From: Sulfuritalea hydrogenivorans sk43H
GTDB lineage: Bacteria; Pseudomonadota; Gammaproteobacteria; Burkholderiales; Rhodocyclaceae
Length of the DNA stretch: 43,862 bases
Assembly (NCBI GenBank): GCA_945870205.1
Contig: CAMBRI010000008.1
Span: forward strand, 1-43,862
Direction: 5' to 3'
Part shown: positions 1 to 43,862 of the stretch, piece after piece
How positions within the stretch are numbered: position 1 is the stretch's first letter
Layout of the letters: every line of letters starts with the position of its first letter
The notes under the pieces: model-generated
Database searches by the model: none
What the model was told of the DNA's origin: nothing
The model's input: the letters and a program-made list of their open reading frames with translations, nothing else
Program-made: the position numbers and the translations under genes

Positions 1-1113
1 TCCTCGACATCCAACCAGCAACTGGGGCGCTCGGTGGGCGTTGATGAATACATTCCGAAATTCGAACCGCATCGCCTGTCCGAAACCCTGACCCGCCTGT
101 TGCTCGGACAGTCCGGGGAACCACAGGCCGACGAACCCGTCGCAAGAAAAGGCGTGCTGCTGCCGGCAAAGACGGGATCGGGCTCGATGCTCGACAGCGT
201 CGATGCACGCACCCGCCTGGCCGGATCCAACCGGATGGAAATCCTGCTGTTCTCGCTGGGAACCCGCGAAGTCTTCGGCATCAATGTGTTCAAGGTGCGC
301 GAAGTCAGCGACACGCCGGACATCACCCGCACGCCCAATATGCCGAACGGCGTCGAGGGACTCATCAGCCTGCGCGGCAACGTGATTCCCGTATTGTCGC
401 TGGCCGCCGTGATGAAGCTCGAGGATGCGCCTCCGGGCCTCGGCGCCTCGATGATGGTCACCGAGTACAGCAAGCGCAACCTGGGTTTTCTGGTGCATGA
501 CGTCGATCGCATCATTCGCGTCGACTGGGAAAAGGTGCGGGCGCCCGAGGCGGTCAGCAGCGCGGCCCATGCCTACATCATTGCAATCACCGAGTTGCCC
601 GATGGCCGCCTGGTGTCTATCCTCGATGTCGAGCAGATCATGGCCAACACGTTTGGCGACGCGGTGGTGGGACACATCGACCCGATGGCGGATGGTGAAT
701 CGCTGAACATCTTCTTTGTTGATGACTCGCTGGTCGCACGCAAGAAAATCATCGAGGTTCTCGATAAACTGGCGGTCAAGCACAAGCATGCGCAGAACGG
801 CATGGAAGCCTGGACGCGGCTCTCCGGCATGGCGGCGCATGCCCAGCAGACCGGCCACAGCGTGCATGACGAACTGGATCTGATCCTGGTGGATGCCGAA
901 ATGCCTGAGATGGATGGCTATGTCCTGACCAAGAACATCAAGTCCGACCATCGCTTCGACGGCATTCCCGTCGTCATGCATTCCTCGCTGTCGTCCGAGG
1001 CCAATCATGCAATGGGCAAGAGCGTAGGCGTCGATGCCTATGTGGCGAAATTCGATGCCGATGCGCTGGCGCAGACATTGCGTTCGCAGTTGCTTCGGCA
1101 TGCAACAAACTGA
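1..1113 (+). CDS. cheV: CheV-type chemotaxis coupling protein (CheW-REC), 5' end outside window
   Basis: The frame is open from base 1, so the gene begins upstream. The first roughly 35 visible residues ([21 protein letters not shown]...) look like the last strand and helix of a receiver domain. They match the end of this protein's own second receiver ([24 protein letters not shown]). A linker follows, then a CheW domain (about residues 78-225 of the visible part, with [11 protein letters not shown] and [15 protein letters not shown]), then a receiver with the acidic pair FVDDS and phospho-acceptor Asp in [11 protein letters not shown]. CheV proteins couple receptors to CheA and are tuned by phosphorylation at the inner membrane. 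Being preceded by another receiver end, the whole protein is probably REC-CheW-REC or a tandem CheV. It is followed 14 bases later by cheY. Confidence 0.9.
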
Positions 1114-1127
1114 GGAGAAAGACCTTC

Positions 1128-1529
1128 ATGGCAATTGAACCGGCAAAACTCAAATTTCTCGTGGTCGACGATTTCTCGACCATGCGCCGAATCGTGCGCA
1201 ATCTGCTCAAGGAACTCGGCTACATCAATGCCGACGAAGCGGAAGACGGCGCGGTCGCGCTGCAAAGGCTTAAGGGCGGCGGCTTCGATTTTGTGGTCAC
1301 CGACTGGAACATGCCCAACATGGACGGGTTGCAGTTGTTGCAGGCAGTACGAGCCGACCCGGCGCTGAAACATTTGCCGGTGCTGATGATCACCGCCGAA
1401 GCCAAGCGCGAAAACATCATCGCGGCGGCGCAGGCAGGTGCTTCGGGCTACATCGTGAAGCCCTTCACGGCGGCGACTCTCGGCGAAAAGCTGGCCAAAA
1501 TATTCGAAAAGATGGGTGCGAGCGCCTGA
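1128..1529 (+). CDS. cheY: Chemotaxis response regulator CheY
   Basis: A single receiver domain of 133 residues, the usual CheY length. It shows the acidic pocket ([12 protein letters not shown]), the phospho-acceptor Asp in [11 protein letters not shown], the switch Thr in MITAEAK and the conserved Lys in IVKPF. Phospho-CheY from CheA binds FliM at the C ring and changes motor rotation. A Shine-Dalgarno GAGGAG lies about 11 bases before the ATG, overlapping the end of the CheV-like gene. cheZ follows after 32 bases, so signal, kinase target and phosphatase are in one transcription unit. The closeness to enterobacterial CheY around [15 protein letters not shown] makes this a confident assignment. 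Confidence 0.97.
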
Positions 1530-1561
1530 GCGCGCTCGACCATGACCAGGGAACAGGTGCG

Positions 1562-2395
1562 ATGAATAATCCAAGCATACATGACGATGGCAACGACTCT
1601 GAAGATCTGCAGGCCTTGTTCGACAGCATAGCGGCGGCCCCCCCTGCCCCGCCTAAACCTTCTCCGGCAGCGGCGCGGCCGGATTCGGCGGGCGATTCCG
1701 ATGAGTTGCAGGCCTTGTTCGACAGCGTGATGCAGGCGCAGCCCGGCACCGCCGCGCCAGTTGGAAGTGCCGATCCGGCAACCGAGACGCAGGACGCGGT
1801 ATTCAACAGCCTTGGCCAACTTGCCCGCCAGTTGCACGACAGCCTGCACGGGCTGGGCGTAGACAAACTGCTGGAGCAATCGGCGCGGCAGGTGATTCCG
1901 GATGCACGCGACCGGCTAAACTACATCGCCCAGATGACCGAACAGGCGGCTTCGCGCGTCCTCAATGCGACAGACATTGCCAAACCGGTGCAGGATGAGC
2001 TGATCGCCCGCTCGCAGGCGCTTTCCCGACGCTGGGAGAAAATGTTCGCCAATCAGTTGTCGGTCGACGAGTTCAAGGCGCTGGCGGCCGATAGTCGCAG
2101 TTTTTTTTCGGATGCGCCCGGCCGCCTCAAGGTGACCAACGATCAGTTGATGGAAATCATGATGGCTCAGGACTTCCAGGACTTGACCGGCCAGGTGATC
2201 AAGAAAGTGGTGGAACTGGTGCACGGACTGGAAACCCAGTTGCTGAGTGTGCTGCTCGAGGCAATGCCGGTGCAGCGCAAGCATGAAGTTCCCGATGGCC
2301 TCCTCAACGGTCCGGTGGTCAAGCACGAAGGGCGCATCGACGTGGTCAACAGCCAGACGCAGGTAGATGACCTGCTCGAAAGTCTGGGTTTCTGA
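1562..2395 (+). CDS. cheZ: Protein phosphatase CheZ
   Basis: CheZ dephosphorylates CheY-P. The long helical hairpin of the family is visible, including the active-site segment QDFQDLTGQVIKKVV, where the Gln attacks CheY-P, and the C-terminal CheY-binding tail QVDDLLESLGF. At 277 residues it is longer than the roughly 214-residue enterobacterial protein. The extra length is an N-terminal Ala/Pro-rich extension holding two near-identical motifs, SEDLQALFDSI (residues 13-23) and SDELQALFDSV (46-56). These resemble the C-terminal tail and are encoded by an exact 20-base repeat (1608-1627 and 1707-1726). The gene sits between cheY and cheA, as expected for an operon. The role of the extension is inference. 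Confidence 0.95.
   Translation: MNNPSIHDDGNDSEDLQALFDSIAAAPPAPPKPSPAAARPDSAGDSDELQALFDSVMQAQPGTAAPVGSADPATETQDAVFNSLGQLARQLHDSLHGLGVDKLLEQSARQVIPDARDRLNYIAQMTEQAASRVLNATDIAKPVQDELIARSQALSRRWEKMFANQLSVDEFKALAADSRSFFSDAPGRLKVTNDQLMEIMMAQDFQDLTGQVIKKVVELVHGLETQLLSVLLEAMPVQRKHEVPDGLLNGPVVKHEGRIDVVNSQTQVDDLLESLGF
1608..1726 (+). repeat. Intragenic 20-base direct repeat in cheZ
   Basis: Bases 1608-1627 and 1707-1726 are identical and in the same reading frame, 99 bases (33 codons) apart. Both encode LQALFDS within the N-terminal extension of CheZ. The identity at DNA level suggests a recent duplication or gene conversion of a short motif. Confidence 0.85.
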
Positions 2396-2427
2396 TCCGG
2401 GTCATTCCGGTTGTCAAGGAGTTAAAA

Positions 2428-4353
2428 ATGAGCAATTTTGAGGGAATGGAAGAACTGCTCCAGGATTTTCTGGTCGAGGCGGGAGATCTGTTGTCCGGTG
2501 TAGACAACAAGCTGGTCGATCTGGAACAGAACCCCGGCGATCACAATCTGCTCAACGAGATTTTTCGCGGCTTTCACACCATCAAGGGCGGCGCGGGCTT
2601 CCTCAACGCCACCGAACTGGTGACCTTGTGCCATTTGACCGAAAATCTTTTCGACCGCCTGCGCAACAACGAGATGAGCATCGACGGGGAACTCATGGAC
2701 GTGATCATGGCCGCCACCGGGTCGGTGCGCACCATGTTCGACATGCTCGAGCGCGGCTTGCAACCCGATTCCGCCGATCCATCCCTGCTGGCAAAACTGA
2801 AGTCCGCGCTGGCCGCGAAGAAGGGCGCCACGGCTACTGTCGCCGCAACTGCTCCGGTCGCCATTGCGCCGCAGGCAGCGCCAGCGGGCGCCAATGGCGA
2901 TGGCCCCGACTGGAATGCCTTGTTCAATGTCGTCGCTACAGTCGGAACTGCACCGGCCACCTCGGCCGCGCCCGGGATTGCCGCCGAGGGAGTGAATCTG
3001 GCGCCCGATTTCAGTCATGACGTGGCCAGCGAAACTCCCGAACAGATCATTCACGCCGCCATCGGTCGCCGTGCCACGGACAAACCGGGCGCCACCACGG
3101 TTCCCGTCGGGCGGCGCGACACCGAAAAGGTCCGCGACAGTTCGATCCGGGTCGATACCACGCGCCTGGACCAGGTGCTGAACCTGTCGGGCGAGATCGG
3201 ACTGATCAAGAACCGCCTGAATGCCCTGCGCTCCGACATCATCAACGGACGCTCCGACAACGACACCATGCATGCGCTCGACCAAGCCGTCAGCCAGCTC
3301 GACCTGCTGGTCTCGGACATGCAGAACGCGGTCATGAAAACCCGCATGCAGCCGGTTGGCCGCCTGTTCCAGAAATATCCGCGCATCGCCCGCGACCTCG
3401 CCCGCAGCCTGGGCAAGGATGTCGAGCTGGCGCTGGTGGGCGAGGAAACCGAAATCGACAAGACCATGATCGAGGATTTGTCCGACCCGATCATCCACCT
3501 GATCCGCAATGCCGTCGACCACGGCGTCGAGTCGATGGAAGAACGGCGTGCCGCAGGCAAGCCCGAGAAATCCCAGGTTCGTCTCGAAGCGCGCCAGGAA
3601 GGCGATCACATTGTCATCCTGATCGCCGACGACGGGCGCGGCATGAGTGCCGAACGCCTGCGCGCCAAGGCAATCCAAAAGGGCATCATCACCGAGGAAG
3701 AAGCCAATACCATGGATGAGAGGCAGAGCTTCAATCTCATCCTGCTACCGGGTTTTTCGACCAAGGATGTGGCTTCGGATGTTTCCGGCCGCGGCGTCGG
3801 CATGGACGTCGTCAAGACCAACATCCAGAAGCTCAAGGGCAATATCGACATCAAGTCGACGCCCGGCCACGGTTCGACTTTCGTGATCTCCTTGCCGCTG
3901 ACGCTGGCGATCCTGCCGGTCTTGCTGGTGCAGCTTGGGGGACAGCCGTTCGCCGTGCCGCTGTCCATGGTCAGGGAAATCATGCCGCTGCAGCCTGCTG
4001 CCGTGCAGGAAGTCGGCGGTTGCGCGACCATGGTGGTCCGTGGCGAAGTGATGCCGATGTATCCGCTCAGCTATCTGCTGGGCTGGCCTACCGAACGGGC
4101 CCCCGGCTACGGAGTGCTGATGCAGGCCGCCGACCATTCCTTCATTCTTGCGATCGACGGCTTCATGGGGCGCGAGGATGCCGTGATCAAATCGCTGGAC
4201 GACTTCCGTCCCAAAGGGGTTGCCGGTGTCACCACCTTGTCGAACGGCAAGATCGTCCTGATCCTCGACATGAAGGAATTGTTCGCCATGACCGGCGAAT
4301 CGCGCGGCGTGCCGCGGTCGGTCTTCATTCCGACGGAAGTTCAGGCGGCCTGA
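2428..4353 (+). CDS. cheA: Chemotaxis sensor histidine kinase CheA
   Basis: CheA autophosphorylates on a Hpt histidine and passes phosphate to CheY and CheV. Visible in order are the P1/Hpt domain with His50 in FRGFHTIKGGAGF, an Ala-rich linker (about residues 125-230), the P3 dimerisation helices (about 240-310), the P4 ATPase (IHLIRNAVDHGVE, IADDGRGM, GRGVGMDVV) and the P5 CheW-like domain that binds receptors. The protein has 641 residues, and a typical globular P2 CheY-binding domain is not obvious in the linker. The linker does contain DWNALFNVVA, reminiscent of the repeated motif in CheZ. An AAGGAG Shine-Dalgarno lies 8 bases before the ATG, 32 bases after cheZ. Confidence 0.97.
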   Translation: MSNFEGMEELLQDFLVEAGDLLSGVDNKLVDLEQNPGDHNLLNEIFRGFHTIKGGAGFLNATELVTLCHLTENLFDRLRNNEMSIDGELMDVIMAATGSVRTMFDMLERGLQPDSADPSLLAKLKSALAAKKGATATVAATAPVAIAPQAAPAGANGDGPDWNALFNVVATVGTAPATSAAPGIAAEGVNLAPDFSHDVASETPEQIIHAAIGRRATDKPGATTVPVGRRDTEKVRDSSIRVDTTRLDQVLNLSGEIGLIKNRLNALRSDIINGRSDNDTMHALDQAVSQLDLLVSDMQNAVMKTRMQPVGRLFQKYPRIARDLARSLGKDVELALVGEETEIDKTMIEDLSDPIIHLIRNAVDHGVESMEERRAAGKPEKSQVRLEARQEGDHIVILIADDGRGMSAERLRAKAIQKGIITEEEANTMDERQSFNLILLPGFSTKDVASDVSGRGVGMDVVKTNIQKLKGNIDIKSTPGHGSTFVISLPLTLAILPVLLVQLGGQPFAVPLSMVREIMPLQPAAVQEVGGCATMVVRGEVMPMYPLSYLLGWPTERAPGYGVLMQAADHSFILAIDGFMGREDAVIKSLDDFRPKGVAGVTTLSNGKIVLILDMKELFAMTGESRGVPRSVFIPTEVQAA

Positions 4354-4434
4354 CGCGTCCGCCGGAAACGGGGCGGAAACCGGCCTCAGATCCGGCCGTC
4401 GCCGCCAGTTCGGCTTGTCTAGAATTTGACCGTC

Positions 4435-5844
4435 ATGCCTGTTTTCTCAATTTCCAGAACTGCAGCCGCGGATGATCCGGCGCGCATCGCTGCGGCCTGG
4501 TTCGCCCGGCTCTCCTCCCTGTCGCTGCTCACCATGCCGCACGAGGAGGCAATGCCGGAACGCCCCCTGGCGGTGCTTGCCGCATTTGTGGCGATTGCCC
4601 TGACCGAGGGGCGCACGCTGCTGATCCTGGTGCCGGACGACGACCCGCTGCCGGAGCTCTCGAATGCCCTGGACCTCCCCATTCGACCGCTTTGCCTGGT
4701 CATGCCGGCGGCTGATTTTGCCGCACGCATTGCGTTGCGCGCCACGGTCTCGCTGCTAAAAAGCCGGATTGCGAGGGAAGGCGAGGACGAGCAAACCGCG
4801 GCATGGCGCCGCCAGCGCGAACGCCTTGCTGCCAATGCCGAACTGTGGCGGGACGCGCAAGCATGGACCACGGATAATGATCGCAGCGACGGTCCGGTGG
4901 CGGTGGCCGAGCTGTTTCCGGTACGTATTCTGCCGCTTGCTGCGTATCGCGCCCTGCAGCACAAGACGGCTGACATCACCCTGCTCTACCGCTGCGATGC
5001 ACCGCCCGAACTGATTGCACCGGTTGCCAGCCTGCTGCGCATCGGCTCGCGCGCCGAGATACCACGGCAGTGCAGCGTAACGCTGGCCGATGAGGACGTG
5101 CGACTGATTCAGGAACGAGCTCAATTGACCCAGGATATTGCCGACCTGGAACTGGAACTGGCGACCGTGCAGGGTGAAGTGGGCGAATTCATGCGTGATT
5201 ATTACGCCCGGGTCGGCAGCCTCATGGCCGAGCATGATGCGCTGCAGGCGCAATTGGCGCGCGAGGCGGCGCAGCGCGAACCTGAAAGCCCCCAGGTTCG
5301 TTCCCAGGCTCAGCAAAAGCAGCGGCAGGCGGAGCAATCGGCGCAGGAAAGCCGGCGCTTCTCGGAAGCCGCCGCGGAGGAAGCTCCCGCCTTCCGTCCC
5401 AACCAGGACATCAAGCGCCTGTTTCGCCAGATCGCCCAGCAGATCCACCCCGACCGCGCCATCGATGACGCCGATCGTACCTGGCGTACTCAGTTGATGA
5501 GCGAAGCCAATCGCGCCTATCGGCATGGCGACGAAGGCGCTTTGCGCGAAGTCGCCGCATTGTGGGAAGAAGCTCGTGGCGAGGGCTCCGACGCAACGGC
5601 GACCGCGATGTTTACGGCCCAGCCGCCGCCATCAGTCCTGCGGCGCCAGGTGGAGCGCCTGCGTGGCCGCCTGGGCGAAATCGAACGCGAATTGCACCGT
5701 TTGTTCGGCTCCCGCCTTTATGAACTCTTCATTGCCGCGCGCCAGGCCCGGCGCCAGAGTAGAGACCTGCTCGGCGAAATGGCGGACCAGCTCACCGCCT
5801 CGATCGCGCAGTTGAACCAGAGCTGCCGCACCGAGGCGGCATGA
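4435..5844 (+). CDS. Uncharacterised coiled-coil protein with a J-like domain
   Basis: I do not recognise the family as a whole. The first 215 or so residues have no motif I can name. Residues about 225-310 are strongly charged and helical (LTQDIADLELELATVQGEV, then a Gln/Arg/Glu-rich run), typical of a coiled coil. A J-domain-like segment follows (about 320-375) with the diagnostic HPD at residues 338-340 (AQQIHPDRA), suggesting recruitment of an Hsp70/DnaK partner. The C-terminus is again helical. There is no signal peptide, so it is probably cytoplasmic. ATG 4435 is chosen over an in-frame TTG at 4426; neither has a clear Shine-Dalgarno. It follows cheA by 81 bases and converges on the SEL1 gene. 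Any link to chemotaxis is only by position. Confidence 0.7.
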   Translation: MPVFSISRTAAADDPARIAAAWFARLSSLSLLTMPHEEAMPERPLAVLAAFVAIALTEGRTLLILVPDDDPLPELSNALDLPIRPLCLVMPAADFAARIALRATVSLLKSRIAREGEDEQTAAWRRQRERLAANAELWRDAQAWTTDNDRSDGPVAVAELFPVRILPLAAYRALQHKTADITLLYRCDAPPELIAPVASLLRIGSRAEIPRQCSVTLADEDVRLIQERAQLTQDIADLELELATVQGEVGEFMRDYYARVGSLMAEHDALQAQLAREAAQREPESPQVRSQAQQKQRQAEQSAQESRRFSEAAAEEAPAFRPNQDIKRLFRQIAQQIHPDRAIDDADRTWRTQLMSEANRAYRHGDEGALREVAALWEEARGEGSDATATAMFTAQPPPSVLRRQVERLRGRLGEIERELHRLFGSRLYELFIAARQARRQSRDLLGEMADQLTASIAQLNQSCRTEAA

Positions 5845-5853
5845 TCAGTTTGT

Positions 5854-7731
5854 TCAAACCCGCTCGCCGCGTTCCATCGCTTCGAGAACATCTCGGGCCT
5901 GGAGGTGTCCCAGACGCGCCGCAGCACGCAGCCATTTGGCGCCAAGGCGCTGATTGCGTCTGACGCCATCACCACGACAGTAGAGCATTCCCAGCTCAAA
6001 ACAGGCATCCGTTTCACCTTGCAGTGCGGCGCGGCGCAACCAATCCGCCGCGGCCCTGGCGTCGCGCCGGACACCCTCGCCGCGCAGCAGACAGTAGCCG
6101 CAGCTGTACATCGCATAGGCATCGGCATGCTGCAATGCCGCCGCCTGGTACCAGTGAAACGCCTCTCCCGGATTGCCTTCGATGCCTTGCGCGAAATAGA
6201 ACAGATCGCCGAGAATGAGTTTCGCATCCGCGAGGACGGCCGCCTTGCGGTACCAGGCAATCGCTTCGGGAATGTCGATCGCGACACCGGTGCCATGCCG
6301 CAGGCATTCGGCCAGCATGAATGCGGCGCGACGGTGTCCGCTTGCAGCGGCATGCCTGAAGCAGTCAAGCGCCTCGACCAGAACCACATCGGCTGCAGTC
6401 ACGGCCTCCTGCAGTAGCGCGAGCCCGCTGGCAAACCAGTAGCGTTCGAGTTCCCCCCGGGCTTGCGGCCAGCCGGCCTCAATCGCCGCCATCAGCAAGG
6501 CTTCACCACGTGCCACCGCAGGCGCGCCACCGATGCCCAGCAACAGGCAACGACCATACTCGGCCTGCCCATGCGCATCGCCTGCATCCGCCGCACGACG
6601 ATAGGCCGCACGCGCCGCCAGCGGATCGATCGTGCAGCCTTCGCCCCGCTCATGGCATTCACCCAGCCAGACCCAGGCCGCGACGTCGCCCAGCTCAACG
6701 GCGCGGCAATACCACGTCACGGCGAGCGCCTTGTCCTCGGTGACGCCATCGCCCCAGCGATAGGCGTGGGCGATTTTGAGATGCGCGCGGACGTGGCCCT
6801 GGCGGGCGGCGGCCTGCCACCAGTTCATCGCCTGCGCCAAATCGCGGCCGCCGCCATCGATGCCGTAAGCGTGGCACTCGCCGAGCTCGAATTCGGCGTC
6901 GCGGCTGCCGCCGGCAGCAGCCCGCCGGTACCAGGACATGCCAGACGCGGGGTTGCGTGTCATGCCGAGGCCGAAGCTTGCGCACTGCCCGAGCAGAAAC
7001 ATCGCCCCGGTGACCCCTTTGCGCGCTGCCGCGCGAAAATGCACCACTGCGGCGCCGACATCAGGCTCGGTGCCCGCTCCCACGTAAAGACACATGCCCA
7101 GGCAGAAGCTGGCGCTGGCAATCCCATCCGCAGCCGCGTCGCGCCAAAGGCTGCGGGCTCTTTCACGATCTTCCGCCACGCCGCGGCCAAAAAAATGACA
7201 GCGCGCCAGGAGATCGCGTGCCGCACCGTGCCCCTGCTCTGTCGCACGGCCCAGCCAATAGGCGGCTTGCGAAAAATCGCGGGTGACACCGATACCGAAA
7301 TACAACATGCGGCCCAGCCAGTAATGAGCGAGCAGCACGTCCTGGGCGGCAGCAAGGGCGAACAGCCGCGCCGCCTCGGCATGGTCCCGTGGCAGGCCGC
7401 AGCCGTGATACAGCAACCAGGCCAGTACCGCGAGGCCAGCGGGAGACTCCGCCTCGGCACTTTGCAAGGCCCAGCGCAAGGCTTCGGCCGGACTGCCGGT
7501 GACTCGATCGCCGGTGGCATGGCGCCACGCGAGTTCGGCCTGGGCATCGCGGTTTCCGCCCAGTGCCATGCGCTGCAATTCCAGTGGCGCAAGGCTGGTC
7601 CAGAAATCCTCGGAACGGCCAAGCAGTTCGCGCCCCTGAGCGGCACCGCGCTCAATCAGAGGGCTCTCCAGCGCGCCACGAAAAAAACCCAGCAAGGCAC
7701 CTGCGGGCAGCGGAACCAGGGCCTGCGTCAT
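5854..7731 (-). CDS. SEL1-repeat (TPR-like) protein
   Basis: Most of the protein consists of about 14 SEL1-type repeats of roughly 36 residues. Each shows the pattern A..LG..Y..G.GV..D...A..W...AA..G, for example in FELGMLYCRGDGVRRNQRLGAKWLRAAA. Such solenoids act as protein-interaction scaffolds. Bacterial examples regulate signalling or envelope functions, but I cannot assign a partner here. No signal peptide is apparent. The ATG at 7731 gives 625 residues; an in-frame GTG at 7782 would add 17 residues (MRALRYGERHG...), and neither has a good ribosome site. The stop lies 9 bases from the stop of the convergent J-domain gene, which hints at a functional pair without proving it. Confidence 0.85.
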   Translation of the reverse strand: MTQALVPLPAGALLGFFRGALESPLIERGAAQGRELLGRSEDFWTSLAPLELQRMALGGNRDAQAELAWRHATGDRVTGSPAEALRWALQSAEAESPAGLAVLAWLLYHGCGLPRDHAEAARLFALAAAQDVLLAHYWLGRMLYFGIGVTRDFSQAAYWLGRATEQGHGAARDLLARCHFFGRGVAEDRERARSLWRDAAADGIASASFCLGMCLYVGAGTEPDVGAAVVHFRAAARKGVTGAMFLLGQCASFGLGMTRNPASGMSWYRRAAAGGSRDAEFELGECHAYGIDGGGRDLAQAMNWWQAAARQGHVRAHLKIAHAYRWGDGVTEDKALAVTWYCRAVELGDVAAWVWLGECHERGEGCTIDPLAARAAYRRAADAGDAHGQAEYGRCLLLGIGGAPAVARGEALLMAAIEAGWPQARGELERYWFASGLALLQEAVTAADVVLVEALDCFRHAAASGHRRAAFMLAECLRHGTGVAIDIPEAIAWYRKAAVLADAKLILGDLFYFAQGIEGNPGEAFHWYQAAALQHADAYAMYSCGYCLLRGEGVRRDARAAADWLRRAALQGETDACFELGMLYCRGDGVRRNQRLGAKWLRAAARLGHLQARDVLEAMERGERV

Positions 7732-7880
7732 GTCGTACAAGGGAATCGAGCCATGACGCTCACCATAGCGCAAAGCTCGCACTACAAAACACCAAGCAGT
7801 GCCCGACTCGCTTACAAGATCTATCGATAAGCGGTGATACCAATTGTGCTGCTGCTACACCACCGCGCCAATTTCGAAGC

Positions 7881-7960
7881 GTCATGCCGGCGAAGGCCGG
7901 TATCCAGACCCCCATGTGATGCGCTCCGTAGCCCTGGACACAGGCGTTCGCCGGTGTGGC
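7881..7960. repeat. Intergenic inverted repeat of the CATGCCGGCGAAGGCCGG type
   Basis: Left arm 7881-7907 and right arm 7934-7960 pair at 21 of 27 positions around a 26-base spacer. The left arm translated rightwards reads MPAKAGIQ, a hallmark of a dispersed palindromic repeat seen in many beta- and gammaproteobacterial genomes. It lies directly behind the stop of the chemoreceptor gene on the minus strand and could end its transcript, although there is no U-tract. The family assignment is from memory of similar elements. Confidence 0.65.
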
Positions 7961-7978
7961 GGCGTGTTCAGGCCGTCC

Positions 7979-9595
7979 CTAGACCGCAAAACGGGCGACT
8001 GCCAGCTGCAGCACCCGCGAGTCATCCTCGAGTTCATGCATCGCCTGACCGGCATGGACCACGCTCTGGGCATTGTTGTCACTCATCTGGGTGATGCCTT
8101 CCACTTGCTGGGCAATCAGGTTGCTGGCTTGCGACTGCTCCTTGAGCGCCGACGAGATTTGCAGCGCAAATCCCTCGCTCTGCCCCGCGCTGGTAAGGAT
8201 GCTCTCGATCGAGTCACGCGCGCTACCGGCGTAGGTAGCAGTTTGTTGCACCTGTTTCACCACCTGCTGAATGTTGCCGACGGCCTGACCGGAGCTCTCC
8301 TGGATCGCCGTGATCATGCGCGTGATTTCGGTTGCCGAACCGGTGGTCTTTTCGGCGAGCTTGCGCACCTCGTCGGCCACCACGGCGAAACCCCGACCAG
8401 CCTCACCGGCGCGAGCGGCCTCGATGGCGGCGTTCAATGCCAGCAGATTGGTCTGGTCAGCCACTTCTCGAATCACGCGAACGATGGTGGAAATCTCGCT
8501 GGATTGCAGCCCCACGCGCTCCACCACGCTGGCCGCCTGCTCGACGGCGCCGGCAATCCTTTGCATTTCGTCGAAGGCGGTCTGGATGATGGCGGCACCC
8601 TGGGTTGCCAGCCCGGACGATGCCTGGTTGGCGGCCAGCGCCTGGCTGGCACTGTCATGAATGCTGCCGATGCTGACGCTCATCTGCTCGACCGCCGCGG
8701 CCACCGCGGAGGTAGCATCGTTTTGCACCGCCACCGACTGATTGATCTGATTCAGTGCTCCGCTCATGGCGCTACACGAGATGGTGGTTTTTTGTGCGTT
8801 GCCGCCGATCTGGCTGATCAACTGGCGCAGGCTGTCCTGCATGGCGGACAGCGCGCGCAGCAGATCGCCGGTCTCGTCGCGACCGCTGGTATCGATCGCA
8901 TTGCCGAGTTTGCCATCGGCAATCGATCTGGCCGTTCGAATGGCCTCCAGAATGGGTCCGACGATCTTCCCTGCCAGCAACAGGGAGACGGAAATCGACG
9001 CAAGCAGAGCCATCACAAAGACGCCGATGTCAATCTTGATGGCATTCGAGGCGCCCGCGAGGGCCGCTGCGACCATGGTGCCTGCTTCCTTGTTTTGCTC
9101 GTCAAGGAACTTATCCAGCTTGCCGTCGATTTCAATGAAACGCTTGTCGGCGGCCTGCATCATGCCGGTACCGGACGCAAGATCCGACTGCGCCATGTCG
9201 ATGGCCTGAGCGATGTTCTTGCGGTACTTGGCCAGGGGTTCATCAAGCGCCGCCAGAGTCTTCTTTTCGTCGTCCTCGATGTCGCTGCGCTCGCGCATTT
9301 TCTTCAGGCGTTGAATGGCGCCGTCGGCGTGACTCAGGATGACCGCCGTCTCCTTCTGGATTCGCGCTTCGTCGAAATTCGCCATCGAGGTGAACAGGCG
9401 GTAGGCGCCGACGTTGGCCTGCAGCAGTTCGCCCCGGCTTTCGTTGATGACGACAATGTGCTCCATGCCCTTGGTGCCGACGCTGATGAGCGTCTGCTGC
9501 ATGGTTTTCATGCCCAGATAGCTGACGACGCCCAGCACCAGCATCATTGCAATGGCCACCAGGGAAGGAAGGAGAATCTTTGTCTTGATGTTCAT
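7979..9595 (-). CDS. Methyl-accepting chemotaxis protein
   Basis: This is a 538-residue transmembrane chemoreceptor. The N-terminal helix (residues 7-28, [21 protein letters not shown]) is TM1. Residues about 30-185 form an all-helical periplasmic domain of four-helix-bundle type. TM2 is about 188-209, the HAMP domain about 210-262, and the rest is the cytoplasmic signalling domain. The highly conserved hairpin tip [24 protein letters not shown], where CheA and CheW dock, lies near 375-400. The C-terminus (VARFAV) lacks the CheR-tethering pentapeptide. The gene starts 70 bases after the secreted Cache-like protein and is probably co-transcribed with it, so that protein may deliver the ligand signal. 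Ligand unknown. Confidence 0.95.
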
Positions 9596-9665
9596 GACCG
9601 GCTCTTTCGGGGTGGAGCGCCGCGACAGGGTCCAGCCTTGCCGCGGCGGCTTGCGAAGTGATCAA

Positions 9666-10118
9666 TCAGTGCTTGTAGACGCCGGCGCAGACGATCAACT
9701 CGCCGGTCTTTTCGCAGTAAGCCGATTTGGGCAGCACTTTCTTGCTCACCGGATCGGTGAACTTGTAGTCATGCCAGAACTTGCCCTTGCTCTTGGCGAA
9801 TTCGACGCGCTCCTTGACGAACTCCTTGCCATCGGCGTCGGCCAGATCGATCAGATCCTTGCCGACCTGCTTTTCGTTCTGGCCGTGGGCGACGCATTTG
9901 CCGTTCATGTCATAGACCACCGGATAGAGGTCTCGGTCGATCCATTTCTTGTCCTTGCCCGTGATTTCCTTGAATGCTGCCGCCCGATCAGCGCCGACGG
10001 ATTTGACCGCCTTGGCCACCATGGCCTCAGCCTCCGCCTTTGTGGCAAAGCTTTCCGCGGCGAATGCGGTCGATGAAACCAGCGAAACGGCGGCAATTGA
10101 AAGCAGGGTCTTCAACAT
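9666..10118 (-). CDS. Secreted single-Cache-like sensory protein
   Basis: A 150-residue protein with a clear signal peptide (MLKTLLSIAAVSLVSSTAFA) and no other membrane segment, so it should be periplasmic. The body shows features of single-Cache (sCache_2-like) domains: the helix AMVAKAVKSVGADRAAAFKEI, the segment YPVVYDMNGKCVAHGQN, then KDLIDLADADGKEFVKE, FWHDYKFTDPVSKKVLPKSAY and a final strand ELIVCAGVY. Cache domains bind small ligands for receptors and kinases. Three Cys (GKC, YCEK, IVCAG) are present and no CxxCH heme motif. The ATG at 10118 is fixed by an AAAGGAG ribosome site 5 bases upstream. It lies just upstream of the MCP gene on the same strand. The family call is moderately sure; the ligand is unknown. 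Confidence 0.8.
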   Translation of the reverse strand: MLKTLLSIAAVSLVSSTAFAAESFATKAEAEAMVAKAVKSVGADRAAAFKEITGKDKKWIDRDLYPVVYDMNGKCVAHGQNEKQVGKDLIDLADADGKEFVKERVEFAKSKGKFWHDYKFTDPVSKKVLPKSAYCEKTGELIVCAGVYKH

Positions 10119-10224
10119 GGGAACTCCTTTGGCATGGATGGTCGGAACAGGCGTCGTTTCCGGGCAAGCTCGCCGGCACTTCACCCGTGCCTGTCATTCT
10201 CTCAGACTCGATATAGTTTGTTCA

Positions 10225-10261
10225 TACGTAAAGTTACTCAGTGCACTGCGGTAACTACGTA
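10225..10261. repeat. Inverted repeat upstream of the Cache-protein gene
   Basis: TACGTA-AA-GTTAC (10225-10237) is followed after 13 bases by GTAAC-TACGTA (10251-10261). The arms pair over 11 bp with one 2-base bulge. It lies in the 266-base gap between the diguanylate cyclase stop and the Cache-protein start. It could be a regulator operator for the Cache-MCP pair or a transcript-end hairpin; there is no U-tract. Confidence 0.6.
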
Positions 10262-10384
10262 GCCGGCTTGCTGTTAATGTCCATTTCGCAAGTGCCTGAA
10301 GTCCGATGCTGCTTCTTCAAGCGGCGCAGCATGAAGACGGCACCGTAGCCATGTCCGGCGAACAACTCTGTCGAGCTTGCGAAC

Positions 10385-12172
10385 CTAGGCCGGAATTACC
10401 CGGTTCTTGCCGGCGCGTTTGGCCATGTACATTGCCGCATCGGCCCGTTTCAGGGCTTCGTCCGGACCTTCGGCATTCTTGATTTCCGCCACGCCGCAAC
10501 TGAAGGTGATCAGGACTTTTTCGTTCTTGTTCATAAAGAACTCGCGTGTTAGCTCGCGCTGCACCCGGGTCATGACGGCAACCGCGTCCTCGACCGGCGT
10601 ATTGGGCAGCAGCACGACGAATTCTTCGCCGCCGTAGCGTGCCAGCATGTCCTGCGGGCGCACGGCCTCCTTCACGACTTTCGACAAATGCATCAGGGCG
10701 GCATCACCTGCGCTGTGCCCCAGGGTATCGTTGAGCTTCTTGAAGTTGTCGACATCGAGCAGGGCCAGACTCAGGGTTCCACCCTGGCGATTGAGGCGAG
10801 AGATTTCCTTCTCCAGCGCCTCGTCCAGACCCTTGCGATTGAGCGCCCCGGTGAGCGCGTCGATACGCACCAGTTCGCTGGCATTGGACAACTCGATTTG
10901 CAGTCGCGCGACAGTCTGCTCCGTCTCGCTGACCTTGCTGCGCATGGCGCTCAACTCGTCGCGCGAACGCGCCGCATTGACCTGCACGTAGCGGGTCTCG
11001 CGCATGACCTCATCGAGCACATCCGTGAGCTCGGCAATGTCGCCGGCCTTGCTGATCTTCTCCGCGCAGGTCTCGATCTTGCTATGGTAGTCGCTGGTGG
11101 TTTCAGAGAAATCAGCGAGACGATCGACGAAAGTTGCCAGCATCAGCTTGAGCCGGTCATTGGCCTCGTTCAGGCTCTTCTTCAGCGCGCTCTGCTTGAC
11201 GATGACATCTTTCATGCGTCGCTCGACGTCGTCCAGGCGGCGCAGACTGAGGGGCTGCATGACCAGGTCGCGCACTACCTTGATCTGGCCGGCAAGCCAG
11301 CGGTCTTCCACCACCAGTTCGGTGATGTTTTCCATGATCAGCTGAATCAGATGCAGCAAGGCGGTACTCAGCTCGGCCTGGTCTTCGGCGACGAACAGCG
11401 CGCGGTAGCACAGTTTCTTCAGGCGATCCGAGAGCCCGATCAGGGCCTCGGCATTTTGTGCCGCGCGTACCGTCTTCGAAATCTCGGCGGCCTCGTTGGC
11501 GAGTTCAGGGTTGTCGCGCAACACGATCGACAGCGAATTGTCGAGCAGTTGGCCCATGAGTTCGCGCAGTTCGCCGATGCCGTCTTGCCATGCAGATGGA
11601 GCAACAGGCTTCCGCTCCTGCGCCGGAACCGCCACAACCGCCGGCGCGGAAGGCTCTTCGGCCACTGGGTCGGTCAGCTCGCCGCGGCCGCCCGTCGTGG
11701 CTTGCCCCCATGAACGAATCAACCCCTGCAAACGGCTGAGCATCAGTTCGGCGTTGGCGGAACCCGTCAGGACACGCTCCAGCGCTTCTTTCTTTTTGGC
11801 CGCGGTGAGCCCGGCATGATGCGTTTCAAGCTGCTGCATCAGTTCGCGAATCAGCCCCGGCCACTGCGGCTGCTCGCCGCCAGACTTGGCCAGCAGGTCC
11901 GTCATCGCAACGCCGACGCCATCCCAGCTTCCCTTGGCAATGGCGGCCTCGAGTTGGCGCGCAAAGCGTGTCTGCTCCGGACTCGTGCGCGGCAAGGCCG
12001 CATGCAGTAGCTTGAGTTCTCGCTCGGGAAAGGACGTGCCCATCGGTACGCCCGCAATTTCGCAGTACAGCGCGCGGTAATTGTCCGGTGTCGGCGGCAA
12101 TTTTTTCGCTGCAAGATTGCGCAGGGTTTCGCGTGCGAGTTCGAGTTCGGAAAGCTTGCCGGGTTCAGCCAT
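10385..12172 (-). CDS. GGDEF diguanylate cyclase
   Basis: The C-terminal 158 residues are a complete GGDEF domain with DALTGALNRKGL, DVDNFKKLNDTLGH and the active-site GGEEF (residues 514-518). An RxxD inhibitory site (RPQD, 505-508) sits five residues before it, so it should make c-di-GMP from two GTP with product feedback. The first 430 residues are helical and soluble: an N-terminal segment with LPPTPDNYRALYCEIAG is of a type often joined to GGDEF domains, and a coiled-coil stretch (about 340-430) leads into the catalytic part. No transmembrane segment is visible. The start is supported by AAAGGTG upstream. A sigma-54 promoter at 12214-12229 lies 42 bases before the ATG, tying it to the flagellar regulon. 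Confidence 0.93.
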   Translation of the reverse strand: MAEPGKLSELELARETLRNLAAKKLPPTPDNYRALYCEIAGVPMGTSFPERELKLLHAALPRTSPEQTRFARQLEAAIAKGSWDGVGVAMTDLLAKSGGEQPQWPGLIRELMQQLETHHAGLTAAKKKEALERVLTGSANAELMLSRLQGLIRSWGQATTGGRGELTDPVAEEPSAPAVVAVPAQERKPVAPSAWQDGIGELRELMGQLLDNSLSIVLRDNPELANEAAEISKTVRAAQNAEALIGLSDRLKKLCYRALFVAEDQAELSTALLHLIQLIMENITELVVEDRWLAGQIKVVRDLVMQPLSLRRLDDVERRMKDVIVKQSALKKSLNEANDRLKLMLATFVDRLADFSETTSDYHSKIETCAEKISKAGDIAELTDVLDEVMRETRYVQVNAARSRDELSAMRSKVSETEQTVARLQIELSNASELVRIDALTGALNRKGLDEALEKEISRLNRQGGTLSLALLDVDNFKKLNDTLGHSAGDAALMHLSKVVKEAVRPQDMLARYGGEEFVVLLPNTPVEDAVAVMTRVQRELTREFFMNKNEKVLITFSCGVAEIKNAEGPDEALKRADAAMYMAKRAGKNRVIPA

Positions 12173-12213
12173 GATTCACCTTTGCGTCGCTATGTTCACT
12201 ATGTAGTGCCAAC

Positions 12214-12229
12214 CGCAATAAACGTGCCG
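12214..12229 (-). promoter_or_regulatory. Sigma-54 promoter of the diguanylate cyclase gene
   Basis: The minus strand reads CGGCACGTTTATTGCG, with GG and GC separated by exactly 10 bases. It matches the consensus TGGCACG-N4-TTGC at all but the first position. Transcription would begin near 12203, about 30 bases before the ATG. Confidence 0.75.
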
Positions 12230-12384
12230 TTCTTGCGCCCTACTTGCCTCACTGACCGGCCTGCCTCTTGCCCTGATCCATGTCGCTAAGCGCAGTCCTC
12301 GCCGGACTCCTGCCAGCAAGGCCTGACGCAGGGATTTCCGGTTCAGCGGCTTCATGAAAGAAGCATGCGTGTTCCAAAGCCATT

Positions 12385-13251
12385 CTAGTCCTGTGTCTCT
12401 GCGCCTGGCGAAGCACCATTCGCCAAAGCCGATTTCCCCGAACATTGCGGCACATAGATGTAAAGCCGGGTGCGACGGCTGTCCCCGACCTCGACCACGG
12501 ACTGCGCCGCCTGTTCAGGCACGACAAAGCTGTTACTGACGAAACGGGCGCCGGGGGCCATTTCGGCGCAGGCCTTGGCCCATATTCTGGCCATCGGGAC
12601 CGGCGAGAGGAAGGCATAGGCAAGATCGTAAGGGCTCAGCGAATGATTCCAGAAATCACCCCGATGAATCCTGAGATTGCCGTGGCCGCGCGCCGCGAGC
12701 CAGGCCCAGGCCCAAGTCAGGGGTGCGTGTTCGATACCGACAAAGTGGCAGTCGGGTCTTGCGCCAGCAAGGTGACGCAACAGGGCGCCATCACCGCAAC
12801 CGAGGTCGATCACCCGGCATGGTGTTGCGGGCAGCAATAACGCCAGCGCCTTGCGGGTCTTGCGGTTGCTCAGGTACAGCGGTACCTGACTGGTATCGGT
12901 GCGCCAGAACACCAGCAACAACAGGAGAAATCCGCTGGCCCACAGCCATGAGGGGAGCCCCATGCCACGCGCCAGAACCACAAGCGGCAGGAAGCCCAGA
13001 TGAATCGGCAGCCACCAGACCGGCGCCCGCATGCCCCAGGCTGCGACCACGGCAGAAGATCCTTGCAGCAGGGCGAAGGAAAGCAGATTGAAGCGGAAAC
13101 CGGCTGCCAAAATCGGCATCAGGACCAGCACCAGGCCGCTCGCGACGAGAGCGCCAAGAAACTGGGCAAGCACGACTGAGAGCAGCGGATGCTGGCTGCG
13201 GCGAATAGCCGCTTGCGGCAGATCCGATTGCGTGGTTGGCGGTTGGCTCAT
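12385..13251 (-). CDS. Membrane-linked class I SAM-dependent methyltransferase
   Basis: The N-terminal half carries several hydrophobic helices, including LLSVVLAQFLGALVASGLVL and GLPSWLWASGFLLLLLVFW, so the protein is probably anchored in the inner membrane. The C-terminal half is a Rossmann methyltransferase fold with SAM motif I VIDLGCGDGALLRHL, an acidic residue at the end of strand 2 (FVGIEHAP) and motif-like GDFWN. The substrate cannot be told. ATG 13251 gives 288 residues; an in-frame GTG at 13323 would add 24, and neither has a strong ribosome site. It lies between the diguanylate cyclase and the HD-GYP gene on the same strand, with 212 bases before the former. Confidence 0.8.
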   Translation of the reverse strand: MSQPPTTQSDLPQAAIRRSQHPLLSVVLAQFLGALVASGLVLVLMPILAAGFRFNLLSFALLQGSSAVVAAWGMRAPVWWLPIHLGFLPLVVLARGMGLPSWLWASGFLLLLLVFWRTDTSQVPLYLSNRKTRKALALLLPATPCRVIDLGCGDGALLRHLAGARPDCHFVGIEHAPLTWAWAWLAARGHGNLRIHRGDFWNHSLSPYDLAYAFLSPVPMARIWAKACAEMAPGARFVSNSFVVPEQAAQSVVEVGDSRRTRLYIYVPQCSGKSALANGASPGAETQD

Positions 13252-13352
13252 TGCCGGAGCATTCGTTACAGGCCGCGTGCTCGTTGGCTCCCTCTGCTTC
13301 GATTGGCACACCACAAGGGGCACGGCTTCAGTCAGGTGATCCGCGTTTCACG

Positions 13353-14582
13353 TCAAGGCGCCCAGAGCTGTTCGATGTTTGTCAAGCCCCAGGCGGCGGC
13401 CTCCTCCCGGCTGACGATCTTGTCCGTCACGCGCGGATGCGAAAGGTCGACGATTTCAGGGGCAATATGGGCTTTCGCCTTGGCCGAGAAAAACACTTTC
13501 ACGACCGGCGTCAGCAGCGAATGCTCGGACTGTTCCATCACCACGCCAAGGCGTCCCGAAGCCAGGCGCACCAGGGAACCGATGGGGTAAATGCCGAGGC
13601 ATTTGACGAATGCCTGGAAGACACGCTCGTCGAAATGCCCATTGCACCATTCCGCCATCTTGCGGATGGATTCGGCTGGATCCCAGCCGGCCTTGTAAGG
13701 CCGGTTCGAGGTGATCGCGTCATACACGTCGCATACCGCTCCCATTTTTGCGTAAAGACTGATCTGATCGCCCTTGAAACGTTTCGGATAGCCACTGCCA
13801 TCCATTTTCTCATGGTGATGCAGCACCACATCGAGCGGAATCTCGCCGACGCCAGAACCTTCGAGCAGCATTTTGTGCCCCGCTTCCGGGTGACTCTTGA
13901 TGATGACAAACTCCTGGTCCGTCAGCTTGCCTGGCTTGTTCAGCACATCCATCGGCATCAGCGCCTTGCCAAGGTCGTGCAGCAGTCCGGCCATGCCAAG
14001 TTCACGCGTGGTCGCTTCGTCCTGCCCCAATTGACGCGCCAGCGCCACCATCAGGGCGCACACTGCGACTGAATGCATGTAGGTGTAGTCGTCTGCCGTT
14101 TTGAGCCGCGCCAGGCTGATCAGCGCGCCCGGATTGCGCATTACCGAGCTGGAGATTTCATCCACCAGTTCGCCTGCCGCCTCGGACGAAACCGTCTTGC
14201 CCATGCGTGCTTCATTGAACATCGAAACCACGGCCTTTTTGCTTCCTGCGCAAATTTTTGCTGCACGCCGCACTTCCTCGACCATCGGCACCGGCCGTGG
14301 CGGCGCGCTACCCTCGGCGCTTTGTTCCAGGGTACGATCGACCTCGGCGGCGACTTCGGTTTCGGAATGCGTCTCCGCTCGCGCCTCCCCGACTGACGCG
14401 TCAAGCCCCTTTCCGGTATTGATCCAGACTTCGGTGATGCCGCTTTCACGAATCCGCCGAATGTCGTCCGCATCATCCAGCACGAAGCGCGTCCGCCAAA
14501 ACGGGTGCTCCATCCACGACCCGCAAAGCTCGTGGATATGCATGCCCAGGCGCAAATGTTCGACACCGATTTTTTTCAGCAT
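13353..14582 (-). CDS. HD-GYP cyclic-di-GMP phosphodiesterase
   Basis: 409 residues. The N-terminal part (about 1-60, VEHLRLGMHIHELCGSWMEHPFW) is a DUF3391-type domain, commonly fused to HD-GYP. The catalytic HD-GYP domain has intact metal and signature residues: HDLGK (His202, Asp203), HHHEKMDGSGYP (GYP at 264-266) and CDVYDAITSNRPY. It should hydrolyse c-di-GMP in the cytoplasm. The ATG at 14582 matches the usual DUF3391 start; earlier in-frame codons would run into the upstream lipoprotein gene. The upstream lipoprotein ends 52 bases before it, so the two are probably co-transcribed. Together with the diguanylate cyclase it gives opposing c-di-GMP activities in the same motility locus. Confidence 0.93.
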   Translation of the reverse strand: MLKKIGVEHLRLGMHIHELCGSWMEHPFWRTRFVLDDADDIRRIRESGITEVWINTGKGLDASVGEARAETHSETEVAAEVDRTLEQSAEGSAPPRPVPMVEEVRRAAKICAGSKKAVVSMFNEARMGKTVSSEAAGELVDEISSSVMRNPGALISLARLKTADDYTYMHSVAVCALMVALARQLGQDEATTRELGMAGLLHDLGKALMPMDVLNKPGKLTDQEFVIIKSHPEAGHKMLLEGSGVGEIPLDVVLHHHEKMDGSGYPKRFKGDQISLYAKMGAVCDVYDAITSNRPYKAGWDPAESIRKMAEWCNGHFDERVFQAFVKCLGIYPIGSLVRLASGRLGVVMEQSEHSLLTPVVKVFFSAKAKAHIAPEIVDLSHPRVTDKIVSREEAAAWGLTNIEQLWAP

Positions 14583-14634
14583 GCTGATAATCCGAATAAT
14601 TTTCTGCGTCGAGGCAGGCGCAAGCTGCCGTTTG

Positions 14635-15114
14635 TCATTTGGCTGCGGCCGGTGCCGTGGCTGCAGTGCGGGCCGCAGGCTTGGCAGAGGTCCTGTCGAG
14701 ATAGCGCAGCTTGCCGTCTTGCACCTGGAAATCGCCGACCAGTTCACCCGGTTCGGGTGGCGGCACCTTGTAGGCCTGAAAGCGGCAGTTTTGCAGTTCG
14801 GTTACATACCAGCGATTTCCGGTCTTGAGGATGAATACGCCTCGCTCGGGACGATAGATATCCATTCGCAACTCATTGGCGGCCAGACCTTCGAGCGGGT
14901 AGCGCCGCTGGCAGGTGGCCACATTGGCGACAACCAGCGTGGTCTGCCATGGACCTCCCAGATAGGACTGTTCCCGCACCACTGACAGTGACTGACTGCG
15001 GGGATCGCCGTAGAGGTAAGCCATCTGGTTGTCGCCGCAAGCGCTGAGCAACAGGGCCGACAAACCAAGTGCAATTCGCTTTGCTACCTTCCGAATCCCT
15101 GTCCCAGCCAACAT
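14635..15114 (-). CDS. Predicted lipoprotein of unknown function
   Basis: 159 residues starting with a lipoprotein signal (MLAGTGIRKVAKRIALGLSALLLSAC), the acylated Cys being residue 26 and followed by Gly-Asp. An Asp at +3 with Gly at +2 leaves the sorting uncertain. The mature part is mixed, with two further Cys (ATCQRR and ELQNCRF) that could form a disulfide, and ends in an Ala-rich tail. I do not recognise the family. The start is chosen because the signal peptide begins there and AAGGGG lies 9 bases upstream. It precedes the HD-GYP gene by 52 bases on the same strand. Confidence 0.75.
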   Translation of the reverse strand: MLAGTGIRKVAKRIALGLSALLLSACGDNQMAYLYGDPRSQSLSVVREQSYLGGPWQTTLVVANVATCQRRYPLEGLAANELRMDIYRPERGVFILKTGNRWYVTELQNCRFQAYKVPPPEPGELVGDFQVQDGKLRYLDRTSAKPAARTAATAPAAAK

Positions 15115-15326
15115 CAAAGCGCCCCTTGAGCTTTCAATCCTGAAGATTGCAATTCCTGCATCTGAACCGCGCTCACCGGGAAGATTCAGACCGTCCGAAT
15201 TCGGCACAATTCCAGTGCAGCAATAGCCCGTCATCTTAACGTGACTTTGCTCATTCTCGCTTTTTCGTGATCAGCGCGCTGTGCGCGAAAGTCACAGGGG
15301 CCTCCAAACGCGGAGCTTTCTTGGAT

Positions 15327-15344
15327 GCAGGACGTCGGTCCTGC
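15327..15344. terminator. Hairpin downstream of the carbonic-anhydrase gene
   Basis: GCAGGAC-GTCG-GTCCTGC is a perfect 7-bp stem with a 4-base loop, 39 bases beyond the stop of the minus-strand carbonic-anhydrase gene. There is no U-tract, so a terminator role is only possible. Confidence 0.4.
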
Positions 15345-15382
15345 CAGCTTCCTGGCTCAGTTGAAGCAGGATGCAGCAGTAC

Positions 15383-16930
15383 TCAGCGCGACTCCTTGAT
15401 CAAGCGGCCGTTGACCGCCTGCAGTGGCCGGGCGTTGCTGCGGAAGACGCGGGAGAAGATCGCGACCTGTTCGGGCGCGACCTGCACCGGCTGCTTCAAT
15501 ACCATCCACAAGACGCCTTCGGTACACGGTGGCGTGGTCAATGAACCCATGTAGGTCCAGTAGGCGCGATTTTCGGGCAGCAGCTTGTTCAGATCGATGG
15601 CTTCTTCCGGGGCCACCTCGATGTTCTGTTCCAGCGGCAGGTTGTTCCATAGTGTCTGGATCAGCGGATGCTCGCTGCCTTTTTCCAGCAGCACCGCGAC
15701 CACCGCCAGTTGGCCTTCGTCGCTCTTGTGCACCAGATGCACCGCCATATCGTAGGCGCGACCATTGATCCGTTCCTCGGATGGCCGGTGAAAATGGAAC
15801 TGCAGCAACTCATGACGTTTGCCCATGATTGTCAGGCCCAATCCGGCGCCGACACTGACCTCCACCGTGTGGCCGTTGTCGATGATGCGAAACTGCGTCG
15901 CCTTGTAATCGAACTTGATGCCTTCCAGATTGACCCGGATGCCTTCCCGAATATCGATCGGCGACTGACGCTTGCCAGTATTGCAGACGGCGTAGTCGCC
16001 GCGCAACCTGCCCCAGGCAGCCGGTCCGGCTTCGCCTTCGTAGGACCAATGGGTGTGCATGTGGGCCGCAGGATTTGTCTGTTCGCCTGCACCGGAGGAT
16101 TCCGCCGCGGGCTTTTTCTTTGCCGTCTTGCGCGGACCCGACGTGGCATAGTGCAACTCGCGCTGGCGCTTCTCCGCCTGGCTTTCCGCATCTGGCTTGG
16201 CGGCCGGCACGGTCGATTTTGCAGCAGGGGCCGCGGGGCTTGCCGGGGTCGCCGATAGGGGGGCCTTGGCGGGCGCGGCTTTTTGCCCGCTACTGGCCGC
16301 GGCCTGATCAGCGGCAGCGCGGTCTATGGGCGGCAGAAGGATCATTTTCGGCTTGTCGGCAGGCGCCACCGGCATGGTATCGGCAACCGGCGTCAGGCGA
16401 CGGGCAACGGGATCGCCCGCCAATGTCCGCATGTCTGCGTGCATTGCCGAAGGGCGCTCGGCCGGATCTCCCGCCTGCACTTCGGTCAGAGGCCGGGTAG
16501 TGGCCTCAACCGCAGGCGAGGTCCCGGCACTTTTCACTGCACGACAGGCGACGCTGAACAAACGCTCGTCTATGCTGCCGACTTCTACGGAATTGGCGCG
16601 CTGACGGGACACCACATCTTCACGCACCAGCGTGTCGCCATGAAAGTAGGCCCGGCGCAGCGTGGTGAAGCGGCGCGCCGTGCAATCGTAGAGGTTCTGT
16701 GCCTGAATCGTGTCATAGGCACCGCTGACATCGTTGATCTCGCGATCGAGCCTTACCCTGCTCCAGGCCGTAGCGCCGGAACCGGACGAGGCGATGCGGG
16801 CCTTGTCGATCTCGATGGTCTCGTTCTTGCCGGCTATAACCTTCTGCCAAGTGGACGCCAAGGCAGAATCCTGCAGGACGAAGGCCAGCAGCAGGACTCC
16901 AGTAATGAACGACGCGCGCAATGCCGACAT
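15383..16930 (-). CDS. Surface-adhesin-E-like domain fused to an alpha-carbonic anhydrase
   Basis: 515 residues with a signal peptide (cleavage likely after DSALA, residue 25). Residues about 26-140 (TWQKVIAG..., NLYDCTARRFTTLRRAYFHGD, LFSVACRAV) resemble surface-adhesin protein E domains. An Ala/Pro/Lys-rich linker covers about 140-290. The rest is an alpha-carbonic anhydrase: QSPIDI, zinc ligands His379 and His381 in QFHFHRPSEE and His398 in MAVHLVH, the active-site Thr region YMGSLTTPPCTEGV, and a Cys316/Cys449 pair fitting the usual disulfide. It should interconvert CO2 and bicarbonate in the periplasm or at the surface. A sigma-28-type promoter lies 33 bases upstream, suggesting late flagellar control. 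The fusion is unusual. Confidence 0.88.
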   Translation of the reverse strand: MSALRASFITGVLLLAFVLQDSALASTWQKVIAGKNETIEIDKARIASSGSGATAWSRVRLDREINDVSGAYDTIQAQNLYDCTARRFTTLRRAYFHGDTLVREDVVSRQRANSVEVGSIDERLFSVACRAVKSAGTSPAVEATTRPLTEVQAGDPAERPSAMHADMRTLAGDPVARRLTPVADTMPVAPADKPKMILLPPIDRAAADQAAASSGQKAAPAKAPLSATPASPAAPAAKSTVPAAKPDAESQAEKRQRELHYATSGPRKTAKKKPAAESSGAGEQTNPAAHMHTHWSYEGEAGPAAWGRLRGDYAVCNTGKRQSPIDIREGIRVNLEGIKFDYKATQFRIIDNGHTVEVSVGAGLGLTIMGKRHELLQFHFHRPSEERINGRAYDMAVHLVHKSDEGQLAVVAVLLEKGSEHPLIQTLWNNLPLEQNIEVAPEEAIDLNKLLPENRAYWTYMGSLTTPPCTEGVLWMVLKQPVQVAPEQVAIFSRVFRSNARPLQAVNGRLIKESR

Positions 16931-16962
16931 GATCGCCTTGTACCTTTTTTCAGTTATCCCTG

Positions 16963-16989
16963 CTTACGGCTGCGCAGCGCGATACTTTA
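16963..16989 (-). promoter_or_regulatory. Sigma-28 (FliA) type promoter of the carbonic-anhydrase fusion
   Basis: On the minus strand TAAAGTAT (16982-16989) and GCCGTAAG (16963-16970) are separated by exactly 11 bases. The consensus is TAAAGTTT-N11-GCCGATAA, so the -35 matches at 7 of 8 and the -10 keeps GCCG. The start point would be near 16956, with a leader of about 25 bases. Confidence 0.65.
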
Positions 16990-17072
16990 ATCGGGCGCTC
17001 AATCGGGGCCTGGAGAAAGGCAGCTGCAGGCGCAACCCATGTCCGGAAAAAGGCCTCAGCCGGGCAGCGGCA

Positions 17073-17399
17073 TCAGACCTGGATGTTCATGATGTCGTGA
17101 TAGGCCGATACCAGCTTGTTGCGCACCTGCACCATTTGCTGGAAGGACAGGCTGGCCTTTTGCAGATTGATCATCACATCCTGCAAATTGACATCGCTCT
17201 GACCGCTGGAAAAATCCTCGGCCATTTTGCGTGCGTCGACCTGGGCAGCATTGACCTGGTCGATCGTGCTCTTCAACACCTCGGCAAAATCGGGACCACC
17301 CGCCGGCGCCTCGCTGCCGGCTGACTTGCCGCTGGTCAGCGCAGAAGCCGAGCGCAGCTCGGAGAGCAGTTGGTCTATGGGTCGCGTGTCGATAGCCAT
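17073..17399 (-). CDS. fliE: Flagellar hook-basal body protein FliE
   Basis: 108 residues, the normal FliE size. FliE is the first rod-side component, joining the MS ring to the rod. The family C-terminus is clear: DVNLQDVMINLQKASLSFQQMVQVRNKLVSAYHDIM. The ATG at 17399 follows AAGGTG at 6 bases; an in-frame GTG at 17408 is part of that ribosome site and is rejected as the start. A near-perfect sigma-54 promoter (17437-17452) lies 38 bases upstream, so fliE has its own transcript besides possible read-through from fleSR. It is on the opposite strand from fliF, its usual downstream neighbour. Confidence 0.96.
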   Translation of the reverse strand: MAIDTRPIDQLLSELRSASALTSGKSAGSEAPAGGPDFAEVLKSTIDQVNAAQVDARKMAEDFSSGQSDVNLQDVMINLQKASLSFQQMVQVRNKLVSAYHDIMNIQV

Positions 17400-17436
17400 G
17401 TTGAGCACCTTACCTGAATACGTTCATGGATCAAAG

Positions 17437-17452
17437 AGCAATTGCTGTGCCA
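17437..17452 (-). promoter_or_regulatory. Sigma-54 promoter of fliE
   Basis: The minus strand reads TGGCACAGCAATTGCT, with GG and GC 10 bases apart. It is essentially the full -24/-12 consensus. The start would be near 17426, 27 bases before the fliE ATG, between the fleR stop and fliE. Confidence 0.88.
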
Positions 17453-17470
17453 GTTACCTTTTCGTATCCA

Positions 17471-18850
17471 TTAAGCTTTGGTCTCGTCGAAAAAACCTTC
17501 GGCGCGATACTGGGTCAACTTGTAGCGTAGCGTACGCTCCGAGATGCCGAGAATTGCCACCGCTCTCTTGCGTGAGCCTCCGACCTGGGCCAGTACGTCC
17601 TGGATGTGCTGCCGCTCCAGCGTCTTCATGTCGGTGGGAACGCTTGCTGCCACGGGGTTTGCAGCAGCACGCGGAATCTCGGCGGTTGTTGCCGGAGGCA
17701 GCGCGTCCGCGCCTGGAAGCGTTGCCGGCCTTGCGTCGAGCGGCAGACCGTCGGCCTCGATCACATCACCCGATGCGAGAATCAGCGCCCGTTGGACGAC
17801 ATTTTCCAGTTCGCGTACATTGCCCGGCCAGGCATAGGCGCGCAAGCGTGCCTCGGCCGCTGCGGCAAATCCTGCCGCACGCCCCGCCGTAGCCGCCATT
17901 TGAGCGAGGACCTTGCATGCCAGCGGCACGATGTCGTCGGGACGCTCACGCAGGGGCGGGATTTCCAGCGGGAACACGTTGAGGCGGTAGAAGAGGTCCT
18001 CGCGAAATCGTCCGGTGCGCACTTCATCAGCCATGTCACGGTTGGATGTGGCCAAGACACGGATATCGAGCGCTACCGGCTTCTTGCCGCCGACGCGTTC
18101 GACTTCCCTTTCCTGCAGGACGCGCAGGAGTTTGGCCTGCAGGCCAAGCGGCATTTCCGAAATTTCATCGAGCAGCAGGGTGCCCCCGTTGGCCTGCTCG
18201 AACTTGCCTGCCTGTGCGGTTTGCGCACCCGTGAAAGCGCCCTTTTCGTAACCAAACAGCGTGGCCTCGAGCAAATTGTCGGGAATCGCGGCGCAGTTGA
18301 TGGCAACGAAGGCCCCTTTGGCGCGGGCAGATTGCTCGTGGATGTAGCGCGCGAACACCTCTTTGCCGACGCCGGATTCGCCGGTCAATAACACTGTCGC
18401 ATCGGTCTTCGCCACGCGCGCCGCAAGCAATAGCGTGGCACGCGTCCTGGCGTCGGCGGCGACGACACCGGCAGCAGGCGTCGGCGGTATCGCATAGCGG
18501 GCAATCTGGTTGATCAGGGTCTTCGGCTCGAAAGGCTTGAGCATGAAGTCACAGGCCCCGCCGCGCATTGCCGCGACGGCCTTGTCCACATCACCGAAGG
18601 CGGTCATCAGCAGCACCGGCAACCCGGGATAGCGGCTGCGTATTTCACCGAGCAGGGTGAGCCCGTCCATCGGACTCATCCGCAAGTCCGAGACAACCAT
18701 GTTGAATGTCTTGCGCCGCAAGGCTTCCAGCGCTGCCGGCCCGCCATCGACGCCAATGACTTTGTGACTGGCGGCTTCCAGGGTGATTTGCAGCGCATCG
18801 CGCAATGCATCGTCGTCTTCGACGACCAGAATCGTTAATTGTTCGGACAT
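17471..18850 (-). CDS. fleR: Sigma-54-dependent flagellar response regulator FleR/FlrC
   Basis: 459 residues with three domains. The receiver (1-120) has phospho-acceptor Asp55 in VVSDLRMSPMDG. The AAA+ sigma-54 activator domain has Walker A GESGVGKE (157-164) and the sigma-54 contact loop GAFTGA (204-209). The C-terminal Fis-type helix-turn-helix is GGSRKRAVAILGISERTLRYKL. In Pseudomonas and Vibrio this protein, phosphorylated by FleS/FlrB, turns on middle flagellar genes. It overlaps the end of fleS by 16 bases, so the two are translationally coupled, and it lies upstream of fliE. Nearby sigma-54 promoters are its likely targets. NtrC-like regulators share this layout; the position beside FleS and fliE decides the name. 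Confidence 0.94.
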   Translation of the reverse strand: MSEQLTILVVEDDDALRDALQITLEAASHKVIGVDGGPAALEALRRKTFNMVVSDLRMSPMDGLTLLGEIRSRYPGLPVLLMTAFGDVDKAVAAMRGGACDFMLKPFEPKTLINQIARYAIPPTPAAGVVAADARTRATLLLAARVAKTDATVLLTGESGVGKEVFARYIHEQSARAKGAFVAINCAAIPDNLLEATLFGYEKGAFTGAQTAQAGKFEQANGGTLLLDEISEMPLGLQAKLLRVLQEREVERVGGKKPVALDIRVLATSNRDMADEVRTGRFREDLFYRLNVFPLEIPPLRERPDDIVPLACKVLAQMAATAGRAAGFAAAAEARLRAYAWPGNVRELENVVQRALILASGDVIEADGLPLDARPATLPGADALPPATTAEIPRAAANPVAASVPTDMKTLERQHIQDVLAQVGGSRKRAVAILGISERTLRYKLTQYRAEGFFDETKA

Positions 18851-20037
18851 GGCAGGCTTAGAATGAATTCGGCTCCGGCTCCAGGACTGGACATTACGTC
18901 GATGCTGCCGCCGTGGGCACGCGCGACACCGCGCGCGATGGCCAGACCGAGCCCGGTGCCGTCGCTGCGCGTGGTGTAAAAAGGCTCGAACAGGCGCGCG
19001 GCCGTGGCATGGTCCATGCCACGGCCATTGTCCCGCACGGCAATCAGCAGCGTGTTTTCCTCGCGCCGGGCTGACAGCTCGATGCTAGCGCCCTGCCGCC
19101 CTTCGACCGCCTGCAGTGCATTTTCCAGCAGACTGGTCAGCGCACTGACCAGCGATTTGCGATTGCCGGTAAGTATCACCCCGCTGTTGTCGCCCCCTAC
19201 GATCAGTTCCGTGCCGCTGGACTGCGCCAGGGGCTCGAAATTCTGCGCCAGTTCGGCGAACAGATCAGCCAGGGCGAAACGCTCGCGGCCAAGCGCCTCG
19301 CCGCGCGCAAACAGCAGCATGTCCTGGATCAGGTGCTCGATGTGCTTGAGCCGTGCTACGGTTTTTTGCGCAATGGCGACGCTGCTGGCGGGGGGCAAGT
19401 CCGGGTTTTCGAGGTTACCGGCATAGAGCAGCGCGGCTGCCAGCGGAGTGCGCAACTGATGTGCGAGCTGGGCGGCCATTTCTCCCATGGCCGCAAGCCG
19501 CTGGTTGCGTTCGGCCTGCGTCTTCAGTTGTTGCGCCTCAGTGATGTCATGCAGCAGTACGATGCGGCCGCCCGCAGAATCCAGTGGCGTAACATCGACC
19601 GCCAACTGTCGTTCGCCCCCGAGAAATTCGCCGGGAGTATCGCCGGGAACCAGCATCTCGGCATAGATTGCGGCCCAGCCTGCGCCGACGCTTGCGCCGC
19701 CGAGAAAATCGCGGGCCGCGGGATTGATCTGCACCACGCTGCCGGCATCGTTCAAGACGACCACCCCGGCCGGCAGCGCATCGAGCAAAAGGCTCAACCG
19801 CTCGGTCAAAGCCGCCTTCTCTTGGTATTCCTGGCGCAAGGCCCCGTTGGCCGCGGCCAGTTCTACAGTGAGTTGCTCCATCTGGCCCTGCAATTCACTG
19901 TAGGCACCGCTCAGTTCCTCCGAAGCCTGGCTGAAAATACGAAAAGCCTCGGCCAGGCGCACCGCTTCGCCTGGCGCCACCTGAGCGACAGGAGCCGGTG
20001 CGGTCGAGAGGGTGCTATTGACGGAGGGAGGCTGCAT
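18835..20037 (-). CDS. fleS: Flagellar sensor histidine kinase FleS/FlrB
   Basis: 400 residues without a transmembrane segment, hence a cytoplasmic kinase as in the FleS/FlrB family. An N-terminal coiled coil (about 25-85) is followed by a PAS domain (about 85-170, LLLDALPAGVVVLNDAGSVVQINPAARDFLG). Then come the dimerisation/phosphoacceptor helix with His193 in AAQLAHQLRTPLAAALLYAGNL and the ATPase domain (LLENALQAVEG, VRDNGRGM, TRSDGTGLGLAIARG). It phosphorylates FleR. The frame stays open upstream across fliF, but the ATG at 20037 is the only sensible start because the homology begins there. A sigma-54-like element (20082-20097) is 45 bases upstream. Confidence 0.93.
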   Translation of the reverse strand: MQPPSVNSTLSTAPAPVAQVAPGEAVRLAEAFRIFSQASEELSGAYSELQGQMEQLTVELAAANGALRQEYQEKAALTERLSLLLDALPAGVVVLNDAGSVVQINPAARDFLGGASVGAGWAAIYAEMLVPGDTPGEFLGGERQLAVDVTPLDSAGGRIVLLHDITEAQQLKTQAERNQRLAAMGEMAAQLAHQLRTPLAAALLYAGNLENPDLPPASSVAIAQKTVARLKHIEHLIQDMLLFARGEALGRERFALADLFAELAQNFEPLAQSSGTELIVGGDNSGVILTGNRKSLVSALTSLLENALQAVEGRQGASIELSARREENTLLIAVRDNGRGMDHATAARLFEPFYTTRSDGTGLGLAIARGVARAHGGSIDVMSSPGAGAEFILSLPCPNN

Positions 20038-20080
20038 GGGGTCCGATGATGGCAGAATCAAGGCCTGCAAACAAGGAAGC

Positions 20081-20098
20081 GGGCAACCGATATGCCGG
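20081..20098. promoter_or_regulatory. Divergent sigma-54 element between fleS and fliF
   Basis: The minus strand reads CGGCATATCGGTTGCC and the plus strand GGGCAACCGATATGCC over the same bases. Both keep GG and GC 10 bases apart. The fleS direction is the better match (CGGCA, TTGC); the fliF direction has GGGCA and ATGC. It could serve both divergent transcripts. The fleS reading is fairly convincing, the fliF reading is weaker. Confidence 0.6.
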
Positions 20099-20202
20099 CA
20101 AAAATTGCCGCTTCTTTCAGGAATCAGTCTTGCTAGCCCAGTCCATACTCTGCTCGCGGGCAAATTGACCCGCACACCGCACACAGGACAATAGCGAACA
20201 CC

Positions 20203-21855
20203 ATGGCAGACTCCGCATCGGCTGCGACACCGTTCCCGATCTCGCTGGAGGCCTTCGGCCGCCTGGGCGGCGGCCAGAAGCTGATCAGTGCGGTCGTGTT
20301 CGCCATGTTCCTGGCGGTCCTGGTAGGAGGTCTGCTGTGGGCGCGCGAACCTTCCTACGCGGTGCTGTTCTCGATCCAGGACGAGAAGGACGGTGGCCAG
20401 ATCGTCGCCGCCCTGGCGCAGCAGAACATTCCCTACCGCTTCAGCGAAGGCGGCCACACGATTCTCGTGCCGCAGGCTGTGGTCCATGACACTCGCCTGC
20501 GCCTGGCCGCGCAGGGCATGCCCAAAGGTGGGCTGGTCGGCTTCGAACTGCTTGAAAACCAGAAGATGGGCATCAGCCAGTTTGCCGAACAGGTCAATTA
20601 TCAGCGCGGGCTGGAAGGCGAACTGGCCCGCTCGATCCAGTCGCTGGCGGCCGTCAAGGGCGCACGCGTGCATCTGGCGATCCCCAAGCAAACCGCCTTC
20701 CTGCGCGACGAGCAGAAAGCCTCCGCCTCGGTGGTGGTGAGCCTTGCACCGGGCCGCAAGCTGGATCCGGCGCAGGTGACGGGCATCGTCAATCTGGTGG
20801 CGTCCAGCGTGCCTCAGCTCGTTCCGGGAAGTGTCAGCGTAATCGATCAGGAGGGCAATCTGGTCTCGCAGCAGAAGGATGTCATGCGTGATGCCGGCCT
20901 CGATCCCGCCCAGATCAAGTACCTGCGCGAAACCGAAGCCGGTTATGCGAGGCGGATTGAAAATATTCTTGTGCCGATCGTGGGTGTGAACAACGTGAGA
21001 GCGCAAGTCACTGCGGACCTCGATTTTTCGCAAACCGACCAGGTGGCTGAAACCTACAAGCCCAACCCGAGCCCCGGCACCGCCATTCGCAGCCAGGCGA
21101 CCGCCGAAACCGCGAGCGGAACACCGCCCGCATCGGGAATTCCCGGAGCACTCAGCAACCAGCCGCCCGGCACCGCCGTAGCGAGCGAGCTTGGCAGTCC
21201 GCCCGCGCCCACAGCGCCGCAGACCGCTGCAGCGGCGGCGGCAGCGGCCGCTGCAGCCCACAATTTCACCAAGAACTCCACGATCAATTATGAAATCGAC
21301 AAGACCATCCGTCATACCAAGAGCGTGCCAGGCAGCATTCGCCGCCTCTCTGTCGCCGTCGTGGTCAACTACCGGAAAGACCTGACAAAGGAAAAGAATC
21401 CGGACAAGGCACCGGCGCTGCCGCTGGCCGAGACCGATATCAAGCTGATCAACGATCTGGCCCGAGAGGCCATGGGCTTCAACAAGGATCGCGGCGATAC
21501 CCTGAATATCGCCAATGCGCCATTTACGGTGATCGAAAAGGAAATCGTGCCCGATGCACCGATCTGGGCCAATGCCGAACTGATTGCCACCCTGAAAGAA
21601 CTGGGCAAATATCTGCTCATATTCGGTGTGGTGTTCTGGTTCTGGACGCGCGTTCTGAAACCGATGCTGGTGCAATTTGCGGCAGCGGCGGAACGCGCCG
21701 CGGAGAGGCAGGCCGAGCAAGCGTCTGAAGGCATGCCGACGGTCGAGCGCCAGTCTTACGAGGGCAAGCTTGCCGCCGCGCGGGAACTGGCGAAACAGGA
21801 TCCGAAAGCCGTCGCCAACATGATCAAGGATTGGGTGGGCGGCGGTGGCCACTGA
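20203..21855 (+). CDS. fliF: Flagellar MS-ring protein FliF
   Basis: 550 residues, the usual FliF length. FliF forms the MS ring in the inner membrane, base of the motor and housing of the export gate. TM1 is about residues 28-47 (ISAVVFAMFLAVLVGGLLWA). The ring-building motifs follow (KGGLVGFELLENQKMGISQFAEQVNYQRGLEGELARSI, with HLAIPKQTAFLRDEQ), then a variable Pro/Ala-rich region with a run of nine Ala. TM2 is about 470-485 (YLLIFGVVFWFWTRVL), and the C-terminal tail (ELAKQDPKAVANMIKDWV) binds FliG. fliG starts inside its last codons. It heads the plus-strand fliFGHIJ-KLMNOPQR block. Confidence 0.97.
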   Translation: MADSASAATPFPISLEAFGRLGGGQKLISAVVFAMFLAVLVGGLLWAREPSYAVLFSIQDEKDGGQIVAALAQQNIPYRFSEGGHTILVPQAVVHDTRLRLAAQGMPKGGLVGFELLENQKMGISQFAEQVNYQRGLEGELARSIQSLAAVKGARVHLAIPKQTAFLRDEQKASASVVVSLAPGRKLDPAQVTGIVNLVASSVPQLVPGSVSVIDQEGNLVSQQKDVMRDAGLDPAQIKYLRETEAGYARRIENILVPIVGVNNVRAQVTADLDFSQTDQVAETYKPNPSPGTAIRSQATAETASGTPPASGIPGALSNQPPGTAVASELGSPPAPTAPQTAAAAAAAAAAAHNFTKNSTINYEIDKTIRHTKSVPGSIRRLSVAVVVNYRKDLTKEKNPDKAPALPLAETDIKLINDLAREAMGFNKDRGDTLNIANAPFTVIEKEIVPDAPIWANAELIATLKELGKYLLIFGVVFWFWTRVLKPMLVQFAAAAERAAERQAEQASEGMPTVERQSYEGKLAAARELAKQDPKAVANMIKDWVGGGGH

Positions 21856-22849
21856 AAGCGAGGGCCTCGAGAAAAGCGCCATCCTGCTGCTCTCGCTCGG
21901 CCAGAACGAAGCCGCCGAGATACTGAAGAACCTCGGACCCAAAGAAGTGCAGAAACTCGGCCACGCCATGGCCGGGCTGAAAGCAGTGGCGCGCGACCGC
22001 ATCGAGTCGGTGATCGACGAGTTCACCAAGCAGACCGCCAAGGGCGCACCGGTGGCGGTCGACAACGAAACCATCAAGGCCATGCTGACCAAGGCCTTGG
22101 GCGACGACCGCGCCGCGGGCCTCATCAGCCGCATCATGTCGGGCAACGACACCGCCGGCATCGAGGGTCTGAAGTGGATGGATGCGGCCAGCGTCGCCGA
22201 TCTGATTCGCAATGAGCACCCGCAAATCATCGCTACCATTCTTGTGCACCTGGAGTTCGACCATGCCGGTGACATCCTCAAGTGCTTCTCCGATCGACTG
22301 CGCAATGACGTGCTGCTGCGGGTCGCCACTCTCGACGGGGTGCAGCCTACGGCCTTGCGCGAGCTGAATGAAGCGCTGACGCGCATCCTTGCCAGTGCAT
22401 CTGGAAACATCAAGAAGACGGCCATGGGTGGCATTCGCCACGCGGCGGAAATCCTCAATTTTGTCGGCCAGTCGAACGAGACGTCGATCATCGACAATGT
22501 TCGTGAATACGATGCCGACCTGGCGCAAAAAATTCTCGACGAAATGTTTATCTTCGAGAACCTTCTCGATGTTGATGATCGCGGCATTCAACTGCTGCTG
22601 CGCGAAGTTCAGTCGGATGCCCTGATCATCGCCCTGAAAGGCGCATCGCCGGAGCTGCGCGACAAGATTTTCCGCAATATGTCGCAGCGGGCGGCAGAAA
22701 TGCTCCGGGAAGACCTCGAATCGAAAGGCCCGGTACGCCTTTCTGAGGTTGAAAACGAGCAGAAGGAAATCCTCAAGGTCGCGCGTCGCCTGGCCGAGGA
22801 AGGACAGATCCAGCTCGGTGGCGGCGGCGAGGGCGATTCCTTCGTCTGA
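21845..22849 (+). CDS. fliG: Flagellar motor switch protein FliG
   Basis: 334 residues, full length. FliG links the MS ring to FliM and takes torque from the stator. Recognisable parts are the N-terminal domain (ESEGLEKSAILLLSLGQNEAAEILKNLGPKEVQKLG), the middle-domain motif NEHPQIIATILVHL with the EHPQ FliM site, and the C-terminal torque helix (LIIALKGASPELRDKIFRNMSQRAAEMLREDLESKGPVRLSEVE) with charged residues facing MotA. It uses a GTG start that overlaps the fliF stop by 11 bases, so the genes are translationally coupled. The next flagellar gene, fliH, is separated by an unusually long 571-base gap, and a small hairpin (22852-22867) follows the fliG stop. Confidence 0.97.
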   Translation: MATESEGLEKSAILLLSLGQNEAAEILKNLGPKEVQKLGHAMAGLKAVARDRIESVIDEFTKQTAKGAPVAVDNETIKAMLTKALGDDRAAGLISRIMSGNDTAGIEGLKWMDAASVADLIRNEHPQIIATILVHLEFDHAGDILKCFSDRLRNDVLLRVATLDGVQPTALRELNEALTRILASASGNIKKTAMGGIRHAAEILNFVGQSNETSIIDNVREYDADLAQKILDEMFIFENLLDVDDRGIQLLLREVQSDALIIALKGASPELRDKIFRNMSQRAAEMLREDLESKGPVRLSEVENEQKEILKVARRLAEEGQIQLGGGGEGDSFV

Positions 22850-23420
22850 TCCCCGCAGGCACGCGGGATTCCTCCCAATCCGAACGCATTGCCGGCACCG
22901 GAGCTACCGGCACGCAGCCGATGAAGCGCGAAGCTGCTGAATAGGGCCGCTGACACCGCATCCGATCCACGCATCGGCAGTACGATTTGTGGCTTCGAAA
23001 ACGGCACCCAGCCCTGACAGCTGCGTCGAACCTGGAAAGCCACCGCCAAATCCAGCGCCAACGTGCCGGAAAGCCAGGTTTCCGACATTGGAAAAGCGTG
23101 ACGCCACAAATGCGCGGGCGCTGCCTGCTGTGATATAACCAAAGCGATATTGCTGCATCGCAGCATTGAGGCGCCGTCTCTGCCCAGTTCGGGTTTCGCG
23201 CCAATCGGGCATTTATTGCCCCCTGGATAGCCTCCGACTACGTAGAAACCGCAGTTTGCCGCGCAATCTACGGATAAACAAATCGCGTGCACTTTGAGAC
23301 TATTACTCTAAAGGGAAGACGAACCTGCCGTCGCCCCGGTTTGCTTGACGATACTCAGAATTCACTGCCAATAGCAACGACGAGCGCCATGCGCGCGATC
23401 ACTTCAGCGAGGACCCGAAA
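22850..23420. other. 571-base fliG-fliH gap rich in inverted repeats
   Basis: fliG and fliH are normally adjacent, so this gap is odd. It holds several short inverted repeats: CCCGC/GCGGG at 22852-22867 right after fliG, TGCCGG/CCGGCA at 22890-22912, AACCTGG/CCAGGTT at 23029-23080, and TGCTGC/GCAGCA at 23151-23165. A 9-base direct repeat, GGAAAGCCA, starts at 23034 and 23068. The minus strand has a 102-codon open frame (22904-23212) containing RFGYITAG and GAGFGGGFPG, with no ribosome site and no family I recognise. A weak sigma-28-like pair occurs at 23309-23334. I cannot say whether this is an inserted repeat, a gene relic or a structured RNA. Confidence 0.55.
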
Positions 23421-24113
23421 ATTCTTGCACCACCACCCAAAACCCCGCTTGCTACCTGGGAGCCCTGGGAACCGGTCAACTTCAATAACGATGCTGCTGC
23501 TACCGGACCCGGGCAGATCAGGACCGCCGCGAACCAGCGGGTGCCCCATCATGCGGGTGACGAGGAAGCCAACCGCTTGCGCGAAGCCGCAGGACGGGAG
23601 GGCTATCGGGCGGGTTTCGAGTCGGCGCGCGAGGAAGGTCTGCGAGCCGGCCGCGAGGCCGCACAGGCAGAGGGGCGCCAACTTGCCGTGCAACTGGCGC
23701 AGGCCATTTCAGGCTTTGAGGCAGGCGTTGCCCAACTCGAGCAGACCGTGGCTGATGATCTCCTCGCTCTCGCCCTCGAAATCGCCCGCAAGGTCAGTCA
23801 CCAGGCAGTCGCGGCACAGCCGCTGGTGATTCTGGATGTTATACGCGAAGCCCTGACGCAACTGCCCTTGCAGCACGCCATGATTCACCTCAACCCCGAT
23901 GATGCTGCTCTGGTGCGTGCCAACGCCGGCGAGCATCTGACACGCGCCGGCCACCGCATCCTGGAAGACCTGCATCTCGAACGCGGTGACGTAGTTATCG
24001 ACGCCGGCGGGGCCCATCTGGACGCGCGCCTGGCCACCCGCTGGCAGCGTGTCATTGCCTCGCTCAACCAAGACACGCCGTGGCTTGCGGCCGACGAGGC
24101 GGGGCAATCATGA
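23421..24113 (+). CDS. fliH: Flagellar export ATPase regulator FliH, likely ATT start
   Basis: FliH binds FliI and holds it near the C ring. The body is typical: Glu/Arg/Ala-rich heptad helix ([26 protein letters not shown] with GxxxG-like spacing), then [21 protein letters not shown] and the C-terminal domain [11 protein letters not shown]... [18 protein letters not shown]. The frame is open back to a TGA at 23346 but has no ATG, GTG or TTG before GTG 23541, which would delete about 40 residues. At 23421 an ATT follows GAGGA by 7 bases. The resulting N-terminus [21 protein letters not shown] places K7, L10, W16-E17-P18 and F21 where FliH proteins usually have them. The product is 230 residues, normal for FliH. 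The stop overlaps fliI. Confidence 0.85.
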
Positions 24114-25501
24114 ACCCACGCCCGCTCGCCGACTACCTTGCTCAGTGCCGCACCCAGGTGGCAGCTGCCCAAAGCTTTCAACTCGCCGGTCGGCTGACCC
24201 GCATCAACGGCCTTGTCATGGAGGCCTCGGGGCTAAAACTGCCGCTGGGTGCCGCGCTGCAGATCCAGACCCCTGGCGACGGCATGGTTGAAGCGGAAGT
24301 CGTCGGTTTTGCCGGCGATCGCCTGTTCATGATGCCCGCCGAAGATGTTTACGGATTATCACCCGGCGCGCTGGTACTGCCGCAGGAGCCACCGCCCCAG
24401 ATCCCGCTTCTCGGCCAAAGCACGCCGGTCAAGCGCCGCGCGCGCGACCGTACCAAACACCTGCCTGTAGGCGACGAACTGCTGGGCCGGGTGGTCGATG
24501 GCAACGGCCGTCCGCTCGACAGCCTCGGCCCTTTGGTTACCCGCCACCTGCATTCGCTTGCGAGCAGACCACTCAACCCCTTGCTGCGGGAACCCATTCG
24601 TCACACCATGGACGTCGGCATCCGCGCCATCAACGGCTTGCTGACCGTGGGCCGCGGGCAGCGTCTGGGTCTGTTTTCCGGATCGGGTGTGGGCAAGAGC
24701 GTACTCCTGGGCATGATGGCGCGCTATACCGAGGCCGACCGAATCGTGGTCGGATTGATCGGCGAACGCGGCCGCGAGGTCCAGGAATTCATCGACCAGA
24801 ATCTCGGCATTGAAGGCCTCGCCCGCGCTGTCGTCGTGGCAGCCCCTTCTGATGTTAGCCCCCTGCTGCGCCTGCAAGGCGCAGCCTATGCCACCGCAAT
24901 CGCCGAACACTTCCGCGACGAGGGGCATCATGTACTGTTGATCATGGATTCGCTGACCCGCTACGCGATGGCGCAACGGGAAATCGCCCTGGCAATCGGC
25001 GAGCCGCCCGTTACCCGTGGCTACCCGCCTTCGGTATTCGCCCGCCTGCCGCAACTGGTCGAGCGTGCCGGCAACGGCCCCCCGGGAGGCGGTTCGATCA
25101 CGGCGTTCTACACGGTACTGACGGAGGGGGACGACCCGCAGGATCCGATTGCCGATGCCGCCCGTGCCATCCTTGACGGCCATATCTTGCTCAGCCGGGA
25201 GTTGGCTGACGCCGGGCATTACCCCGCGATTGATATCGAACAATCCATCTCGCGACTGGTGAACCAGCTCAACACGCCGGAGCAACTCGAACTGGCACGC
25301 CAGTTCAAACAGCTCTACGCACGCTACCAGCGCGCCCGCGACCTGATCGCCGTCGGCGCTTATTCCCCAGGCTCCGACATGTTGCTCGACCGCGCGATTG
25401 CGCTATATCCCAGGCTCGAAGCCTTCCTCCAGCAATCAATTGGCGAGCGCGCAGACACCAACACCTCGCGGCGGCGCCTCGATGAGCTGTTCGTGCCATG
25501 A
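24110..25501 (+). CDS. fliI: Flagellum-specific ATPase FliI
   Basis: 463 residues. FliI is the hexameric ATPase of the flagellar type III export apparatus, related to F1-beta. Visible are Walker [12 protein letters not shown] (GSGVGKS at 191-197), the [11 protein letters not shown] segment, Walker B-like [26 protein letters not shown] and the conserved [21 protein letters not shown]. The ATG at 24110 overlaps the fliH stop in ATGA and gives the standard N-terminus; a start further upstream is not needed. It is followed 41 bases later by fliJ. Family assignment is certain. Virulence-type SctN ATPases are similar but the neighbours decide for FliI. Confidence 0.98.
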
Positions 25502-25542
25502 TCGTGACCATCACCAGGCAATTTCCCTGAAGGCATTTCTCC

Positions 25543-26043
25543 ATGTCGCAACCCTTCCGTCTCCAGCCCCTGCTCGACCTCTCCCGCGTGCGCCTTGACG
25601 AGGCAACGCGCCAACTGGGCGAGTTGATCGCCGGCGAGCTGCAAGCCTCGCAGCGTCTCAGCCTGTTGCAACAGTATCGCGACGAATACCATGCACGATT
25701 TCTGGCTGCGGCAAGAAACGGCATAAGCCGCAGCGAATGGAGCAACTACACCAATTTTCTCGCCCGCATCGATGACGCGATCATTCCGGCGGCGCAATCC
25801 GTGGCGCAGACCCAGCAACGCACGCTCGCCGGGCAGCAGAACTGGGTGGGGAAGCAAGGGCGCGTGCGCGCCTTCGATACGCTGGCAGGTCGACATCGTT
25901 CGCAAGCTCTCTATCAGGAGCAGCGGACCGAGCAAAAAATAAGTGATGAACATGGCGCCCGCAACCACGATCGGAATGACGGCGAGTCGCAAGCTTTCAA
26001 CCTGTTCTCGTCGGTCCTTGCCAAAGGAACCGCTCCTGGTTGA
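25543..26043 (+). CDS. fliJ: Flagellar export chaperone-escort protein FliJ
   Basis: 166 residues forming an almost wholly helical coiled coil, as expected for FliJ, which sits in the FliI hexamer and connects it to the export gate. The N-terminus MSQPFRLQPLLDLSRVRLDEATRQLGEL is typical. The C-terminal part (from about 125, HRSQALYQEQRTEQKISDEHGAR) keeps the E..EQK.SDE pattern of the family and then runs into a loosely conserved tail. Ribosome site is weak. fliK follows after a sigma-54 promoter that starts only 6 bases beyond this stop. Confidence 0.92.
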   Translation: MSQPFRLQPLLDLSRVRLDEATRQLGELIAGELQASQRLSLLQQYRDEYHARFLAAARNGISRSEWSNYTNFLARIDDAIIPAAQSVAQTQQRTLAGQQNWVGKQGRVRAFDTLAGRHRSQALYQEQRTEQKISDEHGARNHDRNDGESQAFNLFSSVLAKGTAPG

Positions 26044-26048
26044 TCTGA

Positions 26049-26064
26049 TGGCATGAGGCTTGCA
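26049..26064 (+). promoter_or_regulatory. Sigma-54 promoter of fliK
   Basis: TGGCATGAGGCTTGCA matches the -24/-12 consensus with GG and GC 10 bases apart. The start would be near 26075, about 30 bases before fliK. It probably drives fliKLMNOPQR. Confidence 0.85.
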
Positions 26065-26104
26065 TCAGACAGTGCACGATGATCCAGGCCGGAAGGAAAA
26101 CCAA

Positions 26105-27343
26105 ATGGCTGAAATGCTAAGTGCGCCAAACGCCGTAATTGCTGCAACCCAAACGCCCCCTCGCAGCAGCGAATCGCGCGCCAGCGAGGCGTCAAGGACT
26201 GACATCGATGCTGGCACACCCTCCGCCTTCGCCCAAGTGCTGAAATCCAGGAGCGAACAAGCGCCGCCGGTTTCCTCCAAGGAGCAGACCTCCGCGGCCG
26301 AGACGCAAGCAACGGTTGACGCCGCGGGGGCAACTCCCGCGCCCAGTGACCCGTCAGTTCTGCTGTCCCTGCTGGTCGCCGAATCCCCTGCTGGCGTGAA
26401 TGCGCTGCCGATGCCTGAGGCGGTGCCGGCGAGTCCGGCGGACCCTAGCGTACTCGCGATCGCCGCCGCCGCGTCTGCAACGCTGGCGCCGCCGCCGGCC
26501 CTGCCAGGGTTCGACAGTTCCGCCCCGGCGCCGACAGCGGCACCTCTGATCCAGGGCACTGCAAGCCCGGCAGATCCGGCCAGCACCCAACTCAATCCGG
26601 CCGGTGCCCTCGGCACCATGCCCTCCCCCTTTGGCGGCGACGCAAAAACGGCCAGGAACAATACTGACCGCCAAGGCCGTGAATCTCCTGCGGGCCGCTC
26701 TGAGCGGCAAGCCGTTGCACCGGACAAGCTTGCCGTCGAAGCGGCAATTAATGCCGAATCGGGCAAAAACGGCAAACTGCCGGCAGGCAATGACCACGAC
26801 GGCAGCGATTTTCACGCCACCCTGGACAAGGTGGCCAACAATCCCGCGTCCGTCGTAATACAGGCAAATGCGGCGGCCACGCCCTCTGCGCAAATGCCCG
26901 CTCTGCGCGTCGAAGCCCCACTGGGCCAGGCCGCGTGGCGCGACGAGATGGGTCAGAAGCTGACCTGGATGGCAAGCAACAACCGGCAGTTGGCCGAAAT
27001 GGTCCTGAATCCACCACAACTTGGTCGCATCGAAGTCACGCTGTCGCTCAATGGCGACCAGGCAAGCGCGAGTTTCTTCTCGCCTCACCCAGGCGTACGC
27101 GAAGCGCTCGAGAATTCGATGACACGGCTACGCGAGATACTTGCCGACGCCGGCGTAACCTTAGGGCAGACCCATGTCGGGGCAAACCCCCGCGACGATT
27201 CTCGCTCGGCGAGTCCGCACCATGATGGCGGCACACCAGGCCGCAGGGATGGCGAAGGCTATGCCGCAACCATGGGCATCAACGGCGGAGGATCAACACT
27301 GCGTATTACAAACGGTCGTGGCATGGTTGATGTTTTTGCATAA
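26105..27343 (+). CDS. fliK: Flagellar hook-length control protein FliK
   Basis: 412 residues. FliK measures hook length and switches export from hook to filament substrates. Residues about 1-275 are Ala/Pro/Ser-rich and disordered, as is usual. The C-terminal Flg_hook domain (about 280-375) is clear: GQKLTWMASNNRQLAEMVLNPPQLGRIEVTLSLNGDQASASFFSPHPGVREALENSMTRLREILADAG. The tail is basic and Gly-rich. The start is ATG 26105, preceded by GGAAGG at 8 bases; an upstream in-frame codon at 26060 is rejected because it would lie before the predicted transcript start. It has its own sigma-54 promoter, and fliL follows after 133 bases. Confidence 0.95.
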   Translation: MAEMLSAPNAVIAATQTPPRSSESRASEASRTDIDAGTPSAFAQVLKSRSEQAPPVSSKEQTSAAETQATVDAAGATPAPSDPSVLLSLLVAESPAGVNALPMPEAVPASPADPSVLAIAAAASATLAPPPALPGFDSSAPAPTAAPLIQGTASPADPASTQLNPAGALGTMPSPFGGDAKTARNNTDRQGRESPAGRSERQAVAPDKLAVEAAINAESGKNGKLPAGNDHDGSDFHATLDKVANNPASVVIQANAAATPSAQMPALRVEAPLGQAAWRDEMGQKLTWMASNNRQLAEMVLNPPQLGRIEVTLSLNGDQASASFFSPHPGVREALENSMTRLREILADAGVTLGQTHVGANPRDDSRSASPHHDGGTPGRRDGEGYAATMGINGGGSTLRITNGRGMVDVFA

Positions 27344-27476
27344 AGCGGATTGACGGGCGAGGCCGACTTTCACCTCCTTTCGACCGCATGGCATCCCTGC
27401 CACCGTAGAATGCACCCATGGACCGAGACAGGCAACTGATGCCCGGCTAAAGATTGAAGAATTCTGGAGGCTATAA

Positions 27477-28064
27477 ATGGCAGACGCCAAAAAAACGGAA
27501 GCGGAAGCGGTTACCGCAGCACCAAAGAAAAAAGGCAAGTGGTTGCTGTTCCTCATCATCGGCATTGTCGGTCTGGGGTTGGGTGGCGGCGGCGCCTTCC
27601 TGCTGCTGAAGAAGTCAGCTCCGGCAGAGAGCGCGGACAGTGGCGACGCACCGGCACGCGAAGCGCCGAAGAAGAAGAAGGTCGACAACGCCGCCCCGCC
27701 CGTTTTCTACAAATTCGACAAACCGTTTACCGTCAAGCTGCAAACCGAGCAGCAGGAAGCCTATCTGCAGACCGAAATGCAATTCAAGCTCATAGACCCG
27801 CAGGGTGCGGAATTGATGAAGCAATATGAGCCTGAACTCAAACACCGCATTACCCTGACCTTGATGAGCAAAAAAGTATCGGCCATTAGTTCTGCCGCTG
27901 GTGTTCAAAAACTGGCCAATGAATTGCGGGATGCCGCCAACAACGTCATGGCACCGCCATCGTCAGCCAAGGGCAAACCGGCCGCCGAAGCAGAGCCGGC
28001 AGAGACCGCCGACCCCGGCGCCACGGTACAATCCGTGTTATTCTCAACCTTCATTATTCAGTAA
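27477..28064 (+). CDS. fliL: Flagellar basal body-associated protein FliL
   Basis: 195 residues with a short cytoplasmic Lys-rich N-terminus, one transmembrane helix (about 22-44, WLLFLIIGIVGLGLGGGGAFLLL) and a periplasmic domain (about 75-195) with the family pattern FDKPFTVKLQTEQQEAYLQTEMQFKLIDPQGAELMKQYEPELKHRITLTLMSKK. FliL surrounds the stator and supports torque. A GGAGG ribosome site precedes the ATG. The end reads VQSVLFSTFIIQ, the common FliL terminus. An acidic insertion of about 25 residues (PSSAKGKPAAEAEPAETADPG) before the terminus is somewhat unusual. fliM follows after 29 bases. Confidence 0.96.
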   Translation: MADAKKTEAEAVTAAPKKKGKWLLFLIIGIVGLGLGGGGAFLLLKKSAPAESADSGDAPAREAPKKKKVDNAAPPVFYKFDKPFTVKLQTEQQEAYLQTEMQFKLIDPQGAELMKQYEPELKHRITLTLMSKKVSAISSAAGVQKLANELRDAANNVMAPPSSAKGKPAAEAEPAETADPGATVQSVLFSTFIIQ

Positions 28065-28093
28065 CGTGTCGTCCTCTCCGGACGCTAACCCGC

Positions 28094-29071
28094 ATGGCCC
28101 AGGATTTTCTCTCCCAGGAAGAAGTCGATGCCCTGCTCAAGGGCGTTACCGGCGAGACCGACGAGGCCCCGGAAGCAGCAAGCGATAGCGGAGGAGTCAA
28201 ACCCTATGATCTCGGCCGCCAGGAACGCATCGTTCGTGGCCGGATGCCGACGATGGAGCTCATCAACGAGCGTTTCGCCCGTTATTTGCGCATCGGCCTG
28301 TTCAACTACATGCACAAGGGCGTCGAGGTTTCCGTCGCGCCGGTCAAGGTGCAGAAATACAGCGAGTTCATCCGCAACCTAGTGGTGCCCACCAATCTCA
28401 ATCTGATCCAGGCCAAACCCTTGCGCGGTACCGGCCTGATCGTGCTCGACCCCAATCTGGTTTTTCTGGTGGTCGACAACATGTTTGGCGGCGACGGACG
28501 CTTCCACACCCGCGTCGAGGGGCGCGATTTCACCGCAACCGAACAGCGCATCATCCAGGGCCTGCTCGCCGTAATTTTCGAGGAATACCAGAGAGCCTGG
28601 CAACCCGTGTATCCGCTTGAATTCGAGTTCATCCGCTCGGAAATGAATACCCAGTTCGCCAACATTGCGACACCATCCGAAGTCGTCATCGCGATGACCT
28701 TCAACCTCGAGTTTGCCGGCAACACTTCAGAACTGCATGTCTGCCTGCCCTATTCGATGGTGGAACCCATTCGTGACATGCTGCATAGCGCGATGCATAG
28801 CGAGCAGACCACGACCGACAATCGCTGGACCAACATGCTGAGCAGGCAGTTGCAAGCGGCTGAAGTCGAACTGATCGCCACATTGGCGACCACCACCGTC
28901 ACGCTCGGCGATATCATCAACATGAAAGTTGGCGACGTCATCCCGCTTACAATCGCGGACAGAATAGCAGCCACCGTTGATGGCGTGCCGGTTGTCGAAT
29001 CCCGATATGGAATCAAGAACGGCCAGTACGCGCTGAAAATCGGGCGCTTCCTCGCCGACGCGGAAACATGA
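28094..29071 (+). CDS. fliM: Flagellar motor switch protein FliM
   Basis: 325 residues. The first residues MAQDFLSQEEVDALLKG are the CheY-P docking peptide. The middle CheC-like domain carries the FliG-contact region (FNYMHKGVEVSVAPVKVQKYSEFIRNLVVPTNLNLI, FGGDGRFHTRVEGRDFTATEQRII), and the C-terminal SpoA domain (about 255-320) pairs with FliN. It is the cytoplasmic C-ring part that turns CheY-P binding into reversal. It starts 29 bases after fliL and ends 48 bases before fliN. Nothing is missing relative to the family. Confidence 0.98.
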   Translation: MAQDFLSQEEVDALLKGVTGETDEAPEAASDSGGVKPYDLGRQERIVRGRMPTMELINERFARYLRIGLFNYMHKGVEVSVAPVKVQKYSEFIRNLVVPTNLNLIQAKPLRGTGLIVLDPNLVFLVVDNMFGGDGRFHTRVEGRDFTATEQRIIQGLLAVIFEEYQRAWQPVYPLEFEFIRSEMNTQFANIATPSEVVIAMTFNLEFAGNTSELHVCLPYSMVEPIRDMLHSAMHSEQTTTDNRWTNMLSRQLQAAEVELIATLATTTVTLGDIINMKVGDVIPLTIADRIAATVDGVPVVESRYGIKNGQYALKIGRFLADAET

Positions 29072-29119
29072 TCAAGCCAGTTGACGCTGCCATCGGCGCC
29101 ACGATGTCAGGAGCCTAAT

Positions 29120-29548
29120 ATGAACGATACAGCAGCATCCGCCAGCGTCGAACAGCAGATCTCAGAAGACGACTGGGCTGCCGCCATGGGCGAGCAGACT
29201 GCGGCCCAGTCTGCCCCAGGCCCCAGTGTCCAGCCCGCCGAAATATTCGAGCAATTCGCCGAAACGGACGGGCAGGCGCAGACGCCGCGCGGCTTCGACA
29301 TGATCATGGACATCCCGGTGGCGCTCACCGTGGAACTCGGCCGTACCAAGATCTCCATACGCAACCTGCTGCAACTGGCCCACGGTTCGGTGGTCGAGCT
29401 CGACGGTCTGGCCGGCGAACCGATGGACGTGCTTATCAACGGTACGCTGATTGCGCAAGGCGAAGTCGTGGTCGTCAACGACAAGTTCGGCATTCGACTG
29501 ACCGACATCATCACGCCGCAGGAACGCATCCGCAAACTGAACCGCTGA
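29120..29548 (+). CDS. fliN: Flagellar motor switch protein FliN
   Basis: 142 residues. FliN forms the lower C ring and docks FliH-FliI. The SpoA domain (about 60-140) is typical: MDIPVALTVELGRTKISIRNLLQLAHGSVVELDGLAGEPMDVLINGTLIAQGEVVVVNDKFGIRLTDIITPQERI. The N-terminal 55 residues are acidic and flexible, again common in betaproteobacteria. The ATG at 29120 has AGGAG at 7 bases; an in-frame codon at 29081 has none and is rejected. It lies between fliM and fliO. Confidence 0.97.
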   Translation: MNDTAASASVEQQISEDDWAAAMGEQTAAQSAPGPSVQPAEIFEQFAETDGQAQTPRGFDMIMDIPVALTVELGRTKISIRNLLQLAHGSVVELDGLAGEPMDVLINGTLIAQGEVVVVNDKFGIRLTDIITPQERIRKLNR

Positions 29549-29649
29549 AAAGTCGGCGCTTAGCCCCTTTGCTTGGCGGCTTTTCCTGGCCGCACTCGCC
29601 TTATCCTCGCGCAAGCGATTTCCGCCTCCATGCGGGCTCGCGCTTCCAG

Positions 29650-30060
29650 ATGCGCATGCGAATATTCCTAGCCCGTTCAGTCACGCTTTCCCTGCTCTGC
29701 GCCGATGCTTCGGCACAAGCGGCCCCGACGCCTTCGGTAGGCGCCGGACTGCTGCAGATGGGCCTCGGTCTGATTGGCGTTCTCGCACTTCTTGTCGGCA
29801 GCCTGTGGCTACTGAAAAAGCTTACGGTGCAACGCGGGGGTGCGGCTGGTCTGATGCGGGTCGTTGCCGCCACGGCAGTTGGCGGGCGTGAGCGCGTCGT
29901 CATCGTTGAAGTTGGCAGCACCTGGCTGGTATTGGGTGTCGCCCCGGGTCGCGTTTCCGCGCTCGCGGAAATTCCCCGCCAGACGCTGTCCGAACCGTCG
30001 CCGGATCCTGCATCCGGAGCAGTACCACAGTGGCTGCAGCGCGTGCTGCAAAGGCGTTGA
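29650..30060 (+). CDS. fliO: Flagellar biosynthesis protein FliO
   Basis: 136 residues with an N-terminal signal-like segment ([24 protein letters not shown]), one transmembrane helix (about 36-56, [22 protein letters not shown]) and the small FliO cytoplasmic domain with [35 protein letters not shown]. FliO helps assemble the FliP-FliR complex of the export gate. The start is uncertain: ATG 29650 or 29656 both fit and neither has a good ribosome site; an upstream TTG-type start would add a Pro/Arg-rich stretch unlike the family. It is placed as usual between fliN and fliP, the latter starting 3 bases after its stop. Confidence 0.9.
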
Positions 30061-30062
30061 GC

Positions 30063-30791
30063 ATGCGTGCCTGCATCCTGCTCGCATTGCTGTTTTCGCC
30101 ACTGCTGGCTTTCGGCCAGGCATTGCCGGCGCTGACCAGTACACCGGTGGCCGGTGGCGGCGTGCAGTGGTCGCTCTCGATTCAGACCCTGCTGCTGCTC
30201 ACCGGCCTGACCTTCCTGCCGGCGCTGATCCTGATGATGACCAGTTTCACGCGCATCATCATCGTGTTTTCCCTGTTGCGTCACGCGCTCGGAACCCAGA
30301 CCTCACCGCCGAACCAGGTGTTGGTTGGCCTTGCGCTGTTCCTCACCTTCTTCATCATGGCGCCTGTTGGCGATCGCATCTACAGCGAAGCCTACCTGCC
30401 ACTGTCGGAGAACAAAATCGGCTTTCAGGAGGCGCTGGAGAAAGGCGCGGTGCCGCTGCGCGCCTTCATGCTCAAGCAGGTGCGCGAGGCCGATCTGGTC
30501 ACGTTCACAAAAATCGCCAAGCAGCCTGTGCCGGCGAAAGCCGGCGACATTCCCATGCGCATCCTGATACCAGCCTTCGTGACATCAGAACTCAAGACGG
30601 CTTTTCAGATCGGTTTCATTGTGTTCATTCCCTTCCTCATCATCGACATGATCGTGGCCTCTGTGCTGATGTCGATGGGCATGATGATGATGTCGCCGGT
30701 CATTGTCGCATTGCCTTTCAAGATCATGCTGTTCGTCCTGGTTGACGGCTGGAACCTGCTGATCGGCTCCCTCGTCCTGAGTTTTGGCTGA
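30063..30791 (+). CDS. fliP: Flagellar export gate protein FliP
   Basis: 242 residues with a cleavable signal peptide ([20 protein letters not shown]) and the conserved membrane segments of Fli[65 protein letters not shown] and the C-terminal [35 protein letters not shown]. FliP forms the pentameric core of the export channel with FliR and FliQ. The stop overlaps the fliQ start in TGATG. Assignment is certain. Confidence 0.98.
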
Positions 30792-31060
30792 TGACCCCGA
30801 CCACCGTCATTGAAATCGGCCGCGGCGCGCTGGAACTCACGCTGTTGATTTCCGCACCCCTGTTCATCGCTGCACTGGTGACCGGACTCATTATCAGCAT
30901 CTTCCAGGCGGCGACCCAGATCAACGAGGCCACGCTCTCGTTTGTGCCGAAACTGATCGCCATCTTTGTCACGCTGATTCTCGCCGGACCCTGGATGATC
31001 ACCATGATGACCGACTACATTCGCCGCCTCTACGAATCGATTCCCGGAGTCATCGGTTAG
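30791..31060 (+). CDS. fliQ: Flagellar export gate protein FliQ
   Basis: 89 residues with two transmembrane helices, about 16-38 (LTLLISAPLFIAALVTGLIISIF) and about 52-74 (LSFVPKLIAIFVTLILAGPWMI), separated by the conserved QAATQINEATL loop. It joins FliP and FliR in the export gate. It overlaps fliP by one base at its start and fliR by one base at its end. Confidence 0.98.
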   Translation: MTPTTVIEIGRGALELTLLISAPLFIAALVTGLIISIFQAATQINEATLSFVPKLIAIFVTLILAGPWMITMMTDYIRRLYESIPGVIG

Positions 31061-31845
31061 TGATTGCCATCAGCTCGGCACAACTCGATGCCTGGCTTGG
31101 CCTGTTCATATTCCCCCTGACGCGGATTCTTGCGCTATTGGCGACCGCCCCGGTTTTCAGCAATGCCGCATTGCCCATGAACATCCGGTTGGTGGCCGGC
31201 CTGGCGATCAGCTTCGCACTCGCCACGGCCCTGCCCGCGCCACCGCCGATTGCCGCCGGCTCCTGGCTGGGACTTGCCGTCATCGCCGAACAAATCCTGA
31301 TTGGCGTGATGATGGGCTTCGCACTGCGCATAGTGTTCGTCGCCCTCGACGTTGCCGGCGAAATGATTGGCCTACAGATGGGACTTTCGTTCGCCACGTT
31401 TTTCGATCCCAACAAGAGCGGCGAGACATCGGTACTCGCAGAATTTCTGGGACTCATCACGGCCCTGGTCTTTCTTGCCATGAACGGGCACCTGCTGACA
31501 CTCACCGTGCTGGCGGAAAGCTTCCGGATGTTGCCGGTGAGCACCACGCCGTTTCATGCTCAGGCACTGTCATCCCTGCTGTCGGCATCGGCCATGATGT
31601 TTTCCCTGGGCGTCCTGCTGGCCCTGCCGCTGATTACCGCGCTGCTGGTCACCAATATTGCCATGGGAGTGCTGGCCCGCATCGCGCCAGCACTGAACCT
31701 GTTTGCGGTTGGCTTTCCGGTCACTCTGGCGCTGGGCTTCATTGTCCTCTTGCTCTCCCTGCCGTATATCGGAGCCGCCATGGAAAGCATGTTCAGCAGA
31801 GGCTTTGCAACGCTGGAACTGGTGTTGCGCAACGCCGCCGGCTGA
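31060..31845 (+). CDS. fliR: Flagellar export gate protein FliR
   Basis: 261 residues with about six hydrophobic helices and the conserved FliR segments FIFPLTRILALLATAPVFSNAALPMNIRLVAGLAISF, MGFALRIVFVALDVAGEMIGLQMGLSFATFFDP and LVTNIAMGVLARIAPALNLFAVGFPVTLALGFIVLLLSLPY. It completes the FliP5-Q4-R1 gate in the inner membrane. Translation begins at GTG 31060, overlapping the last base of the fliQ stop. No flhB follows; the plus-strand flagellar block ends here, and its stop lies within a hairpin shared with the convergent lipoprotein gene. Confidence 0.97.
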   Translation: MIAISSAQLDAWLGLFIFPLTRILALLATAPVFSNAALPMNIRLVAGLAISFALATALPAPPPIAAGSWLGLAVIAEQILIGVMMGFALRIVFVALDVAGEMIGLQMGLSFATFFDPNKSGETSVLAEFLGLITALVFLAMNGHLLTLTVLAESFRMLPVSTTPFHAQALSSLLSASAMMFSLGVLLALPLITALLVTNIAMGVLARIAPALNLFAVGFPVTLALGFIVLLLSLPYIGAAMESMFSRGFATLELVLRNAAG

Positions 31846-31865
31846 CTGCGGCGAGCCGTGCAGTC
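31844..31865. terminator. Hairpin spanning the convergent fliR and lipoprotein stops
   Basis: GACTGC (31844-31849) and GCAGTC (31860-31865) form a 6-bp stem around a 10-base loop. It overlaps the stop codons of both convergent genes. It could stop transcription from both sides, but no U-tract follows in either direction. Confidence 0.45.
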
Positions 31866-32350
31866 TACTTGCGCGTCAATTGAATGACGCCATTGGCCAC
31901 CCGCTGCGAGCCGATGACGGATGACTCAAGGCCTTCGCTGTATTCCACCACGGTAAAAGTGTCGAAGCCGTTCTCCCGCATCAATTCCTTTGCCCGCTGC
32001 TGAAATACGACGCGCGCCTCGCCCATACCTCCGCTATAGACCCGCTTCATCTTCAGCGACAGATGGTAGTAACGGTCAGGGAAACTCGCCTGTTCGATTT
32101 CCCAATTGGGTGCGAGCGGGTCAAGGATCAACCAGGCGGCCCCGGCATACAGCCCCCAGGCAACAACCTTCTCCAGGGGGATCTGGATTGATTTGGTGAG
32201 ATTGAGCGTGGCATCCGGAATGATCGGCCCCTGCGCGGGGAAATTGCCGTCAAGGCTTGTCGGACCGGGATAATTGAGCGCGCTGCAGGCGGTGAGGCCG
32301 CAGGTTAACGCGGCGGCGAGCAAGACATTGCGCTGGAAGAAGGGCTTCAT
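31865..32350 (-). CDS. Small lipoprotein co-transcribed with flgKL
   Basis: 161 residues with a lipoprotein signal (MKPFFQRNVLLAAALTCGLTAC, acylated Cys22) followed by Ser, which favours outer-membrane sorting. The mature part has a hydrophobic stretch (VVAWGLYAGAAWLILDPLAP, about 62-81) that could be a buried helix, then a mixed domain with SFPDRYYHLSLKMKRVYSGGMGEARVVFQQRAKELMRENG and a C-terminus SQRVANGVIQLTRK. I do not recognise the family. Its ATG overlaps the flgL stop by 4 bases, so it is translationally coupled to flgL and falls under the flgK sigma-54 promoter. A flagellum-related envelope role is inferred from that context only. Confidence 0.82.
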   Translation of the reverse strand: MKPFFQRNVLLAAALTCGLTACSALNYPGPTSLDGNFPAQGPIIPDATLNLTKSIQIPLEKVVAWGLYAGAAWLILDPLAPNWEIEQASFPDRYYHLSLKMKRVYSGGMGEARVVFQQRAKELMRENGFDTFTVVEYSEGLESSVIGSQRVANGVIQLTRK

Positions 32351-33639
32351 AGGTAGTTGAACAGTGAAAGTTGCGACATCTTGGCGTAGGACTGCTGCGC
32401 CGCCTGCAGATCGGTCAATTTGCGCGTGAGGTCGGTTATGGCTTTGGCATAGTCGAGGTCCTGCAGGCCGGACAAGGTCTGCTGATACTGGACGCCAAGG
32501 CTTTCGTTGAGGCTGGCCAGCGAGTCGATCTCGTTCATGCGCGACCCGATCCGGGCGCGGACCCGCAGAACATTGTCGCTGGCCTGATCGATGCCGGCGA
32601 TGGCAAAACTGATTTCGCTGCTGTACTGGGCATTGGCGGCCGGCGTACCAGCCGGTGTCTCGAGCGCGCCGATTAGCTTGGAGATGGTGGCAAAGACGCT
32701 CTGAGACGTGGCGGGGGCGATCGAAAAGCTGTCCCCGTCTGCGGGCGCGCCGCTGATGCTGATACTGGCGCCCAGGTCGAAGGCCGACTCTGCGCCCTGC
32801 GATTTCAGAATGATGGGCTGCCCGGCCTGGTAAACCCGCTGGACACCCAGTGGCGCGGGCGCCGGGCTGGCGGTCAGCAGGGAAACGCCGGAGGCATCCA
32901 ACAGGTCAAAGCTTATGACACCCGCGGTATCCGTGAAATTGACGGTGACGTTCCGGGTGGGCCCTGCACTCCATGCCGCCGGATTGGTAACCGAGCCGGC
33001 ATTGATCCTGCCGGTACCCGTATTGCCAGCGGCATAGTCGGCGGAGAAATAACCATTGCCGTTGGTAATGCGCCGGAACACCTCACTGCCGGAATCGCTT
33101 ACTTCAATGAAACGATTGGGCGACACCTGCATCTTGCGCTGACCGTCATCACCCTGATAGACGATCTCATTGCCGGCAATCAGGTTGTCCACCGATCCAC
33201 CGAAAGGTTCTGTGGAGCCCATGAAACCGGAAAAGATATGAGTTCCTGCGCCATCGGTGGAATTGGCGATGCCAAGCAGTTCATCGAAACGCGAGCGCAG
33301 TTCTGTGGCTATGCCTTTGCGGGCGGTGGCCGACAGATTGGTATTGCCGGCTTGCAGCGTCAGTTCGCGCACCCGCGCCAGGACGTCGCCGGCACTGCTC
33401 AGTTGTCCTTCCTCCATCGCCAGGGCCGATGTGGCGTAGTCCTGATTCTGTTTGAACTGGGCCACCATGTCGCTGGCCTGCGTGACTTCCAGCGCCCGCG
33501 CGGCAGACACCGGGTCATCGCTCGGCGTCAGTATTCGCCGCCCGGAAGACACCTGCTGCTGCAAATGCAGGGCTGCGGCCGTCTGCCTGTTGATGCCGGC
33601 GACTCCGGCATCGAAAATCATTCCACTACTTACACGCAT
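32347..33639 (-). CDS. flgL: Hook-filament junction protein FlgL (HAP3)
   Basis: 430 residues. The flagellin-like N-terminus MRVSSGMIFDAGVAGINRQTAAALHLQQQVSSGRRILTPSDDPVSAARALEV and the C-terminal coiled coil (ASLNESLGVQYQQTLSGLQDLDYAKAITDLTRKLTDLQAAQQSYAKMSQLSLFNYL) are diagnostic. FlgL forms the ring between FlgK and the filament. AGGAG lies 8 bases before the ATG. It starts 26 bases after flgK and overlaps the following lipoprotein gene. Flagellin itself shares these ends but would not sit directly after flgK, and the DYAKAITDL motif favours FlgL. Confidence 0.95.
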   Translation of the reverse strand: MRVSSGMIFDAGVAGINRQTAAALHLQQQVSSGRRILTPSDDPVSAARALEVTQASDMVAQFKQNQDYATSALAMEEGQLSSAGDVLARVRELTLQAGNTNLSATARKGIATELRSRFDELLGIANSTDGAGTHIFSGFMGSTEPFGGSVDNLIAGNEIVYQGDDGQRKMQVSPNRFIEVSDSGSEVFRRITNGNGYFSADYAAGNTGTGRINAGSVTNPAAWSAGPTRNVTVNFTDTAGVISFDLLDASGVSLLTASPAPAPLGVQRVYQAGQPIILKSQGAESAFDLGASISISGAPADGDSFSIAPATSQSVFATISKLIGALETPAGTPAANAQYSSEISFAIAGIDQASDNVLRVRARIGSRMNEIDSLASLNESLGVQYQQTLSGLQDLDYAKAITDLTRKLTDLQAAQQSYAKMSQLSLFNYL

Positions 33640-33665
33640 GAGTTTCTCCTGCTATGGATGCCGAA

Positions 33666-35591
33666 TCATCGGCCGAGCGCGAGGACTTCATCAAATACCC
33701 TGCCCGCTATTTCCAGCACCTTGGCCGCGGCCTGATAGGCCTGCTGATAACGCAACAAGTTGGCCGCCTCTTCGTCCAGGTTTACCCCGGACAGCGACTG
33801 CAACGCCAGGGAGGCATGATCGGCCAGTCCTTGCTGCGAGGCGCCCATCGCCGCGACTTCGTTGGCCTTGCTGCCGACCGCACTGACAATCTGGGCATAG
33901 GCCGACTGGTAGGAGGCGGTCGGGGTCGAACCGCTGCCGGCATTCATGGTATTGCGCGTCTGCAATGCCCCCAGCAGTGCGACATTGCGACTGTCGGCTA
34001 CGCCATTGGCATTGGCTTCGATGGTGAACACGTCGCCGACCGCAGGATTGCCGGTGATCTGCGTAGTCCAGCCGTTATAAGCGATATCGGCGCCCGCCGT
34101 ATAGGGCACACCGGCAGTCATCAAGCCTGAGGTGACGTCGAATACATCGGCCGTGGTGGTGCTGGTAAAGGTGATCGTCACGCGATTTCGCAGCTCCGGA
34201 TTGATCGGCGACTGTACATCGACCGTCCCCGCGCTGATACGGGCCGTGCCGGTATTGGCCACGGCAGCAGAGCTACGTATCGGTGCGGCAGCGGCAATCT
34301 GGCGCGCGTCTGTCAATGCCACTGCCAAGCTTTGGGCACCGCTGCGCGTCGGCTGAATCAGCACCGAGTCATTGGGGTCGGGCAGCCATGTTCCGAGGTC
34401 AATGGTGATGCCATCCACCGTCTGCGGAAGGGAGAGATAGGTCTGCACCTGATTGTCGGCCAGGCGCGTCAGCTCAAAGTTGCCGCCAACGTAGCGGAGT
34501 CGATAGTCGCTGCTGCTCAATTCCGCCACGGTCGCGGCGTCGATGCTTGCGGAAGGCACACCGCTTCCTGTGTTCTGGGTATTGGTCCGCAGCACCGGGG
34601 CCGAGACGTTGAAGAAGTCGGATCCCAGGGCACCCGTCAGATCCTGCCCAAGACGGTGCTGGTCATTGACATTCTGGGCCAGTGTCACGGCAATGCGGCC
34701 GAGGGAGTTTTGCGCCCCATCCAGAGTCTGACTGCGGAAGGCTAGCACGCCACCCAGGCTGCCGCCACTGATCTGCGATTCGGGCAAAGTCAGGGGTGCG
34801 CCGCCGATGCCTACCAGGGCCACCGTGATGCGCTCCGGGTCGTCGGGCGCCTTGACCGGCTTCAATTGAAACGACAGGGTTCCCACCACCAGCGGCTGCC
34901 CGTTGCCGATGAACACATTGAAGCTGCCATCGCCTTGCGTAACCGTGGCGACCCGCACCAGTTGATTCAAATCCTTCAGCATCTGCTCGCGCTGGTCGAG
35001 CAGATCGTTGGCTGACTGAGCGGCGCTGCCTGCCTGAGCCAGGATGATGCGTTCGTTGATGTCCGCCAGTTGCGCGCTATAGGTATTGATCTGGGTGATC
35101 TGGGTGGTGATTTCCTGATTATTGCCGGCGCGGATGTCCGCCATGCGCTGATCGAGCGCCTGGAACCGCGCCACCAGAGTCTGGGCTGCGGAGATCATGG
35201 ACTGCCGAGCGGGGATCGATGCCGGGTTCGCGGAGACATCCTGCAGGCCTTTGAAAAAGCCTGTCAGTGCTGGTGACAGCCCGGTACTGGTGTCGGCCAG
35301 CAGATTGTCGATCTGATTGATCTGGGTCTGGTAGCTGTCCATTTCAGCGGCACCGGCCTCGGCATTCAATACCTGGCGGCCGAGGAACTGGTCGTATACC
35401 CGCTTCACGGTTGACACGTGAGTGCCCTGCCCGATGAAACCCGAGCCCGAGTAAGTGGGCGTATTCGAGCTTTGCACGATCTCCTGCCGGTTGTAGCCGG
35501 GGGTCGATGCATTTGAAATATTGTGGCTGGTCGTCAGCAGACCGGACTGTGCCGCACTCAGACCACCGACGCCGATTCCGATAAGACTCAT
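33666..35591 (-). CDS. flgK: Hook-associated protein FlgK (HAP1)
   Basis: 641 residues. FlgK is the first hook-filament junction protein. The N-terminus GVGGLSAAQSGLLTTSHNISNASTPGYNRQ carries the rod/hook signature, and the C-terminus has GVNLDEEAANLLRYQQAYQAAAKVLEIAGRVFDEVL. The middle is a long beta-rich variable region. The ATG at 35591 has GGAG at 6 bases; an in-frame upstream codon would add an unrelated 18 residues. A perfect sigma-54 promoter (35659-35674) and a 15-base palindrome (35619-35633) lie upstream. It heads the flgK-flgL-lipoprotein unit. Confidence 0.97.
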   Translation of the reverse strand: MSLIGIGVGGLSAAQSGLLTTSHNISNASTPGYNRQEIVQSSNTPTYSGSGFIGQGTHVSTVKRVYDQFLGRQVLNAEAGAAEMDSYQTQINQIDNLLADTSTGLSPALTGFFKGLQDVSANPASIPARQSMISAAQTLVARFQALDQRMADIRAGNNQEITTQITQINTYSAQLADINERIILAQAGSAAQSANDLLDQREQMLKDLNQLVRVATVTQGDGSFNVFIGNGQPLVVGTLSFQLKPVKAPDDPERITVALVGIGGAPLTLPESQISGGSLGGVLAFRSQTLDGAQNSLGRIAVTLAQNVNDQHRLGQDLTGALGSDFFNVSAPVLRTNTQNTGSGVPSASIDAATVAELSSSDYRLRYVGGNFELTRLADNQVQTYLSLPQTVDGITIDLGTWLPDPNDSVLIQPTRSGAQSLAVALTDARQIAAAAPIRSSAAVANTGTARISAGTVDVQSPINPELRNRVTITFTSTTTADVFDVTSGLMTAGVPYTAGADIAYNGWTTQITGNPAVGDVFTIEANANGVADSRNVALLGALQTRNTMNAGSGSTPTASYQSAYAQIVSAVGSKANEVAAMGASQQGLADHASLALQSLSGVNLDEEAANLLRYQQAYQAAAKVLEIAGRVFDEVLALGR

Positions 35592-35618
35592 GAACGCTCC
35601 ACGATTGAACCTGAATAA

Positions 35619-35633
35619 CGGCAAAATTTGCCG
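35619..35633. repeat. Perfect palindrome in the flgK leader
   Basis: CGGCAAA-A-TTTGCCG is a 7-bp perfect inverted repeat about 28 bases upstream of the flgK ATG and downstream of the predicted transcript start. It could be a regulator site or a leader hairpin affecting flgK translation. Confidence 0.6.
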
Positions 35634-35658
35634 CGAGTTAAGCACTCAGGTGAAATAG

Positions 35659-35674
35659 AGCAATGGACGTGCCA
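35659..35674 (-). promoter_or_regulatory. Sigma-54 promoter of flgK
   Basis: The minus strand reads TGGCACGTCCATTGCT, a complete match to TGGCACG-N4-TTGCW with 10-base GG-GC spacing. It begins 22 bases after the flgJ stop. The predicted start is near 35648, giving a leader of about 57 bases. Confidence 0.92.
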
Positions 35675-35695
35675 GAACGCTCCGAAAACGAAACA

Positions 35696-36664
35696 TCAGC
35701 CGAGCATCGCCTGACGCAGCGGTGCGCTGCCGATGATGCGTTCCAGTTTGGCCGCGTAATGCGGGTCGGTGGCGTAGCCAGCCGCCTGCAGGCCACGGGC
35801 GAAGTGCGCCGGCTCTTGCGCACCACGCAGCGCGGCATAGCGCGGATTGCCGGCAAGTAGGTTGGCGTAGTCGCGAAACGCTTCTTCGTGAGAGGAGTAG
35901 GCACGGAAGCGTTCAGTGCGCGCCTGCGCCAGCCCTCCGATCACTTCCGTGGTCTTCGCCTCAACCACCGGGCCAAGCCAGCTTGCGCCCGCCTTGATGC
36001 CGAAGAGATTGAAACTCGGCCGGCCATCGGCGGCGGTTGGCTCGGACTTGCCCCAGCCGGTTTCCAGGGCCGCCTGCGCCACCATGAAATGAGCCGGAAT
36101 TCCGGTTGCCTGCTCGGCGGCAACCGCCGCCGGCAACAGTCGATCGACGAATGCACGTTGTCCCGCGGCCGCCGAGCCAGGCTCGCGCGAAACGGGATTC
36201 GATGGCCTCAGGGGAATGCCTTGCGCAGGAATCGCTCCCGGCGCCTGGCCCTGCCGCAATGGCAGCGCCCTTTCCCGCTGCAAGGGAAACTCGGATGGTG
36301 CGCGCTGCAGCGGCAACGGTCCGTTGATGTCTTGCGGTTCCTGATGCTGGCGTCCCAGTTGGGCCTCGATCAATGCCGCCAGGCCGGTACCCCGATTGCC
36401 ACTGCCCAGTGTCTGGCTGAGTTGCTGATCCAGCAGCGATTCGAACATCCGTGATTGCTGGCTATCAAACAGACCTTCGCGCGGCGTCGCAGCGCGCATG
36501 GATTTCAGAACCATTTGTAGGAACAGGGCCTCGAACTGTTTTGCCACGGCCTTGTTAGCCGCCGGGTCACCCGCCTTCGCCTGACGTTTGAGCTCGGTAA
36601 GGCTGCCGACATCCAGAACGCTGGTTGTCGCGGAAATGTTGAGGGCTTCGGTGCTCGGGCTCAT
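35696..36664 (-). CDS. flgJ: Flagellar rod-cap muramidase FlgJ
   Basis: 322 residues with both FlgJ domains. The rod-capping domain (about 25-110) shows KQFEALFLQMVLKSMRAATPREGLFDSQQSRMFESLLDQQLSQTL. The C-terminal glucosaminidase-type muramidase domain (about 170-322) shows ATGIPAHFMVAQAALETGWGKSE, with the catalytic Glu in ALETGWG, and NLFGIKAGASWLG. It caps the growing rod and cuts peptidoglycan in the periplasm. The ATG at 36664 is chosen because it begins at a normal FlgJ N-terminus; an upstream in-frame codon adds a Cys-rich leader unlike the family. It is the last gene of the flgC-J run before the flgK promoter. Confidence 0.95.
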   Translation of the reverse strand: MSPSTEALNISATTSVLDVGSLTELKRQAKAGDPAANKAVAKQFEALFLQMVLKSMRAATPREGLFDSQQSRMFESLLDQQLSQTLGSGNRGTGLAALIEAQLGRQHQEPQDINGPLPLQRAPSEFPLQRERALPLRQGQAPGAIPAQGIPLRPSNPVSREPGSAAAGQRAFVDRLLPAAVAAEQATGIPAHFMVAQAALETGWGKSEPTAADGRPSFNLFGIKAGASWLGPVVEAKTTEVIGGLAQARTERFRAYSSHEEAFRDYANLLAGNPRYAALRGAQEPAHFARGLQAAGYATDPHYAAKLERIIGSAPLRQAMLG

Positions 36665-36741
36665 GGCAATGGGCAGTATCGATCGACAGCAGCACAATCA
36701 TTCGCCGGAGCAGGGCGAATAAACCTTCCCCGACCGCATGA

Positions 36742-37857
36742 TCAGATAATCTCAAGTTCTGCGCGCAGGGCGCCAGCCGATTTCATCGCCTGCAAAATCG
36801 CGATCAGATCCTGGGGATTGGCGCCTAGGGAATTCAGAGCCTTGACGATTTCAGCGAGATTGGCGCCACCCTTGACGTTCATCAGGGCACCGCTTTCCTG
36901 CTTGATTTCGATCTGGGCATTGGCGACGCCCGCCGTCTGTCCGCCGGAGAGGGCACCGGGCTGGCTCACGGCATTATCGGCGCTGACCGACACCGAAAGA
37001 TTGCCGTGCGACACGGCACAGCTGTCCAGCAGCACGGCCTGGTTCATGACCACCGAACCAGTACGACTGTTGACGATGACCTTGGCCGCCATTTTGACGG
37101 GTGTGACTTCGATGCTCTCAAGACGCCCGATGAAGCTCACCCGCTGGTCCAGATCGGCCGGCGCACGCACGCGAATCTGGCGCCCATCAGACGCTGAAGC
37201 CGTGCCCGGAGTGACGCGGTTGATCGCCTCGACCATGCGCTGCGTGGTGCCAAAATCGGTCGTATTCAGTTCGAGAAAGACGAATTCACCCTGCCCCAGT
37301 GGCATCGGAACTTCACGCTCAACCGTTGCGCCACCTGCAATGCGGCCGACCGACAAGTGGTTCACGGTCACCTTGGAGCCCGCACCGGCGGCGCCCGCCC
37401 CCACCACCACCACATTGCCCTGTGCCATGGCATAAACCTGGCCGTCGGCCCCCTTCATCGGAGTGAGAATCAGGGTGCCGCCTTTCAGGCTCTTGGCGTT
37501 GCCGATCGACGAAACCGTAATGTCAATCGGCTGACCGGCGCGGGCGAAGGGCGGCAAGCTGGCGGTGACCATGACGGCGGCCACATTCTTCAACTGCAGT
37601 GACTGTCCGGGAGGCAGGTTGACCCCCATCGCGGACAGCATGCTGATCATGCTCTGGATGGTAAACGGTGTTTGCGTCGTCTGGTCGCCGCTGCCATCGA
37701 GTCCAACCACGATGCCATAACCGACCAGTTGGTTGCTGCGCACGCCCGCTATCGATGCCAGATCCTTGATCCGTTCCGCACGAACCGCATCCAGTGGCAG
37801 CGTGAAGGCCGCGAGCGCAAGCAACAGCGCCAGGAAACTCTTGTTGATCGGTGTCAT
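36742..37857 (-). CDS. flgI: Flagellar P-ring protein FlgI
   Basis: 371 residues with a Sec signal peptide (SFLALLLALAAFTLPLDAVRA) and the typical mature start ERIKDLASIAGVRSNQLVGYGIVVGLDGSGDQTTQTPFTIQSM. The C-terminus NLAEIVKALNSLGANPQDLIAILQAMKSAGALRAELEII is conserved. FlgI forms the P ring in the peptidoglycan layer. GAGGAAG precedes the ATG. It lies between flgH and flgJ on one transcript. Confidence 0.97.
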   Translation of the reverse strand: MTPINKSFLALLLALAAFTLPLDAVRAERIKDLASIAGVRSNQLVGYGIVVGLDGSGDQTTQTPFTIQSMISMLSAMGVNLPPGQSLQLKNVAAVMVTASLPPFARAGQPIDITVSSIGNAKSLKGGTLILTPMKGADGQVYAMAQGNVVVVGAGAAGAGSKVTVNHLSVGRIAGGATVEREVPMPLGQGEFVFLELNTTDFGTTQRMVEAINRVTPGTASASDGRQIRVRAPADLDQRVSFIGRLESIEVTPVKMAAKVIVNSRTGSVVMNQAVLLDSCAVSHGNLSVSVSADNAVSQPGALSGGQTAGVANAQIEIKQESGALMNVKGGANLAEIVKALNSLGANPQDLIAILQAMKSAGALRAELEII

Positions 37858-37867
37858 GTCAGCTTCC

Positions 37868-38533
37868 TCAAAAAGGCATGAAAGTCAGGAAGAATCGCCC
37901 GAGCCATCCCATGACCTGTGCGGAGTCAATGAAGCCGTTGGCCTTGTACTCGATGCGCGCGTCGGCGACCTGGGTCGATGTCACGGTGTTGGCAGAAGTG
38001 ATGTTATTCGGATTGACTACGCCCGAAAAACGCACGAACTCCTCGCCTTCCTTGAGGCCGATCTGCTTTTCACCCGACACCAGCAGGTTGCCATTGGGAT
38101 AGACCTCGATCACTGTCACGGTAATCGTGCCGGTGAAATCGTTGGACGAGGTGTTCTGGCCCTTGCCGCTGAAGTTATTGGTGTCGCTCGCCGCCAGGGT
38201 AGTTCCCTGTGCCCCCTTGAAGGGTAGCCCGACAATGCTCGGCACACTCACATCCACGGTCTGGCTGCGGGTCGTCTTGTTCTCCGAAGTCTTGCTGGCC
38301 TGGACTTTTTCGGCGATGTTGATGGTAATTGTGTCGCCGACAAACCGGGCCCGCCTGTCCTCGAACAGAGGCCGAGCCGACGCGATATTGAAAATCGCGC
38401 CATTGCTCGGCAACGCCGCGCTGCGCACCTCGGGACGAATGCTCATCGGCTGGTGGATTGCTGTGGTCGGCGCCGTGGTGACGCATCCGGCAAGCAGTGC
38501 GGCAAACCCGACGATCAGAAATTGTTTGGTCAT
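37868..38533 (-). CDS. flgH: Flagellar L-ring lipoprotein FlgH
   Basis: 221 residues with a lipoprotein signal (MTKQFLIVGFAALLAGC, Cys17). Conserved FlgH segments are ARPLFEDRRARFVGDTITINIAEKVQASKTSENKT, then EVYPNGNLLVSGEKQIGLKEGEEFVRFSGVVNPNNI and the C-terminal GFIDSAQVMGWLGRFFLTFMPF. It forms the outer-membrane L ring. It starts 17 bases after flgG and ends 10 bases before flgI. Confidence 0.97.
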   Translation of the reverse strand: MTKQFLIVGFAALLAGCVTTAPTTAIHQPMSIRPEVRSAALPSNGAIFNIASARPLFEDRRARFVGDTITINIAEKVQASKTSENKTTRSQTVDVSVPSIVGLPFKGAQGTTLAASDTNNFSGKGQNTSSNDFTGTITVTVIEVYPNGNLLVSGEKQIGLKEGEEFVRFSGVVNPNNITSANTVTSTQVADARIEYKANGFIDSAQVMGWLGRFFLTFMPF

Positions 38534-38550
38534 GATGTCACTCGCGAATA

Positions 38551-39333
38551 TTAAAGTTGCGACAGCCTTGAAAGCATCTGATCGACGGTGGTCACGGCTT
38601 TCGAATTCATTTCGAATCCGCGCTGTGCCACGATCATGTTGACCAGTTCCTCGGCCACGTTCACGTTGGACGTTTCGACATAGCCCTGATTGATAAGCCC
38701 CGTTCCGTTGGTACCCGGCGTAGTCGGCGTACCTGTGCCCGATGACGCGGTTTCGACAAAGAGATTCTGGCCGGTGCTTTGCAGGCCGCCGTTGTTGACA
38801 AAGGCCACCAGCTGGATATTGCCTCCCGGTTGGGGGGCGTTGCTGCCCGGCTGAGAATAGGTAACGACACCGTCGGGCGCAATCGATACGCTGATGGCAT
38901 TGGCCGGGATGGTGATGGGAGGGCTCAGCGGCGAGCCATTGGCGGTAACGATCAGCCCGTTGGCATCCTTGGTGAATGAACCGTCACGGGTGTAAGCCAG
39001 CGTCCCGTCCGGCATCTGTATCTGGAAAAAACCGTTGCCCTGGATCGCGAGATCGAGCGGATTGTCGGTTTTCTGCACGGTGCCCTGGGTGAAGATGTGT
39101 TCCGTGGCGACCACACGCACGCCGGTGCCCAGCATCAAGCCGGATGGAACCGTCGTCGCCTGTGAAGAAGCCGTGCCGGGCTGGCGTATCGTCTGATACA
39201 GCAGGTCCTCGAACACCGGACGCGAGCGCTTGAAGCCCGTGGTGCTGACGTTGGCCAGATTGCTGGTAATGACGTCCATCGAAGTCTGATGGGCATCGAG
39301 ACCGGTCTTGGCAATCCAGAGGGAGCGCATCAT
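38551..39333 (-). CDS. flgG: Flagellar distal rod protein FlgG
   Basis: 260 residues, exactly the usual FlgG length. The N-terminus [47 protein letters not shown] and C-terminus [44 protein letters not shown] are diagnostic. GGAG lies 9 bases upstream. It is preceded by the extra flgE-like gene instead of directly by flgF, with a 118-base gap. Confidence 0.97.
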
Positions 39334-39451
39334 CGTGGTTTACTCCTGCAGATACGAATTGGGGTGATTGAACCTGGAAACTGGGGGAGAAGAACTGGCG
39401 AACGATCAGGCGGAAAGTGCTTCATGTGCGGGCTTCGAGTTTCAATGGTCG

Positions 39452-40789
39452 TCATGGCGAACGAATATTTGCCAGGTTTTGCAGAACCTGATCCAGAATC
39501 TTGAAGGTCTGCGCGCTGGCCTGATAGTTCCGCTGTTGTTCGATCAAGGCCACCAGTTCCGTGCCCAGATCGATATTGGACTGTTCCGTTGCGTGCCCCT
39601 GGATCGAGCCCATGCCCTCGTCGGAATCGCTGAGTCCCAGAAAGCCGCTGGCCTTTTGGGTCGCAAACTTCGGAAAGCCCAGGCTTACCGTACCAGTGCC
39701 GCGAACCGGGTCATCGTTTGTGGTCCACTGGCCATCCCCGATGTTTACCAATGCGTTGGCATTGGAGAAATTGGCGAGTACCAGTTGCGCCACGTTGCGT
39801 CGCTGTCCGTTGGAATAGCGCGCATTGATGAGGCCATCGGCTGCCACCTGGAATTCGTTGGCATCCTGGATGAAGCCCTCGGCATAGCCATCCTGGCTCA
39901 GCGAATTGACGCCAAACGAGACGCCCAACTGCACCGACCCGGTGAAATCGAGGTCCAGCGTCACCACGTCACCATTGGCCAGGGTATAGCTTTGCGCTGC
40001 GAAGGGCATTACAGAACTCATCGCGCCGCGGGTATCGAAGTCCAGACTGACCGGCCCGGTCGGCACCGGCACGAAGGGCGGAACCGCCTGGGCATCGTAG
40101 TCAAGCGTTGAATGTACCAGCCAGGAGCTCGCCGCACCCGGCTTGGAAAAATACATCCGCAGGTTGTGGGGCTCACCAACCGCGTCATAGACTGTGGCTG
40201 CAGCGGAGCCGTTGTAAGTCAAGGGGTTGGTCGGATCGAAGGGCAAGGCCGGGGCTGCCACCCGCGAATCCAGATTCAGGCTAAGCGAGACACTGGTACT
40301 GGCACTGGGCGGGAAATAGGGGTCAATGGTGATTTCCACAGGGGCCGGTACTGACGCAACGATGCCTTGGGGGTCGCTGCCGAAGTCAGGAATATTTCCG
40401 GTCACGGTGAGCCCGGTGCGGCTGACCAGTTTGGGGAAGTTGTCGCCTTCGAAGGACAGACTAAACTGGCCATCCCGTGTATAGCTGGTCTTGCCTGTTT
40501 CCGGATTGAACAGACGGAAGAAGCCAAGCCCGCTGATCGCCATGTCCAGCGGCTTGTCGCTGATCTGAAACTTGCCCTGGGTGAGCTGCTGGAATATGTT
40601 GTCGGCACTGACGCCGGCGCTCGATCCGGTATCGGCCGCAGAGCCTGATTTGCCGGCCGCCGAGATACTTGTGAAACGGGCAATCGAGGACTTGAAGCCG
40701 ACAGTTTGGGAATTGGCAATGTTGTTGCCAATGACATCCAGTGCTTTGGAAGCGGCAATCAGTCCGCTCAGGCTATTGGCAAAGGCCAT
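39452..40789 (-). CDS. Second FlgE-like hook/basal-body protein
   Basis: 445 residues with a full FlgE/F/G layout. The N-terminal rod signature is SLSGLIAASKALDVIGNNIANSQTVGFKSS. The core includes QGKFQISDKPLDMAISGLGFFRLFNPETGKTSYTRDGQFSLSFEGDNF, and the hook D2-like part has AATVYDAVGEPHNLRMYF and QDGYAEGFIQDANEFQVAADGLINARYSNGQRRNVAQLVLANF. The C-terminus is QSNIDLGTELVALIEQQRNYQASAQTFKILDQVLQNLANI. It is clearly a paralogue of the flgE at 41658, with the same start and end motifs but a diverged centre, and sits where flgF and flgG are normally adjacent. It may be an alternative hook protein, a hook-rod adapter or a minor hook subunit. A GAAGGA ribosome site precedes the ATG, so it looks expressed. 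Confidence 0.92.
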   Translation of the reverse strand: MAFANSLSGLIAASKALDVIGNNIANSQTVGFKSSIARFTSISAAGKSGSAADTGSSAGVSADNIFQQLTQGKFQISDKPLDMAISGLGFFRLFNPETGKTSYTRDGQFSLSFEGDNFPKLVSRTGLTVTGNIPDFGSDPQGIVASVPAPVEITIDPYFPPSASTSVSLSLNLDSRVAAPALPFDPTNPLTYNGSAAATVYDAVGEPHNLRMYFSKPGAASSWLVHSTLDYDAQAVPPFVPVPTGPVSLDFDTRGAMSSVMPFAAQSYTLANGDVVTLDLDFTGSVQLGVSFGVNSLSQDGYAEGFIQDANEFQVAADGLINARYSNGQRRNVAQLVLANFSNANALVNIGDGQWTTNDDPVRGTGTVSLGFPKFATQKASGFLGLSDSDEGMGSIQGHATEQSNIDLGTELVALIEQQRNYQASAQTFKILDQVLQNLANIRSP

Positions 40790-40867
40790 GACTCAATTCC
40801 TTCTCTCTGGCTGCCTTGAATTCAGGTTAACGCTGGCAATTCTTAACATTTGGCTCATGGCGAGTTC

Positions 40868-41620
40868 CTAGCGTGGACTCAGGATTTGCGCAGCAGCCTT
40901 GTCATTGGCATCAGCCGTAGACAACATTTTCATTTGCATTTCGAACTGACGCGCCAGGGAAATCATCGTCACCATCTGCTCCGCAGGGTTCACGTTGCTG
41001 CCTTCAAGGCTTTCGGCAACCACCGTGATACGTTCATCGACAGGAGCCGGTTCGCGATCACGCATGCGAAACAGCCCATCTTCGCCGCGAACCATATCGG
41101 CCTGCGGCGGGTTGACCAGTTTGAAGCGGCCAATCACGCTGACCGTATTCTTGGCTCCCGACTCTGGTAGAGCAGAGATCGTGCCATCCACCCCGATGCT
41201 GAGCTTTGCGTCTGGTGGAATGGCGATCGCCCCGCCATCGCCCAATACCGGAATGCCGCTGCGTGTCTGTACGATGCCGTTGACATTAAGCTCGAAGCTG
41301 CCGTTGCGCGTATAGGCTTCGCTGCCATCCGGCATTTGCAGTGCGATCCAGCCGTCGCCCTGGATTGCGATGTCCAGCGGGCGACCGGTACTGACCATCG
41401 GCCCCGGCGTGAAGTTGGTATGGGTGCTGGCATCCACGGCGAAGGCCCGCGTCGAGAAGCCTTTTTGCATCGCGCCGGACTGCACCTGCACCGCTCTCAC
41501 GCGATGCTCCTCGGCGCGATACCCGGTCGAATTCACGTTGGCGAGATTGTTCGTCACCGCCGCCTGCCGGCTCAGGGTCTGGCTGGCACCCGTCATCGCC
41601 GTGTAGATCAGTCTGTCCAT
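40868..41620 (-). CDS. flgF: Flagellar proximal rod protein FlgF
   Basis: 250 residues. The N-terminus MDRLIYTAMTGASQTLSRQAAVTNNLANVNSTGYRAE and C-terminus LEGSNVNPAEQMVTMISLARQFEMQMKMLSTADANDKAAAQIL are those of FlgF, a rod subunit. It begins 37 bases after flgE and is followed, after 78 bases, by the extra flgE-like gene. Confidence 0.96.
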   Translation of the reverse strand: MDRLIYTAMTGASQTLSRQAAVTNNLANVNSTGYRAEEHRVRAVQVQSGAMQKGFSTRAFAVDASTHTNFTPGPMVSTGRPLDIAIQGDGWIALQMPDGSEAYTRNGSFELNVNGIVQTRSGIPVLGDGGAIAIPPDAKLSIGVDGTISALPESGAKNTVSVIGRFKLVNPPQADMVRGEDGLFRMRDREPAPVDERITVVAESLEGSNVNPAEQMVTMISLARQFEMQMKMLSTADANDKAAAQILSPR

Positions 41621-41657
41621 TACGCCGCCCGCCCTGCCCTGCCGTCAGTGCCGGACA

Positions 41658-42947
41658 TCAGCGCAGATTGACCAGGGTCTGCAGGATGCTGTCCTGCGTC
41701 TTGATGGTCTGCGCATTGGCCTGATACGAGCGCTGCATGGTGATCATGGTCACCAGTTCCGCGGTCAGGTCAACATTCGACTCTTCAAGCGCAGCGTTCT
41801 GCAGCACGCCATACTGCCCAGACGACCCGGGGGCGCCGACGATAGGATCGCCGCTGGTCGAGGATTGCGACCAGACATTGTCGCCGAGAGGCTGCATGCC
41901 CTGAGGATTGCGGAATGCGGCGAGAACGATCTGGCCGACGTTGTTCGACTGGCCATTGGTATAGCGCCCGAGAATCGTGCCGTCCTTGCCGATATTGAAA
42001 CCCGCCAAGGTGCCGGAACCATAGCCGTCCTGGACCAGCGCATTAACGGAGAATTGCGAGCCAAACTGCGTAGAACCGGCAAAAACTACCGGAAACGACA
42101 GCGAATTGACGGCGGCGGTATAACCCAGATCAGCGTCCGTTACGGCTGCAGTGAAGGGCGGCGAGGTAATGTTGCCCGATAGGTCGAAGGTCAGCGTTCC
42201 CAGGGCGCCGGCGGTAGACAGATCGGTAAACGCTGGCGCCGCGCCGGCTGGATTGGAGACTGTCGCAAAGACGTCCCAGGTGCTCGACGCGGCCGTCTTG
42301 ACGAAATACATCGAATACGTATGTGGATTCCCCAGGCTGTCGTAAATCGTCACCGCGGTCGATTGATTGTATGAGGACGGATCGTTGTAGTTGAACACCG
42401 GGGAGGTGGGCACGGCCGAGCGCGAATCAAGGTTCAGGTTGACCTCGACGCCTGAGTTGCCCGCGCTTCCGCCGGTTTCCTGGGGAGGACCGGCCAGGCT
42501 CTGCGTGGGATCGAACAGGCGCAGCGGTGACGTGGGGGAACCCTGTGCAATCACGCCATTGATGGCCATGATGCCCTTCACCCTTTTGCCATTTGAATTG
42601 ACAATGTAGCCGGACTGATCCAGTTGAAACTGGCCATTGCGGCTATACGAGGTCACGCCGTTGCCATCGTCCATCTGGAAAAAGCCGCCGCCGTTGATGG
42701 CGGTATCGAGAGGGTTGTTGGTGACGCCGATACTGCCCTGGGTAAACTGCTGAACGATGGCCGACACCTTGGTACCCAGACCGACAGGCGCAGAACCCGC
42801 ACCGCTCAGCGAGGCCGCGAAAACGTCAGAAAACTGGGTTGATCCGGTCTTGAAACCGACGGTGCTGGCGTTGGCGATGTTGTTGCCGATGGTGTCGAGC
42901 GCCTTCGACGATGAGTTGAGTCCGGCTAAACCTTGTTGAAATCCCAT
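41658..42947 (-). CDS. flgE: Flagellar hook protein FlgE
   Basis: 429 residues. FlgE builds the hook. The N-terminus MGFQQGLAGLNSSSKALDTIGNNIANASTVGFKTGSTQFSDVFAASL, the core with QFTQGSIGVTNNPLDTAINGGGFFQMDDGNGVTSYSRNGQFQLDQSGYIVN and TAVTIYDSLGNPHTYSMYF, and the C-terminus ESNVDLTAELVTMITMQRSYQANAQTIKTQDSILQTLVNLR are standard. It lies in the canonical place between flgD (13 bases) and flgF, so I take it as the main hook gene rather than the copy at 39452. Confidence 0.97.
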   Translation of the reverse strand: MGFQQGLAGLNSSSKALDTIGNNIANASTVGFKTGSTQFSDVFAASLSGAGSAPVGLGTKVSAIVQQFTQGSIGVTNNPLDTAINGGGFFQMDDGNGVTSYSRNGQFQLDQSGYIVNSNGKRVKGIMAINGVIAQGSPTSPLRLFDPTQSLAGPPQETGGSAGNSGVEVNLNLDSRSAVPTSPVFNYNDPSSYNQSTAVTIYDSLGNPHTYSMYFVKTAASSTWDVFATVSNPAGAAPAFTDLSTAGALGTLTFDLSGNITSPPFTAAVTDADLGYTAAVNSLSFPVVFAGSTQFGSQFSVNALVQDGYGSGTLAGFNIGKDGTILGRYTNGQSNNVGQIVLAAFRNPQGMQPLGDNVWSQSSTSGDPIVGAPGSSGQYGVLQNAALEESNVDLTAELVTMITMQRSYQANAQTIKTQDSILQTLVNLR

Positions 42948-42960
42948 GATCGTCCCCTGC

Positions 42961-43641
42961 TTAAAAGATTTGTTTTACGTCGCTGAGCTTGACCAGCCCC
43001 AGCCGTCCGAGATCCAGTGTCACGCCCTGGCTACTGCGATTGATACTTGATACTCCTGTCATTTCCAGCGCACCCGCCGCCACTTTTTCCGACCCGCGCT
43101 TGGCCAGAACCGAGACGCCGTAGCCGCCATTAACCGCAAGCACACCGGCATCGGTCTTGCCATCCCAGGCGAAGTTGTGCATTCCGGCATCGAGATTGCC
43201 CAGGTTCAGGTTTCTCATCACTATTCCATTGAGATCCTTGATGGTGACGAGCACCTGATCCGCCGCCGACGACAGTTCGATGCCACCCACCGCGCCGCTG
43301 TCGCCCAGTTGCAGGCCGCTGCCGCTCACCATGACCTGATGCCCCACCAGTGCAGCCGCCTGCATGGCCTCGCCATCGACCGTGCTCGACAGAAGCTTCT
43401 GCAGGGTCGCGTTGAGCTTTTCGATTCCATCGACGGTGCTGATCTGCGCCAGTTGCGAAGTCATCTGGGCGTTGTCCATCGGATTCAGTGGATCCTGATT
43501 CTTGAGCTGGGTCGTCAGCAGTTTGAGGAAGCGATCCTGTGCTTCACCGGTGGTGCTCTTCGCCTTGGCGGCAGTACCGTTGGCCGAATCCACCAGGGCC
43601 TGGGTGCTGCTGGACAAGCCGGAAATTGCGTTGGTCGTCAT
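42961..43641 (-). CDS. flgD: Flagellar hook-cap (scaffold) protein FlgD
   Basis: 226 residues. The hook-cap N-terminal motif is clear: DRFLKLLTTQLKNQDPLNPMDNAQMTSQLAQISTVDGIEKLN. The rest forms the FlgD Ig/Tudor-like part (VLVTIKDLNGIVMRNLNLGNLDAGMHNFAWDGKTDAGVLAVNGGYGVSVLAKRG). FlgD caps the growing hook and is later replaced by FlgK. AAGGGAG lies 7 bases before the ATG, 20 bases after the flgC stop. Confidence 0.97.
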   Translation of the reverse strand: MTTNAISGLSSSTQALVDSANGTAAKAKSTTGEAQDRFLKLLTTQLKNQDPLNPMDNAQMTSQLAQISTVDGIEKLNATLQKLLSSTVDGEAMQAAALVGHQVMVSGSGLQLGDSGAVGGIELSSAADQVLVTIKDLNGIVMRNLNLGNLDAGMHNFAWDGKTDAGVLAVNGGYGVSVLAKRGSEKVAAGALEMTGVSSINRSSQGVTLDLGRLGLVKLSDVKQIF

Positions 43642-43661
43642 CTCGTGCTCCCTTCAGTAAT

Positions 43662-43862
43662 TTATTGGCCAATTGCCAGAGTTTTCTGGATCAGCGACTT
43701 GGCGGTATTCATGACTTCCGCGTTGTTTTGATAGGCACGGGACGCTGAAATCATGTTGACCATTTCATCGACCACATTCACGTTCGGCATGGCGACATAG
43801 CCCTGTTCGTTCGCCGCGGGACTCGCCGGGTCATAGGTCATGCGCAGCGGCGCCGTGCTGTC
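43662..43862 (-). CDS. flgC: Flagellar proximal rod protein FlgC, C-terminal part
   Basis: The gene runs off the right edge; the last 66 codons and the TAA are visible. The C-terminal signature NEQGYVAMPNVNVVDEMVNM and then SASRAYQNNAEVMNTAKSLI is that of FlgC, a rod subunit. It is followed 20 bases later by flgD on the same strand, so the usual flgBCDE order is expected to continue outside the window. Confidence 0.95.
   Translation of the reverse strand, partial: DSTAPLRMTYDPASPAANEQGYVAMPNVNVVDEMVNMISASRAYQNNAEVMNTAKSLIQKTLAIGQ

Follow-up and report, generated by a model that had tools for sequence, protein, structure and literature searches.

A probable inherited AUU start codon for the flagellar export gene fliH in part of one bacterial genus

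Where does translation of fliH begin when its reading frame offers no canonical start codon at the place where the protein should begin? The question arises in a stretch of 43,862 nucleotides from Sulfuritalea hydrogenivorans sk43H (hereafter the window), which belongs to a draft genome of 391 contigs that is 85% complete. A FliH-family gene lies here between fliG and fliI, and its frame encodes a FliH domain (Pfam PF02108, E 8.1e-31, 107.1 bits against a curated cut-off of 24.1). The frame is open from 23349, directly after a TGA at 23346-23348, to a stop at 24111-24113, and the first ATG, GTG or TTG after the TGA is the GTG at 23541. The original prediction, which had described this lack of a canonical start, proposed an ATT at 23421 with GAGGA seven bases 5' of it, and placed Lys7, Leu10, Trp16-Glu17-Pro18 and Phe21 at positions typical of the family. 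The coordinates are borne out, the same seven-nucleotide spacing is found in the sequence, and the residues fall as stated when counted from the ATT. With start codons listed as cognate or near-cognate (ATG, GTG, TTG, CTG, ATT, ATC, ATA, ACG, AGG and AAG), no such codon other than this ATT occurs in frame from the upstream stop to Trp13, the conserved tryptophan that opens a WxxW motif 12 codons further on. From the comparisons described below, we consider it very probable that fliH is translated from an inherited AUU start in this lineage. A gap of 571 nt separates the fliG stop (22849) from the ATT; unmentioned in the original prediction, it belongs to the same phenomenon. The features of the region are collected in Table 1.

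Table 1. Features of the fliG-fliH-fliI region, in window coordinates.
Feature	Position	Strand	Basis
fliG, GTG start as listed, 5' of the opened junction	21845..22849	+	Pfam FliG_C, FliG_M, FliG_N; ORF list
Promoter-like repeated element 5' of fliH, flagellar/chemotaxis-linked (putative)	23238..23303	+	Promoter function inferred
Shine-Dalgarno GAGGA	23409..23413	+	Sequence; duplex energy -6.5 kcal/mol
ATT, proposed fliH start codon	23421..23423	+	Present in 10/20 genus genomes; codon conservation
fliH coding sequence, proposed ATT to stop, 230 aa	23421..24113	+	Pfam FliH E 8.1e-31; translation
WxxW motif (Trp13, Trp16), FliH N-terminus landmark	23457..23468	+	Relatives; Salmonella Trp-7/Trp-10 equivalence inferred from spacing
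GTG, first canonical in-frame codon, rival start	23541..23543	+	SD -3.0 kcal/mol (weak), spacing 11 nt
fliI, ATG overlapping the fliH stop	24110..25501	+	Sequence; ORF list; tblastn of relatives

Searching 31 genus genomes, the window's own included, at the protein level gave a fliH match in 20, and the loci were oriented before their 5' regions were read. In this comparison with relatives, which the original prediction had proposed, an ATT 12 or 13 codons before the Trp is common to ten of the 20 genomes (G000, the window's own, and G001, G006, G009, G016, G018, G020, G041, G042 and G044). Four carry ATG instead (G008, G015, G019 and G046, the last with fliH matches split over two contigs in an assembly marked as 10% contaminated). 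In the remaining six (G002, G007, G017, G023, G024 and G043) the junction is closed, the ATG lying 0-6 nt from where the fliG stop ends. The original prediction had also named an outcome that would speak against it, an ATG elsewhere in relatives combined with a frameshift; the four genomes without ATT use a nearby ATG in the same frame, and a frameshift in FliH downstream of the ATT, looked for in the genus genomes, was not seen. Similarly, no stop codon occurs inside fliH in the genus matches. The second Trp of the WxxW motif is replaced by Leu in G001, G016 and G044.

The surroundings of the ATT vary among the ten genomes. The window's own genome, G001 and G009 are without a canonical start for up to 40 codons before the Trp, and in G016 and G044 the sole canonical start is a TTG 35 codons before the Trp, inside the repeated element discussed below. 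A 1-nt indel 48 nt 5' of the ATT distinguishes G001 from G016 and G044, and the frame above the indel is therefore not common to them. In each of the other five, a canonical codon stands at most five codons away from the ATT. For instance, G018 has an ATG two codons 5' of the ATT, and its Shine-Dalgarno pairing is best for the ATT (-4.9 at 7 nt, versus -2.1 at 3 nt from the ATG), while in G006 and G041 a TTG immediately follows the ATT and the same Shine-Dalgarno lies 10 nt from the TTG versus 7 nt from the ATT; G041 has a further ATG five codons 5', with a poor Shine-Dalgarno. In G020 and G042 an ATG stands two codons 3' of the ATT, the Shine-Dalgarno energy being near zero at the ATT and better at the ATG. 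Judged from these frames, ATT is forced as the predicted start in five genomes of three lineages, is a likely or possible start in three more, and has probably been replaced by ATG in G020 and G042.

A conserved ATT could also be an ordinary isoleucine codon, and several properties bear on this. Over the portions of fliG, fliH and fliI that matched at 13 loci, isoleucine is written 472 times as ATC, 115 times as ATT (19%) and 24 times as ATA. Among the columns in which isoleucine is invariant across the ten genomes, none of 19 in FliI is ATT throughout, and of five in FliH only one is, the start column itself. The ATT is conserved beyond ordinary isoleucine usage, and its conservation in relatives makes the pattern more than chance. 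Duplex energies, all computed with an assumed anti-Shine-Dalgarno sequence, average -4.4 kcal/mol at the ten ATT sites versus -2.2 at 75 internal ATT codons and -2.6 kcal/mol at 409 internal ATT or ATC codons; eight of the ten sites reach -4.0 kcal/mol or better, the exceptions being G020 and G042. With genomes treated as independent, resampling gave 5e-5 against internal ATT and 0.003 against ATT or ATC for the ten sites, and 5e-4 and 0.009 when each lineage contributed a single site.

Substitution patterns differ between the two sides of the ATT. Counted by codon position, G006 and G041 differ by 12/10/34 substitutions downstream of the ATT and 11/15/7 upstream, and G020 and G042 by 20/16/32 downstream and 22/20/15 upstream; the contrast is weaker for G001 and G016 (8/9/16 downstream). 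Third positions change most downstream of the ATT in all five pairs (G001/G016, G001/G044, G006/G041, G020/G042 and G016/G044), and the stretch upstream of it shows a non-coding pattern. Change is rapid in the N-terminal half of FliH, where three of the five pairs have more nonsynonymous than synonymous codon differences over the first 150 codons (16 to 12 in G001/G016, 23 to 21 in G006/G041 and 33 to 23 in G020/G042). Conservation, the placement of the Shine-Dalgarno and the non-coding pattern upstream together give good support to the start at ATT that had been predicted. As a positive control we read infC in the same manner. An IF3_N domain was found in 24 of the 31 genomes, with none found in the window's own, incomplete genome, and all 24 loci (L076-L099) contain GGAG, an in-frame stop and directly after it ACC ATC GCT, which makes the ATC start of infC evident. 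The genus thus evidently possesses another AUN start, detectable by the same kind of reading.

In 27 of 27 other-genus loci an ATG precedes the WxxW Trp by 4-17 codons, the distance being 9-13 codons at 22 loci, and the accepted ATG nearest the Trp falls between -4 and +105 nt from the fliG stop. These 27 were drawn from the best 30 of 173 matching genomes, leaving out the window's own locus (L046) and two counted within the genus (L049 and L050, which are G002 and G008); a set of more remote loci (L016-L028 and L045) was inspected outside this tally. The ATT thus occupies the site where other genera have their ATG, one substitution away, and among the loci examined the putative ATT start is restricted to part of one genus. 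The suggestion that a mutation had removed an ATG therefore fits as an account of origin; as a recent lesion it does not fit, because the ATT is present in ten genomes.

The altered start codon is accompanied by a promoter-like element 5' of fliH. A query comprising window positions 23225-23310, of which positions 14-79 constitute a promoter-like element, matched once in the window and in 19 of the 31 genus genomes, in 18 of those at more than one place. Leaving aside the six closed-junction genomes, in none of which it precedes fliH, the element stands just 5' of fliH in 13 of the other 14 (the exception is G015). When 22820-23480 was compared with the window's own genome, only the part around 23231-23304 recurred, at nine other places. 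The dispersed element measures 45-66 bp and has the core ACCGCAGTTTG-CGCG-AA-ACGGATAAACAA, often with TTTGAGA-TAT after it.

At 37 loci with copies (L030-L038 and L101-L128), an open frame follows the element in 25 and none in 12 by the rule applied; some of these frames are fliH. Pfam analysis of seven frames 3' of copies identified three chemoreceptor-like proteins, one CheR, one lone receiver domain, one sub-threshold Cache domain and one LuxR-type regulator. From this company we infer that the element may be a promoter or activator site for flagellar and chemotaxis genes. We also considered that mobile DNA had inserted between fliG and fliH, and prefer a promoter-like site over a mobile repeat because the copies precede chemotaxis genes. 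Presence and absence gave no tie between the element and FlhDC across the genus, FlhC being found in 28 of the 31 genomes, including those without the element. Separately, the element is perhaps the promoter of the genus's flagellar regulon.

In five genomes (G001, G016, G018, G042 and G044) the stretch fetched around fliH contains no fliG match, and fliH therefore leads its own gene block there. At L131, L132, L133, L134 and L136, in five genomes, nothing matching fliF or fliG was found 5' of the fliHIJK block in the stretch fetched, the flagellar operon being split between fliG and fliH. Two ideas about the leader were set aside. A conserved hairpin masking the Shine-Dalgarno and the ATT can be folded in the window leader, but the whole-leader z-score is -0.22, local z-scores in the ten genomes range from -1.8 to +1.6, and folding the ungapped consensus yields no structure. 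A search of the leader for known RNA families gave a sole sub-threshold match, to a human lncRNA family.

The same evidence bears on other accounts of how FliH might be made. It is quite improbable that FliH begins at GTG 23541, or at some other codon downstream, and is made without the WxxW N-terminus: although no canonical codon precedes this GTG in the open frame of the window's own genome, its Shine-Dalgarno is weak and sits at the edge of acceptable spacing (-3.0 kcal/mol at 11 nt), the N-terminal stretch of FliH is recognisably conserved, and the first canonical codons lie at +246 (G001), +153 (G009), +279 (G016) and +54 (G044) from the ATT, so scattered that there is no common downstream start place. 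Translation entering from upstream, through a longer ORF, a leader ORF with a frameshift, or coupling, would suit the frames that stay open some way upstream in several genomes, such as G020 and G042 with their far-upstream ATG. It is nevertheless very improbable, given the lack of a third-position excess in the upstream counts of G006/G041 and G020/G042, the 1-nt indel between G001 and G016/G044, and the different frame of the leader ORF that begins at GTG 23287 in the own genome. An assembly or sequencing error, or a pseudogene, might be suspected in a draft as fragmented and incomplete as this one, yet ten separate genomes have the same ATT, the FliH frame runs without interruption through the genus matches, and third positions change most downstream of the ATT in five pairs, which leaves this account a negligible probability.

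Why the codon is ATT is a separate matter. We give about an even chance to the view that AUU is a start without regulatory meaning, ATG having changed to ATT when the junction was remodeled, with the Shine-Dalgarno and promoter compensating and inertia doing the rest; this view contests only the reason for AUU and leaves the start itself in place. The ATG in G008, G015, G019 and G046 implies that the group can accommodate a strong start, and G020 and G042 have seemingly moved to ATG. On the other hand, ATT has been kept in ten genomes though ATG is one substitution away, and internal isoleucine is encoded by ATT in only 19% of cases. Weak-by-design or IF3-sensitive translation, one of the alternatives in the original prediction, would be compatible with these sequences and has precedents. 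Selective maintenance of AUU as a throttle, IF3-sensitive, keeping FliH, the anchor and restraint of the FliI export ATPase, scarce or matched to FliI and tying flagellar export to the state of the translation machinery, is a more tentative proposal, which we hold possible.

For the AUU start itself, we propose the following course of events. A promoter-like element and a leader would have come to lie 5' of fliH, which would thereby have been parted from fliG and probably heads its own transcript. The site of the ATG in other genera is now ATT, which initiator tRNA would use with the aid of a well-placed Shine-Dalgarno and which has been retained in most species of the lineage. AUU (ATT) starts are known in few bacterial genes and tend toward low protein output. 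The fliH start may be inefficient and open to discrimination by IF3, as for infC, and such a weak start would limit the amount of FliH and perhaps fix the FliH:FliI ratio. In a reconstituted system, according to the available text, weak third-base pairs, including AUU with anticodon CAU, gave low output (PMC10158994). By analogy, a fliH gene that begins with AUU and overlaps fliI could yield little FliH. The accessible part of another study reports that FliH suppresses the ATPase of the FliH-FliI complex and that Trp-7 and Trp-10 of Salmonella FliH contact FliN and FlhA (PMC9114704). Judging by its spacing, the WxxW motif is likely the counterpart of this Trp pair, and a start at GTG 23541 would remove it.

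Non-canonical starts described elsewhere offer points of comparison. The infC gene starts with ATT in E. coli and ATC in Streptomyces, as stated in the available part of PMC5472188. Like fliH, it combines an AUN start with a Shine-Dalgarno and is conserved within a clade. Unlike fliH, it encodes a product that represses its own start, a feedback loop. We know of no link between FliH and IF3. The same portion of PMC5472188 describes Streptomyces sigR, with a GTC start repressed by IF3; it too comes first in a pair of genes with mutually binding products, with stoichiometry set in the case of sigR, but it is a stress regulator and its GTC start is backed by genetics, whereas the fliH start is predicted from sequence. 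In Staphylococcus, cvfC1 has an AUU start that is conserved with its Shine-Dalgarno across species, as proposed here for fliH, according to the accessible text of PMC13009471; there, however, the start belongs to a 61-aa protein encoded by the first gene of another operon and is backed by ribosome profiling and reporters. That text also cites E. coli pcnB, whose AUU start limits expression and whose product, unlike FliH, is a poly(A) polymerase. The AUU start of Borrelia burgdorferi pncA, as far as the available text of PMC13398362 goes, was likewise missed by databases so that a needed N-terminus was truncated; pncA differs in being an enzyme gene of another phylum with genetics, biochemistry and structure behind it. 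The fliH gene becomes a candidate to join infC, pcnB, pncA and cvfC1 among AUU-start genes. In the literature searched, where coverage of subscription journals was thin, we found no earlier report of a non-canonical fliH start or of IF3-type start control on a flagellar export gene.

Gene callers limited to ATG, GTG and TTG miss AUU starts; in this case they would cut off the N-terminus of FliH together with its Trp pair, the likely counterpart of the FliN- and FlhA-contacting tryptophans of Salmonella. If the weak start is functional, the dose of FliH or the FliH:FliI ratio would be set in nature by codon choice. The genus also forms an evolutionary series, from ATG at a closed fliG-fliH junction to an opened junction that carries ATT or ATG and a promoter-like element of its own. 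In a FliH+FliI tree of 19 genus loci and three other-genus loci, the opened-junction species separate from all others with support 91. Within them inner nodes are partly weak (support 36-54), and G008 and G019, with ATG, nest with G009, G006 and G041, with ATT, at support 100, so at least one start-codon change took place inside the opened group. The six closed-junction species (L007, L008, L009, L013, L014 and L042) group with the other-genus locus L051 at support 100.

Two further observations concern flagella in the genus at large. No fliH match was found in 11 of the 31 genomes (G003, G004, G005, G010, G011, G012, G013, G014, G021, G022 and G045), several of which are nearly complete and all of which have FlhC; some of these species seem to have lost flagella while the regulator stayed. 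The position of the six closed-junction species apart from the window's group (L001) hints at a second, possibly transferred, flagellar cluster within the genus.
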